A stretch of DNA of 64,000 nt, taken from NCBI RefSeq assembly GCF_022965805.1, contig NC_133118.1, forward strand, positions 6,975,057 through 7,039,056, read 5' to 3'. The DNA comes from Primulina eburnea. Its lineage: Eukaryota > Streptophyta > Magnoliopsida > Lamiales > Gesneriaceae. Both the position numbers and the translations under genes were made by a program. This document shows, piece after piece, positions 1 to 64,000 of the stretch. Position 1 is the stretch's first letter, and every line of letters begins with the position of its first letter. The notes beneath the pieces are model-generated. The model did no database searches, had not been told where the DNA came from, and was given only the letters and a program-made list of their open reading frames with translations.

Positions 1-2484
1 GAAAATTTTGAGTTTTCAGATCTAAAATCATTTCAAAACCGATCCAAAAAATATACAAATTATATTTGTATATCGACCTATTCGACTTTATCTAAAATTT
101 TATCCCAATGTATGGGTGATCTACACTTCCTCTCATATAGTGTCTCATAAGGAGCCATCCCTATTAATGATTGATAGCTATTATTGTAGGTAAACTCCAC
201 TAGTGGCAACTTTGATTCCCAACTTTCTTGAAAATCAATGACACAAGCTCGAAGTAGATCCTCCAAAATTTAAATCCCTCTTTTGGACTGACATTCGGTT
301 TGAGGATGGAATACCGTGCTGAATAATAGTTTAGTTCTCATCGCTGCATGCAGACTCTTCCAGAAAAGATGATGTAAACCTCGGATCTCTGTCAGAAACA
401 ATAGATATGGGAATCACATGCAGACGAACTATCTCTGAAATATACAACACGACATAATATGTCATGGTGAATGTAATCTTGATAGGAAAAAAAAATGTGC
501 TGATTTCGTAAGACGATCCACTATCACCCATAGAGCATTAAATTCCATGATAGTCCTTGGTAATCCCACAACGAAATCCATAGTGATATTTTCCCATTTA
601 CACTCGGGAATAGGAAGCAGCTTAAGTTTTCCCGCTGGCCTCTAATGCTCGGCTTTAACTTGCTGACATGTCAGACATTCGGAGACAAAAAGCATGATGT
701 CTCGCTTAATGCCTGACCACCAATATAAAAATTGAAGATCCTTGTACATTTTCGTGCTTCCAGGATGAATGGAATATGGCGTATCATGTGCTTCTTTCAT
801 AAAAACTTCTCTCAAAGAATCACCACTAGGAACCAAAAGTCGATCTTGGTATTGAACAATGACATCTACTTCAGAATACAGCTTCCGGCCCTTGGCTTTA
901 TCTCTCACTCTCCACTTGCAATTTCTCATCAGAAGATTGTCCATCACAGATTCTATCTCTCAAAGTCGACTATACTGTTATCGTGGCAAGATTAGGGGTC
1001 TCGCCCCTAACATACACTGTAAGCTCAAATCGTTGTATCTCGGACTTCAAAGGTCTCTGAAGTGATAATTGAGTAATAACTGATGTCTTCCTACTCAATA
1101 CGTCCGCTACTACATTAACTTTTCCTGGATAGTAGCTAATGTCACAGTCATAGTCTTTTACTAACTCTAGCCACCTTCTTTGCCTCATATTCAACTCTTT
1201 TTGTGTGAAAAAATATTTCAAACTTTTATGGTCGATGAAAATCTTGAACTTCTTTCCATACAAATTATATCTCCGAATCTTCAATGCAAATACCATTGTT
1301 GTAAGTTAAAGATCAGGAGAGGTTAATTTTTCTCGTGAACTTCAATTGTCTCGACGCATAGGCTATAACTCGGTCATTTTGCATCATAACTGTACCCAAA
1401 CCAAGTTTCGAAGCGTCGGTATAAAGAACATACTCTCCTTGCCCTGATGGTATCGATAATACTGGCGCTGAATCAGAGCTTACTTCAAATTGTCAAAACT
1501 GTCTTGGCACTCGGATCCCCATACAAACTTTGCAATCTTCTCTCAAGGCGGTCATGGGTACCGCAATAGATTAGATCCTTGAATAAACTTTCGGTAATAG
1601 CCAGCTAGTCCTAAGAAACTTTGGATCTTTGTTACGCTCTTCGGTACTGGCCACTCTTTAATTGCCTCCACTTTACTTGGATCAACATCAACTCCATCTC
1701 TAGGAATGATGTGGCCTAAAAACGCCACTCTATCAAGCCAAAACTCATACTTGATGAATTTCGCATATAATTTCCTATCTTGTAGTACTTGCAGTGTTGT
1801 CCTCAAATGCTGACTATGCTCCTCTTTACTCTCCGAATAGATCAAAATATCATCGATGAAGACGATAACAAATTGATCCAGATACGGCTGAAATATGTGA
1901 TTCATGAGATCCATGAAAATCGCTGGTAGATTGGTCAACCCAAATGGCATGACCGTAAACTCATAATGCCCATAACGAGTCCTAAAAGCAGTCTTGTGGA
2001 CATCAGACTCTTTCACTTTCAACTGATGGTATCCAGAACGAATATCTATCTTTGAGAATACATATGCTCCTTGCAATTGATCAAATAAGTCTTCAATTCT
2101 TGGTAGATGATATTTAGTGACTCTATTAAGCTCTCGATAATCTATGCAGAGTCGCATAGTACCATCCTTCTTCTTCACAAACAATACCGGGGAGCCCCAC
2201 GGAGAACAACTAGGGTGAATAAAATCTTTGTCCAGCAATTCTTGAATTTGATCTTTTAACTCTTTCATTCGGTAGGTGATAGATGATAAGTTGCTTTAGA
2301 AATGGGTATAGTGCCCGGCATAAATTCAATAGAAATTCCACCTCACGATTAGGTGGAATACTAGAAACGTCCTCGGAAAAAACACTAGGAAAGTCTCTGA
2401 CTATCTCATCCTCCTCTAGCTTTTGACTGATAGGGGCATGTGCTGTAGTAACACATGCTAGAAAAGCTTGACATCCAAGTCTTA
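1..2484 (-). pseudogene. Decayed Ty3/gypsy pol (integrase, RNase H, RT), Tekay-like
   Basis: Reading the minus strand from 2484 down, the order is the RT N-terminal region, RT (2268-1552), RNase H (1296-970), integrase zinc domain (947-642) and integrase core and C-terminal pieces (531-331, 266-78). RT shows the catalytic FIDDILIY block and the [15 protein letters not shown] motif. RNase H keeps [10 protein letters not shown] and the [15 protein letters not shown] end. The integrase pieces show HPGSTKMYKDLQ, a CLTCQQVK finger and the YNNSYQS-GMAPYETLY block typical of Tekay/Del chromoviruses. Frameshifts and stops separate the pieces, so it cannot encode a working polyprotein. The 3' LTR lies left of the window. 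Its gag is on the far side of the nested insertions (17541-18041). I am confident of the family and the decay; the exact lineage is inferred from motif wording. Confidence 0.9.
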
Positions 2485-2670
2485 TGCCGAAGCGGGAAAG
2501 ATGCGAGGGTTGATCTGGGACGAACGTAACGCAATTTTCTTGAAGAAAAGGGGACGAGAATTGCTGAAATCTTTGAAGGGAGAGGGCGGCTGCTGAAGGT
2601 TGTTAGAACCCTAGGTTTTGCTCTCAAAAAAATTTAAAACAAAGCAAATGAAATATGTGTGTGTGTCTTG
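2485..2670 (-). repeat. LTR-like segment, 3' part (other half at 17036-17540)
   Basis: Between the RT fragment and the hAT terminus lies non-coding DNA that reads on the minus strand like the R-U5 part of an LTR, with a C/T-rich leader containing an AACCCTAGGG-like stretch. It joins 17036-17540 once the hAT and one copy of GTGTCTTG are removed. The joined segment begins TGTAGAGCCC (minus strand, 17540) and could end in CA near 2485. I see no matching 5-bp duplication (TCTTA on the left, CCGCC on the right). The host element also lacks the end of gag, protease and the start of RT here, so a deletion or recombination is likely. Confidence 0.45.
2663..2670. repeat. 8-bp target site duplication of the hAT element (left)
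   Basis: GTGTCTTG directly precedes the terminal inverted repeat at 2671. The identical octamer follows the other end at 17036-17043. Eight bases is the hallmark duplication size of the hAT superfamily. Confidence 0.85.
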
Positions 2671-2801
2671 TAGGGGTGTTCATCGGTCGGTTAGGTTCAG
2701 TTTTCGGTTTTTTATTTCGGTTTTTTCGGTTTTCGATTTTACAAATATATAATCCGATATCCGAACCATTTTTCTTCGGTTCGGTTCGGTTATTTCGGTC
2801 G

Positions 2802-2806
2802 GTTAT
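2802..2806. repeat. Target site duplication GTTAT (left) of Ty3 element 2807-10307
   Basis: GTTAT precedes the 5' LTR. The same five bases follow the 3' LTR at 10308-10312. Five bases is the usual duplication for Ty3/gypsy integrase. Confidence 0.9.
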
Positions 2807-2954
2807 TGTAATGCCCGAGATTTAATTAATGTAATCAGACGTTGATTAATTGACGTGATTGAGGTTATACGAACTCAAATGACAAAGCCGGGCGTTGGTT
2901 TATTTTAAGCCAAGATGTTGAACCGAACATCTCAAGATGTTAGGCCGAACATCT

Positions 2955-3122
2955 CGCGCCCGAGCGGTAGAAAAGAACCGCCCGAGCGCCAATTTTAATT
3001 TTTGGACAGAATGTTTGGCGCTCGAGCGGTAGAATATTACCGCCCGAGCGCCAGGAGATGTTCGGTTGAGGATCTGGACAGAGACTTCCGCGCCCGAGCG
3101 GTAATTTTTAACCGCCCGAGCG
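2955..3122. repeat. Three consecutive GC-rich hairpins in the LTR
   Basis: Around 2956-2991, 3019-3053 and 3091-3122 the motif CGCCCGAGCGGT is followed, after a short spacer, by its inverted copy ACCGCCCGAGCG. Each can fold into a stem of about 12 bp. The same three occur in the 3' LTR at about 8386-8553. The conserved arms and differing loops suggest maintained structure or repeated expansion of one palindrome. Confidence 0.8.
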
Positions 3123-3171
3123 CGAAACATGAAGAAGGAAAAATCGACATGTGGTGTATTGTGCAACGTTG

Positions 3172-3174
<3 letters not shown>

Positions 3175-3262
<88 letters not shown>
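3175..3262. repeat. (TA)n microsatellite in 5' LTR
   Basis: About 88 bp of uninterrupted TA repeats. The matching tract in the 3' LTR (8605-8669) is shorter and carries an interruption. The length difference reflects slippage after insertion. The peptides YIYIYI read through it are artefacts. Confidence 0.95.
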
Positions 3263-3265
<3 letters not shown>

Positions 3266-3979
3266 GCAAACTTTCCTCAGAGATTTCAGAGGAAAGAACG
3301 AGAGCTTCCGGAGGGAATTACATTCAATTCGATTTTTGATCAATCCGTCCGTTAGATTTTAAATCCGACTGCGGTACTGTGTTCCTATCGACGTAGGCTA
3401 CAACTGGACGTAAGTTTTGCTAGGTTTTGATATGTTTCGAAATTATGGTATTGTCAGAATCTGATATGATTCATATATGATGTTCTTGTCATGTTAGACA
3501 TCGTATAATCGAAACCAGACTAAGGAACAAATACCATATGAAATTGTTATGATTTTCGGAGTAGTTTTGGAGTCGATTTGATATCAGAATTGAGTTGTTA
3601 TTGATTATGAGACGTTGTAATTGATATCTGACTGATATGGTATGGCTGGATATATTGAGATTATGCCGTTATGTTGTTGAAACAGAATTTGACTGAATTC
3701 TAATTATATCCAGTATTGATTGAATGATGTATTGATACCGTACCCTCGATATTGTTATTGTCAGATTGAGTATTGACAGGCTTGGGGTTCGAGACTTCGA
3801 CAGAGCCAGAGTACCAGAAAGAAAGGTATAAATTAATGTTGAGTTGGGATTGCACAACTCGAGTGAGGTTTGACTCGAGTTTCCCTAAATCACATACTGT
3901 CATTTATAGCATTGATATTTGCAATTGATGAGACCTATGATTGTTTTCTATTGATTTATAGCCACTGCATGTAATGACT

Positions 3980-4255
3980 GCTGATTCGCTAGTCATTGAT
4001 TGATTTGCTTAGATACTGACTGCATGTATTGATTACTGAGTTGTTGAGTTATTGACTGATTCGTCTTATTATAGGCTGATTCGCCTAGTCACCGGCTGAT
4101 TCGTCTGGTGATTGACTGATTCGTCTAAACTTAAGCTGATTCGCTTAATTACAGGCTGAGTTGTCTGATTATTGGCTGATTCGCCTAGTTACCGGCTGAT
4201 TCGTCGGGTTATTGACTGAGTCGTCAATTCTGCGGCTGATTCGCCCAGATACTGA
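3980..4255. repeat. Degenerate short tandem repeats (CTGATTCG-type) in the LTR
   Basis: About a dozen degenerate copies of a 20-25 base unit built on GGCTGATTCGCCTAGT lie in a row. The 3' LTR has the same array at about 9387-9665 with a few substitutions. The role is unknown; it may be a hypervariable U3 or leader segment. Confidence 0.7.
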
Positions 4256-4900
4256 TATATGAATTATATCGATGCCGTTTAGGGATTGATTCATTCCTAT
4301 CGACTGAGATTCGATATAATTACCTATATCCAGACATCGGGATCCCTAGGTTAGAGTTGAGTCGAGTCTGAGACGACGCGTCGGTTGAGTTGAGTCTGAT
4401 ATGACATGTTGATTTACATTGTTTATACCATTCATGATTATTGAATGTTTGATATGTATTTATGTTTCTGATTTGAGACATGTTATGAATAATCCTTATA
4501 TGCTTTCGTAAATGCTTTTATATGACTGCATGTTTACATTGTTTATACTGGGATATTTATATCTCACCGGAGTTATCCGGCTGTTGTCTTGTTTTGTATG
4601 TGTGCATGACAACAGGTGGGGCTGGATCAGGGTCAAGAAGAGGATGAGAGAAGATTAGATAGCGTGGAGATCCGGGCTTCAAAGCAACATAGGATTCAGC
4701 ACTGATATGTAGTTGAACCTAGTTGAATTCTTGTAGATAACACAAGATTTGTATGTTCATGTTTAATATGTAATTTGAGTAAATTACATTACGTTTCCGC
4801 TTTGTATTTAAAAAAAAAAAATTTAGACCCTGTTTTATGATTGATTAATTAGTCCCAATAATGATTAAGAACTTGATTAGCGTCCGGGTCCCCACAACAG

Positions 4901-4914
4901 GTGGTATCAGAGCT
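4901..4914 (+). other. Primer-binding site (initiator tRNA-Met type)
   Basis: GTGGTATCAGAGCT begins four bases after the 5' LTR end (4896). TGGTATCAGAGC is the standard plant complement to the 3' end of initiator methionyl-tRNA, which primes minus-strand DNA synthesis. Confidence 0.9.
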
Positions 4915-5182
4915 GTAGGTACTAGAACTGTAGATTCTTGAGATTGAGATAGAAGAGGCTAGTGAGCGGGGTAGATTGAGGTTTTCTTTCCTGCTTTTGA
5001 ATGCTAGCATGTTGTACTGCTCTATATAATACATGTTACTTGATTTATCTGATTTGATTTTGTAATATGTATTATTGAGAACGAATCTGAATTGATTCTC
5101 GATCAGCAGTAAGATGATCGGAGGAGAGACTGAATTGAAACAGATGTGTTGGATTGGGTTACTAATCCTTTGAGTTTCTGAT

Positions 5183-6138
5183 ATGCCTCCTAGACGAATA
5201 CCAGAACAGGGTAGTACATCGAATCCTCCCATGGATGTAACACCGACTCCGATGGAAACCTTGATGAAGAGGTTTCAGTCATTCAAACCACCCACTCTGA
5301 AAGGTACTGAGACATCAGTCGAGTGTGAGAGTTGGTTAGGTAGCATTGAGTTGCTGTTTGATTCACTGGAGTACAGTGATGAGCGCCGGATTAAATTGAT
5401 TGGGCACCAGTTGCTGGATGTTGCACAAAGCTGGTGGGTTACAATGAAGAGGGCCTTGGAGCAGCGAGGGTCAGCTGAACATTGAAGAATATGTGACCAA
5501 GCTCTCTACCTTGTTGAAGTTTGCTCCACATGTGTCTGAAAATGACGAAGCCGTTGCCGATCAGTTCATCAATGGCTTGAATCCCGATATATTTACCTTG
5601 GTGAACACAGGGCGACCCAATAACTTTGCTGATGCCATGAATAGAGCAAAGGGCGCTGAGGCGGGCCTGATAAGGCAGAGAGGAGCTGAATTTGTTCCTC
5701 CAGTGTCGAGACCACCGCAACCACCTCCCCGATTCGAGAGCGGTAGTAGCAGTGGTGGAAGAAAAGATTTTCTGAAGGCTAGAGGAAAGCAGTTTAAGAA
5801 GTCTGGCGGCAGTTCTTCTAGCTCTAGTGGTTCTCAGCAGAGTTATACCGGCGTTTACTGCGGAAATTGTGGAGGGAGACATACCACTGAGCAATGCCAA
5901 GGAGTACTTGGTAGCTGCCACTTCTGCAAACAACAGGGACATTTTTCCAGAGTGTGTCCACAGAGGGGTTCCCAAAGATTCCAGGGAGCCGAATCATCTG
6001 GATCAGCGGCACAAGGAAGTAGACGATCAGCTGCCGTTCCTTAATTTTAGCCAGCACCATCCCAGTCACAGCAGAGGCCAGGAGGAAGCCAGACAGTTGG
6101 CCCACCTCCTAGACAGCAGGCCAGAGTATTTGCTTTGA
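5183..6138 (+). pseudogene. gag of the defective Ty3 element, internally deleted
   Basis: The reading frame opens at 5183 (MPPRRIPEQG) and runs through the capsid start (FKPPTLKGTE, the SWLGSIELLFD block, AQSWWVTMKRALEQRG). It then shifts frame near 5470-5490 into the late capsid region (NIEEYVTKLSTLLKFAPHVSE). The usual middle part of capsid is missing, so the join is a deletion with a frameshift. The second half (5493-6044) has a Ser-rich basic linker and two CCHC-type knuckles, CGNCGGRHTTEQC and CHFCKQQGHFSRVC, which bind RNA in the family. Another frame change near 6045 continues to 6138. The protein cannot be full length, though cis RNA packaging signals may remain. Confidence 0.85.
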
Positions 6139-6165
6139 CCGAGGAGCAGGCTCAGGAAGCACCAG

Positions 6166-6372
6166 ATGGTGATGTTGCAGGTAACTGATTTGTTTGATTA
6201 TCCTGCATATGTATTGAGTGATGCCGGTGCTTCACATACTCTTATTTCTAAAAAATTTGCATTGATGCATGCATTATCTGTTGAATCCCTAGTTACTGTA
6301 GTATTTGTTTCTGTTCTTTTGGGAAAAGATCTTGTATTAGTGATTTCTGTTAGATCTTGTATACTACAGTAG
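6166..6372 (+). pseudogene. Aspartic protease remnant
   Basis: The short frame contains DAGASHTLIS, matching the retropepsin active-site loop (usually D-T/S-G-A). It is followed by a diverged stretch and a stop at 6370-6372. It sits directly after gag as in Ty3 elements. The remainder of protease is unreadable. Confidence 0.75.
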
Positions 6373-6399
6373 GATGAGAATGAGATCGAGTTAGATTGT

Positions 6400-8223
6400 G
6401 TGATAGCCTGTATTGTACTAGTGTTCTATGATTTTGGAACTGCATTACTGATATGGATATGCTGATCAAGTACAAAACTACCATAGATTAGTTCCAGAAG
6501 ATGGTGAGAATCAGACCTGAGATGACCAAGAGATGAATATTGTACGATAAGAATTATAGACTGAGAATTTCTTTGATATTCGTACTAGCTGTGACTCGAT
6601 TATTACAGAAAGGAGCAGAATGACTCCTTATGTATTCAGTTGATTTACTGAAGTTGAGTCTATCATTGGCTGATTTACCAATGATAAGAAAGTTCTTGAT
6701 GTTTTCTCTGATAAGACTTCAGATTTGATTCCAATCAGAGAGATTGATTTTAGCCTTGAATCTGAGTGAATATTGATGCTTATTCTGAATACGTGTTTGA
6801 GACAGATTGTAGACAATGGAGATTACATTGTACCGTCCGAACCAGAGCTGATGTTGAAACGTTAGCAGTTCAAAAAGCTGATTAGAATGTTTAGAACTTA
6901 ATATCGATAGTCAGAACAGAGTGTCGATCAGAGTAGCAGATATGTGATTGTGTATGTTGTATGAGATTGATTATTCTGTGATGTCAGATGTGTCAGAATT
7001 GTACAGTAAAGCTTGATATTGATAGTCAGAGCCGAATACCAGGTAAGTATTTCCTCTTTAATTTATGTTACTAACTGAATTGTATATATCAAATAGTTCG
7101 AATCAGAAAGAACAGATATTGTCAGAAGCTTACAGTCATGGATTGTGTGTTCAGTCTGATGATTGAGATTGTATTGTATTCGAACAGATAGTGGTGATAT
7201 AGACAGATGAGATCAGTTATAAAAGAATTGTATTGAAATGTTGGCAGAAATTGTACTGATATGTATAAATCGCTAACAAAAAAGATAGAAAGATAGAAAT
7301 CAGAAGAGTTATTACAGAATTGTGAAGCTCTAAATAGAAATGGGAGTACATTTCTATAGCCTTTGTAATGAAATTACCGTCATTTTACAGATTGTGTAAT
7401 ATGATATGATTAAGATTAACAGCTTGTTCAATCTATAGCTATCAGTTTGTACCAGATTACGTACAAACATGACCCAATGACACCGATTGATGTCAGAAAA
7501 GTGGTCAGAAAGATCAGAATGCCACCATAGAATGTATCAGCAGAGTGATTAGACTGCACTGAATACCTAAATTGACGATATCATACCATGATTTTTTTTG
7601 GTTGATTTTGTATTTTGGCAGAATAGATCACAAACTCTTTCACCTATCGTCTATAGATTGACGGATAATCAGAGCGAATTATCCAGATACTGGAGAATAT
7701 CCAGGAACTGTAGTGCTAGATTTTAGCACTATTTGACATGATTTATTGTCATTGGTGAATTTGCGTACAACAACAACTACCAAACGAGTATTGAGATGGC
7801 TCCTTTAGAAGTGTTGTACGCAAAAAAGGTGTGGATCCTCTCTTTATTTGAATGATATCTCTGAAGTTCTTGAAATTGGATCTGAAATGATCAGAGATAT
7901 GACTGAAAAGTGAAGCTGATTTAGAAGAAGATGAAAACAGCTCAGATGAGACAAACTTAATATGCCACGTCGGACGATGACTGTTGGTATTTAAGACTGA
8001 AGATTGAATATATCCTTGATTGGGATAAACAGCTTCGATAACAGCTAATGGTGTTGATTTGTTATGAGCTGTTGATTGATATATACGGATGTTGTATAGT
8101 CAGTATTGGGAGATTGATTTCAGAATAGATTCATTGAGATGAGTTTCTGAATAAACTCTGTTATCCATTTATTCTGATATATCTGAATTAATTGTTTGCG
8201 AGTTCGAGGACGAACTCAGATCT
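6400..8223 (+). pseudogene. Heavily mutated, deleted pol remnant
   Basis: No long frame exists, but pieces match Tekay-type pol. At about 6460-6770 one reads the pre-RT region (KYKTTID, LLQKGAE, IYSVDLLK-like, FLDVFSDK, IREIDFSLE). At about 7640-7850 the end of the integrase core is visible (YNNNYQTSIEMAPLEVLYAKK), and at about 7890-7965 the segment after it (MTEKVKLI, MKTAQMRQT). RT catalytic motifs and RNase H are not found, so a large part of pol is lost. The rest carries very many stops. Confidence 0.7.
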
Positions 8224-8237
8224 AAGAGGGGGAGAAA
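8224..8237 (+). other. Polypurine tract
   Basis: AAGAGGGGGAGAAA lies immediately before the 3' LTR start (TG at 8238). This purine run is the expected plus-strand DNA primer site. Confidence 0.88.
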
Positions 8238-8612
8238 TGTAATGCCCGAGATTTAATTAATGTAATCAGACGTTGATTAATTGACGTGATTGAGGTTATA
8301 CGAACTCAAATGACAAAGCCGGGCGTTGGTTTATTTTAAGCCAAGATGTTGAACCGAACATCTCAAGATGTTAGGCCGAACATCTCGCGCCCGAGCGGTA
8401 GAAAAGAACCGCCCGAGCGCCAATTTTAATTTTTGGACAGAATGTTTGGCGCTCGAGCGGTAGAATATTACCGCCCGAGCGCCAGGAGATGTTCGGTTGA
8501 GGATCTGGACAGAGACTTCCGCGCCCGAGCGGTAATTTTTAACCGCCCGAGCGCGAAACATGCAGAAGGAAAAATCGACATGTGGTGTATTGTGCAACGT
8601 TGGTGTATATAT

Positions 8613-8672
<60 letters not shown>

Positions 8673-10307
8673 GCAAACTTTCCTCAGAGATTTCAAAGGA
8701 AAGAATGAGAGCTTCCGGAGGGAATTACATTCAATTCGATTTGTGATCAATCCGTCCGTTAGATTTTAAATCCGACTGCGATACTGTGTTCCTATCGACG
8801 TAGGCTACAACTGGACGTAAGTTTTGCTACGTTTTGATATGTTTCGAAATTATGGTATTGTCAGAATCTGATATGATTCATATATGATGTTCTTGTCATG
8901 TTAGACATCGTATAATCGAAACCAGACTAAGGAACAAATACCATATGAAATTGTTATGATTTTCGGAGTAGTTTTGGAGTCGATTTGATATCAGAATTGA
9001 GTTGTTATTGATTATGAGACGTTGTAATTGATATCTGACTGATATGGTATGGCTGGATATATTGAGATTATGCCGTTATGTTGTTGAAACAGAATTTGAC
9101 TGAATTCTAATTATATCCAGTATTGATTGAATGATGTATTGATACCGTACCCTCGATATTGTTATTGTCAGATTGAGTATTGACAGGCTTGGGGTTCGAG
9201 ACTTCGACAGAGCCAGAGTACCAGAAAGAAAGGTATAAATTAATGTTGAGTTGGGATTGCACAACTCGAGTGAGGTTTGACTCGAGTTTCCCTAAATCAC
9301 ATACTGTCATTTATAGCATTGATATTTGCAATTGATGAGACCTATGATTGTTTTCTATTGATTTATAGCCACTGCATGTAATGACTGCTGATTCGCTAGT
9401 CATTGATTGATTTGCTTAGATACTGACTGCATGTATTGATTACTGAGTTGTTGAGTTATTGACTGATTCGTCTTATTATAGGCTGATTCGCCTAGTCACC
9501 GGCTGATTAGTCTGGTGATTGACTGATTTGTCTAAACTTAAGCTGATTCGCTTAATTACAGGCTGAGTTGTCTGATTATTGGCTGATTCGCCTAGTTACC
9601 GGCTGATTCCTCGAGTTATTGACTGAGTCGTCAATTCTGCGGCTGATTCGCCCAGATACTGATATATGAATTATATCGATGCCGTTTAGGGATTGATTCA
9701 TTCCTATCGACTGAGATTCGATATAATTACCTATATCTAGACATCGGGATCCCTAGGTTAGAGTTGAGTCGAGTCTGAGACGACGCGTCGGTTGAGTTGA
9801 GTCTGATATGACATGTTGATTTACATTGTTTATACCATTCATGATTATTGAATGTTTGATATGTATTTATGTTTCTGATTTGAGACATGTTATGAATAAT
9901 CCTTATATGCTTTCGTATATGCTTTTATATGACTGCATGTTTACATTGTTTATACTGGGATATTTATATCTCACCGGAGTTATCCGGCTGTTGTCTTGTT
10001 TTGTAAGTGTGCATGACAACAGGTGGGGCTGGATCAGGGTCAAGAAGAGGATGAGAGAAGATTAGATAGCGTGGAGATCCGGGCTTCAAAGCAACATAGG
10101 ATTCAGCACTGATATGTAGTTGAACCTAGTTGAATTCTTGTAGATAACACAAGATTTGTATGTTCATGTTTAATATGTAATTTGAGTAAATTACATTACG
10201 TTTCCGCTTTGTATTTAAAAAAATAAATAAAATTTAGACCCTGTTTTATGATTGATTAATTAGTCCCAATAATGATTAAGAACTTGATTAGCGTCCGGGT
10301 CCCCACA
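8238..10307 (+). repeat. 3' LTR (2,070 bp)
   Basis: Near-identical partner of 2807-4896, again TG...CA, followed by the duplicated GTTAT. Differences seen include GAAGAAGG versus GCAGAAGG after the hairpins, the shorter and interrupted (TA)n tract (8605-8669), a few C/T and G/A changes in the CTGATTCG repeats, and a poly-A run altered to AAATAAATAAA near 10218. Confidence 0.93.
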
Positions 10308-10376
10308 GTTATTTCGGTTTTGATACAATTATTTAAATTAATAATATAAATATATTATAAAACTAGCAACCGAGGC

Positions 10377-10391
10377 ACACGCGTTGCGTGT
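10377..10391 (-). other. Helitron 3' terminal hairpin
   Basis: ACACGC-GTT-GCGTGT forms a perfect 6-bp stem with a 3-base loop about 10 bases inside the CTAG terminus. Helitrons use such a hairpin as the end-of-transfer signal. Diverged copies of this end occur near 29846 and 46031. Confidence 0.85.
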
Positions 10392-11187
10392 GTTATGAAT
10401 ATATGAGGTTAATATAATAAACTTTCATGATTTTACCACACCCATGACAGTAAAAAAAAAATTTACTTGATCCATGAGAAGCAAGGGAGTCCAAAGATTA
10501 AACATATTTGAGAAACTCAATCTGTTGAGAATATGTGAGTGATTACATAATAAGATCATGAAGTTCGTAATAAATATATTATCTCACCTGCAAGATCAAA
10601 ACAAACAGACGAATATGATATGACCATTAATATAATGCAACATAATAAATGATAGGTGATAAACAAATTCACTGTTAAAAACAAACCAGATGAAGATGGG
10701 AGCGAGTAGATCTGATCTTTGAATTGAATATGTCATTTATACAAATACTTTGTTTGATACCAGTAGCCTTCAGCTTTTGAGGAAAAAAAAAACGCCAAAG
10801 CAATTCATAATCAGCAAAGAAATTAAAATTAAGCCAACAATCAAATAATCATAAATAATATGTTTATCGATTAGGCAATACCCAAGTAATGTTTGAATTT
10901 GATTCAATAAATATAGAAAGTATAGTAGCAATGCAAAAAATGGTTATTCGTGTTGCCTGATAAGTTAGAAGATGAGAAATAGATAATTATGGGCAGAGAT
11001 AAAAACATGTATAGATGGTGGCCCTTGTAGATGAATGTGTTTGAACGTAGATAATGGAATTTATTAGCATCCCCCAAATTCTAGCGTTGAAACATGAAAC
11101 ATGTGCAAATTATTATTGTAATTATTTGTACAAAATGTTTTTTTTAAAAAAAATTAGATTAAAGAGAGTTGACTTACTCACAATTAA

Positions 11188-11925
11188 TTATTCTCTATTA
11201 GGTAGCAATACGTCTTTGAAAACCACGTTTTTTGTGAATACTCCAGATTGACGCTCTAAATTCCAATCTTTTACCAGAATTTTGGTAGAATTTTGTGAGA
11301 CTCCTCTTGAAAGTGCCACATATAGCTGACCATGGCTGAACACATGGTTACGCAAAAATATGCCAATATTTGGGATTGTTTGACCTTGTGCTTTGTTTAT
11401 TGTCAGATCAAAACTAAGCCTTATGGGAAACTGTCGACGTGTCAACTCAAATGGTAATCCAGAATTATCTTCACTTTTCAAGGGCATTCTATGTAGAAAG
11501 AATCTGGTACCGTTGTGAGGACCTGTTATGATCTCAGCATCTATAAAATTTCTACCAAGACTGCGGCATATTAATCTTGTTCCATTGCATAGTCCAAGTT
11601 CGGGAGCAACATTTCTCAAGAGAATGATAGGACTTCCTACTTTCAATATGATTTTATGTGGTAGCAAACCACTTGGACAAAGGGAATTCAAAAATTCTTC
11701 TTGAAAGAGGTTGTGATTGTCGTCTTCTACACTATCCCAAGAGGTATACTCTTTTTCCTCTCCAGGAAACCTCATAATGGGCATTTGATTAATATTGTCG
11801 ACATTAACATTTTTTGGTGTGATGATGGCTCTATCAACCATATAGTTTTCATCGTTAACATGATTTATCATGTTAGGAAAAACAGAATCAATCAAAATCT
11901 GAATTGATTGTTCTCCCTTGCTCAA
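11188..11925 (-). pseudogene. Helitron helicase (Pif1 family), C-terminal fragment
   Basis: About 245 residues match the tail of the SF1/Pif1-like helicase of plant Helitron Rep-helicases. Visible blocks are LKVGSPIILLRNVAPELGLC, CNGTRLICRSLG, the motif V-like FDLTINKAQGQT, and the motif VI-like QLYVALSRGVS with its conserved Arg. The Walker A and B motifs and the Rep nickase domain are missing, so it cannot act as a helicase. It lies at the 3' end of the Helitron and in the same orientation, as expected. Upstream (11926-12460) I see only AT-rich DNA without the preceding domains. It is not a host PIF1 gene, because it is bounded by Helitron termini. Confidence 0.85.
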
Positions 11926-12464
11926 AATTTGATGTCATCGATTGATAAGATAATGTCTGTATACGACACACTTGTCCAATCATAGTTGTGGTGATTCCTG
12001 ACATAAAAAATGAATGTTAAATAAATAATTATTTTGTTGTCTAAATTATTAGATATGGAAAATATTGAAATGATAATGTTAAATTAATAAAATATTATAA
12101 GTTTATTTATGACATGTGGATGTAGTATCAAATATTGTTTTGCATATCGTATAATATAATATTTTAAATCGTTTGATTTCAAACGACATAAATGAAATAT
12201 ACCATATTGATTTGAAGCAGTTTCTGTTATTGCATGCGATGTGGTAGTCGTAGCCAAATTGTTGTTGAGGGGAACTGAAAAATGTATAAGAGAGTTATAT
12301 GTTTGTAGTAGAATAATTAAATAAATTTATGAAATAATAATATAAATAATAATATGTGATTGAGTTATATAAAATTAAAAGTATAAAAATGAAAATAATG
12401 CCTGATAAATAGGAAGCATTACATATTTTATGTTACATATCATTCAAATGTGTAGTAAAATCTG
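11926..12464. other. AT-rich non-coding stretch inside the Helitron
   Basis: No reading frame or motif is recognisable. The missing central part of the Rep-helicase would be expected around here. Confidence 0.6.
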
Positions 12465-12689
12465 TCATTTCAACGGTGGATTCGAAGTTGTAGCATGTGC
12501 ACTTCTATGTATACGTCTTTGGTAGTTTGACCGACGCCGGGCTAGATTTGTTTGTCGTTCAGCTTGTGTCATTAATTCTCTTTGTGCTCGTCGTCGCGCT
12601 GTGTTTAATTGACGTCTTTCATTGTCATTGCGATTGGTATGACTCGTATGAGTAGTAGCCCGTATAGGAGGAGAAGACATTAAAGCCAA
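12465..12689 (-). pseudogene. Arg-rich Helitron N-terminal ORF remnant
   Basis: The 74-residue frame is strongly basic, with repeats of the form NTARRRAQRE and NLARRRSNYQRR. Plant Helitron-encoded proteins often begin with such Arg-rich N-A-R-R-R tracts before the Rep domain. It is in the helicase orientation and upstream of it, so it fits the N-terminus of the same decayed gene. The link is inferred from position and composition. Confidence 0.45.
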
Positions 12690-15336
12690 ATAGTATTTAA
12701 ATCTGTGTAAATATTTAGAAGAAAACTATTAAATATTAGTGTCGACATGTTTAAATTCCAATAATTAAATAAATGTAATAACACATTCGTAGATAACATG
12801 AATATACCAGCAGTACATCGATATAAATTGAAGAAAGTTGATGACAGAAGATGGTAACATGTTTTAATTGGATAAACAGTTGTGGAAGCATGAGTTATAA
12901 ACTTGAATTATTAGATAATATACATTGTTATACGGTGTGAATTGTGGAAAATATGAAATAATTTTAAGAGAATTTTCGATAAACCAAACCTTATGCTTTG
13001 TTGCCGAAATCTGAGAGTATAACGTGTCCCTTGCTCATTGTTTCGTCCGAACTATGTATTTGCGCTGTGTAATTCATACATATTAAAAATGAGTTTGGGT
13101 TTTATCTAATTCAATTTGGTTCCAAGAAGAATAATAGAAGCACATTCTTACTACCATTTATTACCAATATTGCTCATAAACTATTTCGGAAATCAAAACC
13201 AACAACGGGAGAGATTGAGGGTAAAAAGTCACAAACTAACATGTTTCAGTATCTGACCGTGATTGGAATTTATAAAAGAAATAATGTGTTGAGTAGAGAA
13301 GAGAAAATATGTGATTATCACAAACGTATATGCTTCAGTATATGTTGAATATATCAGGTTCATAAGCATGCGTAAGATTTCAATAAATCCCCTGATAATA
13401 TTCGTCATTATCATTTAAATCCGTCGAAACACGACATTCATGACAACACGTATATATGCCAAGCACAGAGATGAAGAAAGGTATGCATAATATTTGATTT
13501 TTAAGAAATTCCGTTTTTGATTGAAACTAACCTTGTAGGCAACATGGTGGAATGAAAAACAATGGGCTAAAGGGAATTTTGGAGCAAATAGAGCTAGTAA
13601 ATTATATGAACTTCACGACCAACACATGAAGCAACACATAAAATATACATTTTTTAACAACAATTTTTTTTTTGTTGGGGTGCAGAGAGGATGAATGAAT
13701 ATATGAAATGATACCCCAACCTATAATTAATTCTATGCCATTTTTTATATTATTTGGATTAACATGTGAACCTATAATTAAAGTGTTTAAATGATGTAGA
13801 AGGTATAAAAATAAGAAGTGTAACCCACGAAACATTTAAGAAATGCAACAATATAATGAAAAACAACCAATGTACATTAAATAATATAAAAAAATGGTTG
13901 AAGAAAGTTATGATGTAGGATACACAACTAAGTTACAGAATGATTTGTAACAATAGTTATTAAAATTGTTGAAAATTTATATCTGAATTGTTTTTGCTTT
14001 GCATTTTTCACAATATTCTGTTAAATTTAAGCTTAGTAATGTTTGAGTGAGAGTAAAAAATATTATTGTGTTTACAACAAATATGGAAAAACGGTAATTA
14101 TATAATTGAAACGTAATTATATCATTGGAACGAAATGAAAAAATTCAAAAGAACACAAATTTAAATAGTTGATTATTTAAGGGTATACAAATACATACCG
14201 TTAAACAATTAAATATATGATTTAATGGCACAAATCACATATGTAATGTATCATCATAAAAATACCAATGATATAAAATATGAAGAGACGTACAAATATG
14301 GTAAAAGAATATAAGATTTGAAATTAAATCATTGAAATAATGTATAAAATTATCCATGATTTAACCTATAAATTTGATTGAAGAAAAAATCGGAAGATAT
14401 GAGAACAAATATGGGGAAAAAAATAAAAGTGCACATGTGTTTGTAAATTTAAAACACATGTGATGAAAACGAATAATTATCAATAAATGAAAGTTTTCGT
14501 ATGAAAATTTTTTTGACCATACACCATAATACATTTTTCTTGATTCAAACAATTGAAATGTATGCACGAAAATCAATCCAAAATAGGCAAAGAGATGAAG
14601 CTTTAGCTCGCTGGAAGAAATTAGAATACAATGAAATAAAATGAATTTTTTAAACATATGAAATTTTTAAAAACAAAGACAATTGGTAAACATGAATACA
14701 AAATTCAAAAAATCATAGAATCAATACAATGTACAGAAATTAATGAAAATTTATGCGATGATTAAACGAAAATGAAGGATATAGATGAAGAAAGTTGACG
14801 TCAGAAGATGATAACATGTTGTAATTGGATAAACTATTGTGGAAACATGTATAAGATTTGAAGTGGGAGGTTAGTCTCAAACAAACCATTTTTTTTTATT
14901 CGAAAGTCAAATTTTGTGTATTAAAATCCAAAATACAATAAGTTTCAAATATTATATCTTTATAATACTATACATTATTCTTTCGAACATAATTGTAATA
15001 ATTTTGTAACTCATATATGTATTTTCAAATTTAAAAAGTTTATTTTTTAAAGATCAAAGGCACACTACTAATAATATAGAGAAGCCCAAATCATCTGAAA
15101 TCCAACATGTGGTAATCAACAACAGTAATTATTTTGGGTGGCAAAGGTACAGTGGTATTTTGTTTGTGCTGAGTCTATGCATGGACAGAAATTTATATTT
15201 CAAACTGATTGGTCAGACTTTGTTTCTAAATTTTCAATCATAATTTGAATAAAAGACACAAATGGAAAGTGAGAAATGCAAGGGTTAGCAGTTAGCACTC
15301 ACCTCCACAGCAATAGCAACAATAACAGCAGGAAAG
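12690..15336. other. AT-rich non-coding interior of the Helitron
   Basis: About 2.6 kb of A+T-rich DNA with scattered short frames of low complexity and no recognisable domain. No terminal repeats of a further element are seen. The short run near 14784-14850 (GATGAAGAAAGTTGACGTCAGAAGATG) resembles 12828-12860, a small internal duplication. Confidence 0.55.
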
Positions 15337-15543
15337 GATCATGAGAGTTTCTCTGCAGAGCAGAATAAGGCCTCCAAAGCAAAATCGATAATAGCAGTTA
15401 GTGCTTCACTCATTTACCCCATTATGTTTTCCCAAAAGAGTGTTGAAGCAGTATTCGATGATGCTGTCAAAGTTGTGCTCCAGCCACCCAAGCAAAAGAA
15501 AAAGAAGACTAAGGCTAAAAAGGAACGTTATATATTGTCATAA
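15337..15543 (+). pseudogene. Captured ROP/RAC small GTPase C-terminal fragment
   Basis: In the frame through 15424-15543 the sequence contains VFDDAVKVVLQPPKQKKKK followed by a Lys-rich tail. This matches the last helix and polybasic hypervariable region of plant ROP (Rho of plants) GTPases, which place the protein at the plasma membrane. The frame is open upstream to at least 15337 but does not read as GTPase there, so only the final exon was taken. The protein ends Y-I-L-S; ROPs carry a prenylated Cys four residues from the end, so the CaaX cysteine appears to be replaced by Tyr. It lies on the strand opposite to the Helitron genes. It is a gene fragment, not a functional GTPase. Confidence 0.72.
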
Positions 15544-16707
15544 GCAATTTGTTTCCCCATTCTGTTTTGATTCGTTTTTTCTTGGTAATGGACATTTTAA
15601 TAACACGCAACTGAAATATTTTAATACATGTGAGAACTGAGAACGTACGACTACAACCACACATCAAAGCAAACTCTTCTAACCTAACGCAGCGAATAAT
15701 CTTAACAAACAACAATATATTTTCAAATCATGGCAGATATTTACAATCAACGAAATAGCATAAAATCTTAAGAAAAATGAAAAAAATTATCGATTGGACT
15801 TTCACAAAGCTTCTCTGCAAACAAAAGCGTATTCCGTATATCCAATTTGAATCCAAATTGCTTTTATTTTGACAATAGTAAAACAAAACGTGATAAAACT
15901 ATCAATCTCAGACACATTTATATGATAAAAAAAACCGCAGCGCATCAGGTTGAAACAACGATAAATTAAACTACAAAACGATTAGTTTTCAAAAGCTTAC
16001 CAAGCAAAACAATCACGAAGACGAACGGAGATGCGCGCCTTTCCCACGCGGAAGCCAGCAATCAACGATTAAAATCTCTCTGTCTCTTTATTTATACACA
16101 ATGGACGAACCCGTCACAGGTGATGAAGTGGATCAGTAATCTGGGGAAATTAGATTGACGCAAAAAATTACGTATTTAATTGATGGATCGAGACAATGTC
16201 CAGAAATTGCAAAAGAACGCTGTTGTGTACTTACCAGCGGACCCTTACGATTTCTTCGATGGAAAATTGAATTTCAATCGGCAGACAGGAGGGTGGAGAT
16301 CAAATGCAATGGATGTGGTGTTCGGATCGTGGACGCCTCAACCGAATATATGTAGTAGGAGGTTGTGGAAATCCAGGAAATTTCGAGAGAGAAGATTTGT
16401 GAGGATCCGAGAGAGAAGATGTGGATTTGGCCCATCCCAATCCAGGAAATTTCGATAGAGAAGATTTTTGGGGATCCGAGAGAGAATATTTGTGAGCCTC
16501 CAGATAATTTAGGGATAGAAGATTTGTGAGGGAAAATCAATCGGATAGAATCGTGCAGAGTAGGTGGTTTGTTGGAGATGTGGAGTTTTGAGAGAGAAAT
16601 ATTTTTTAAGTGAAGCAATAGGTTGAAAGGGTAAAATGGTGAATTAAAATTTGGTGTCCGCAGTGGCAGTTTGTATGTGCCTCTCAACCTTAATAAAATA
16701 GTAGAGA
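15544..16707. other. Helitron 5' region with short direct repeats
   Basis: No gene is supported. Between about 16360 and 16540 a unit reading CCAGGAAATTTCGAGAGAGA / AGATTTGTGAGGATCCGAGAG recurs about three times in degenerate form. The Helitron's TC end is at 16707. Confidence 0.6.
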
Positions 16708-17035
16708 TATAATATGTTATTTTTTTAAATGATTTCTTAGTAAAATATTTAAATATAAAGTACAAATGAATTACATAAACAACAATCAACTAAGTATTCT
16801 TCAAAATAATTCTTCATTCACTAATATCATCTCATTAAATAATATAAAATAAAAATAACATTATTAATTTAATTAAATTTCGGTTTTTTCGGTCGGTTCG
16901 GTTTTGACATTTATAATCCGAAACCGAACCAAATTAATTTCGGTTTTAACATTTATATCCAAATTATAAAATTCGGTTTTCGGTTCGGTTTAGTGTTCGG
17001 TTTTTTCGGTTTTATCCGAAGTTTGAGCACCCCTA

Positions 17036-17043
17036 GTGTCTTG
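17036..17043. repeat. 8-bp target site duplication of the hAT element (right)
   Basis: GTGTCTTG, identical to 2663-2670. Confidence 0.85.
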
Positions 17044-17540
17044 TGTGTGTAAATGTGTGTGTTTGCATGAGTTTTAAGTTATTTAAGGGTGTAAAATTGC
17101 TTAATTAATAATTAACAAGTTAATTAAAATACTAACCCTCTTCTAACTTAAATAAAATCTCTTAATTTAAAATGAAAATGCACACTTGCTAAACTTTAAA
17201 AGTTTAAAAATCTTAAAATCTCCTAATAATTAAATTAGGCTATTAAAATGCTAAAACTTAATAAATCCTTTAAAATGCCATAATCATAACTTAAAATAAA
17301 ATACCACGTTTTTAAATCACTATGATAGTCGACGGTCTCTTTTCTTCGATCTCGCATTAAATAATCGTCTGAAATATGAAATTCGAGAAAACATTTGAAC
17401 GTGAATCACATAAACATAAATAATTTAAAATAATGAAAATTCATAAATCATGCATCACAAAAATCATTTTAAACTTAAATAAATAATTCAACAATTACAT
17501 AAATATTTAGGTTTTACGCGTACTGATTTTGGGCTCTACA
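17036..17540 (-). repeat. LTR-like segment, 5' part (other half at 2485-2670)
   Basis: AT-rich DNA that reads on the minus strand from TGTAGAGCCC at 17540. The start resembles the LTR-like start at 31203 (TGTAACGTCC) and its inverted copy at 31558, so a related LTR family is likely. It abuts gag codons of the host element at 17541. Confidence 0.5.
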
Positions 17541-18041
17541 CCGCCACACTACGGTCTCCCTGTCTTGACGTCATAAACTCCCTAGTCAGTCGGGAGCGTA
17601 CCTCATCAGTGAAGTACTTAGAGTAGAATATCTCTTTGAAACCTTCCCAAGTCGGGGTCTGCAAATTCATAGATACTGTTGCTCTTTCCCACCATAGTCG
17701 AGATCATCCTTCAGCAAATAAGTGGCGCACCTAAATCTGCCAGCATCCTGCAGCTCCATAAAGGTAAATATCACATCTATGGACTTAATCCATCCCTCGG
17801 CCACCATAGGATCAGTCGTGTCCCCAAAATCCTTAGAGTCCATCTTACGGAATCGCTCATACACTGCTTTAGGTCTCGTCCTCCTATTCACCTCAGTAAT
17901 GATCCTCGCAAACTGCACAAAGAACTGAGTCATGCCCGCAAGCATATGAGCCTGAAGATCTTGTGGTGGACGTGGAGGGGAAACTCTCTGCTCATCACGA
18001 GCCTCACGGCCCTCACGATCGATCACATGTCTAGGAGACAT
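17541..18041 (-). pseudogene. gag remnant of the decayed Tekay-like element
   Basis: The minus-strand frame starts with MSPRHVIDRE at 18041 and shows capsid-type blocks: FRKMDSKDFGDTTDPMVAEG, WIKSIDVIFTFMELQDAGRF, RCATYLLKDDLDYG. After a frame change near 17670 it continues to LTREFMTSRQGD before being cut by the LTR-like segment at 17540. The zinc knuckles and protease are missing. It belongs with the pol fragments at 1-2484. I chose the Met at 18041 over an upstream one because gag proteins of this group start with a short MS-P leader. Confidence 0.8.
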
Positions 18042-18259
18042 ACTGTTCCAAAATTTAACCCAACCCGTAACCAATATGCATAACCGAACTACTCATATAA
18101 CATGCTAAAATGATTCAAAAACTTAAATATGCATTTTAAAGAAACTCGTACTTACTATTTAATGCATTTAAAACCGTAAAAACTTACAGATTTGAAACGT
18201 GATTTCATGAGCTTCTCGGAACTAGCAAATGGCAAAATCCTATATCATGGAACCTTGCG

Positions 18260-18272
18260 CTCTGATATCAAC
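18260..18272 (-). other. Primer-binding site of the decayed element
   Basis: The complement reads GTTGATATCAGAG, a one-base variant of the Met-tRNA site (TGGTATCAGAG). It is adjacent to the LTR end at 18273 and about 220 bases upstream of gag. Confidence 0.65.
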
Positions 18273-19488
18273 TGTGACGAACTGTCTTAAAATACAAATA
18301 CTTTAACATTTGCAGAAAAAATTAAAATTTTTTTTTTAAATAATTTATTATAAATATAACTCGTAAAACAAATAACGGTCATAACGCATACTAAAAAATT
18401 AATATTAAAACCACATCAGTTAATATAAATCACCAATATCCAAAAACTGCTAATTTAATTTAAAAATAGTCTAAAAAAATCATAAATTTAATTTGCTTGT
18501 CACAATACTCATAGATAAAAAGTCAGATTATAAAATTAAAAAACGTTCGTGATAATATAACTTAAACTATAAAGGGTTTGCACTGCCACTGACCCCAGCC
18601 TTCTCACTAGTCACCACCTTCCTTGTTATTAAAATTGGAATATATGGAATAATATTTGTAAATTAAATGGTTTTCGAAAATAAATAAAATAGTATTGAAA
18701 TACTATATAAAATTTCAAATAGTAAATTTAATCGAGTATCAATTGTTTTTGAAGCACAATCATAAGGATCCCAATTTAAATTTAAATTTAAATTTCTATA
18801 GTAGATAAAAAAAACATTAAAATAAAATACCTCTTTTATTTGAGACAATTGAAATTTGGATAGGACAAAACACATTGAAAATGTGCCGCATCTCGGAAAC
18901 AGATCCAAAAATGTATCCAACTTTGATTTTTCTTAATTAACATTTCATATAGTAATTTTGTTTTTTCTTTAAATATATAATCGTGAAAATAATTGACATT
19001 TGATATAATAAATTAGTTTTATATCGTTACGTACTAATTGTTTCAAATGTATACACATTCAAAATATTACGTAAGTGGATGGAGTCAAAACAAAAAATAG
19101 CATTTTTTTTTTCGTTTGTGTTGGAATAAAAATATGCGATAGCAAGACCAAAATTAGCATAAAGAAAAGATTTTATTCAAAAAATAAATGCAATTTAAAA
19201 TGATGAATGCATGAATGAACCAATACAAGTGAAAATTTTGAGATTTTCTTAGCTGATATTGCAATGTAGGAGAATTCTTAGTTATTGGAACAAAATTTAA
19301 TGTACCAACAAAAGAAAAGAAATACATATATGAGACAATAAAATCTAAATTGTAGTTAATATTTAAAATTTAAAATATTGTGGATGATAACAAAGACATG
19401 CCACAAACACTTTTGTGACATGTCTTCAAAACAAAAGGTTAGGTAAATATCCATATGGACACATGCTAATTAACTCAAATATTATATG
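18273..19488 (-). repeat. 5' LTR (extent uncertain) of the decayed element, AT-rich
   Basis: The LTR should start at 18273 (TGTGACG on the plus strand) next to the primer-binding site. Its other end cannot be placed, because the partner LTR is outside the window and the Tat element interrupts at 19489. The segment is AT-rich and I see no gene in it. Confidence 0.45.
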
Positions 19489-19493
19489 TATTA

Positions 19494-20241
19494 TGATGTC
19501 ACCCGAGCAAAATGGTCGAGTCGGGTCGGGAACTCTACCGGATAAACTATCAAAAATTTATAATGAGGGAAACTGAGCAAGGACTGTATCAGTGTTGAAG
19601 ATATATCTCTGCAACACGGCCTTAGCTGTAACCTGTAAACAAGGAAAGGAACTCGTGAATGGGCGTCGAAGGGGTATCCGGCGTGACCACTCCGATGCTT
19701 AAGTCAGCCGAGTACTCAAGCAAGAAAACCAATGTAGCCCAGTGGGGGCTGTGATGATTGGTGTAATAAATGGGAGTATTAAATGTCAAATGAGTGTGTG
19801 TTAAATGTGGATAAAAACCTGATATTTATAGTAGAAGAAGCAATGATGACCTATTTTTTTGTGTGTGGGCATTAAATATAGTAGGGTGGCTGATTGTACC
19901 CTATTATTCTGACATGTCCAATTTCATGCTAGTTCTATCTCGTCTGTCCTGTCAACCATTAATATTAACTAGGGATAGGTCGGCTGGATATGCAATCTAT
20001 TAAGTCAACGCCATTAAATGCTCCCCCCCGCATCGAGGTGACAGATGAGAAAACTTCCCGGGTAGTCTTGTCAGAACTCGGGCGTTACGCCCTGAGCGAC
20101 CCATGACCCAGGATACGAGTGTTTGCTTCCGCATTCAACTTTGGCAATATTCTGCCCTGACCCGGGCGCCGCTCATGGGCCCGCCATATGACTAGAGAGA
20201 TCTCGGGTCCTATCAATGTCCCGGGACATATCGGGGTATCA
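19494..20241 (-). repeat. 3' LTR of the Tat element (748 bp)
   Basis: On the minus strand it starts TGATACCCCG and ends GGTGACATCA. Its copy is at 28785-29531. Differences are few: CGAGCAAAATGG versus CGGGCAAAATGG, a small G/T change near 19613, and the length of a C run near 20020. Confidence 0.93.
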
Positions 20242-20254
20242 CCACTCCCCCCTT
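20242..20254 (-). other. Polypurine tract of the Tat element
   Basis: The minus strand reads AAGGGGGGAGTGG directly before the LTR start TGATACCCC. Confidence 0.85.
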
Positions 20255-20544
20255 AAATAGTCGGGCTAGAGTCTACTCGCTGTCCCGATTAGTCCCATGC
20301 GCCCGGTCAGGAAAGTCATTTTATCATACTGCCGGAACTGACTGTACTTGTACTGACACTTGTACGCTGTTGAGACATGTCTTATACTGCAACCTTATCC
20401 AAAGCGTTTTATGTTCTCGAGGAAGATGTATCGTAATATTTCGATATCTGTGCACGTCTTTTCAACTGTAGGGCACAACTTCCAACACTCCTTTTAACCG
20501 TCCACGTATTAAGAGATCAATGGTTGTGACTAACCCCCCACTCC

Positions 20545-20553
20545 TATATATAA
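20545..20553 (+). promoter_or_regulatory. TATA box of antisense gene A
   Basis: TATATATAA lies 54 bases upstream of the ATG at 20607, with a pyrimidine-rich leader between. The spacing fits a plant core promoter driving the opposite-strand gene independently of the LTR. Confidence 0.6.
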
Positions 20554-20606
20554 CAGCATCTTTTCTCTAAAATTCCATCAACCAGCCTACTATTCGAAGA
20601 AAAAAT

Positions 20607-21023
20607 ATGGCGGGCTCAAGCGTCCCTTAGGCTCTTGTCACGGAAGAAGTTTCGCATGAATATTCCAAGAAGAGAAAAGCTGAGATAGAAGACGAAGTGT
20701 TCCAGAAGATTATTTGCTACTGGGAAAAACTCCAGAAATTACAACTTCTTTACGAAGCCGGGGAAGCTACTGCTTCGAGACTGGTGGTAAAGATGGAGAA
20801 GTACCGGGATCGCCTGAATGTAACCGAGAGGGTGAACATTTTTGAAGGCGACTACGTATACCAACTGATGCTGTTTAAAGAGAGGAAGATCTTATCGGGC
20901 ATCACGGGCTCCGGTAGCTTCCTCAAAGCGTCCACCAGTGAGTTAAGAAAGTGGAGGACCATGTGTACACTTTTTGTAGAGGAAGAATACTTCAATGTAA
21001 TCCGCAGAAATGCACTTAAATAA
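20607..21023 (+). pseudogene. Antisense gene A of the Tat element (unknown function)
   Basis: From ATG at 20607 the frame reads MAGSSVP, hits TAG at 20628-20630, then stays open to 21023 (a later Met at 20697 gives 108 residues). The protein is acidic-basic and helical: KKRKAEIEDEVFQKIICYW, YEAGEATASRLVVKMEKYRD, ELRKWRTMCTLFVEEEYFN. I do not recognise a domain. Opposite-strand genes of unknown role are typical of Tat elements at this position. AATAAA follows the stop at 21022-21027 and may be its polyadenylation signal. The single early stop is the only break I see, so the gene may have been lost recently or may start at the second Met. Confidence 0.6.
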
Positions 21024-21504
21024 ATAAAATTCGTATTCTGTTCGTCTCTGCTCTTTACTTTTGGAGCCCGAGTTTAATGTCCATTATGGCAGACATGCTA
21101 CTAAATTGAGTAAGATACTTAATTAATAACTGAGATGATCGGCGACCAGCTCTAATACCCCGGGTCCAGAACATCACGCCGGGTCTTCACACTTCCGAGA
21201 CGTCAAGACTTTTAATCTTTCGAGTCACGGCAGTCATAATTATGTACGAATGGTCATTAAGCCTTAGCTGAAAACCTTTCATATTCTGAGACGCTTCGAT
21301 AACTGCACACGCCCCTTTACCTTCCCGATAAGACTTCCGAGGCATTTATTGATCATCCGCGTGTATGTATTTTAGTGGATTTGAGAAATTCTCCTTCCAA
21401 ATAAAATTAACTCTAGGCCTTTCGAATTCCTTCGTATTAAATGCCCTCCCCCCTTTCTTCTATAACTAAGAATGTGGACAAGATGCATCGGCACTAGCAG
21501 GACA

Positions 21505-22886
21505 ATGTCGAGCTCAAGCGATTCTAGTACCTGTAGCAGTGCCATCTCCTCTGTTGGTGCACAAAATCAGATACCAGCCGGGTTGCGCCCATTGGGGGGG
21601 ACAATTTGATTTATTATGGGATTGGGTCCCGGCCTGAAGATCCTGTGGATCAGATAAAAGATGAGTTCAATCACCCCGGGTCGCAGGCTGGTAAATTACT
21701 ATCTTGCCATTATTTTTCTAGACGTATCCTTTGTATGCTTGGCTTTCTGACACGCTTACCTTGTGATGTAGCTGAAGACATGATCAGGGCGAGTTTTCAG
21801 GAGGCTGCGGCCAAGAGAAAGCCCGAGCAGAGGAAAGCCCGGGCTGAGAAGAAGGCTCAGGAAGAGCGTGAGGAAGAAGAACACCGAGCTCGGGCATTGG
21901 CTCGAGCCCGAGAAGCTGAAGGTCCTCGGGATGAAGCAGAACAGTGGTTCTTGCAGAACCCATTCTTCCCCAGGAAGAGTCCATCGTTCCTGCGGTCGAA
22001 GAAGAGTATGTTCCTCTTAATCAGCGCAAGAGGAAAGCCACCCAAGAGCCTGTGGTCGTAGAGGATGAGGTGGAGGAGATTGCCCGATCTCCTCTTATGA
22101 CCGGTTCTTCTGCTGGGCCTTCTGGGGGAAGGCCTTGGGTTGTCCCTAACATTTTTGGGGACGATATTAGTTCGGATTTGTTAAAAATGATCCGAAGCCT
22201 TCTGCGCCCTGACGAGGTGGCACACCTTAAGGGACTCCATCCTAATATGCTCCTTTGTGAGGGGACGTCCCGAGTTTTTTCTGTAAGTTCGTGAAATTTT
22301 TACCCTTCTTTTTTTTTTCTTTTAAACCCTACGGTTTGATCCTGAATGGGCGCCATGTTTTCAGGGTTTGCAGATGCTTTTACACTCGTTCGAGCGAGTA
22401 GCTGCTGTGGCTAAAGGAGCCAACGCTCGGGCTTCCTCGGCTCAAGAGACACATTCCAAACTTCGAGAAGAGGTGGGTCGCTTGAACGAGCTTCACGAAC
22501 ACGTGTTGGCCCGAGAGAAGGCTATCTGGGAGCAACAGATGGACCTTGTAAAGGCGGAGCTAGCAGTGGCCCGGGAGGAGATACAAGCTTTAAGGGAGGA
22601 AGCCGAGTCCTCCCGTGCCCGAGCCGAGGGTCTCCAGGAGGATATGTCCCTTCTTAAGACTGCCCAGGAGGAGCAGATGAACATCTTTCTAAACTCTCCC
22701 GAGTTTAAGCTCATGCTAGCTAAGAAGGCCTTCCCATATTTCGAACAGGGCTTCAACAAGTGCCTGGAGCAATTCGAGGAGGCAGGTTTAGTTCCTGCTG
22801 ACCAGGAAGAGTTTCCGGACTTAGAGAAGGCAGCAGCCTCTCTCCCTAATGAAGAAGAGGAGCAGGGCAAAGAACAGGATCCCTGA
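21505..22886 (+). pseudogene. Antisense gene B of the Tat element: intron-containing coiled-coil protein
   Basis: The likely start is the ATG at 21505 (a Ser-rich MSSSSDSSTC leader). A frame change at the seven-G run (21594-21600) leads to IYYGIGSRPEDPVDQIKDEF, then a long Lys/Glu/Ala/Arg coiled coil (about 21780-21930). A second frame change near 21935 leads to an acidic region. An intron follows at 22283-22364: GTAAGTT donor, pyrimidine-rich stretch, TTTTCAG acceptor, phase 0. Exon 2 (22365-22886) is a second coiled coil rich in Glu/Ala, ending NEEEEQGKEQDP. No enzyme motif is seen. Relatives are annotated only as hypothetical or transposon-associated proteins. The intron can be removed only from a plus-strand transcript, so this gene is transcribed from its own promoter. 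Confidence 0.65.
22283..22364 (+). other. Intron of antisense gene B
   Basis: GT at 22283 in CTGTAAGTTC and AG at 22364 after a T-rich tract. The flanking codons join in phase 0. The minus-strand genomic RNA would retain it, since its signals are on the other strand. Confidence 0.7.
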
Positions 22887-23053
22887 TAAACTTTGTTGCT
22901 TTTTATTCCCAGGTCCCGGGCACTTTGTAAAGTTTTTCCTTGATGGAATATAGGCGCTTGTTTCCGATTTTGTTTCCTTTCATGCCATAGTAAATTTTTC
23001 GTGATTTTGATTGTCGAGCGAGGTACGATTCCTTTGAAGTTTTGTTATGTTCG

Positions 23054-23480
23054 GGGCACGGGTCCACCGGGCCAGGGTACGGATCCCTGGTCTTTAAAAT
23101 ACAACCGGGGAACGGGTCCACCGGGCTAGGGTACGGATCCCTGGTCTTTAAAATACAACCGGGGTACGGGTCCACCGGGCCAGGGTACGGATCCCTGGTC
23201 TTTAGAATACAACCGGGGTACGGGTCCACCGAGCCAGGGTACGGATCCCTGGTCTTTAAAATAGAACCGGGGTACGGGTCCACCGGGCCAGGGTACGGAT
23301 CCCTGGTCTTTAAAATACAACCGGGGTACGGGTCCACCGGGCCAGGGTACGGATCCCTGGTCTTTAAAATATAACCGGGGTACGGGTCCACCGGTCCAGG
23401 GTACGGATCCATGGTCTTTAAAATATAACCGGGGTACGGGTCCACCGGGCCAGGGTACGGATCCCTGGTCTTTAAAAATA
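23054..23480. repeat. 54-bp minisatellite (8 copies) in the Tat element 3' region
   Basis: GGGTCCACCGGGC recurs at 23060, 23114, 23168, 23222, 23276, 23330, 23384 and 23438, an exact 54-base period with few substitutions. Each unit also carries GGTACGGATCCCTGG. Because 54 is divisible by three, both strands stay open through it (for example PYPGPVDPYPG on the minus strand), but it lies after the integrase stop and is probably untranslated. Plant Tat-type elements are known to carry variable tandem repeats here that can seed satellite DNA. Confidence 0.95.
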
Positions 23481-23529
23481 TTCCTTTGAATAACCTCTTC
23501 ATTTGATGCGATAATAGATACAAATGTTT

Positions 23530-24445
23530 CTAGACATAATACTTCTTTAAGTGAAAAGCATTCCATGGTCTTTTGAGGGTATGTCCTTGAGGATATTCAA
23601 GATAATAAGTTGTGCCCGAGCTGACTCTCTTAATAACTTTGAAAGGTCCCTCCCATTTTGCTTCTAGCTTCCCTACATCACCCACTGGTTTGACTTTCTT
23701 CATGACGAGGTCCCCTACTTGAAAATCTCTTGCCCGAACATGTTTGTTGTAAGATCTTATTATTCGGCTGCGATAAGCTTCCATCCGAAGAGCTGCCCGA
23801 TCTCTCTTTTCTTCAATCAGATCAAGTTCAATGGCTCGAGTTTGGTCATTGTTGTCCGAGTAAGATTTTATTCGGGCGGAAGGCAACCCAATTTCCACAG
23901 GGAGGACTGCTTCTGAGCCATAGACAAGGCTGTAAGGTGTTTCCTGAGTGGATGATCGTGGTGTGGTCCGATATGCCCATAATACACTGGGCAATTCCTC
24001 CACCCAATCTTTGCCTTTCCCATGGAGTCGGGCTTTTAATGCCTGGACAATGATTCTGTTCGTTACCTCGGTTTGACCATTAGCCTGAGGATATGCTACC
24101 GAAGTGAAGGACTGGGTTATCTTCATTTCTTGGCACCAGGAGGTGATCTTATTTCCTTGGAACTGCCTTCCATTATCTGAGATTAATTTCCTCGGGATTC
24201 CATATCTGCAGACAATACTTTTCCACAAGAACTTCATAACCTCGTCTTCGGTGATTCTGGCTAAGGGCTCAGCCTCAACCCACTTGGAGAAATAATCTAC
24301 TGCCACGAGGAGGAATTTCTTCTGTGCTCGGGCTATAGGGAAAGGCCCCACAATATCCAAACTCCACTGGTCAAAAGGGCATGATGCGAAGACTGGTTGC
24401 AGGTTTGCAGCTGGGCGGTGGTGGAAATTAGAGTGATGCTGACAA
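23530..24445 (-). pseudogene. Integrase core and C-terminal domain (Tat)
   Basis: The frame from 24360 to 23530 contains the DDE core: Asp in DIVGPFPIA, Asp in ISDNGRQF, and Glu in ANGQTEVTNR. It then has the LWAYRTTPRSSTQETPY and LVYGSEAVLPVEIG blocks and a GPF-type C-terminal domain (KWEGPFKVIKRV). It ends LKKYYV at 23530. No chromodomain is present, as expected for Tat. The frame continues upstream to the TAG at about 24448, which splits the zinc finger between its two Cys pairs and separates this part from the N-terminal half. Otherwise the core looks intact. Confidence 0.9.
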
Positions 24446-24447
24446 CC

Positions 24448-25290
24448 CTAACATTTTTGAACAAAACGGGCGGCATCCTGGGTCATCCGAGGCCACCAGA
24501 ATTCGGTCAATACGGCTTTGCGAGATATCGCTGTCGCACCGAGGTGTTCACCGCAGCATCCTTCATGTATCTCTCGAAGGACATAATCCACCTCTTCTTC
24601 CACTAAGCATTTAAGCAAGGGGCCCTGATGAGATCGTCTGTACAAGATATTATTTAGAAGAACGAACCTGGGCGCTTGTTTCCTAATTTTTGCAGCCTGG
24701 ACTGGATCCTCTGGGATTTTTTTATGCTCTATGTATTCCATGAGAGGGGCCATCCATGAGTTTGCTGGAGGCGGGGGTGTTTCTTCTTCAAGGGATGATA
24801 CTAGCCGAGTAAAACAGAGAACCTCCCGGGTGCTTACTTCTGTCAAGGAAGCAGCCAGTTTGGCTAACACGTTGGCCTCGGTGTTTTCTTCCCGGGGAAT
24901 CTGCTCGATACTCCAGTCTGTAAAGGGTGAAGCTTGAGAAGTAATAAGTTTTAAGTACTTGAGCATCTTTTCATTCTTGACCTCGTAAGCTCCTTTAATT
25001 TGTTGGGTAACTAGCTGGGAGTCGGAATAGATGATGATTCGGGAGGCCCCCACTTCTCGGGCAGCACGCAACCCTGCCAAAACAGCTTCGTATTCCGCTT
25101 CGTTATTCGTGGCCCTAGAGTCAATCTTCAGAGCCAATTTAACTTTCTCTTCTAGTGGGGAGACCAAGACAATCCCCACTCCACACCCTGATATGTTTGA
25201 GGCGCCATCAACAAATACCCTCCATACTCCTTCTTCTCCGGGCTGAATCATTTCTGTTAAGAAATCTGATAATGCATGTGCTTTATGGTA
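24448..25290 (-). pseudogene. Second (archaeal-type) RNase H and integrase zinc domain (Tat)
   Basis: The 267-residue frame from 25251 starts in the linker (MIQPGEEGVWRVFVDGASN) and shows the extra RNase H: DGASN, NNEAEYEAVLAGL, YSDSQLVTQQ and EENTEANVLAKLA give the acidic active-site residues. The integrase HHCC domain follows (LREIHEGCCGEH, FWWPRMTQDAARFVQKC) and ends at a TAG where Gln would be expected. A dual RNase H is diagnostic of the Tat group. Upstream, a frameshift near 25280 separates it from the first RNase H. It is part of one broken polyprotein. Confidence 0.9.
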
Positions 25291-25775
25291 GCCCGGGGTT
25301 TGTATTCAATATCATACTCCCCGAGTTCCACAGTCCATTTGATCATTCTCCCCGAGACCTCTGCGTGAGTCATGATTCTCCCGAGAGGAGAATTAGTGAG
25401 GACTACGATGGGATGCGAGAGGAAATACGGCCTTAGCTTTCAAGCAGTCATTACTAAAGCCAATACGATCTTTTCTAATTCACTGTATCTCAACTCGGCT
25501 CCTCGGAGGACGTGACTGACATAATAGACAGGCTTCTGATTGGTCCCTTCTTCTTTGATGAGTACGGAGCTAACAGCAATTTCGGTGGCCGAGAGATAGA
25601 CCCACAATTTTTCTCCGGGTTCCAGCTTTGCCAAGACATGCAGTTCAGCTAGGTGTTTTTTCAAATCTTGAAAGGCCTGCTCGCAATTGTCATCCCAACC
25701 GAATTTCTGTACTTTCCTCAGAACTTGAAAGAAAGGGTAACTACGGTGTGCCGATCGGGAAATGAAGCGTGACAA
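25290..25775 (-). pseudogene. First RNase H region (Tat)
   Basis: The frame from 25775 has the RT-RNase H connection (SRFISRSAHRSYPFFQVLRK) and the vestigial RNase H (LWVYLSATEIAVSSVLIKEE, PVYYVSHVLRGAELRYSELE). It stops at TGA 25440-25442. The downstream codons continue in frame (KLRPYFLSHPIVVLTN, WTVELGEYDIEYKPRA), so that TGA is a point mutation. A frameshift near 25280 then interrupts it. Confidence 0.88.
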
Positions 25776-25787
25776 GGCCGCAATTCT

Positions 25788-27227
25788 TCATGTCAATTTT
25801 TGCACGTCCCGGACAGACTGAGGAGAGGGCATGTCCACGATGGCTCGGATTTTTTCTGGGTTAACCTCAATTCCTCGGTCCGTGACCACGAATCCCAAGA
25901 AATTTCCGCTTTTAACCCCAAACACACATTTGGCCGGATTAAGTTTTATTCTGTACTGTTTCAGAGTGGCAAAAGTTTCGGCTAAGTCATCAATAAAATG
26001 AGATACTTCCCGGGTTTTGATTAGAATGTCATCCACATACACCTCGATATTGCGACCTATCTGTTTCTGAAATACAAGATTCATCAATCGTTGGTACGTA
26101 GCCCCTGCATTCTTTAATCCGAAAGGCATTACAACATAGCAAAAGGTACCCCCGGAGGTAATGAAGCTAGCTTTATCTTGATCTTCCAAAGATAAAGGGA
26201 TCTGATGATATCCTTGATATGCATCCAGAAAGCTTAACAGTTCACATCCAGAAGTGGAATCGACCAGTTGATCGATCCGGGGGAGTGGATAGCAATCTTT
26301 CGGGCAAGCTTTATTCAAGTCTCTGAAATCAACGCACATCCTCCATTTCCCAGTAGATTTTGGGACAAGGACCACGTTGGACAACCACGAAGGGAAATGG
26401 ACTTCCCTAATGTGCCCGGCCTTTAGCAACTCTTCCACCTGCTTTTCAATTACTTTATCTTTTTCAGGGCCAAAATGTCGCTTTTTCTGCTTGACTGGCC
26501 GGGATCCCGGGAGGATGTTTAATTTATGCTCGGCCACTCGGGGCGAGATCCCGGACAATTCCTGCTGAGACCAAGCAAAGACATCAACGTTAGTTCTCAA
26601 ACATTGCAAGAGGTTTACCCGGGTGGTTGCGCAGATGTCTCGGGCCACCCGGACGTTCTTCCCGAGCTCGATTTCCACCACTTCTTGTTCTTCTTCCGCC
26701 ACAAAGTGCACTTCTCTTTCATGGGTCCCCTCCTGGTGGTCTTTCTTCTTCCCTTCCCTCCTTGCCTTCTTTTGGTCAACCCGGACTGTTTCCCCATAAC
26801 ATCTTCGAGAAGAGGGCTGATCTCCTTTAGCTTCTCCAACATGTCCTTGCACTGGGAATTTGATTTTCTGATGATAAGTTGAAGCCACAGCCTTCATTTC
26901 GTTCATGGCCGGCCTTCCCAGTATGACATTGTATGAAGACGGGGCGTCCACCACTGTGAACGTAGTCATCACAGTCTTCCTCAAGTCTCCCATGCCCAGT
27001 GTCAAAGGTAGAGCGATTTCTCCCTCTGGATATACGTCGTGGCCGGCAAACCCGAATAGGGCAGTTTCAACGGCTTCTAGCTGGTATTCATGTAAATCCA
27101 TTTGAACCAGGGCCTCTTTGAAAATAACATTAACGGAGCTCCCATTGTCTACAAAAACCCTCAATACGTCGTAATTGGCCACTCGGGCTTGGATGACAAG
27201 AGCGTCATTGTGAGGCAAACTCACCCC
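25788..27227 (-). pseudogene. Protease and reverse transcriptase (Tat)
   Basis: Residues from 27224 begin SLPHNDALVIQARVANYDVL, then the protease active site FVDNGSSVNVIF (D-N-G instead of the usual D-T-G, a variant also seen in this group) and the flap-side GRPAMNEMKAV. RT follows: CVDFRDLNKACPKDCYPLPR, the catalytic VYVDDILIK, and LNPAKCVFGVKSGNFLGF. It ends at a TGA (25788-25790) inside the usual V-Q-K-L-T-G connection. An in-frame TGA (27228-27230) separates it from gag. Apart from these two stops the 478-residue stretch is uninterrupted. Confidence 0.92.
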
Positions 27228-28741
27228 TCAGAGATCTTCTGGTCCAAAGCTTATAACCGGCTCGTCTCTCCTTTTTCCATCAACCTCTAAACATTCCTTC
27301 CTACTCCTCGCCTTCCTAGCCCGGTTAGAGTCACCATCAGTAGACCTTCCTGAAATCATTTTGATTATCCCTCGACTTGAGGAGGGATCCTTCTTTTTTG
27401 CTGGTTTGAGTCTCTCCTCCCGGGTACTCATGTATCCTCCCCGCCTCCCACTTGGGGTGCTCACCGTTTTTGGAGGCATATTCGATATTGGACGTCTAGA
27501 CAACCAGGGTGGCTGTCTAGACCTATCTCGCGGAAGGTGAGGCGCCGACTCAAGATGCTTATTGGAATTTCTCCCCAGAACCCGGCATTCATTGGTATTG
27601 TGGGCACAATCTTTATGGAGGGTACAATATCCCTTCTGCTCTGGCCTGGGGGCTCTTGCCACAGAGTTGGGAGGAGGGGCTTCATCTGATCTGCATTCCT
27701 GAATCTCTCTGTCTCGAGCAACTTTCAAAGGCACACGGGGGAAGTGTCCCGAGCCGTTCCTCTTAGGAGCTCTATCTTCGGTTTTGACAGCCCGATCTCC
27801 CCTTGCTCTCTTCAAAGCCTCTTTCTTCTGGTTTTGCGCTTCTTCCATATTAATGTATTTCTCCACTCGGGATAAGAGATCCTCGAAATTTCCGGGCAAT
27901 TTTTTGGTTAAGGACCGGAAAAAATCCCCCACCCATAGCCCTTGCATAAATGCTGTGGTCTTTGTCTCGGGTGCAAAGGTTGGTACATCCAGGGCCACCC
28001 GGTTGAACCTTTTGAGATAAGCTCTTAGGGTCTCATCTTGCCTCTGCTTTACTTCAAATAAACTGAAAGCGGTTTTTTTTTGTACTTCTTGCTGCTGCTA
28101 AATTGATGCAAGAATACCTTTTGAAAATCCTCGAAACAGCGGATGCTTTGTGGTGCCAACCCTTCAAACCATCTCTGCGCAGAATCTATCAAGGTGGTGA
28201 GGAACACCTTACATTTAATTTGGTCCTCATAACAATGTAGCATGGCCATATTTTCGAAACGAGCGAGGTGCTCCTCAGGGTCAGAACTCCCATCATAATC
28301 TTTGATTTTTGCTGATTTGAAATGCCCGGGGAGTGGTTCCCGAACAATGATGTCAGAAAACGGGCAACCCTTAACGACAGGAACATTGCCTTTAGAACCA
28401 ACCTGCCCCTCTAACACTTTCACCTTTTTTCTTAACTCCTCCAGTTCTTCCGCAACAGTGGGAGACTTAGAACCCGCGCTTGATTCCCTTTCTTCTTCCC
28501 CTCTTTCTTCTTCTAATGGCCGCTCCCGCTGCTGCTCGGGGTGATTGTCATGATGAGAGGTGGCCTTCTTGGTTGCAGCCATCTTAACTGCATCGGCTAT
28601 AATCTTCTGCAACTCTTCAGGAGTTAGATGAATGGTAGGCTGAGGGCCATTGGGAGGAGGGCCACCCGCACCAGAAAGACGGGTATTGTTTTCCTCTTGG
28701 ACTCGAGAGGTGTCTTGGTTAGCTCTCCTAGTGGGAGCCAT
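27228..28741 (-). pseudogene. gag (Tat) with one frameshift
   Basis: From the ATG at 28741 (MAPTRRANQD) the frame encodes an acidic, helical N-terminus and the capsid (PFSDIIVREPLPGHFKSAKI, DPEEHLARFENMAMLHCYED, RWFEGLAPQSI). A frameshift falls at the T-run near 28072-28080. It resumes from about 28046 to 27228 with the end of capsid (AFMQGLWVGDFFRSLTKKLP), an Arg/Lys-rich linker and a C-x2-H-x4-H-x4-C-like knuckle (CTLHKDCAHNTNEC). It ends at the TGA before protease. The break lies in a homopolymer, so a sequencing error should be excluded. Confidence 0.88.
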
Positions 28742-28767
28742 ATCAACGCCTTTAGAACTCAGTGCTT

Positions 28768-28784
28768 CCCACAGACGGCGCCAA
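28768..28784 (-). other. Primer-binding site of the Tat element
   Basis: The minus strand reads TTGGCGCCGTCTGTGGG right after the LTR end GACATCA. TGGCGCCG matches the acceptor end of plant Asp-type tRNAs; the remainder differs from the Athila site at 35565, so the exact tRNA is uncertain. Confidence 0.75.
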
Positions 28785-29531
28785 TGATGTCACCCGGGCA
28801 AAATGGTCGAGTTGGGTCGGGAACTCTACCGGGTAAACTATCAAAAATTTATAATGAGGGAAACTGAGCAAGGACTGTATCAGTGGTGAAGATATATCTC
28901 TGCAACACGGCCTTAGCTGTAACCTGTAAACAAGGACATTAACTCGTGAATGGGCGCCGGAGGGGTATCCGGCGTGACCACTCCGATGCTTAAGTCAGCC
29001 GAGTACTCAAGCAAGAAAACCAATGTAGCCCAATGGGGGCTGTGATGATTGGTGTAATAAATGGGAGTATTAAATGTCAAATGAGTGTGTGTTAAATGCG
29101 GATAAAAACCTGATATTTATAGTAGAAGAAGCAATGATGACCTCGTTTTTTGTGTGTGGGAATTAAATATAGTAGGGTGGCTGATTGTACCCTATTATTC
29201 TGACATGTCCAATTTCATGCTAGTTCTGTCTCGTCTGTCCTGTCAACCATTAATATGAACTAGGGATAGGTCGGCTGGATATGCAATCTATTAAGTCAAC
29301 GCCATTAAATGCCCCCCCCGCATCGAGGTGACAGATGAGAAAACTTCTCGGGTAGTCTTGTCAAAACTCGGGCGTTACGCCCTGAGCGACCCATGACCCA
29401 GGATACGAGTGTTTACTTCCGCATTCAACTTTGGCAATATTCTGCCCTGACCCGGGCGCCGCTCATGGGCCCGCCATATGACCCGAGAGATCCCGGGTCC
29501 TATCAATGTCCCGGGACATATCGGGGTATCA
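28785..29531 (-). repeat. 5' LTR of the Tat element (747 bp)
   Basis: Copy of 19494-20241, flanked by TATTA at 29532. On the minus strand TATAAATATC (29112-29121) is the likely TATA box for the genomic RNA, with transcription heading to gag at 28741. Confidence 0.92.
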
Positions 29532-29536
29532 TATTA

Positions 29537-30881
29537 GATTGTCAAACAACTGTAATTCATATTCATATCATGAGATTCAAACCGAGAGTAACAACTAACA
29601 CATGTTTTTTACTGAGAAATTTCATCGAGTGGTTGGAGTACATGGTTAACTAACAGGGAGAAAACATAGTAAAAAGATTAGGATATTACCTTGATCGATA
29701 AGATCTTGAATGCGAAAACATCAACAGATCGAGATAACTGTATCGAAAGATCAAGATAAAACATGAAGAATAAAATACAAATCAATGTCCAAATAAAATA
29801 CGAACAATGAAGTACAATCCTTGATTGATTATTATTATAAAATAGCGACCGATCCACACGCGCTGTACGTATAATATATTGCATACGTGTAATATATTTT
29901 TATTTTTAAAATACTTGTTTTAATTATGATATTATGTGAAATCATGCAAATGTAATAATAACACAATAAATATTATATATTGCATATATGAAGCTTCTTA
30001 TTGTATATGTTCAAGCAGGATATCACGTGTCACCATAACCGCTAATCAATATATTAATGACATGTACACACCTAAAATTTATCAAGAGACCATACTGTAA
30101 AAATCAGAATAAAGTAACTATTTTTTCTTCAAGATTACATGTTTCAAGAAAGCATCATCCATGAACATGTGGCTAAGAAAAGAAAGAGGTCATTGTTAGA
30201 CAATAAAATACTGTAGAATTGTAGAAACCGTATGTACCCAAATGAAGCATATCATTAGCAAAAAACACCTTTTTGTCAATATAAAGCACATAAAACCAAT
30301 TGAATGAGGAAGCATAAAGAATTGAAAATAAGGAAATTTTAATTGAGTGGGAAATTGTTTTTTGTTTTAGAGGACAAATTTTCAAGGTAACTATCTTCCT
30401 ATGCTTTAATCCATGTCTACTGCAAATTTTTTTTTTCAATAGTTTATTCATGTGTAGATGTAACCCTTCTTCTGTCTGCGGTAGAAAATAATCCATAGCC
30501 TTGAAAACTGAATAATAGAGAGTTTGTGATAATTTTCTTTTATTGAAAGCTTATTTAGTAAAACAGATTACAAAGGAAATTAAGGGAATGGGGACATGAC
30601 CGTGGTGAAGATAAAACATCCATTCGTAACTCAAGGAAACCATAAATACCTCGGTGAATGAGAAAAATCGTACTCTTCTTCAGGACCATTTTGTGCAAAA
30701 CCCTAAAAATAAATTAAATCAAGAATTTTTTTTTAAAAAACGGAATTAAAATTTGTATTTTAGCGTTTTTGAGTGTGGCGAATTATCTTCGTGTATTGTA
30801 TATTTTTCTTTTATTGGAAGCTATTTAGTTCAACTGACGAGTCAACTAATTTCACCAGCCCAACTGAAAGTTCAGATGAGA
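29537..30881. other. AT-rich spacer between elements, no gene
   Basis: No coding frame with recognisable content. A diverged Helitron 3' end lies at about 29846-29875. The rest is low-complexity AT-rich sequence. Confidence 0.55.
29846..29876 (-). other. Diverged Helitron 3' end
   Basis: ATAGCGACCGATCCACACGCGCTG aligns with CTAGCAACCGAGGCACACGCGTTG at 10363, including the AT-rich flank. The terminal CTAG has become CTAT and the hairpin is imperfect. No matching 5' TC end is found to the right, so this is a remnant. Confidence 0.45.
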
Positions 30882-30886
30882 AGTTA
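30882..30886. repeat. Target site duplication AGTTA (left) of the 5S-LTR element
   Basis: AGTTA precedes 30887 and recurs at 33217-33221 after the second LTR. This shows that the two 5S-bearing repeats are the ends of one insertion. Confidence 0.8.
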
Positions 30887-31171
30887 TGTGAGGCCCGGGG
30901 CCGAAGAGGGCGGGGGGTGATCGTCGGTGCCATGAGGTTGCACGGACAATGAGCGGCTCCTGGCAGGCTTCTAGGTGGAGGGAACATGAATGAACCGATC
31001 CCACACCAGAATGAGAGGGATTCCGAGACTGTTCAATGTAATGGACTGTACAGTTGAAGAAGGCTTAAAAGATTTGATATGTACTACTCATACCACGAAG
31101 GTGCATCTTCTTTTCGGTAGCTCATCACATAAGAGCTCCAAATTTAAGCGTGCTTGACTTGGGGCAATTTT
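30887..31171 (+). repeat. Truncated 5' LTR with 5S-like sequence
   Basis: Follows 32818-33100 closely with a few substitutions (for example AAATTTAAGCG instead of AAAGTTAAGCG in the 5S box A). It stops at the G run, losing 5S box C and the LTR end. Confidence 0.85.
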
Positions 31172-31197
31172 GGGGGGGGGGGGGGGGGGGGGGGGGG
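31172..31197. repeat. 26-base poly-G run
   Basis: Pure G from 31172 to 31197, exactly where the left LTR departs from its partner. Such runs are rare in plant DNA and often mark sequencing or assembly faults. Confidence 0.95.
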
Positions 31198-31202
31198 AGA
31201 AT

Positions 31203-31558
31203 TGTAACGTCCGAAAAATCAGTCCACGTAAACCACATGCATGCAAAAATATTTTAATTGCTTAATTGTTTTATTTAATTTTTTTAAATGCGTGCATGAT
31301 ATTTATTATATGATTAAATGTATACTTGCATGATTAAATGATATATGACATGATTGCATTAAATTAAGAATTTTTCCGAATATTCGATAATAGGCAGGGA
31401 AAAGGAGACCAGGGACGACCAAGACAAGGATATGTATTTTTAATTAATTAATGGCAAGGCTTCCTAATAGCATTTAAAAAAATTAAATAAAACAATTAAG
31501 CAATTAAAATATTTTTGCATGCATGTGGTTTACGTGAACTGATTTTTCGGACTTTACA
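31203..31558. repeat. Large foldback (inverted repeat, arms about 90 bp)
   Basis: Arm 1 (31203 to about 31293, starting TGTAACGTCCGAAAAATCAG) is repeated in inverted form ending at 31558 with only about two mismatches. The spacer is about 175 bp. Both arm tips have the TGTA start of an LTR, so it looks like two LTR beginnings head to head. Confidence 0.85.
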
Positions 31559-32817
31559 ATTGCCGCGCTAAAGCCCCTGGAACCGAGCTACAAAATCTGT
31601 GCGTGTGCCCTTCCTCTCCCAAGACTCCTAGTGACCCTAGGACTCCTCTAGCCGCCTAACCACTGACCACCCACGACCCTTACCGACCCTAGACCATGCC
31701 CAGACCATACCCATACCAGCCCAAGCCCCTGGAACTCACGCACGATACACTGAATTCGGAAGACAGCCTGTGCGCGAGTTGCTTTCCCTATCCCATGCTT
31801 TGCTCGAGCCAACCGCTAGCCCAGCCGCTCCAGCCCTTGGCCCGACCCCTGCCCATGACCCTTAGACTCTATAGGACCTACCTTAGCCACCCAGCCCCCA
31901 GCAGCGAGCCCCCCTTGGCTGCTGTCAATTCCCCAGCGTGAGAGGAGGCTTGGGGGAGAGTACTAGCTTTCGTGGACTCTTCCCCAGCCTGAACCACGAG
32001 CCCTAGCCCTCCTAGGACTCTACCTAGGACCTAACCATGACCCCTAGGACCCAGCCTCCACACATGGTCGAGCCCCAAGACACCATGCAAAAGGAACGAG
32101 GCACTTGAACCACCACAAGTACACAAAGCTCCAAACTCACGGTTTCTTTTGTTTAAAAAAAATCCTACTGTTTCATCCTTGTTTTCTAATTTATTTATCA
32201 TGTTTTGATCATATTCCAATCATCTATCATCCTACCTTGGCAGCGTATCGTTGGATTAAAAAGCGTTTTTTATAAAAACGTAAAAATGTCGTATAAACGT
32301 TCTACCGTAAAAATTATCGAATACCTATTTTTTTCATACATAAACAATTAAATCATGCATAATATGATTTGTATGATGTTAAAAGAGTTTAGGAAACGTG
32401 CCTTTACGTTTATAACGCTCGATTATTCGATCTTCGGCGAGGGTCCGACGTTGGACGACCGGACGACGAAGAACACTAGCTTTTCTTTTCCTCCAATTTT
32501 CGAAATTATTGTGAAGTGTGTGAGGATATATCGACTGAAAGGAGGCTGAATTGTGAGGGTTTCAAAGCCTTGGTAGCTTATTTATAATTAATTTGCAAGA
32601 TAAATGGGCTTTGGTTTTGGGCTTGCAACTTAAGGATAATTGGGCCTACTTAAATTAATTAAATTGAGCCCAATAACCCTTAATTAATTAAATAATAAAA
32701 GTTTCTAAAAATTAGTTTCCATAAAATAATATTTTTGATATTTTAAAATTCCTTGTTTGCCCAAAACCGGCTTCTCGGGAAAAATCGAGCTCGACTCGTA
32801 AAATAAATTCGAACTCA
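31559..32817 (-). other. LTR-like or leader segment, minus strand, no gene
   Basis: On the minus strand there is an AT-rich upstream part, a TATA-like TATAAATA (32581-32588), then a leader beginning with CTTTGAAACCCTCACAATTC. The far end (31600-32050) is rich in CCTAG-type and CTAGGACC motifs. No protein match is recognised. It resembles the U3-R-U5 plan of an LTR transcribed leftward. Confidence 0.4.
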
Positions 32818-33216
32818 TGTGAGGCCCGGGGCCGAAGAGGGCGGGGGGTGATCGCCAGTGCCATGAGGTTGCACGGACAATGAGCGGCTTCTGGCAGGCT
32901 TCTAGGTGGAGGGAACATGAATGAACCGATCCCACACCAGAATGAGAGGGATTCCGAGACTGTTCAATGTAATGGACTGTTCAGTTGAAGAGGGCTTAAA
33001 AGATTTGATATGTACTACTCATACCACGAAGGTGCATCTTCTTTTCGGTAGCTCATCATATAAGAGCTCCAAAGTTAAGCGTGCTTGACTTGGGGCAATT
33101 TTGGGATGGGTGACCTCCTGAGAAGTTTCTTAGGATGCGTGTGAGTGAGGACATAAGCACGCTGGAAAGACCTGTCTTGGTACAGTGAGGACAGTCGTCG
33201 AATCTGGGGCGTTACA
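32818..33216 (+). repeat. Complete 3' LTR carrying 5S-like gene
   Basis: TG...CA, 399 bp, followed by AGTTA. See the 5S-like ncRNA within it. Confidence 0.85.
33018..33139 (+). ncRNA. 5S rRNA-like sequence inside the LTR
   Basis: Contains the internal Pol III control elements of plant 5S genes: box A (AAGTTAAGCGTGCTTG, 33072-33087) and box C (GGATGGGTGACCTCCTG, 33104-33120), in the right order and spacing, after a CATACCA start. The 5' third is diverged and a T-rich insertion replaces part of the loop. It probably serves as a Pol III promoter of the element and is not a ribosomal RNA gene. Confidence 0.8.
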
Positions 33217-33221
33217 AGTTA

Positions 33222-34172
33222 GGTGCATCATTTATGATTTAGTCAGTTTCAGATCAATACAAGCTTACCTAAGTGGATTTCAGCTATGCAAAACGATACA
33301 AAAGCTATTGTACGATCAAGGTGCAATAATGGACGTTTCAACAACACTTAAAGACAAAAATTTCCAGCATAGACGTCGGAAAATTCGAGACACGGATCTC
33401 AAAAAACGCATTCAAGCTGCAACAGATACAATTATTAAGTCTCACTGTACAATCAGTTTCCCGCCTATAAATTGAATATCATTGAAGACCAATATACAAC
33501 AAGTGTGTGAAGATTCAGAGAAAAAAAGGCACGCATATTGCATATCAACTTACAAGAAGCAATCATTCCAGAGGGAACACTTCATCGTGTTATCAGCTTA
33601 TATTAGAAGCATAATTCCCTCAGTGTGTAAAAACACTTTCATGTTGTAATCAGAGATCAGTTCTAACGCGCACACACACCACCACTCAAAAATAGTCTTG
33701 CACAAAGACATTAAACTTGTGTATGTAGTCTTTGACACATAGACATTAAACAAGTGTTGACTGGAAGGTGCTACCTTTAATCTAGTTTAGGAGTTTAGTT
33801 AGGCAGTTGGTTAAGTCCTAAGCTGAGTGAGTTTGTACAAATCAATTGTATAAATCAAAGTCTTCTAGTGGATTCTACCCGAGGTGGTAGAAGGGGTGAC
33901 ATAGGAGCAGTTGAAGTCTCCGAACATCCATAAACATATCTTGTGTATTTAATTATTTAACTATTGTTTTCAAACTGATTTGATCAGTTAGAGCATCCGT
34001 CAGTTCAGTTTTCACCATAAATGAACTGATATATGTCACAACTGATTCCTTTATTTTCAGTTATTCAGTTACACATGATATAAAATATATCAGTGTTTCT
34101 TAATGAATGATTCTTCGAGTGTTTTCCGCTGGATTTCATATCAAACTCTATTTAATTCATCGGTGTAAACAT
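33222..34172 (+). repeat. Ty1/copia (SIRE-like) LTR fragment
   Basis: Non-coding DNA with a TATA box (CCTATAAATTG, near 33462), stretches such as GTGACATAGGAGCAGTTGAAGT and CTCCGAACATCCATAAA, and a long pyrimidine-rich end. These parallel the LTR at 46980-47060 (GGTGACATACGAG, CTCCGAATATCCATAAA), so both are LTRs of one copia group. No internal copia sequence adjoins, so it is a solo or partial LTR. The Athila-type element was inserted at 34172. Confidence 0.6.
34168..34172. repeat. Target site duplication AACAT (left) of the Athila-type element
   Basis: AACAT precedes the 5' LTR and recurs at 45405-45409 after the 3' LTR. Confidence 0.92.
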
Positions 34173-35558
34173 TGATAAACATAAAAATTGTACATTAATT
34201 AAATGTTTTATAATATAAATATATAGTTTTTGTTTTATTAAATTTTTAAATATTATATGTTTTATAATAAATTGTATAAAATATAAGTTGTTGTGTAATT
34301 ATAAGTTTTTACTATTTTTACAGGTTCGATAAAACAAGAATAACCTTGGCGTTGCAAATGGGATTAAGATGATTCTTGGACCTGTAGAAAGTTGATGTTA
34401 ATATCTACAATATTGGTGGCAAGCATGAGATAAAAATCCTCTCACAATTGGGATCAAATTAAGCAACAATTAAAGTTACCGAAGGAGTGGCAGTTTTACC
34501 ATGCTCTAGTATTTTGACCATATCTCTCAAACTACTTGGTCAAATATTCTGAAAAAAATACCACAACTAGACAACTCAATTATCCACATGTTTCATTTTA
34601 TGTGAAGAAGAAAATTCGGAGAAGATGCTTGTCAAAAGTGATGTGCAATATAATATTAATTTCTTGGAACACCAATGAAGACTTATGTGTAAAAAATAAT
34701 ATTTTATTTATGGTTGTCTCCCCAAATTTGGCTATAAATAGGGGTGCATTGTAATGTATTGAGATATCCCTCATTCTATGAACAAATCTTTGAGTTCATA
34801 ATATTTCTCTCTATATTTTTCTTTTATTTCTTCATTTAAATATAATTAGCATGTTAATTTCATATTCAAAGTTTTACACTTTGAATAATGAATAGCTAAC
34901 TTCCTAAAGTTGAGATGATAAGGTGAAGCTCTTGGCATGATAATAAGGTTATTATAAGGTAAGAATCTATGTTTTATATTATTTAATCATTATTTATTGT
35001 TTATGTTATATTTATTTCTTTAAGCATTTTTATACCCTACTTATAAGTGGGAGTTTTGATTTATTGTTGCTATATGTTACACTAAATTCTTGGAACCATT
35101 TAAATGTTAGTTTGGTTTTACCAACCATTTAAAGTGGGAACCTTGATTTAGTGTTTACAAATATATATAGCACAATAAATACTTGACCACATTTATAAGT
35201 TTTGATATATATTATGTACTTATAAGATTATAATTTATAACATAATATAAATATGATTATTTAATATATTGGAACCATTTTATTAAGTGGATTTCAATAT
35301 TGTTCGTTAATGTTAACTTTATTAAAATACCAAGAGTGGATCCTTTAATCTCAACTACTTAAATTTAAATTTGAACAATTAAAATTTACCCATTAAAGAT
35401 TCAATTAAAATTAAAAAGAAACAAAATCAAAAACAAAAAGACATTGTAGTGGACTTGTAATTACCTTAGCTTCCCTGTGGATACGATATTCGGACTCACC
35501 GAATTATACTACTTGTGGACAACCTGCTCTTGGGAGTGCAACAATCAAAGTCGCAACA
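34173..35558 (+). repeat. 5' LTR of the Athila-type element (1,386 bp)
   Basis: TGATAAACATAAAAATTG...GTCGCAACA. It matches 43835-45404 almost base for base except that the 92-bp unit near 35091-35170 is present once here and three times there. Confidence 0.95.
34733..34741 (+). promoter_or_regulatory. TATA box in the Athila-type 5' LTR
   Basis: TATAAATAG in the context TTTGGCTATAAATAGGGGTG, a strong plant core promoter sequence. The start of the genomic RNA is expected about 30 bases downstream. The 3' LTR copy is at 44395-44403. Confidence 0.8.
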
Positions 35559-35564
35559 AGTTTT

Positions 35565-35582
35565 TGGCGCCGTTGCCGGGGA
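35565..35582 (+). other. Primer-binding site (tRNA-Asp)
   Basis: TGGCGCCGTTGCCGGGGA begins six bases after the 5' LTR and is complementary to the 3' end of plant Asp-tRNA, the usual primer of Athila elements. Confidence 0.92.
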
Positions 35583-35751
35583 AGTATAATTTAATTTCAA
35601 GTCTATTTAATATTGTTTAAAGTTTATTTTTCTTTTTATTGCTTTTGTGTGTTTTTTTTTTTTTTTCTTTTTGTTTTGCATTTGCATGAGCATTTGGTCA
35701 CGTACACTTAGTGGTCGACTCATTCGAAATAACCCTTTATTTTTACAAAAC

Positions 35752-38700
35752 ATGGCGGAAGAACCCATCCAAGAAAATGAAGATGAAATTCAATCTCAAC
35801 ATGATCATGATAGACGAAGAACACTTAGAGATCACATGAATCCTACACGTACTAGTGCACCTTCATGTCTAGTTTTTCCCCCTGATGCATCTCATTTCAA
35901 TTTTAAGCCTGGTATTATCCAACTTTTACCCAACTTTCATGGCTTAGATTCTGAAAATCCATACATGCATTTACGAGAGTTTGAAGAAGTGTGCAACACA
36001 TATAATGATCTAAATTGTAGCATGAACACCATTCGCCTTAAGCTTTTTCCTTTTTCTTTAAAAGATAAAGCTAAAACTTGGCTACAAAATCTTAGATCGG
36101 GATCCATTCGAACTTGGGATGAATTGCAACAACAATTTTTGAAAAAGTTTTTTCCATCTCATAGAACAAATTCTTTCAAAAGGCAAATCATCACTTTCAC
36201 TCAAAAACAAGGAGAAACTTTTTATCAGTGTTGGGATAGATACAAAGAATTGCTTAATCTTTGTCCACATCATGGTTTTGAAATTTGGAGAGTTGTTTCT
36301 CAATTTTATGAAGGCTTAACACCTAAAGATAGGCAAATGGTTGAATTTATGTGTAATGGAACATTTGAAGATAAAGATCCGAACGAGGCAATTGAGTATC
36401 TCGATTCATTAGCTGAAAATGCTCAAAATTGGGACACTATAGGTACAATCGAACCATCAAACAAGATTCAATCTCCTACATCTGGTGGAGGTATGTACAC
36501 TCTCAAAGATGAACATGATCTTCAAGCTAGATTTACCTCTTTGGCAAGAAAAGTTGAGGCACTTGAATTGAAAAAGAATGGTCAATTAAAATCTGTTCAA
36601 GAAATTGTGTGTCACATCTGTGATACAAGTGATCATTTTACAAAAGATTGTCCCACTTTGCCCTCTTTTAAAGAATGTCTCCATGAGCAAGCCAATGTTT
36701 TGAACAATTTCAAAAGGCCAAATTTTGAACCATTTTCTCAAAATTACAATCCAGGTTGGCGAAATCATCCAAATTTTAGTTGGAGGAATGATAATGCTGC
36801 ACAATTTCCGCAACCACATTTTCAAAATCAACAAAATTTTCAAAATTATGCACCTTATGTTCCTCCGCCGAAAAGAAATTTGGAAGATACATTGAATTCT
36901 TTCATTGCAAAGCAAGAGTCTATCAATACTCAAACTGCTCAAACCATGACAGACTTGAAAGATACTCTTGCTAAATTTGCATCTGCACTTAATGTTCATG
37001 AAAAAGGTAAATTTCCTTCACAACCTCTGCCTAATCCCAAGGATCATCATACACAAATTGGAACTTCTGGAACTCAACCGATGGATCAGGTAAAATCTGT
37101 TATTACCCTTCGAAGTGGTAAGGTTGTGGAAAAATCCATTCTTGAACCTTGTGAAGATGATGATAAATCAACTCCAAAGGGTAAGGAAGTGGAACCCATA
37201 ACTTGCGAAGAGGAGGTTCAACAGACAGTGTCACCACCATTCCCTCATGCATTGAAAAATACAAAAAAATCAAATTTGAATTCTGATATATATGATATTT
37301 TTAAACAAGTAAAAGTTAATATTCCTTTATTAGATGCAATAAAACAGGTACCATCATATGCCAAATTTTTGAAAGACTTGTGCACTGTGAAAAGAAAATT
37401 GAATGTGAAAAAGAAAGCATTTTTAGCCGAACAAGTAAGTGCAATCATTCAAAATAATAATGCTTTGAAATACAAAGACCCTGGTTGTCCTACTATTTCG
37501 TGTATTATTGGAGAACGAAAGATTAAAAAAGCCTTGCTTGACCTTGGAGCTAGTGTGAATTTACTTCCATATTCAGTTTATCAAGAACTCAATCTAGGCG
37601 AGTTAAAACCTACTTCGGTAACACTTTTACTTGCTGATAGATCTGTTAAAGTGCCAAGAGGTATGGTAGAAGACGTGTTGGTCCAAGTTGATAACTTTGT
37701 ATATCCTGTCGATTTCATAGTTTTAGATACACAACCTATTGAAGCTTGTAATGCAATTCCTGTAATTTTAGGTCGTCCATTTTTAGCAACTTCTAATGCT
37801 CTTATAAATTGCAGGAATGGAATAATGAAGTTGTCATTTGGTAACATGACCTTGGAGCTCAATGTTTTTAATCTTTGTAAGCAACCACATGACAAAGGAG
37901 ATGAAAGTGAAGATGAAAATCTTATTGAAACTCTTGTGGAAGAAAACATTCAAGAAGGGAGTACTCGTGATCAATTAGATATTTGTTCAATTGAAACTGT
38001 TAAAGAAAATATTGAAATTGATCTTGACGATTTTTTCAGGTATCACTCGTTACCAGGATCAGAGAAAGAATTTGATGAAAAATATGAGAACAAAGACGAA
38101 CCACCAGTATTGGAGTTAAAACCCTTGCCAGAAGAATTGAAGTATGCATTTCTTGGAGAAGATGAAACATATCCGGTGGTAATTTCTTCCAAACTCTCAA
38201 GTAATCAAGAAGGTAAATTAGTTGATATGCTTAAAAGACATAAAAATGCAATTGGTTGGACACTAAAAGATCTTAAGGGCATTAATCCACTAATTTGCAC
38301 ACACAAAATTCACTTAGAAGAAAATGCAAAAACATCTCAACAACCACAAAGGAGATTAAATCCACACATGAAAGATGTTGTGAAAACTGAAGTTCTCAAA
38401 CTACTTGATGTTGGAATTATCTACCCTATTTCTGATAGTAAGTGGGTAAGCCCAACACAAGTAGTTCCAAAAAAATCTGGCATCACAGTGATAAAAAATG
38501 AAAAAGGTGAATTGTTAACAAGTCGAGTCCCATCTAGTTGGCGGATGTGTATTGATTATAGAAAATTAAATGACGCCACTAGAAAAGATCATTTTCCATT
38601 ACCATTTTTGGATCAAATTTTAGAAAGAGTAGCAGGTCATCCCTACTACTGTTTTCTTGACGGATATTCAGGCTATTATCAAATTCCCATTGCACTCGAA

Positions 38701-40998
38701 GATCAAGAAAAAACTACATTCACATGTCCTTTTGGAACATTTGCATTCAGAAGGATGCCATTTGGTTTATGCAATCCCCCAGCAACATTTCAAAGATGTA
38801 TGCTAAGCATTTTCTGCGACATGGTTGAAAATTGTTTGGAAATTTTTATGGATGATTTAACTGTTTTTGGGAATACATTTGATAATTGTCTTGAAAATTT
38901 GGAAAAAGTTTTAAAAAGATGCGAGGAAAAAGGTCTTATTTTAAATTGGGAAAAATGTCATTACATGATTACTTCTGGAATTGTTTTGGGACATGTCGTG
39001 TCATCTCATGGAATTGAAGTCGATAAAGCAAAAGTTGATGTCATTGCCAATTTACCCCCTCCAAAAACCATTAAAGAAATTCGCTCATTTTTGGGACATG
39101 CTGGATTTTATAGGAGGTTTATAAAGGACTTTAGTTTAATCTCTAAACCCATTTGTAACCTCTTAACAAAAGACAGTGCATTTGAGTGGACTCAAGAATG
39201 TCAAAATGCTTTTGATAAAATCATTCTACATTTAACATCAGCTCCTATCATGCAACCTCCTGATTGGTCTTTACCATTTGAAATCATGTGCGATGCGAGT
39301 GATTATGCAGTCGGTGCAGTATTGGGTCAAAGAAGAAACGGTAAGCCTTATGTGATATATTATGCAAGTAGAACTTTAAACAATGCTCAAATGAATTACT
39401 CCACAACTGAAAAAGAGCTACTTGCTGTAATATTTGCATTAGATAAATTTCGTTCTTATTTGATTGGATCAACAACTATCGTGTTTACTGATCATTCTGC
39501 TATTAGATATTTGTTGACCAAACAGGATGCAAAGCCACGACTGATACGATGGATTTTGTTGCTCCAAGAATTTGACATTGTAATCAAAGATAAAAAAGGA
39601 ACCGAGAATGTCGTAGCCGATCATTTATCGAGACTAGTAACAGGATCATCTTTTGAAATGACACCAATTAACGATAATTTTCCTGATGAACATCTATTTT
39701 CAGTTACTACTACACCTTGGTTTGCTAACATAGTAAATTTTCTTGTGACAGGAAAAATGCCACCGCAATGGAGTTCCCAAGATAAAAGAAAATTTTTGAA
39801 TGAGGTAAAAAACTTTTATTGGGATGATCCGTATCTGTTCAAGTATTGTCCGGATCAAATTTTTCGACGTTGCATACCCGACAATGAGGTAAGTAGTGTC
39901 ATTAAATTTTGTCATTCAGAAGCATGCGGGGGACATTTTTCTTCAAAGAAAACAGCTGCAAAAATCTTGCAGTGTGGATTTTATTGGCCCACTTTGTTTA
40001 AAGACACCCACGAAATCTGCAAGATCTGTGAAAATTGTCAAAAATTGGGTGCGATTTCAAAAAGAAACATGATGCCTTTGAATCCTATCATTGAAATTGA
40101 AATATTTGATTGTTGGGGAATAGATTTTATGGGACCTTTTCCACCGTCGTTTGGATACTTGTATATTTTAGTTGCAGTTGATTATGTTTCCAAATGGATA
40201 GAGGCAATTCCATGTCGAACAAATGATCATAAAATCGTCATCAAATTTTTGAAAGAAAATATTTTTAGTAGATTCGGAATTCCTCGAGCTATGATAAGTG
40301 ATGGGGGAACTCACTTTGTTAATAAACCATTTGCTTCATTAATGAAAAAATATGGTATTACTCACAAAGTAACAACTCCTTATCATCCTCAAACAAATGG
40401 ACAAGTTGAATTAGCTAATAGGGAGATAAAGCAAATTTTGGAAAAAACTGTTAACTCAAATAGAAAAGACTGGTCTCTGCGACTTAATGATGCACTGTGG
40501 GCATATCGAAGAGCTTTTAAAACATCATTGAATATGTCTCCCTATAGGTTGGTTTATGGAAAACATTGTCATTTGCCTGTGGAATTGGAACATAAAGCTT
40601 ATTGGGCGATAAAAACTTTAAATTCAAGCATGGATGATGCCAACAAATTGCGTAAATTGCAACTTAATGAACTTGATGAACTCAGAAATGATGCGTATGA
40701 GAATTCAAGGATTTATAAAGCAAAAATCAAATCATTTCATGATAAAACAATTCTTAGAAAATCTTTTGAGATTGGTAAAAAAGTTTTGCTTTATAATTCT
40801 CGACTTCACATATTCCCAGGAAAATTACGATCAAGATGGACAGGCCCATATGTTATAAAGCATGTGTATCCTTATGGAGCTGTGGATATTGAAAATCCTA
40901 AAAATGGTGATGTTTTTAAAGTGAATGGACAAAGGCTTAAACCATTTTTGGAAAATGAAATCTTTCAAGAAGAGTTTATTTCCCTTTCTGATCCTTGA
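35752..40998 (+). CDS. Intact gag-pol polyprotein (Athila-type)
   Basis: A single 1,748-residue frame from [11 protein letters not shown] chose this Met over the upstream one at 35647, which opens into a poly-T stretch. Domain order: capsid (about 50-230, [20 protein letters not shown]); CCHC knuckle [14 protein letters not shown] (about 287-300); aspartic protease with [12 protein letters not shown] (Asp near 596); RT with [19 protein letters not shown] and FMDDL (about 1034); RNase H with [10 protein letters not shown] (about 1181); integrase with an HHCC finger (about 1387-1430) and a DDE core, Asp in GIDFMGPFP (about 1458), Asp in ISDGGTHF, Glu in GQVELANRE, the last two exactly 35 residues apart. 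It ends in a GPY-type domain without a chromodomain. It would make the capsid and all enzymes for copying and integration. Wording around [14 protein letters not shown] and WSSQDKRKF is Athila-like. No stop or frameshift is seen. Confidence 0.97.
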
Positions 40999-41029
40999 TT
41001 TTTTTTTTGTGTTGCATTTGATTATTGTT

Positions 41030-41043
41030 TGTTTTTATTTCAG
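41030..41043 (+). promoter_or_regulatory. Possible splice acceptor upstream of accessory gene 1
   Basis: TTTTTATTTCAG follows directly after pol, 140 bases before the ATG at 41183. It could create a spliced mRNA for the first accessory gene, as with env-like genes of related elements. A seven-codon upstream frame (ATG at 41075) lies between. Confidence 0.4.
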
Positions 41044-41182
41044 GTTTTCTTAATCTTTTTATTTTCCCGGTTAAATGGCGGATAACGGTACTCCGTGACT
41101 CTCATAGTCGGTTAAATCAGTTTCCCACAATTGCTGATACAAAAATTTAAAAAAAAAAAAAATCATTTCTTTTCTTTTCAAA

Positions 41183-41728
41183 ATGGATGAAATTCTCTCA
41201 AAAATTTGTAAATATTTTCCCTCTGTTTCTGAAAATGTTCTAAGAAAAATTTATGCAGGAAGGTGTGAAAGATTGAGATTACTAATGCAAAAAAGAATTC
41301 CAGAAGATATTCGTCTTGTAATAGAAGCTAAGGTCCGATTAGGAGGAGAAGTTCAACAATCATTGCTTATTCGGTATTTGCCTGGATTAGGAAAAAGCAC
41401 TTATGCGAAAAAACGAAGGGCCAAAAGTTTAGGGGTTTGTCATAAGTGTGCAAGATGGACTTGTGACAAACGATGCAGATCTTTGGGATGTGTTTCCAAT
41501 AACAGAGAAGATAAAATTGATTTCATTAAGAATGGGCTGAGTAAGGAGTCTTTAGATAACATCTTATTGACTCTTGAGACGCATTCTAGTGGACATGTGC
41601 ATATTGAACTTCTCCGTTTATGGAAACAATTTCAAGATGAGCGTCATAGTCTTGGGAATCTGACTAAAAAAGACCCTGTTTGCCAATTTATAAGAAAATT
41701 GGATGGGAAGCATATCCTCGACTCATAG
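41183..41728 (+). CDS. Accessory gene 1: Cys-rich basic protein resembling carlavirus nucleic-acid-binding proteins
   Basis: A 181-residue intact frame. The centre (69-85) is a basic run, GKSTYAKKRRAKSLG, followed by a putative zinc finger C86-x2-C89-x8-C98-x4-C103 (with C94 inside), then a FIKNG element near 114-118. The basic SxYAxxRRA block just before a C-x2-C...C-x4-C finger and the later FI-x2-G are the layout of the Cys-rich nucleic-acid-binding proteins of carlaviruses and relatives, which affect silencing and host transcription. The N-terminal 65 residues are helical with Cys9 and Cys28. It occupies the env-like position after pol, 184 bases from the gag-pol stop, and has no signal peptide or membrane segment, so it is not an envelope protein. 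Base composition matches gag-pol. The viral relationship is inferred from motif layout only. Confidence 0.6.
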   Translation: MDEILSKICKYFPSVSENVLRKIYAGRCERLRLLMQKRIPEDIRLVIEAKVRLGGEVQQSLLIRYLPGLGKSTYAKKRRAKSLGVCHKCARWTCDKRCRSLGCVSNNREDKIDFIKNGLSKESLDNILLTLETHSSGHVHIELLRLWKQFQDERHSLGNLTKKDPVCQFIRKLDGKHILDS

Positions 41729-41900
41729 AAGGCGTTGAAGCCGTTTCTGGACGTAAAACCAGAGGAAAATTGTGAGCCACAATCACACTACTGTTTATAA
41801 GCATGTGTGTCATTATTTTTTTACTATTTATTCTGTTTAAAGCTGTGACCCATAGTTTTGTCATGATAACATATTACCCCTATAAAATCTCTCATCTTTC

Positions 41901-41915
41901 TTTCTACTTTCGCAG
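41901..41915 (+). promoter_or_regulatory. Probable splice acceptor before the LOG gene
   Basis: TTTCTACTTTCGCAG, preceded by more pyrimidines (CTCATCTTTC), is a good plant 3' splice site. Only 22 purine-rich bases without another ATG separate it from the LOG start at 41938, as expected for a spliced subgenomic mRNA. The donor is not identified. Confidence 0.6.
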
Positions 41916-41937
41916 AAAAAAAAAGGAAAGTAAAAAC

Positions 41938-42576
41938 ATGACTGGATCCTCTGCACAAACATTGAAAAATATTTGTGTATTTTGTGGGTCGAGTCCTGGA
42001 AAAAATGAAGTGTTTGTAGAAGCAGCGAATAATCTTGGAAAGATATTGGCTGAGAGAAAAATTCACTTGGTATATGGGGGAGGTAATATTGGGTTAATGG
42101 GATCTGTTTCAACATCTGCTCATCTTGGAGGTAGTCAGGTATTGGGTATTATTCCTATAGCTTTAGCTAAAGGAAATATTACAGGTGTTACGATTGGGGA
42201 GGAATTAAAAGTTTCTTCTATGTATGAAAGAATCACTCAAATGATTGAAAATTCTGATGCTTTTATCGCACTACCAGGTGGTTTTGGTACATTAGAAGAA
42301 ATTTTTCACACTGTTTCTTGGGCACAACTTAATATCCATAATAAACCCGTGGGCTTGTTGAATATCAATAATTATTATGACAGTTTGTTGACATTTCTTG
42401 ATAAAGCTGTGGAACAGAATTTCATTTCAGAAAATTCACGACGGATGCTCATCTGTGCTTCGACTGCCGATCAATTAATTGATGATTTGGAAGCTTTTGT
42501 TCATAAGCCTGATCCGATGATAACAAAGATCAATTGGTCGCAATCAAGCAGTAAGAAAAGGAAGTTGGATCATTGA
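41938..42576 (+). CDS. LOG-like: Accessory gene 2: LONELY GUY-type cytokinin riboside 5'-monophosphate phosphoribohydrolase
   Basis: A 212-residue protein, the normal length of plant LOG enzymes. The start is the Met at 41938; an upstream in-frame Met (41803) would add 45 hydrophobic residues that look like untranslated DNA before a splice acceptor. Motifs: ICVFCGSSPG (12-21), VYGGGNIGLMG (45-55), Arg98 in SMYERI, and the lysine-decarboxylase-like signature PGGFGTLEE (113-121) with Glu121, then ASTADQLIDDLEAF near the end. LOG releases active cytokinin bases from their nucleotides in the cytosol or nucleus. The tail KKRKL (206-210) could be a nuclear signal. Plant LOG genes have several introns; this one has none, so it was probably acquired as mRNA. 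The usual Lys after the Arg is Ile, the only oddity in a core motif. The frame has no lesion in a young element, so activity is plausible but untested. Confidence 0.92.
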   Translation: MTGSSAQTLKNICVFCGSSPGKNEVFVEAANNLGKILAERKIHLVYGGGNIGLMGSVSTSAHLGGSQVLGIIPIALAKGNITGVTIGEELKVSSMYERITQMIENSDAFIALPGGFGTLEEIFHTVSWAQLNIHNKPVGLLNINNYYDSLLTFLDKAVEQNFISENSRRMLICASTADQLIDDLEAFVHKPDPMITKINWSQSSSKKRKLDH

Positions 42577-42708
42577 TTCAAAAGTCGTGGATTGGTTTGC
42601 GTTTGTTTCAGTTTGTTATCTTCAATAAAGTTCCAGGTGATATCTCTTTCATTATGTACTCTTTATTAATAGCTATTTTGACATTAGGGACAATGTCATA
42701 TTCTGATT

Positions 42709-42718
42709 GGGGGGAGAA
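42709..42718 (+). other. Internal polypurine tract
   Basis: GGGGGGAGAA downstream of the accessory genes. A second, internal plus-strand primer of this type is seen in related elements. The one next to the LTR is at 43827. Confidence 0.6.
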
Positions 42719-43826
42719 CACATATAAAAAAAAAAAAAAAAAACAAATTTAAAAAAAAATTAAATATTATTTTAAAATAAAACCATGTTTATTGTTTGTA
42801 CCTTAGTAATTTTTTGCAAAAATGTCATACATTACATATTTGAAAGATTTAAATTAGAACATGCATTAATCTATTTAAGAATGTTTAAATTTTATTTGAA
42901 AAAAGGTCATTTTTAATATTCTGATCAATATAAAAATATGATTTATGAAATCTTTTTGAGTGATTAACCATTGTGATAAAATTAGGTAGTAAAGTATATG
43001 GCCCAAGATATACCTTATAAGAGTGCCTAAAATTTTTGAACTCACACATATTTTGTGAGTGAGTGGAGAGGACTGAGAAAACAGCTTTCGAGCCTTTATT
43101 GATCATGAGAGAGACTATCTATTGTTTAGATCTTGAGTTCTTATTTTGAAAAAAAAAATATATATTTCCTGAAAAAAAAAAGAAAAAAAAAGAAAAATAC
43201 AAAAAGAAAGATGTTGAAGATCTATGTAATTTTTAAGTTATATGCTGCGACCCATTTTTCTCTCATAAGAATAAAAAAAATAAAAAAAATAAAAAAAAAG
43301 AAAGAGAGAAATACATTGTACAATTAAATAAATATGTGGTCAAAAAGCATAAACTTAGTCTGATTCCATGATGTAAAAAAAAAAAAAAAAAAAATCAGGA
43401 AAAAAAAATATAATAAGAACAACTGGATTTTAAATCAATTGATTTTCTATCTTTTGATTAGTTTGGCTCGTTTGTCTGTCTGCATTCTGTAAACCATTTT
43501 TCTGAGCATTTATCTGTATTCCAACTCCATGAGAGAAATCGTTGCCATAAATTGAAACATTTATTAACCTGTGAGGATATGGAGTTGAGACTCTTACTAG
43601 GAATTTCTGAAGGCCGTGTACATTTAACTACCTAAAATAAGCTTTGAATTAATCATCTCAAATTATTTCATAAATTATAATTATGATGATCTTGATATAA
43701 CTTTGACAGTTTTCAAATTTTATTTAAACACTTAGATAGTTCTGATTACATTTCTATTTAAATTAATCAATATGTTTTGTATTGCTATTAACGCTTAAAT
43801 TGCTAGGGACTAGCAATAAGCTGGTT

Positions 43827-43834
43827 GGGAGGTG
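43827..43834 (+). other. Polypurine tract next to the 3' LTR
   Basis: GGGAGGTG immediately before the LTR start TGATAAAC. Confidence 0.7.
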
Positions 43835-45404
43835 TGATAAACATAAAAATTGTACATTAATTAAATGTTTTATAATATAAATATATAGTTTTTGTTTTAT
43901 TAAATTTTTAAATATTATATGTTTTATAATAAATTGTATAAAATATAAGTTGTTGTGTAATTATAAGTTTTTACTATTTTTACAGGTTCGATAAAACAAG
44001 AATAACCTTGGCGTTGCAAATGGGATTAAGATGATTCTTGGACCTGTAGAAAGTTGATGTTAATATCTACAATATTGGTGGCAAGCATGAGATAAAAATC
44101 CTCTCACAATTGGGATCAAATTAAGCAACAATTAAAGTTACCGAAGGAGTGGCAGTTTTACCATGCTCTAGTATTTTGACCATATCTCTCAAACTACTTG
44201 GTCAAATATTCTGAAAAAAATACCACAACTAGACAACTCAATTATCCACATGTTTCATTTTATGTGAAGAAGAAAATTCGGAGAAGATGCTTGTCAAAAG
44301 TGATGTGCAATATAATATTAATTTCTTGGAACACCAATGAAGACTTATGTGTAAAAAATAATATTTTATTTATGGTTGTCTCCCCAAATTTGGCTATAAA
44401 TAGGGGTGCATTGTAATGTATTGAGATATCCCTCATTCTATGAACAAATCTTTGAGTTCATAATATTTCTCTCTATATTTTTCTTTTATTTCTTCATTTA
44501 AATATAATTAGCATGTTAATTTCATATTCAAAGTTTTACACTTTGAATAATGAATAGCTAACTTCCTAAAGTTGAGATGATAAGGTGAAGCTCTTGGCAT
44601 GATAATAAGGTTATTATAAGGTAAGAATCTATGTTTTATATTATTTAATCATTATTTATTGTTTATGTTATATTTATTTCTTTAAGCATTTTTATACCCT
44701 ACTTATAAGTGGGAGTTTTGATTTATTGTTGCTATATGTTACACTAAATTCTTGGAACCATTTAAATGTTAGTTTGGTATTACCAACCATTTAAAATGGA
44801 TGCCTTGAGTTATTATATATAAATATATTATAATATTAAATTCTTGGAACCATTTAAATGTTAGTTTGGTTTTACCAACCATTTAACTTGGATTCCTTGA
44901 TTTATTATATATGAATATATTATAGTATTAATTTATTGGTACCATTTAAATGTTTGTTTGGTTTTACCAACCATTTAAAGTGGGAACCTTGATTTAGTGT
45001 TTACAAATATATATAGCACAATAAATACTTGACCACATTTATAAGTTTTGGTATATATTATGTACTTATAAGATTATAATTTATAACATAATATAAATAT
45101 GATTATTTAATATATTGGAACCATTTTATTAAGTGGATTTCAATATTGTTCGTTAATGTTAACTTTATTAAAATACCAAGAGTGGATCCTTTAATCTCAA
45201 CTACTTAAATTTAAATTTGAACAATTAAAATTTACCCATTAAAGATTCAATTAAAATTAAAAAGAAACAAAATCAAAAACAAAAAGACATTGTAGTGGAC
45301 TTGTAATTACCTTAGCTTCCCTGTGGATACGATATTCGGACTCACCGAATTATACTACTTGTGGACAACCTGCTCTTGGGAGTGCAACAATCAAAGTCGC
45401 AACA
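43835..45404 (+). repeat. 3' LTR of the Athila-type element (1,570 bp)
   Basis: Copy of 34173-35558, flanked by AACAT. It is longer by two 92-bp units (CTTGGAACCATTTAAATG recurs at about 44751, 44843 and 44935). Elsewhere I noticed only a G for A near 45050. Confidence 0.95.
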
Positions 45405-46065
45405 AACATTTTTAGAACACGAGCTATTGTAGCTCTTGAAGAATATTGTGTTTGAAGCACTTCAAGGTGCCCAACACACGATGCTTCACCTAAGGTTTGT
45501 CAAACCCTTGAGACAATTCTTGGTGGAGGAAAAATGGATTTATACAAAAACGGAAATCCAAAGAGAGAACAAATGTAGAGTATGAGGAAGGGTTTTGCAT
45601 GCCTGGACCATTGCATCCATACTTGATCCACAACTTTAGATTTTTTGTCAAATGAATTTATTTATTTTTAATCATAAAATAAAAATTATAAAATTTTAAT
45701 ACAGTATAATGTAAAAAAAATTTATTAAAATTTTATAGCCCATTTATTATCATAATTATTATTTATTCTTATAACACAACAATTCATATGAGACGGATAT
45801 CCGACTGAACTCATGAAAAAATATTTTTTTAAAATTTGAAAAGTATTATTTCTCGGTGTAGTTATAGAGCGAATAACCATTCTGTGAGATCGATTACTTC
45901 TTATAAAGCTCTCGAACATCTGGGAAATATAAAATAACAATATTATTACAACTAAAAATAAAATAAATATATTTCTTTGTTTATGTTGGCTAATCTATAA
46001 TTGTTTGGACATCCAAACAATAATCTCAAACTAACGAATGAGGCACACACGTTGCGTGTGTTAAG
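45405..46065. other. Spacer after the Athila-type element, with a Helitron-like end
   Basis: No gene recognised; AT-rich with short frames only. It continues the DNA into which the Athila-type element inserted. Confidence 0.5.
46031..46065 (-). other. Helitron-like 3' end remnant
   Basis: ACACACG-TTG-CGTGTGT forms a perfect 7-bp stem, inside a block (AACGAATGAGGCACACACG) that aligns with the Helitron terminus at 10366. The last bases read GTTAG on the minus strand instead of a CTRR end, so it is mutated or only related. Confidence 0.45.
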
Positions 46066-46089
46066 AAATTATTACTACCATAAAGTTTT

Positions 46090-47284
46090 GGTATTTGACA
46101 AAATCAAAACAACATATAACTGTTTTAGGAAAACAATTGATTTTATCTTGTATAACAAGAACTATTCAACCACTTGAATTTCATCCGCTTGCAATAAAGA
46201 GATCCAACCGCTAGAAGATTCCCAACCGGTTGCTCCAAGACAGATGTTGACCGCTTTATTAAAGAGCTATTAATTTCTCACTTAATGAAATACATTATCT
46301 GGCCGGCTCAAGAAAATAAATGGTTTTGCACCTCTACAACTCAACTATGTCCTGCACTAGTCCCGATAAAGATATTCGTTAATGTCACTATCCCAAAATA
46401 GAAAGATTGCTTATACATCCTACAAGTTCTGATGTTACTAACAGTTGCCACAAAAGTATGCTCAATAGCAACTCTTCAAGGAACGGGATTCAAAGCTGCA
46501 CAAGCAAATAGAACATTAAATGTTTTGCTGAAGAACATTTTAATGTTATTGCAGCTGATGGTGACATATCATTCCAACACGACAGGTTTACATTACACAT
46601 CTTTTTCGACCGTTGCGATGATAGCTTATATAAGAAGAGTTGGAGTATGCAGGCAAATAGTTCGATTATTCTAAGTTTTCAACCGCGAGATTACTACACT
46701 ACTAAAGCTTGCATATGCGAAGATTTGAGCGCACCTAAAGATCATATACTTCATTGTTCACCAATCAGGCACTCAACAGAAAGATATCTGATCAATCTAG
46801 GATCATTTTCGTGCTACTAAAAACATACTGTTTTATTTTAACCTTTAGTTATTTGATTAATAGTGTTGTCTGGTGAACCGAGGGTTCTTAAAATCCACAA
46901 GTGTAAAGTGAGAGTTCCAAAACAGCCAGTGTGATAAGTCTTGATTGGAGTGGGCTGTTGCAATAAGTTTTTAGAGCCAAAGTCTTTTAGTGGAATCCTT
47001 CTTAAAGGGGAAGAAATGGTGACATACGAGTTTTATCTCCGAATATCCATAAAAATCCCGGGTCTTTACCTTATGCGATCACTTACATTTCGGACCGTTT
47101 CTTGTTAACAAGCCAGCCAACCAGTTGAAGCTATCATTAGAAATTGTGAACCGTTTTCCGCACTTTTCAAGTGGTTCATATTTCTAACCGTTCAAGAAAA
47201 ACTTTCAACTGCCTAAAAACGATTGAAAACAAATTTTTTAAAGAGTTTATTCACCCCCCTCAAAACTCTATCCTGATCCTAGCA
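46090..47284 (+). repeat. 5' LTR of a SIRE-like copia element (start uncertain)
   Basis: It ends CTGATCCTAGCA just before the primer-binding site. It contains GGTGACATACGAG and CTCCGAATATCCATAAA stretches shared with 33880-33940. The start near TGGTATTTGACAAAATC is a guess, because the 3' LTR is missing. Confidence 0.5.
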
Positions 47285-47285
47285 A

Positions 47286-47299
47286 TTGATATTAGAGCG
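47286..47299 (+). other. Primer-binding site of the copia element
   Basis: TTGATATTAGAGCG is a two-base variant of the Met-tRNA site, one base after the LTR end. Confidence 0.65.
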
Positions 47300-47331
47300 G
47301 GTTTTCTTGAACATTGATATCTACAACCAAT

Positions 47332-48720
47332 ATGGCATCATTTAACAAGATTCCTATGTTTTTTTAAAGAAGATTATGATGACTGGAAAATAGCATGCAG
47401 GCACATTTAGCAGCCCAAGATGATGACATGTGGTATGTCATCACTGATGGACCTATGAAGATCTTGAAAGTTAATCTAGCTGTGGCTATAACTGAAGGTG
47501 CTCCCCAAATGGTGGAAAAGCATCGATCCGAATGGACAGCTGAGGAATAGAAGAAGGCAAACATTGACAACGTCACCAAAGATATCATTTATAAAACTCC
47601 GGATAAAAATAATTTTGCCAAGATTAAAACTTGCTCCACATCAAAGGAGATATGGGAAAAACTCACACAATTGTGTGAAGACAATGATGAGCCCAAAGAA
47701 AATAAACTGACACTTACAATACAGAAGTTTGACAACGCAAAGATGAAGCCATGAGAAACTCTCTCTGAATTTGATGAATGATTTAGTGGTAATTTTATTG
47801 AACTTATTTCTCTATGTAAAGAATACTCTGACCGTGAAATTGTTTTGAAGGTAATAAGGGCTCTGTCAAGAGAATGGGACGTGTAGACAGTAGCAATGCG
47901 AGAATCAAAAGATCTGAATAAGCTGGAACTTCATGATCTATTTATCGATCTTAAAGAGTAGGAGTTCGAGCTCGGAATGTGAACTGAAGAAGAACCATCC
48001 ACTTCTCAACAAACCAAGGCCTGGCAGTTACCACAGTGACTCTTCCGGTCGAAGAGTCCACAAATAAAAAATCATCCGAGCAACTGAGCAATGAAGCTAT
48101 GTCACTATTTGACAAGAAATTTGGTAAATTTATTTTTTAAAAATCAATCTCAGTTTTCTAAATCATATTCAAAAAAGACCATACAGATGATGGTCAAGCT
48201 TGTTTTAGCTTTGGGAAAAAGGGACATTTTATTACAGAGTGCGAAAATCCGAATAAAGATGAAAGAGACCGGTGGATAAGAGACGGTCCAAAGATGATAA
48301 AAAGTTCACCAAAAAGAAAGAACGAGTTTTAATTGCAGAAGAAGGAAAAAGCAAATGGGCCGATTCATATACAGAAAGATCCATCTCCGAGGAATCTTCG
48401 AGTGAAAGCGGCGGTAAGATAGTAAAATGTATCATGGCTTATGAAGCATCATAATCCACAGAAGAAATGGTATTTGACTTTGATTCTCTGGAATTTACAC
48501 GGGAAGACCTTGTCACGGCACTGCATGACATGGCGAATGAGTTTAAGGGACTATCACAACAATTCGATGAGGCTAAGGCAGAAAAACAAGATTTGAAAAA
48601 CAAGTTAATCCTCTCTAGCTACTCGCAGCAAAAGGAGGTTGACGATTTGAAAGTGAATTTAAGTCTACTAGCGGGTGAGAATGATACTTGCGAAAATTAT
48701 TTCATGCCACGTTAAAAGAA
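47332..48720 (+). pseudogene. copia gag (SIRE-like), many stops
   Basis: Starts MASFNKIPMF, then shows DDDMWYVITDGP, KEIWEKLTQLCEDN and FIELISLCKEYSDREIV, typical of SIRE-type gag, broken by more than six stops and frameshifts. The zinc knuckle at 48201-48242 reads CFSFGKKGHFITEC, its second Cys changed to Phe. A Glu/Lys-rich coiled coil follows (48467-48714). Not functional. Confidence 0.8.
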
Positions 48721-49399
48721 AATAAACGGTTGATGAACACAGTCAACTCATGGAATAAGTCATCTGCTTCTCTTGAAAGGATGCATGAGATGCAGAAACC
48801 GGCCGGATACAAAACTAGGCTAGGTTACAACATCAATGAATGCATCACCTCTAAAGCAAAAAATCAACCGTTAATAGAGAAAGACAATTTAAAATCAATT
48901 AAATTTGTCAGATCTAGCACGGTACATGAATATAACGAGCCTGAAGTTCAAATTAATCAGAATGTACATTTTGAGAACAATGGAAGGCGACATGGACTAG
49001 GGTATGTCGAATTTGAGAGTGTAAAATCCAACCGATCGTGGCTCAGATGCAGGACAAATCCAACCGTTCACAACTGTTCATATTGATCCCGCAGAAATTA
49101 ACTGGATATCACTCGAAAATAAGATATAGCCGACACTACAACAGCCAACTGGTTTAAAATAGTTACATATTGAGTGATAATGACAGATGACCAAGACAAC
49201 ATACTGTAAAAGAAACAAAACTGCACACACCACCAGATTATGCACATACCGCATTTGTCTGGGGACACACAACGGAAAATCCCTCATGATAATCCAGGTG
49301 TGGGTCCCTAAGGGTCTAATCAATTCAGGACCCAAATAGATTTGGGTATCAAGTTCTTATTTCAATGATTTCATGCAATGAAGAAGAAGAACTTGGAAG

Positions 49400-50540
49400 A
49401 ATCCATCTGATTTCTGGATAGTGGTTGCTCCAGACATATGACAGGTAATAAAAATCTCCTATCAGAAGTCGTCGAATACAAAGGACTAAGAATCACCTTT
49501 GGTGATAATTCTAAAAGTAAAGCAGTGGGTAAAGGTAAAATTACCTGCAGCTAAATTATTATTAAAGATGTACTCTTAGTTGAAAATTTATGTTATAACT
49601 TGATTATCATAAGTCAAATTTGTGACAACTGTTATATCGTTGAGTTTGACAAGCACACGTGCACTGTTAAATCTGTTGTAGGCAATACTGTATTGACTGG
49701 TCTTAGAGAACAGAACACATATAATATGAAATTAAATGATGATAGTTAAAATGCACCTACTTGTTTCATCGCCCTATATGGAAATAAAAATTGGCTATGG
49801 CACAAACGGCTCAATCACTTTAATTTCAAATTCACTGACACTATTAGCAAGCTTAAGTTGGTATCGGGGTTACCTAACATTGATTTTGCAAAAAATAGAA
49901 TCTGCAATGCTTTTCAACTAGGTAAACAAGTTCGCTCAACATTCAAAAACAAAGGAAGGAACTCATCCGCTTGATGCCTGGAACAACTTCACATGGATCT
50001 GTTCGGACCCATACCAGTAACGAGCTTAGGGGAAAAGAAATATAATCTAGTGGAAATTGATGATTTCTCCCGGTTCACGTGGGTAATATTCTTGAGTTCC
50101 AAAGATCAAACTGCTGCTCAGCTTCTCAAACTCCTCAAGAGACTTCATAATGAGAAAACCGAAGTAGTGGACATGATCAGGAGTGATAGAGGAACTGAGT
50201 TTCCAAATCAATTCTTCTCATCCTATCTTGAAGATCACGACATCAAGCATGAGCTCTCAGCTGCCATATCACCACAACGAATGGAGTTGCTGAAAGAAGA
50301 AACCACACTCTCAAGAAAGCAGCTAGGACTATGCTAGCAGAATCCGGAATCTCTCAAAGATTTTGGACAAAGGGTGTCAACACTACCTGTTATATTCATA
50401 ACGCGTCCATGATCAAAAATAATCATGAAAAGACTCCATATAAGATCTTCACCAGCAAGTATCCCGAAACAGGATATTTCCGCATATTCGATTGTAAGTG
50501 TTTTATTCATAATAATGAAATGACAAGTCACATTTAACTG
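49400..50540 (+). pseudogene. copia protease and integrase, broken
   Basis: Protease has the FLDSGCSRHMTG active site (Asp near 49417) with a stop just before it. Further on, WLWHKRLNHFNF is the GAG-pre-integrase domain with its His. The integrase (49993-50337) has Asp in MDLFGPIPV and Asp in IRSDRGTEF. The Glu-containing end is shifted into another frame (50331-50537, GISQRFWTKGVNTTCYIHNA). Several stops separate the pieces. Confidence 0.8.
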
Positions 50541-50924
50541 CATTTGATGTTAAATTTGATAATGATGTCTTCCTTGGATATTCAGCAGTGAGGAAAGCAT
50601 ATAGAGTATACAATCAAAGAACTCTCATTGTTGAAGAATCCATACATATTGTATTCAATGAATCCATCTGTCACGATAATAATATTAACAACATTCACGA
50701 TTTAATTAATAAATTAGATGTTAATAACCTGGAATCTAGCAGTGATAATGAGATAGATTTAAGAAGAATGGTTGAGAACATTTCTGAACAAAGTCCAACC
50801 ATCCAAGAACAACTTCATCAGGCAGATGAACCGGTGAACAATCACCCGCATGAAACTAATCAGATGGATGAGGAAATGGTGGAACAATAAGATTAAACGG
50901 CTCAACCAATAGAGCCCAATCCAT

Positions 50925-52197
50925 ATGGACCATGTCTCGTGGAAAAAGGATCAACCACTCGAGCTGATCATCGGTAACCCAACCACTCCTCTTGGAACCA
51001 GAAAACAAATGATTGATGAATTTATGCATGATGCTTTCGTTTCTCATTTAGATTCTAAGAAAATCGGTGATGCATTGAAAGATACCAATTGGATAGATGC
51101 CATGCAGGAAGAACTTAATCAATTCGAAAGAAGCAAAGTTTGGCACTTAGTTCCTCGACCTGGTAATCTGCATGTAATTGGTACTAGGTGGGTGTTTAAA
51201 AACAAGATGGACGAGAATGATTCAATAGTTAGAAACAAAGCCAGACTAGTTACTCAAGGTTATAGACATGAGGAATGTATTGACTTTGATGAATCATTTT
51301 CCCCTGTTGCTAGACTAGAAGCAATTAGAATATTTCTTGCATTTGTGGCATTCAAAGATTTTAAGGTATATCAAATGAATGTTAAGTCATCATTCTTAAA
51401 TGGTTTGCTTAATGAGAAAGTATATGTAGAACAACCACATGGTTTCGTTAGTCACACTCATCCTGATCACGTCTGTAAATTAGATAAAGCATTATATGAA
51501 ATAAAACAAGCACCAAGGGCATGGTATGATACTTTAACCAAATTCTTACTTGATCGTGACTTCTCGATTGGAACGGTTGATAACACACTGTTTAGATTTT
51601 CAAAAGATGATCACCCATTATTTGTGCAAATCTATGTTGATGATATTATATTTGGATCAACTAATCCTAAATTGTGTGAGAGATTCTCCAAGTTAATGCA
51701 GGATCAGTTTGATATGAGCATGATAGGAAAATTAAACTTCTTTCTAGGGCTGCAAGTCAAGCAGTCGGAAAATTACATCTTCATTAACCAAGCTAAATAC
51801 ATAGGAGACATGCTAAAGAAGTTTGGTACGAATAATTGCTCTAAAGTTGCTACCCCAATGAGCTCATCAATTAAATTAGACAAAGATGAAGAGAGGATCT
51901 CAGTAGACACAACCATGTACCAGGGATTAATTGGTTCACTGTTCTATCTGACCGCCAGTCGAACAGCCATAATGTTTGTGGTTTGTTTATGTGCACGTTT
52001 TCAAGCCAATCCTATGCAATCACATTATACAGTTGTTGAACATATTCTTAAATATCTTAAATGTACTATTAATATGGGTCTTTGGTATCCCAAAGATTCA
52101 AGTTTTAATTTTATAGGTTATTCAGACGCAGATTACGCAGGTTGCAAAATTGACCAAAAGAGCACTAGCGGTTCATGTCAATTCTTGGGCGATTGTG
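50925..52197 (+). pseudogene. copia reverse transcriptase, truncated in RNase H
   Basis: About 425 continuous residues of copia [47 protein letters not shown], the catalytic [11 protein letters not shown], and [11 protein letters not shown]. RNase H begins with [20 protein letters not shown], then the homology ends abruptly near 52197 and unrelated codons follow to a stop at 52307. The rest of RNase H and the 3' LTR are absent, so the element was truncated. Upstream frames (50588-50890) belong to the same pol linker. Confidence 0.88.
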
Positions 52198-52711
52198 AGA
52201 GCCCAACCCATGTTCCAAAGCCTAGCCCAATTTCATTAAGTAAGTTAAAAAAAAATTATATGATAATAATGATATATTTGGTCTCCCTTATTCGTAACTA
52301 TATGTAATCTGCCGAAAGCTTTCATCGTCAACACATCTCGAAGCTTTGACCGTCGAATGGGGCCACACCAGTGATCGAAAAAGTTAATTAAATACATAAT
52401 TGGAAAGCTCGTGACGAGAGCTATCCATTGATACCACTTTTGCTAGGTAAAATCGTGACTTCCGAAAAACCATCAGAAACCCGCCGCCTCTTTGGTCGTT
52501 AAATATTTGTCGTACATCTCCGAAGTTCGATAATTTGTTGAGGGATTTTGTTCTCTGGGTCGTAGGCTTCATTTTGGTATATATATTGAGGTACAAATCA
52601 TGATTCTAGAAATGTTTTCAAGGGTTGCTCCATTTCTTGGTTAAATTTGGTATCAATATTGACATCTATTATATTGTTGATTGTAGGTACAAGAATTGAG
52701 CTTATTAGAGG
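52198..52711. other. Spacer, no gene
   Basis: Starts GTGAGAGCCCAACCC right at the copia break point. It is moderately AT-rich with no recognised coding content, and may be an LTR or leader fragment of another element. Confidence 0.4.
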
Positions 52712-54338
52712 TGTAACACCTCTGACCAGTTTTATAAAAATAGCATCGGAATTTAAAATTTTCTTAAAAGAAAGAAGGATTTAAAATACATTTCAATATA
52801 TAATCAAAAGTATCTACATGATCAATAAAATGATGCAAAAAAATAAAAAATATCATTTTTGTGATCATGTTCAAAATGCTAGCAAAATAGTCTTCTTCCT
52901 TCCTTCTCTTATGCATATGACTCCGGCCCCAATCAACGTCTAGGCTCGTCGCTCTTATCTGCATCACATGAAATAACTGAAATGAGTATAAAACTCAACA
53001 AGTGGAACTCTTACATAGCATACTCTGAAAAACATAACTTGAAAACATTAAATACCATCAACTCCGAAACATAAATATCATAGCATGAATAGCAATAACG
53101 ATGGTATTTTTCTTTTCTCTGATGGATTGATATCTAGATAGTATCTCTGTCTCTGTACATATATACCATCGATATGAATCGATACTCTGTTGGGATATAA
53201 GCCTATGGTCGTTGATCAACTAATTGCATGCAATCTCTGACTATGTATCCATCAATCCAATAAATCATTTTGAACTCTCTCTTTGGCATTAAATCAAACA
53301 CTTTGAAGACTCTATTCTTTTGTATTCCCTTTGACATAATTGAGAATAAAATGCCTCTAATATACAACAAAGTGTATTAATACATAGCATGACTCAATAG
53401 GAAGAGAATAACATGTTAAAACCATTGAAACACAATACATATATTATCATGTGAGCACAAGGAAATGAATTCCACTTACTACCAACAAGAAGTTTGGTTC
53501 TAATCTCTTGGTACAAATCCTACAACAATAAACCATATATTGCACCATTAATAACCCAATAATCAAACAACCATACCAATAAGTCTATAAAACCAACACC
53601 ATCAACAAACCCATAATTCTCCCAACACCAAAAACCAATAATAAACTATACCACAAGCTTACCTTAGCTCCTTGAACCCAAAACTATCTTGATCACCCTT
53701 CAAATATCCAACAAGGAGCTAGAATCAAAGGAAAGAAAAAAAGAAATGTAGGAACCCTAGTCTCCCAAGAGCTGAAATTTCAAGAAGAGGAGAAGAAATG
53801 AGATAAATGAAGCCAACTCATGTATTTAATAACTTAATCTCGAAAACACGCTTTTACTATTCACGCACCGCGGGTGCGCTAGGCATTCTGAACAACATCC
53901 GAAAAAATCCGAAGTGACGACCGCAGGTGCGCTGAGCTTACTTGAAAACATCCACAAATTTGGAAGCATCGACCGCATGTGCGCTACAAAACTGACCGCG
54001 GGTGCGGTCACCTCTGTAGCCAACAACCAACTTTTTCAACTAAAATCCAATCGCAACGTCGCTTCTCATCACAATCTGACAACACCCTCAACAAGAAAGT
54101 TGCACTTATATATCTTATCTAACCACCCCAATTGGCCTCATACCAATTGGCTCAACATGCTAATTACCATGAATTAAATCGCAACAACGCTACAATAAAA
54201 CCACATAACAAGTATAACCAACAATACTATAAATCATAAATCACAACTCTTAACATCAAACTATACTTAAACTTAACCAAATAGTCAATAATCATACAAA
54301 ATCTTAAAATGTACCGATCACCAGGCTTGGCTATTACA
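52712..54338 (-). repeat. 3' LTR of the Tekay element (1,627 bp)
   Basis: Plus-strand edges TGTAACACC...GGCTATTACA. The first half is shared with 60575-61082, with small differences such as AAAAAAATAAAAAATAT versus AACAAAATACAAAATAT. The GACCGCGGGTGCGCT-type repeats near 53866-54010 (ACCGCGGGTGCG, ACCGCAGGTGCG, ACCGCATGTGCG) form a small internal repeat cluster. Confidence 0.9.
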
Positions 54339-54353
54339 ATCTCCCCTCCTTAG
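54339..54353 (-). other. Polypurine tract of the Tekay element
   Basis: The minus strand reads CTAAGGAGGGGAGAT right before the LTR start TGTAATAGCC. Confidence 0.88.
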
Positions 54354-54378
54354 AGGAATTTCGTCCTTGAAATTGACG

Positions 54379-55770
54379 TCACTGCGCAAACAACTCAGGA
54401 TACTTCTCTTTCATCTCATCCTCTGGTTCCCACGCGGCTTCTTCAATCAAATGATTCCTCCAAAGGACTTTAACAATGATGATCTCTTTGTGTCTCAACA
54501 CTTTAACTTTGCGATCCAGAATCTGAACTGGAATATCTTGGTACGTCAAATTCGGCGTCCAATCCAATGGCTCGCGACGAAGAACATGGGATTGATTCGC
54601 AATATTCTTCCTGAGCATGGAGACATGAAAAACATTATGAACTCTGTCAAGATCTGGCGGTAGGGCTAACCTGTAAGCTCGATCACCGACTCTGTCCAAA
54701 ATCTCAAATGGGCCAATAAATCTCGGACTCAACATTCCCTTCTTGCCAAACCACATCACACCCTTAAGAGATGCTATCTTCAAGAACACTTGATCATCAA
54801 CCTCAAACTGCAACGGCCTACGACGCACATCAGCATAACTCTTCTGTCTTCACTGTGTTGTCTTCATCCTCTCTTGAATAACATCAACAACATCAGCTGT
54901 CTGTTTGACCAACTCTGGACCCAACATCTTCCTCTCACCAATATCGTCCCAATACAAGGGAGATCTACACTTCCGGCCATAAAGTGCTTCATACGGTGCC
55001 ATGCCAATCGTCGCTTGGTAGCTATTATTGTACGTGAACTCAACAAGAGCCAATTTGGAATCCCAGCTACCAGGATAATCAATAGTACAAGCTCTGATCA
55101 TATCCTCTAAAATCTGAATAACTCTCTCTGATTGACCGTCGCTCTGGGGGTGATATGCTATACTCAATGCTAACCGTGTACCCAAAGCTCTATGCAAACT
55201 CTTCCAAAATTCTGAAGTAAATTTAGGGTCACGATCAGACACGATCGACACAGGAACACCATGAAGTCTAACAATCTCAGCTATGTACTCTTCGGCATAC
55301 TGGTTCATGGAATACGTCGTCTTGACTGGATTAAAATGCGCTGACTTGGTCAACCGATCAACAATAACCCAAATAGAGTTAAAACCTTTCTGCATTCTGG
55401 GAAGACCAGTCACGAAGTCCATCGTAATATGCTCTCATTTCCATTGAGGAATCGTCAATGATAGCAATGTCCCAGCAGGTCTCTGGTGCTCGATCTTTAC
55501 CTGCTGACAAGTTAGTCACTGAGAAATAAACACGGCAATATCTTTCTTCATACCTGGCCAGCAATAGAGTCTACGAAGATCCTGATACATCTTGGTGCTA
55601 CCTGGATGTATCGAGTATGGCGCGGTATGTGCCTCTGTCAAGATGTTTCGCCAAATATCATCACCAGCAGGAATACAAATACGGCCTCTAAATGCCACCA
55701 AACCATCTCTCACTACAAGAAAAGTGGGTTCCCGCAGCGTGCAATATGCGCCGCAGAAAGGTCGACGCAC
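54379..55770 (-). pseudogene. Integrase with chromodomain (Tekay)
   Basis: Zinc domain: HTAPYSIHPGSTKMYQDL then LTCQQV after a stop near 55516. Core (55422-54850): Asp in MDFVTGLPRM, Asp in VSDRDPKFTS, Glu in DGQSERVIQI, and the YNNSYQATIGMAPYEALYGR block. The C-terminal part (54828-54379) has LSPRFIGPFEILDRVG and a terminal chromodomain (ILDRKVKVLRHKEI, VKVLWRNHLIEEAAWEPED). Chromodomains guide integration to marked chromatin and define chromoviruses. Three in-frame stops (about 55516, 55435 and 54849) interrupt an otherwise continuous reading. The upstream boundary is the CACTA insertion. Confidence 0.9.
55708..55710. repeat. 3-bp target site duplication TCT of the CACTA element
   Basis: TCT precedes CACTACAAG at 55711 and recurs at 57370-57372. 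Three bases is the CACTA duplication size. Confidence 0.85.
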
Positions 55771-56210
55771 GCTGTAAAGTTGAAAGCCGTCTTAAGTTTG
55801 ACACTATTGGCGGCGTGCGATTTACGCTGCGGTTTAGTCTAATAACGACGTGCAGAGTATGCTGTTGATAGTTAAACTATTGGCAGCTTGCATATGTACG
55901 CTGTTATTACAACTTTCTGCAGCGTGCGCATATACGCCGTTAATAGTCATAAAACCAAAAAATATTAGCGACGGTTTTTGATAAACCGTCGCAAAATGGC
56001 GACGGTATAAAATCGTTGCTAATTTAGCGACGGTCTTAAAATGTAGCGACGGTGTTATAATTTCGCGACGGTTCCAAACCTGTCGCCAAATTTTGCGTAA
56101 ATTTAAAAAAAAAAATTACTTTTATAATTTAATACATTTTTATAAAAATACAATACAACTATAATAATAATACTCATGATTTTAATTAACAATTAAAAAA
56201 TACTCATGAT

Positions 56211-56610
56211 CTTAATTAACAATTAAAAAATTAACCAAAAATTTAAACAAAAACATGTATTTAAATCGAAACTTAAATCATGTAAGTAGAGAAAAATTTT
56301 AAGTGTTGTGAAGAAAATTGGAACGAAGATTGGCAATAAATAGAGAATTTACAATTTTTTAGTGATGGTTTATTACTAAACGGTCGCCGATGTGAGTTTA
56401 TTAGCGACGGTTTAATTAACAATTAAAAAATTAACCAAAAATTAAAACAAAAACAGGTATTTAAATCGAAACTTAAATCATGTAAGTAGAGAAAAATTTT
56501 AAGTGTTGTGAAGAAAATTGGAACGGAGATTGGCAATAAATAGAGAATTTACGATTTTTTAGAAACGGTTTATTAGTAAACAGTCGCCGATGTGAGTCTT
56601 TTAGCGACGG
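56211..56610. repeat. 200-bp tandem duplication inside the CACTA element
   Basis: AATTAAAAAATTAACC starts at 56221 and again at 56421, and the following 190 bases match with a few changes (for example AACGAAGATTGG versus AACGGAGATTGG). Confidence 0.85.
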
Positions 56611-56949
56611 TTCATCGTTAACTGTCGCTGATTTAAATCGGCAACGGTTTGATGAAACCCGTCGCTAAATGTGGCCTTAAATCGGCAACGGTTTTATGTA
56701 AACCGTCGCTAAATGTGGCCTTATAATCATTGCAACTTTATAATTAGCGACGGCTTTAGTATTAGCGATGATTTTACTAAAGTCGTCACTAATTTAAAAT
56801 TCGACCTCATTTTCCGCAGCGTGCTTATAATATGCATGACGTGAATAATACTATTGACGGACGTCGTTAATTTCTGAACACGATTTTTTTTAAAAAAAAT
56901 TGATTTACTTTTTGCTGCTCACATAAACTTGCACGCCGTTAACAGTATT

Positions 56950-57064
56950 ATTAACGGCGTGCCTTGATTATGCGCTGTCGTTTATATAATTTATTAACAG
57001 CACACTATTAACGGCGTGCCTTTATTATGCGCTGTCGTTTATATAATTTATTAACAGCACACAT
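56950..57064. repeat. 56-bp tandem duplication inside the CACTA element
   Basis: The block ATTAACGGCGTGCC...TTTATTAACAGCACAC occurs twice in succession with a single change (TTGATTATG versus TTTATTATG). Confidence 0.8.
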
Positions 57065-57444
57065 AAATCCAAGATGCGGATATTACTATCCGCAGCGTGC
57101 GTTTAATGCACGCCGTTCATAATAATATCCGCAGCGTGCTTGTAAAGCACGCCGTGAATAGTATCAAGTTACTATCCGCAGCGTGCTTTGAATGCACGCC
57201 GTCCAAAGTAATATCCGCAGCGTGCTTTTAATGCACGCCATTCATAGTATCAAGTGCAACACTATTCACGGCGCACATATGGGTGCACGCCGTGAAAAGT
57301 AGTATTCGCAGCGTGCGTTTAATGCACGTTGTTGATGACGTGCTGCGGAAAATCTTTTTTCTTGTAGTGTCTATTCATCTCAAACTCTGAATTACCTCTC
57401 TCCTATGCTCTTGCTCTCATCTCTATCAACTGTACATCATTAGC

Positions 57445-58230
57445 CTACTCTCTACAGATCCTGTCTGTCAAAGTAGCCCGAATGACCAACGCTGATAAGC
57501 GAGCAATGGTTCCTGGGACTACCAAAGCTATCTCCTCTCGTTGCAAGTCCAACAACAACGGCTGCTGAATCATAGAACTCAAAGAAAAACTTGACTTACG
57601 GCTCAATGCATCTGCTACAACATTCGCCTTCCCAGTGTGGTAACTAATAGTCACATCATAGTCTTTGACAAGCTCTAACCACCGTCTCTGGCGCATATTG
57701 AGGTCTTTCTGAGAAAAAAAATACCTTAAACTCTTGTGGTCCGTGAAAATTTCACACTTTTCGCCATATAAGTAATGTCTCCAGATTTTCAGGACGAAAA
57801 CCACAGATGCCAGCTCCAGATCATGCGTAGAATAATTCTTCTCGTAGTCCTTCAACTGGCAAAAAGCATAAGCTATAAACTTTCTTTGTTGCATCAGCAC
57901 TGCACCGAGGCCCTTCTTCGACGCATCTGTAAAAACAAAAAAGTCCTTTGAACCACTGGGCAATGCAAGTACAGGAGCTGACATCAACCTATCTTTCAAC
58001 TCTTGGAATCGACTCTTGCATTCATTCAACCACTCAAACTTCACAGTCTTCCTCGTCAGATTGGTTAACGGCAGGGCAATCTTAGAAAAGTCTGCAATAA
58101 AACGACGATAATAACCCGTCAAACCAAGAAAACTGCGTACCTCTGGTACAGTGGTAGGAATAGGCCACTTCTGTATCGCCTCGATATTCACTGGATCAGC
58201 ATCTATACCATCCTTCGAGACAACATGGCT
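57445..58230 (-). pseudogene. RT end and RNase H (Tekay)
   Basis: From 58191 the frame has [20 protein letters not shown] and [20 protein letters not shown], then RNase [57 protein letters not shown] and [15 protein letters not shown] stop at about 58229-58231 separates it from RT in the V-A-F-L-G region. It stops at 57445. The codons past it reach the CACTA boundary. Confidence 0.9.
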
Positions 58231-59175
58231 TTAGAAAGAAATCTGCTCCAACCAGAAATCACATTTTTTCAACTTAGCATACAACCTCTTCTCTATCAAC
58301 AACTGAAGAACAACTCTGAGGTGCTCTGCATGAAGCTCTCTGGTCTTGGAATAAATCAAAATGTCATCGATGAAAACAATGACAAAGCTATCCAAATACG
58401 GCTTGAACACCTGGTTCATAAGATCCGTGAAGACTGAAGGAGCATTAGTCAGACCGAAAGACATCACAAGGAATTCATAATGACCGTACCTGGTCCAGAA
58501 CGCCGTCTTAGGGATATCAGACTCCCTAACCTTCAACTGATAATATCCAGATCGCAGATCAATCTTCGAAAACACGGTAGCCCCCTGCAGTTGATCAAAA
58601 AGGTCATCTATTCGCGGCAACGAATATTTATTCTTGATAGTCACTTTGTTGATTTCTCTATAATCAATACAAAGCCGCAAAGACCCATATTTCTTTTTGA
58701 CAAAGAGAACCGGAGCTCCCCAAGGCGAAGAACTCGGCCGAATGAAACTTTTATCCAATATATCCTGCAACTGCGTCTTCAACTCTTTCATCTCTGAAGG
58801 GGCCATTCTATACGGAGCCTTAGAAATAGGAACCGTCCAGGGGACTAAATCAATCACAAACTCGACATCTCTGTCCGGAGGTAAACTCGGAACATCATCC
58901 TCAAATACATCAGGGAAATCTCTCACCACATCAATATCATCAATATTCAACTTAACCATTCTATCCATATCAACAATCGAAGACAAAAACCCATCACAAC
59001 CTCTAAACAACAACTTCTTAGCCTCAAGACACGAAATAAAAGGAAGGACCAGCAAAGTACCTACACTGGCGAGCATACCTTCACTATTGCCATCATCTGC
59101 AAATTTCACCGTCTTAGCAACGCAATCAATCACTGCATGATAGGTTGATAGCCAATCCATGCCACAGAATAACAA
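58231..59175 (-). pseudogene. Reverse transcriptase (Tekay)
   Basis: The 314-residue frame starts in the protease-RT linker ([16 protein letters not shown]) and has the pre-[22 protein letters not shown], then [40 protein letters not shown] and the catalytic [14 protein letters not shown]. It ends at a stop just after FWLEQISF. A frameshift near 59150 separates it from protease. Otherwise it is continuous. Confidence 0.92.
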
Positions 59176-59584
59176 TCAAATCGGCATAAACTACTCGCTC
59201 ATCAATTTGAACGGAGCACGCATACACAATAGATGTCGGACACAACACATCCCCAGAAGGCAATACAACATTAAACTGGAGGGGAAGAATAGAAGGAACT
59301 AAAGCCAAAGATCTCAAAAATAGTTCAGACATAAAAGAATGAGTAGCACATGTATCAATTAATGTCGTAGCTACTCTACCTGAAATTAAAATAGTGCTAG
59401 AGATCACAGAAGAATCATGGTTTATACCTTCCTTCGTCATGGTGAAGATGCGACCCTGCACCTTCTCTTTACTCGATCCTCTTGGGCAATCCTTGGCAAT
59501 ATGGCCTGCAGTGCCACATCGGTAACAAGTATGAGTATCAAATCTGCAATCTCCCCTATGATGCCTACTGCACTTGGGACACAA
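59126..59584 (-). pseudogene. gag zinc knuckles and protease (Tekay)
   Basis: Begins with two knuckle-like Cys/His units, CPKCSRHHRGDC and CYRCGTAGHIAKDC, then protease with TTLIDTCATHSFMS. The active site reads D-T-C where retropepsins have D-T-G, which should impair folding of the loop. The frame is lost near 59150 before RT and shifted from gag near 59600. Confidence 0.85.
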
Positions 59585-59631
59585 CGGCTTCTCTGGATCA
59601 AATGGAACTGCCGGTGCTTTAGAACTCGGCT

Positions 59632-60439
59632 CTAACTTGCCTTTCCCTTAAAACTGCCTTTGCCTCTTTGGCTCGAATCCTGACCCCTTTGAGCAATGAC
59701 CTGCTGCCTCGCCTGTCTCTCTCTGGCAATGTCTTTCTCGTCTTGCTCGGCTAACAAGGCTTTAGCCACAATCTCTTTAAATGTCACCGCCTTAGACATA
59801 TTGATGTCCCTCATGATCTCTGCTCGAAGACCTCTAATGAAATGAGCACCCTTCTCTTTATCATTGGAGGCAATAAATGGGGCAAACAGACGGCCCTCTT
59901 CGAACTTCAGAATGTACTCATCGACATTCATACCTCCTTGACGAAGCTCTAAAAATTCAGTCACCTTCCGAGCTCGAAGTGCATCTGGGAAGTACTTGTC
60001 ATAGAAAAGATCTGTAAAATCTTGCCACTTCATTGCCGGAATATCAACACCTACCTTGGTAGCATTCCACCAAATGCGTGCAGCTTTGACTAACATGAAC
60101 ACTGCACAACCAATTCTGTCCTTGTCTTCATAGTTGAGATGATCAAAAATCACCTCAAGTGCTTTGATCCACTCTACAGCCACCAATGGATCAGTGCTTC
60201 CTGCAAACTCAGGCGGATCCATTATCTTGAAAGCAGTAAAGATTCCATCGGTTCCAACTGCTTGTGCCACTTGGCCTCTCCCTTGACCTCTACCTTGGCA
60301 TGTACCTTGCAAACGGAGCAACTGTTGGATCTGCTCACTGTGGACCTTGGCTTGCTCTTTCAATAACTAGCCGAACTCGTCGAAAACTCTTGATGAAGAA
60401 CTATCCTCACCCTCTGAAGCCTTTCTCTTAAGAGGCATT
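59632..60439 (-). pseudogene. gag capsid (Tekay)
   Basis: The natural start is the ATG at 60439 (MPLKRKASEG); a TAG at about 60367 interrupts it and the frame stays open from 60363 to 59632. Capsid blocks: IMDPPEFAGSTDPLVAVEWI, IFDHLNYEDKDRIGCAVFM, ARIWWNATKVGVD, FYDKYFPDALRARKVTEFLE, LRQGGMNVDEYILKFEEG. It ends with a basic Gln/Arg-rich tail before a frameshift into the knuckles. Confidence 0.9.
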
Positions 60440-60553
60440 ACTCCTACAATGTGCTCACATAATACATATCAACCAATAACAATGAATAGATCTAGAAGAA
60501 GACATACCTGGACTATTGAAAGTAGACGAAGTCATATGCATTGTTCCGAAGAA

Positions 60554-60569
60554 CGCGGCTCTGATACCA
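60554..60569 (-). other. Primer-binding site of the Tekay element
   Basis: The minus strand reads TGGTATCAGAGCCGCG five bases after the LTR end, matching initiator Met-tRNA. Confidence 0.9.
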
Positions 60570-60574
60570 TTAAA

Positions 60575-61082
60575 TGAAACACATCTGACCAGTTTTATAA
60601 AAATAGCAGCGGAATTTAAAATTTTCTTAAAAGAAAGAAGGATTTAAAATATATTTCAATATATATAATCAAAAGTATCTACATGATCAATAAAATGATG
60701 CAACAAAATACAAAATATCATTTTTGTGATCATGTTCAAAATGCTAGCAAAATAGTCTTCTTCCTTCCTTCTCTTATGCATATGACTCCGGCCCCAATCA
60801 ACGTCCAGGCTCGTCGCTCTTATCTGCATCACATGAAATAACTGAAATGATTATACAAATCAGCAAGTGGAACTCTTACATAGCAATGGATACATAGCAT
60901 ACTCTGAAAACCATAACTTGAAAACTTTAAATACCATCAACTCTGAAACATAAATATCATAGCAAGAATAACAATAACGATGGTATTTCTCTTTTCTCTG
61001 ATGGATTGATATCTAGATAGTATCTCTGTCTCTGTACCTATATCCCATCGATATGAATCGATACTCTGTTGGGATATAAGCC
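60575..61082 (-). repeat. 5' LTR of the Tekay element, interrupted
   Basis: Matches the first 508 bases of 52712-54338 up to GGGATATAAGCC, where the next element starts. The remaining 1.1 kb should lie beyond the window. Confidence 0.88.
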
Positions 61083-63011
61083 TGTGAGACCCCGAAAATA
61101 AAATAGCTTTGATGGCATTTTGGTAAATAAGTTGAAAAATATTCAATTTATTTTGATGGCATTTTCGTAAATAAGTTGAAAAATAATAAATTAATTTTAA
61201 GGGTAAAATGGTATATAGTGACATATCTTTTTCATATGAAGTCCAAATGATTTGAAATTTGGATATAACTTAGAAAACTCAAAGATAGAGAAGTTTCAAT
61301 TTTGAGTTTTGAAAAATTGAATCGTTTGACTAGTTCGAAGAGATATCTCGATGTTAAAATGTTAAATAATATATATTATATTATATTATATTATATAATA
61401 ATATAATAATATAATATAATATTAAAATAAAAAAAATTATAAAAGAAAATAAAAAAAAAGAACTTTAAAAGTTATCATCGTAACTTTCATTTTGAAAGTT
61501 ACAGAAGAAAGAAATGGAGAAGGGATTTTGATTTTCTTTTCAATCGTGCGATTTATCGGTTTATCTAATTGACGAAACGACTTCAGTTCTGGGATCGTGG
61601 ACACGAGGTCTTCGATTTGAGATATAAATTTCATAGTTTTGGTGATATTTGAAATTCGTCGATTTTTGGAATAAATCCGATAAATTGTTAAATCATACTG
61701 GAATTGAAGATTGTTGAATAATGTATGATTTTAACGAAGAAGAGATGATTATAGTGATGTTATTTTGAATTATTCTCAATTTATTATAATTAGAGAATTT
61801 TAATCGTAGGGTTGAGATTGAAGAATTATTTGTCAGTTATTATTAATTCTGATAAATATATGCGGTAGAATAACCGACAAGAAACTAAGTTCTGAAGTCA
61901 GAATTGAATTATGCTATGATTTGGATTTGATATGAATTTTTGAAGTTTCAAATGATATTTGAAACTCATATTAATGATTTTGGAGTATGTTATTGATTGG
62001 AATGAATATGCTATTGATGTAGATAAAGTGTAATATCGATATCTTCAGGCTACATCAACTGGAAACGAAGAATTGAGGTATGTTGCGACCGGGTAACATA
62101 CGACATGTATCTGTATTATATGATATATGATTGGATTGATTGGATTGGAATACGTGTCTATATGTCTATTTGTTGATTTGATATGGCATACATGACATTA
62201 TGATTTGAATATCCATGTATAAAATAAATGTTTTGTTAACACACATCATTTTATGCATACATCGATACATGACATGCACGTTGAGCTATGATCCTTGGAT
62301 ACCTTGATATGATTGGATTGGATTCCGGGGTTTGTGAACACAATCGCTATGCCGGTATTATATGACCCGTAAAGCATAGACAATTGTGGCCCCATATGAT
62401 TGGATATGAGATTTGGGATTTGATGGCGCTTTGCCGACGCTATCATACGTGTATCCCATATTGGCCGGTGTGCCAGCTCGAGCATTGATTTGATAGCGAT
62501 TCGATTGGTTCTGACATGTGCTCAGTGGATGGGCATATTACCTGATACCTCCACGACATACATGCAATGCATACCATATATCATTGTTTAGATATCCGTG
62601 GTATATATGATTGGTTGTTCCATACGGAGCTTTGCTCACCCCCAAGGGGGGCTGTTGTTGTCTTTGTGTGTGGACAATGGCAGGTACTCCAAGATATCAG
62701 GAGACCGAAGAGTCTGGAGGGAGCCACAGCTTGGGCTGAGGTTTTATGTTTATGTCTTGTTCCCAGTATATATGAATATGTATCTATATACCGGGGCATG
62801 TCCCGAGGATATGAGTTGTTTGTATATGATTGGATTTCATTATGTGTGGGCATGTTTTATGATATGAGTTGAAATACTATTTTTAGTATTCAAATTATAG
62901 AAGAGATATTTTGGGCTCATTGTAAAGAAACTTTAAACTCATTTTCCGCTGTAATTAATTAACCCTAATCAGATCGTGTTATAATAACGATTAGGAGCTA
63001 AGGGCCCCACA
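61083..63011 (+). repeat. 5' LTR of the edge Ty3 element (about 1,929 bp)
   Basis: TGTGAGACCC...AGGGCCCCACA. It includes an A/T block of TTATATTATA repeats (61370-61430) and many GATTGG/GATATG stretches. No gene. The end is set by the primer-binding site six bases on. Confidence 0.8.
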
Positions 63012-63016
63012 CAGTA

Positions 63017-63028
63017 TGGTATCAGAGC
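63017..63028 (+). other. Primer-binding site of the edge Ty3 element
   Basis: TGGTATCAGAGC, the initiator Met-tRNA complement. Confidence 0.92.
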
Positions 63029-63223
63029 ATAGCTGGGAATGCTCGATTGAGTCTTGTGTACATTTTAATAGGCACAAATGAATTGTGCGTATGTGTTTGA
63101 CTTATTTGTATTACTTGCTCTTATGTGATTTGATTTGAGTAAGTATCTGATGAGATTGATGATATGAGGTGATGAGATTATGAAATTGATATGAAATTGT
63201 GATATTCATCTTTTGATTTGTAG

Positions 63224-64000
63224 ATGGATCCCACAAATGAGACTGCGAGTAGCAGTACTGAGAGGATTGTTGGGCAATTTGAAGGGTTGTCCATGGATGT
63301 TGTGATGGCTCGATTCCAGGATCTGAAACCACCAAGGTTCTTTGGCACCGAGAGTGCTGAAAGAGCTGAGGCCTGGCTGAAGGATATCGAGCACTTGTTT
63401 AATATTGTGGAGTATTCCAAGGCTCAGAGACTGAAACTTGCTTTGTATCAGCTGAAAAACCGAGCTAAATCTTGGTGGGAAGCCGCTGAGATTGGATTGA
63501 AAGAGGCCGGGACTGAAGTCACATGGGATGTCTTCAAGGCCCAGTTTTTGGAGCAGTATTCCCCTCCTTCTTATTATACTGCTCAGGAGAATGAATTCAA
63601 TAATCTGCAGCAGGGAACGATGTCTGTTGCAGAGTATGCTTCAAACTTTTCTACTTTATTGAAGTATGCACCTCACGTAGCTGGGAATGCGAGGGAAAAA
63701 TATAACAGGTTTTTAAATGGGTTACATCCTACTTTGTATACCTATGTTGTTTCTGGATTGCCTACCAGCTACGCAGAGTCAGTTGAACGAGCCAAGGCAG
63801 CCGAGGCTGGACTTAGGCGGGGAGGCCCACAGTATACTCCTCCACCTCCGGTGTCAGCTCAGCAGCCTACTTTGCGACCGAGGGGTAAGAAGTTCAAGAA
63901 GACTGGCTCTGCTTCTTCGAGTTCTAGTGGATCACAGAGAGGGAGTCCTGTGATTGATCCCTATGGTAGCCATTGTGGGGGTAAACTTACTATCGAGCAG
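63224..64000 (+). CDS. gag (partial, open at window edge)
   Basis: From ATG 63224 (MDPTNETASS) 259 codons are open to the last base. Capsid blocks: ARFQDLKPPRFFGTESAERA, AWLKDIEHLFNIVEYSKAQR, QLKNRAKSWWEAAEIG, FLEQYSPPSYYTAQENEF, QQGTMSVAEYASNFSTLLKY. A Pro-rich then Ser-rich basic linker follows. The zinc knuckle begins as YGSHCGGKLTIEQ, where the first Cys (expected at the Gly after Tyr) is missing. The protein packages element RNA in the particle. No lesion is visible otherwise, so the element may be recent. Confidence 0.9.
   Translation, partial: MDPTNETASSSTERIVGQFEGLSMDVVMARFQDLKPPRFFGTESAERAEAWLKDIEHLFNIVEYSKAQRLKLALYQLKNRAKSWWEAAEIGLKEAGTEVTWDVFKAQFLEQYSPPSYYTAQENEFNNLQQGTMSVAEYASNFSTLLKYAPHVAGNAREKYNRFLNGLHPTLYTYVVSGLPTSYAESVERAKAAEAGLRRGGPQYTPPPPVSAQQPTLRPRGKKFKKTGSASSSSSGSQRGSPVIDPYGSHCGGKLTIEQ

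Follow-up and report, generated by a model that had tools for sequence, protein, structure and literature searches.

Anatomy of the element and its accessory genes

The window, by which we mean the entire 64,000-nucleotide stretch of Primulina eburnea DNA that was analyzed, contains a complete Ty3/gypsy LTR retrotransposon of 11.2 kb (34173-45404), flanked on both sides by AACAT, with two accessory genes, NABP for a zinc-finger protein and LOG for a member of the LOG family, between pol and the 3' LTR. Its features are as follows:

34168-34172, no strand: left target-site duplication, AACAT
34173-35558, forward strand: 5' LTR, 1386 bp, TG...CA
35565-35581, forward strand: primer-binding-site-like sequence TGGCGCCGTTGCCGGGG, 6 nt past the 5' LTR
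35686-40998, forward strand: gag-pol, single open frame of 1770 aa, with Pfam matches for gag, protease, RT, RNase H and integrase
41063-41131, forward strand: conserved block 1 in the pol-NABP interval, constrained over three divergent elements
41183-41728, forward strand: NABP, predicted zinc-finger protein of 181 aa (PF01623, PF05515)
41683-41787, forward strand: conserved block 2, overlapping the 3' end of NABP and continuing past it, with four hairpins drawn by eye
41938-42576, forward strand: LOG-family protein of 212 aa with the basic C-terminal tail KKRKLDH
43823-43834, forward strand: purine-rich tract GGTTGGGAGGTG, adjoining the 3' LTR
43835-45404, forward strand: 3' LTR, 1570 bp
45405-45409, no strand: right target-site duplication, AACAT

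The LTRs, the target-site duplication, gag, and a pol region in the order protease-RT-RNase H-integrase together place the element in Ty3/gypsy. The gag, RT, RNase H and integrase regions score above their Pfam cut-offs, and the protease falls just under its own (23.4 bits against 24.3). We take TGGCGCCGTTGCCGGGG to be a primer-binding site of the tRNA-Asp type, which is presumably a trait of Athila elements. Searches of the 1770-aa polyprotein with Pfam (E<=0.01) recovered RT_RNaseH models only, with neither a second (aRH) RNase H nor a chromodomain. The lack of both domains is the criterion for the Athila clade (OTA non-chromovirus) in the accessible text of PMC6317226, and the element is likely to be an Athila-type Ty3/gypsy retrotransposon. 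The original prediction of an intact young element with matching LTRs holds for its intactness and the AACAT duplication, with a single substitution separating the LTRs; it does not hold for the LTR lengths, as a tandem repeat in the 3' LTR (44745-45016) has expanded by 184 bp relative to the 5' LTR. Taking roughly 7e-9 substitutions per site per year, a single difference over 1386 bp suggests that the insertion is tens of thousands of years old. Elsewhere in the window, a reverse-strand ORF with head-to-tail DPYPG-type repeats (22903-23502) adjoins another LTR element, and the product of another reverse-strand ORF (11188-11871) resembles by eye the end of a PIF1/Helitron-type helicase.

The LOG gene is a single intronless frame; the ORF list opens it at an upstream ATG at 41803, giving 257 aa, and its relatives align from the start at 41938. 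Its product matches the Pfam Lysine_decarbox family (PF03641, 1.1e-37, 129.6 bits, cut-off 27), TIGR00730 (2e-52, 177.5 bits, cut-off 96.35) and the structure of Arabidopsis At2g37210 (1.3e-63), which we take to be LOG3. An AF2 model, confident apart from both ends (pLDDT 84.8, pTM 0.82), recovers 2a33 as its best match in the PDB (E 1.9e-23, 53% identity), and plant LOGs provide the nearest structures (53% and 48% identity). The protein scores 125.2 bits against the cut-off of 300 of NF058542, the NCBI LOG equivalog model intended for bacterial and archaeal annotation; judged from Pfam, TIGR00730 and predicted fold it is a member of the LOG family, and not an equivalog as defined by NF058542. 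The complete intronless 212-residue frame with GGGNIGLMG, PGGFGTLEE and an Arg/Glu pair, as originally predicted, was recovered, and the Pfam, TIGR00730 and At2g37210 matches agree with it. The pair corresponds to R98 and E121, which along with E120 are invariant in all 20 aligned LOG proteins. LOG enzymes release active cytokinin in one step, and their Arg/Glu pair has a catalytic role, which is supported by the residue aligned to E121 being Glu in PDB entry 5zbj and Ala in 5zbk. The window PGGFGTLEE conforms to the PGGXGTXXE motif of LOGs named in PMC11593424, and of the best 120 of 7980 LOG matches 99 have an exact GGGxxGLMG and 103 an exact PGGxGTxEE. According to the sections available of PMC11593424, close LOG relatives with the same motif may yield iPR rather than iP, and hence the activity of a LOG cannot be read from its motifs.

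The second accessory gene, NABP (41183-41728), had been overlooked by the original prediction. The matches of its product to viral Pfam families are modest, namely Carla_C4 (PF01623) at 2.5e-6 and 27.8 bits (gathering score 20.9) and Viral_NABP (PF05515) at 7.7e-5 and 23.2 bits, barely above the gathering score of 23.0. Among 373 candidate database proteins 322 are related to it at E<=0.01, and the 120 relatives listed bear precomputed PF01623 matches, with Populus, Xanthoceras, Orobanche, Acer and Rhamnella as named sources. All 18 of the aligned relatives (E<=0.01) match Carla_C4 and 17 of them Viral_NABP. A C-x2-C-x4-C-x3-C zinc finger is present in the window protein and in 104 of the 120 listed matches, and its four cysteines are invariant across the 18 aligned relatives. 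In the Rhamnella gene model P0205 an integrase C-terminal sequence continues, by eye, into NABP, suggesting that the gene follows pol in Rhamnella too. The predicted fold of NABP is of low confidence (pLDDT 50.7) and too poor for a structure search, and a scan of viral contigs for relatives gave 157 pattern-matching stretches, none of them confirmed. The available portion of PMC12172455 describes carlavirus cysteine-rich proteins as RNA silencing suppressors, and that of chrysanthemum virus B as a hyperplasia-causing transcription factor as well.

Genomic copies and phyletic relationships

The 812-Mb Primulina eburnea genome (1224 contigs) contains at least 150 near-identical LOG copies: of 1463 first-look candidates for the window LOG, 150 were scored, all of them at least 98% identical to it and 149 free of stops. 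The original prediction had proposed a search for further LOG-bearing copies, and besides these window-type LOGs it uncovered a second, more diverged family. This was reached with P0011, a database protein named 'LOG3-like [Primulina eburnea]' that is matched at 100% in the genome; the 150 scored out of 1384 candidates comprise 80 members of the second family (82-100% identity) and 70 of the window type (68%). In the second family the matched part of LOG is stop-free in 57 of the 80 and interrupted by a stop in 23 (2 of these among the best 30), which fits the expectation of an older, decaying family.

Fifty window-type loci were fetched, comprising the 30 best and 20 near the bottom of the 150, and this choice by LOG protein score favors intact LOGs. 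The pol end, NABP and LOG occur together in 47 of these 50 (L002 is without the pol end), making an assembly join inside the element, which the original prediction had named as grounds for rejecting it, very unlikely. A NABP sequence within 20 substitutions of that in the window is found in 48 of the 50, the exceptions being L028 and L049; when the frame was read in the forward-strand loci among the 30 best, it was broken in L011 (stop after 110 aa) and L022 (after 19). Thirty loci of the second family (L052-L081) were fetched, and the order pol-NABP-LOG is preserved in all eight examined. Their NABP is shortened at its C-terminal end by an insertion with a stop in 9 of the 10 loci listed, and is divided over two frames in L075 and L079. 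A third and divergent sequence, L051, has pol and NABP with no LOG match within its 989 bp of downstream sequence, suggesting that LOG is dispensable for some relatives. L051 (DAIEQH010000041.1) is a plant-like pol-NABP fragment lying inside a Candidatus Nomurabacteria metagenome-assembled genome, a placement that is probably due to contamination.

Phylogenetic placement of the LOG, also proposed in the original prediction, puts it on a branch apart from the sampled host LOG1/3/4 and LOG8 proteins. When 41 LOGs recovered with the window LOG as query (itself included) were combined in one tree with 26 host LOGs recovered with At2g37210 and At5g11950, a single branch separated the two sets with support of 100/100, and the same split is seen with a bacterial outgroup at 95/89 (20 and 15 rows), although the groups are defined by the searches that found them and the split is therefore partly a matter of sampling. 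The element-side branch includes the rosids Populus, Reevesia, Diplodiscus and Xanthoceras and the asterid Primulina; P0112 and P0115, which diverge first in it, may be something else. An element context is seen directly in the window family and the second family. It is less directly supported by the Xanthoceras gene model P0002, in which LOG is fused to a peptide resembling, by eye, the window gag-pol linker, and by two contigs whose lengths, 8723 (P0006/P0147) and 4511 (P0064/P0135), recur in the LOG and NABP match lists. The phyletic pattern suggests either a capture before the rosid/asterid split, or horizontal spread, or repeated capture from other LOGs. The database entries P0049 (LOGL10, Populus trichocarpa) and P0011 group with the element LOGs. 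Given that the P0011-type loci examined all lie behind pol and NABP, some annotated cytokinin genes appear to be retrotransposon genes; the 'LOG3-like' P0011 of Primulina belongs to an element family, a caution for annotation, and some poplar 'LOGL10' entries (e.g. P0049) probably belong to elements as well.

The LOGs of this branch are further distinguished by their C-terminal tails. An LxLxL ending is found in 99 of the 120 listed LOG matches (the best 120 of 7980) as against none of 120 listed host matches, and a basic cluster within the last 22 residues in 108 as against one, where the host matches were gathered with two queries, one of LOG3 and one of LOG8 type, and both lists are rich in near relatives, so that these counts are not independent. 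The window LOG has the basic cluster, KKRKLDH, without LxLxL. The basic cluster may be a nuclear signal, and LxLxL an EAR-like repression motif.

Selective constraint and conserved DNA blocks

Comparison of the two families by the Nei-Gojobori method shows LOG to be clearly constrained between them. Between the window and L052 of the second family, LOG shows dN 0.24 and dS 1.24, with a dN/dS of 0.19, and NABP and the last 175 codons of pol give 0.22 and 0.09; between the window and L051 the values are 0.25 for NABP and 0.10 for pol. As dS exceeds 1 for all three genes in the comparison with L052, and is near saturation in most comparisons, these ratios are rough. The purifying selection on LOG for which the original prediction suggested looking thus finds support in two families of the same genome.

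Within the window families, with the window as reference, changes seen once number 30 non-synonymous to 22 synonymous plus one stop in LOG, 49:14 plus two in NABP and 42:11 plus two in pol, and changes common to several copies are 9:9, 17:6 and 5:13, respectively; the NABP and pol counts omit L002, L028 and L049, the shared counts include non-synonymous changes private to the window (one in LOG, two in NABP, one in pol), and the LOG counts are biased by the choice of loci by LOG protein score. In the LOGs of the 30 second-family loci the unique changes are 30:10 plus two stops and the shared ones 6:5. Judged by the shared changes, LOG and pol are constrained among inherited variants. For NABP, the same comparisons point to constraint between families and hardly any within the window families. 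In a second window subfamily, which comprises 19 of the 20 low-ranking loci, the roughly 620 bp of non-coding sequence that follow LOG carry 21-45 differences, versus 7-16 in the 639 bp of LOG.

Blocks 1 (41063-41131) and 2 (41683-41787), on either side of the NABP reading frame and in part within it, have hardly changed across the window, the second family and L051. In the last 20 codons of NABP all identical residues are encoded by identical codons (17/17 against L051 and 19/19 against L052), as compared to 66/112 and 62/102 in the rest of the gene, and in the second family the DNA past the premature NABP stop is still strictly conserved, as would be expected if it acts as RNA. A block-2 hairpin at 41747-41762 reads CTGG-ACGTAAAA-CCAG in the window, CTGA...TCAG in L052 and CTAG...CTAG in L051, that is, with two compensatory changes and no broken pair. 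The hairpins were drawn by eye from the sequences on which they were tested, four rows of which two (the window and L031) barely differ; the pairing score of block 2 was reached by 28 of 500 shuffles, and that of block 1, in which one pair is broken in one row, by 162 of 500. Single-sequence folding of the two blocks was no better than that of shuffles (z -0.46 and -0.03). The case for RNA structure depends on conservation and this one hairpin, which with four rows is suggestive only. One frame of block 1 also gives a short peptide that is conserved, and the block might be either an RNA structure or such a peptide. An Rfam search of 40900-42800 returned two matches, each well short of its gathering score, and no counterpart of block 1 was found in the viral contigs scanned. 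Since L051 keeps both blocks with no LOG in its sequence, they are likely to serve the element more generally, with translation of the downstream ORFs, RNA export or splicing as possible roles. With respect to splicing, the acceptor at 41915 in the original prediction is kept in the window families and has no counterpart at that position in the second family, and we reject it as a general feature; a candidate acceptor-like pyrimidine-CAG is present 5' of block 1 in L051 and L052 as well as in the window.

Functional interpretation and comparison with known systems

We give about an even chance to the reading in which this young Ty3/gypsy element bears its constrained NABP and LOG genes as a host-manipulation cassette that would blunt silencing and release cytokinin. 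The structure of the element, its two genes and their order, its amplification, the separate LOG branch and the between-family constraint are the observed part of this reading. By way of mechanism, NABP and LOG would be expressed from spliced or internally initiated RNA, with one or both of the blocks beside NABP possibly aiding translation, splicing or RNA export. NABP might suppress silencing or act as a growth-promoting transcription factor, by analogy with the carlavirus proteins, and LOG is predicted from its sequence to convert iPRMP to iP, thereby releasing active cytokinin. The cassette might thus ease host silencing and push cells to divide, and the element could benefit by being expressed and inserted in dividing, germline-forming cells, given that insertions must reach the germline through meristems. 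On the side of the proteins, this reading is weakened by the paralogs that make iPR, the NF058542 shortfall, the inexact motifs in part of the listed LOG matches, and the modest profile matches and poor fold of NABP. On the side of the copies, it is weakened by L051 without LOG, the stops in second-family NABP, dS values above 1, the sampling by LOG score and the 17:6 ratio of shared changes in NABP. Extending it, a widespread lineage of plant retrotransposons might be a hormone-manipulating genomic parasite, whose NABP disarms silencing and drives growth genes and whose LOG-derived cytokinin makes meristem-like cells that transmit insertions; we offer this only as a tentative and rather doubtful generalization. 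Hormone manipulation is known from pathogens and gall formers, and would be extended to a genomic parasite if the genes work as predicted. The available text of PMC6317226 asks if the accessory genes of plant retrotransposons have any function, and two such genes with readable biochemistry, under constraint and present in at least 150 copies, make this directly testable.

The principal alternative is that LOG acts in local nucleotide chemistry, hydrolyzing nucleoside monophosphates (AMP-like or modified) or yielding cytokinin riboside, without usefully raising the level of active cytokinin. The fold is common to nucleotide hydrolases such as PpnN, and plant LOGs with the same motif can be 5'-ribonucleotide phosphohydrolases, as reported in the portion of PMC11593424 available; however, the nearest structures are those of plant LOGs and the active-site motif is intact, and we regard this alternative as unlikely, if far from negligible. 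A regulatory role is less probable still: the LOG fold could have been recruited as a nuclear regulator, its basic tail (with the EAR-like LxLxL in most listed relatives) directing it to the nucleus, where it would serve as a scaffold for corepressors and influence how the element is silenced or transcribed. The strong bias of both tail features to the listed window-search LOGs would be explained by such a role, but the window protein has the basic cluster alone, the EAR function is putative, the host matches stem from just two queries, the match lists hold many near relatives, and the conserved active site suggests that catalysis was probably kept; we consider it improbable.

That LOG and NABP are mere transduced passengers without a function for the element appears very improbable. 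Gene transduction is known for plant LTR elements (PMC7264820, in the part available), and the absence of LOG from L051 and the low constraint on NABP within the window families accord with it, but the between-family dN/dS values of both genes, the gene order common to both families in this genome, the single LOG branch spanning rosids and asterids and the stop-free state of 149 of 150 scored copies all argue to the contrary. A host LOG hit or neighbored by an insertion, or an assembly join, found nothing in its favor and can practically be dismissed, since LOG is enclosed by matching LTRs and a target-site duplication and the arrangement recurs in nearly all the window-type loci and every second-family locus examined.

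The capture of LOG by a plant Gypsy element is itself not new, contrary to the original prediction, which knew of no described retrotransposon with a LOG gene. Gypsy consensuses from Populus trichocarpa and from two species of Citrus are reported to contain a YgdH/LOG domain (PMC9289625), a finding presented there as agreeing with Steinbauerova et al. 2011 (Genetica). The elements described there share with ours a LOG-family domain inside a plant Ty3/gypsy element, but the mention is brief and gives no gene order, phylogeny, selection or partner gene; to it the present analysis adds a complete young copy, NABP, two families, dN/dS estimates, the LOG branch, the tail and the conserved blocks. 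A literature search, from which most subscription papers were out of reach, returned no report of the NABP and LOG pair or of a carlavirus-type protein in retrotransposons; the accessible parts of PMC7264820, PMC11963269 and PMC12786077 do not mention carlavirus or cytokinin, nor does that of PMC6317226 mention carlavirus or YgdH. As far as this search extends, the pairing with NABP, the order of the genes, their constraint, the existence of two families and the conserved blocks were not found in print.

Among other elements with additional ORFs, Gypsy elements of orchids, in which an additional ORF encodes an AlkB-type RNA demethylase, likewise have a captured host-type enzyme, for which the accessible sections of PMC9289625 propose an action against RNA control and describe neither hormone chemistry nor a virus-type partner. 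The env-like ORF of Athila (Wright and Voytas 2002, as cited in the available text of PMC7264820 and PMC6317226) is comparable in being a sense ORF in the interval between pol and the 3' LTR, whereas the window ORFs match NABP and LOG models, and the Athila ORF-1 family (PF03078) is not among the Pfam matches listed for the three window proteins scanned. The window NABP shares with the nucleic-acid-binding proteins of carlaviruses (PF01623, PF05515) a basic stretch and a zinc finger, and differs in its length of 181 aa, its retrotransposon context and its N- and C-terminal parts, which are conserved although they lie beyond the region matched. Finally, the element LOG has the fold and active-site motif of the plant LOG1/3/4 and LOG8 proteins (53% identity to At2g37210 in the structural alignment), but is set apart from them by its separate, long-stemmed branch, its basic and in relatives often LxLxL-bearing tail, and its intronless frame within an element.
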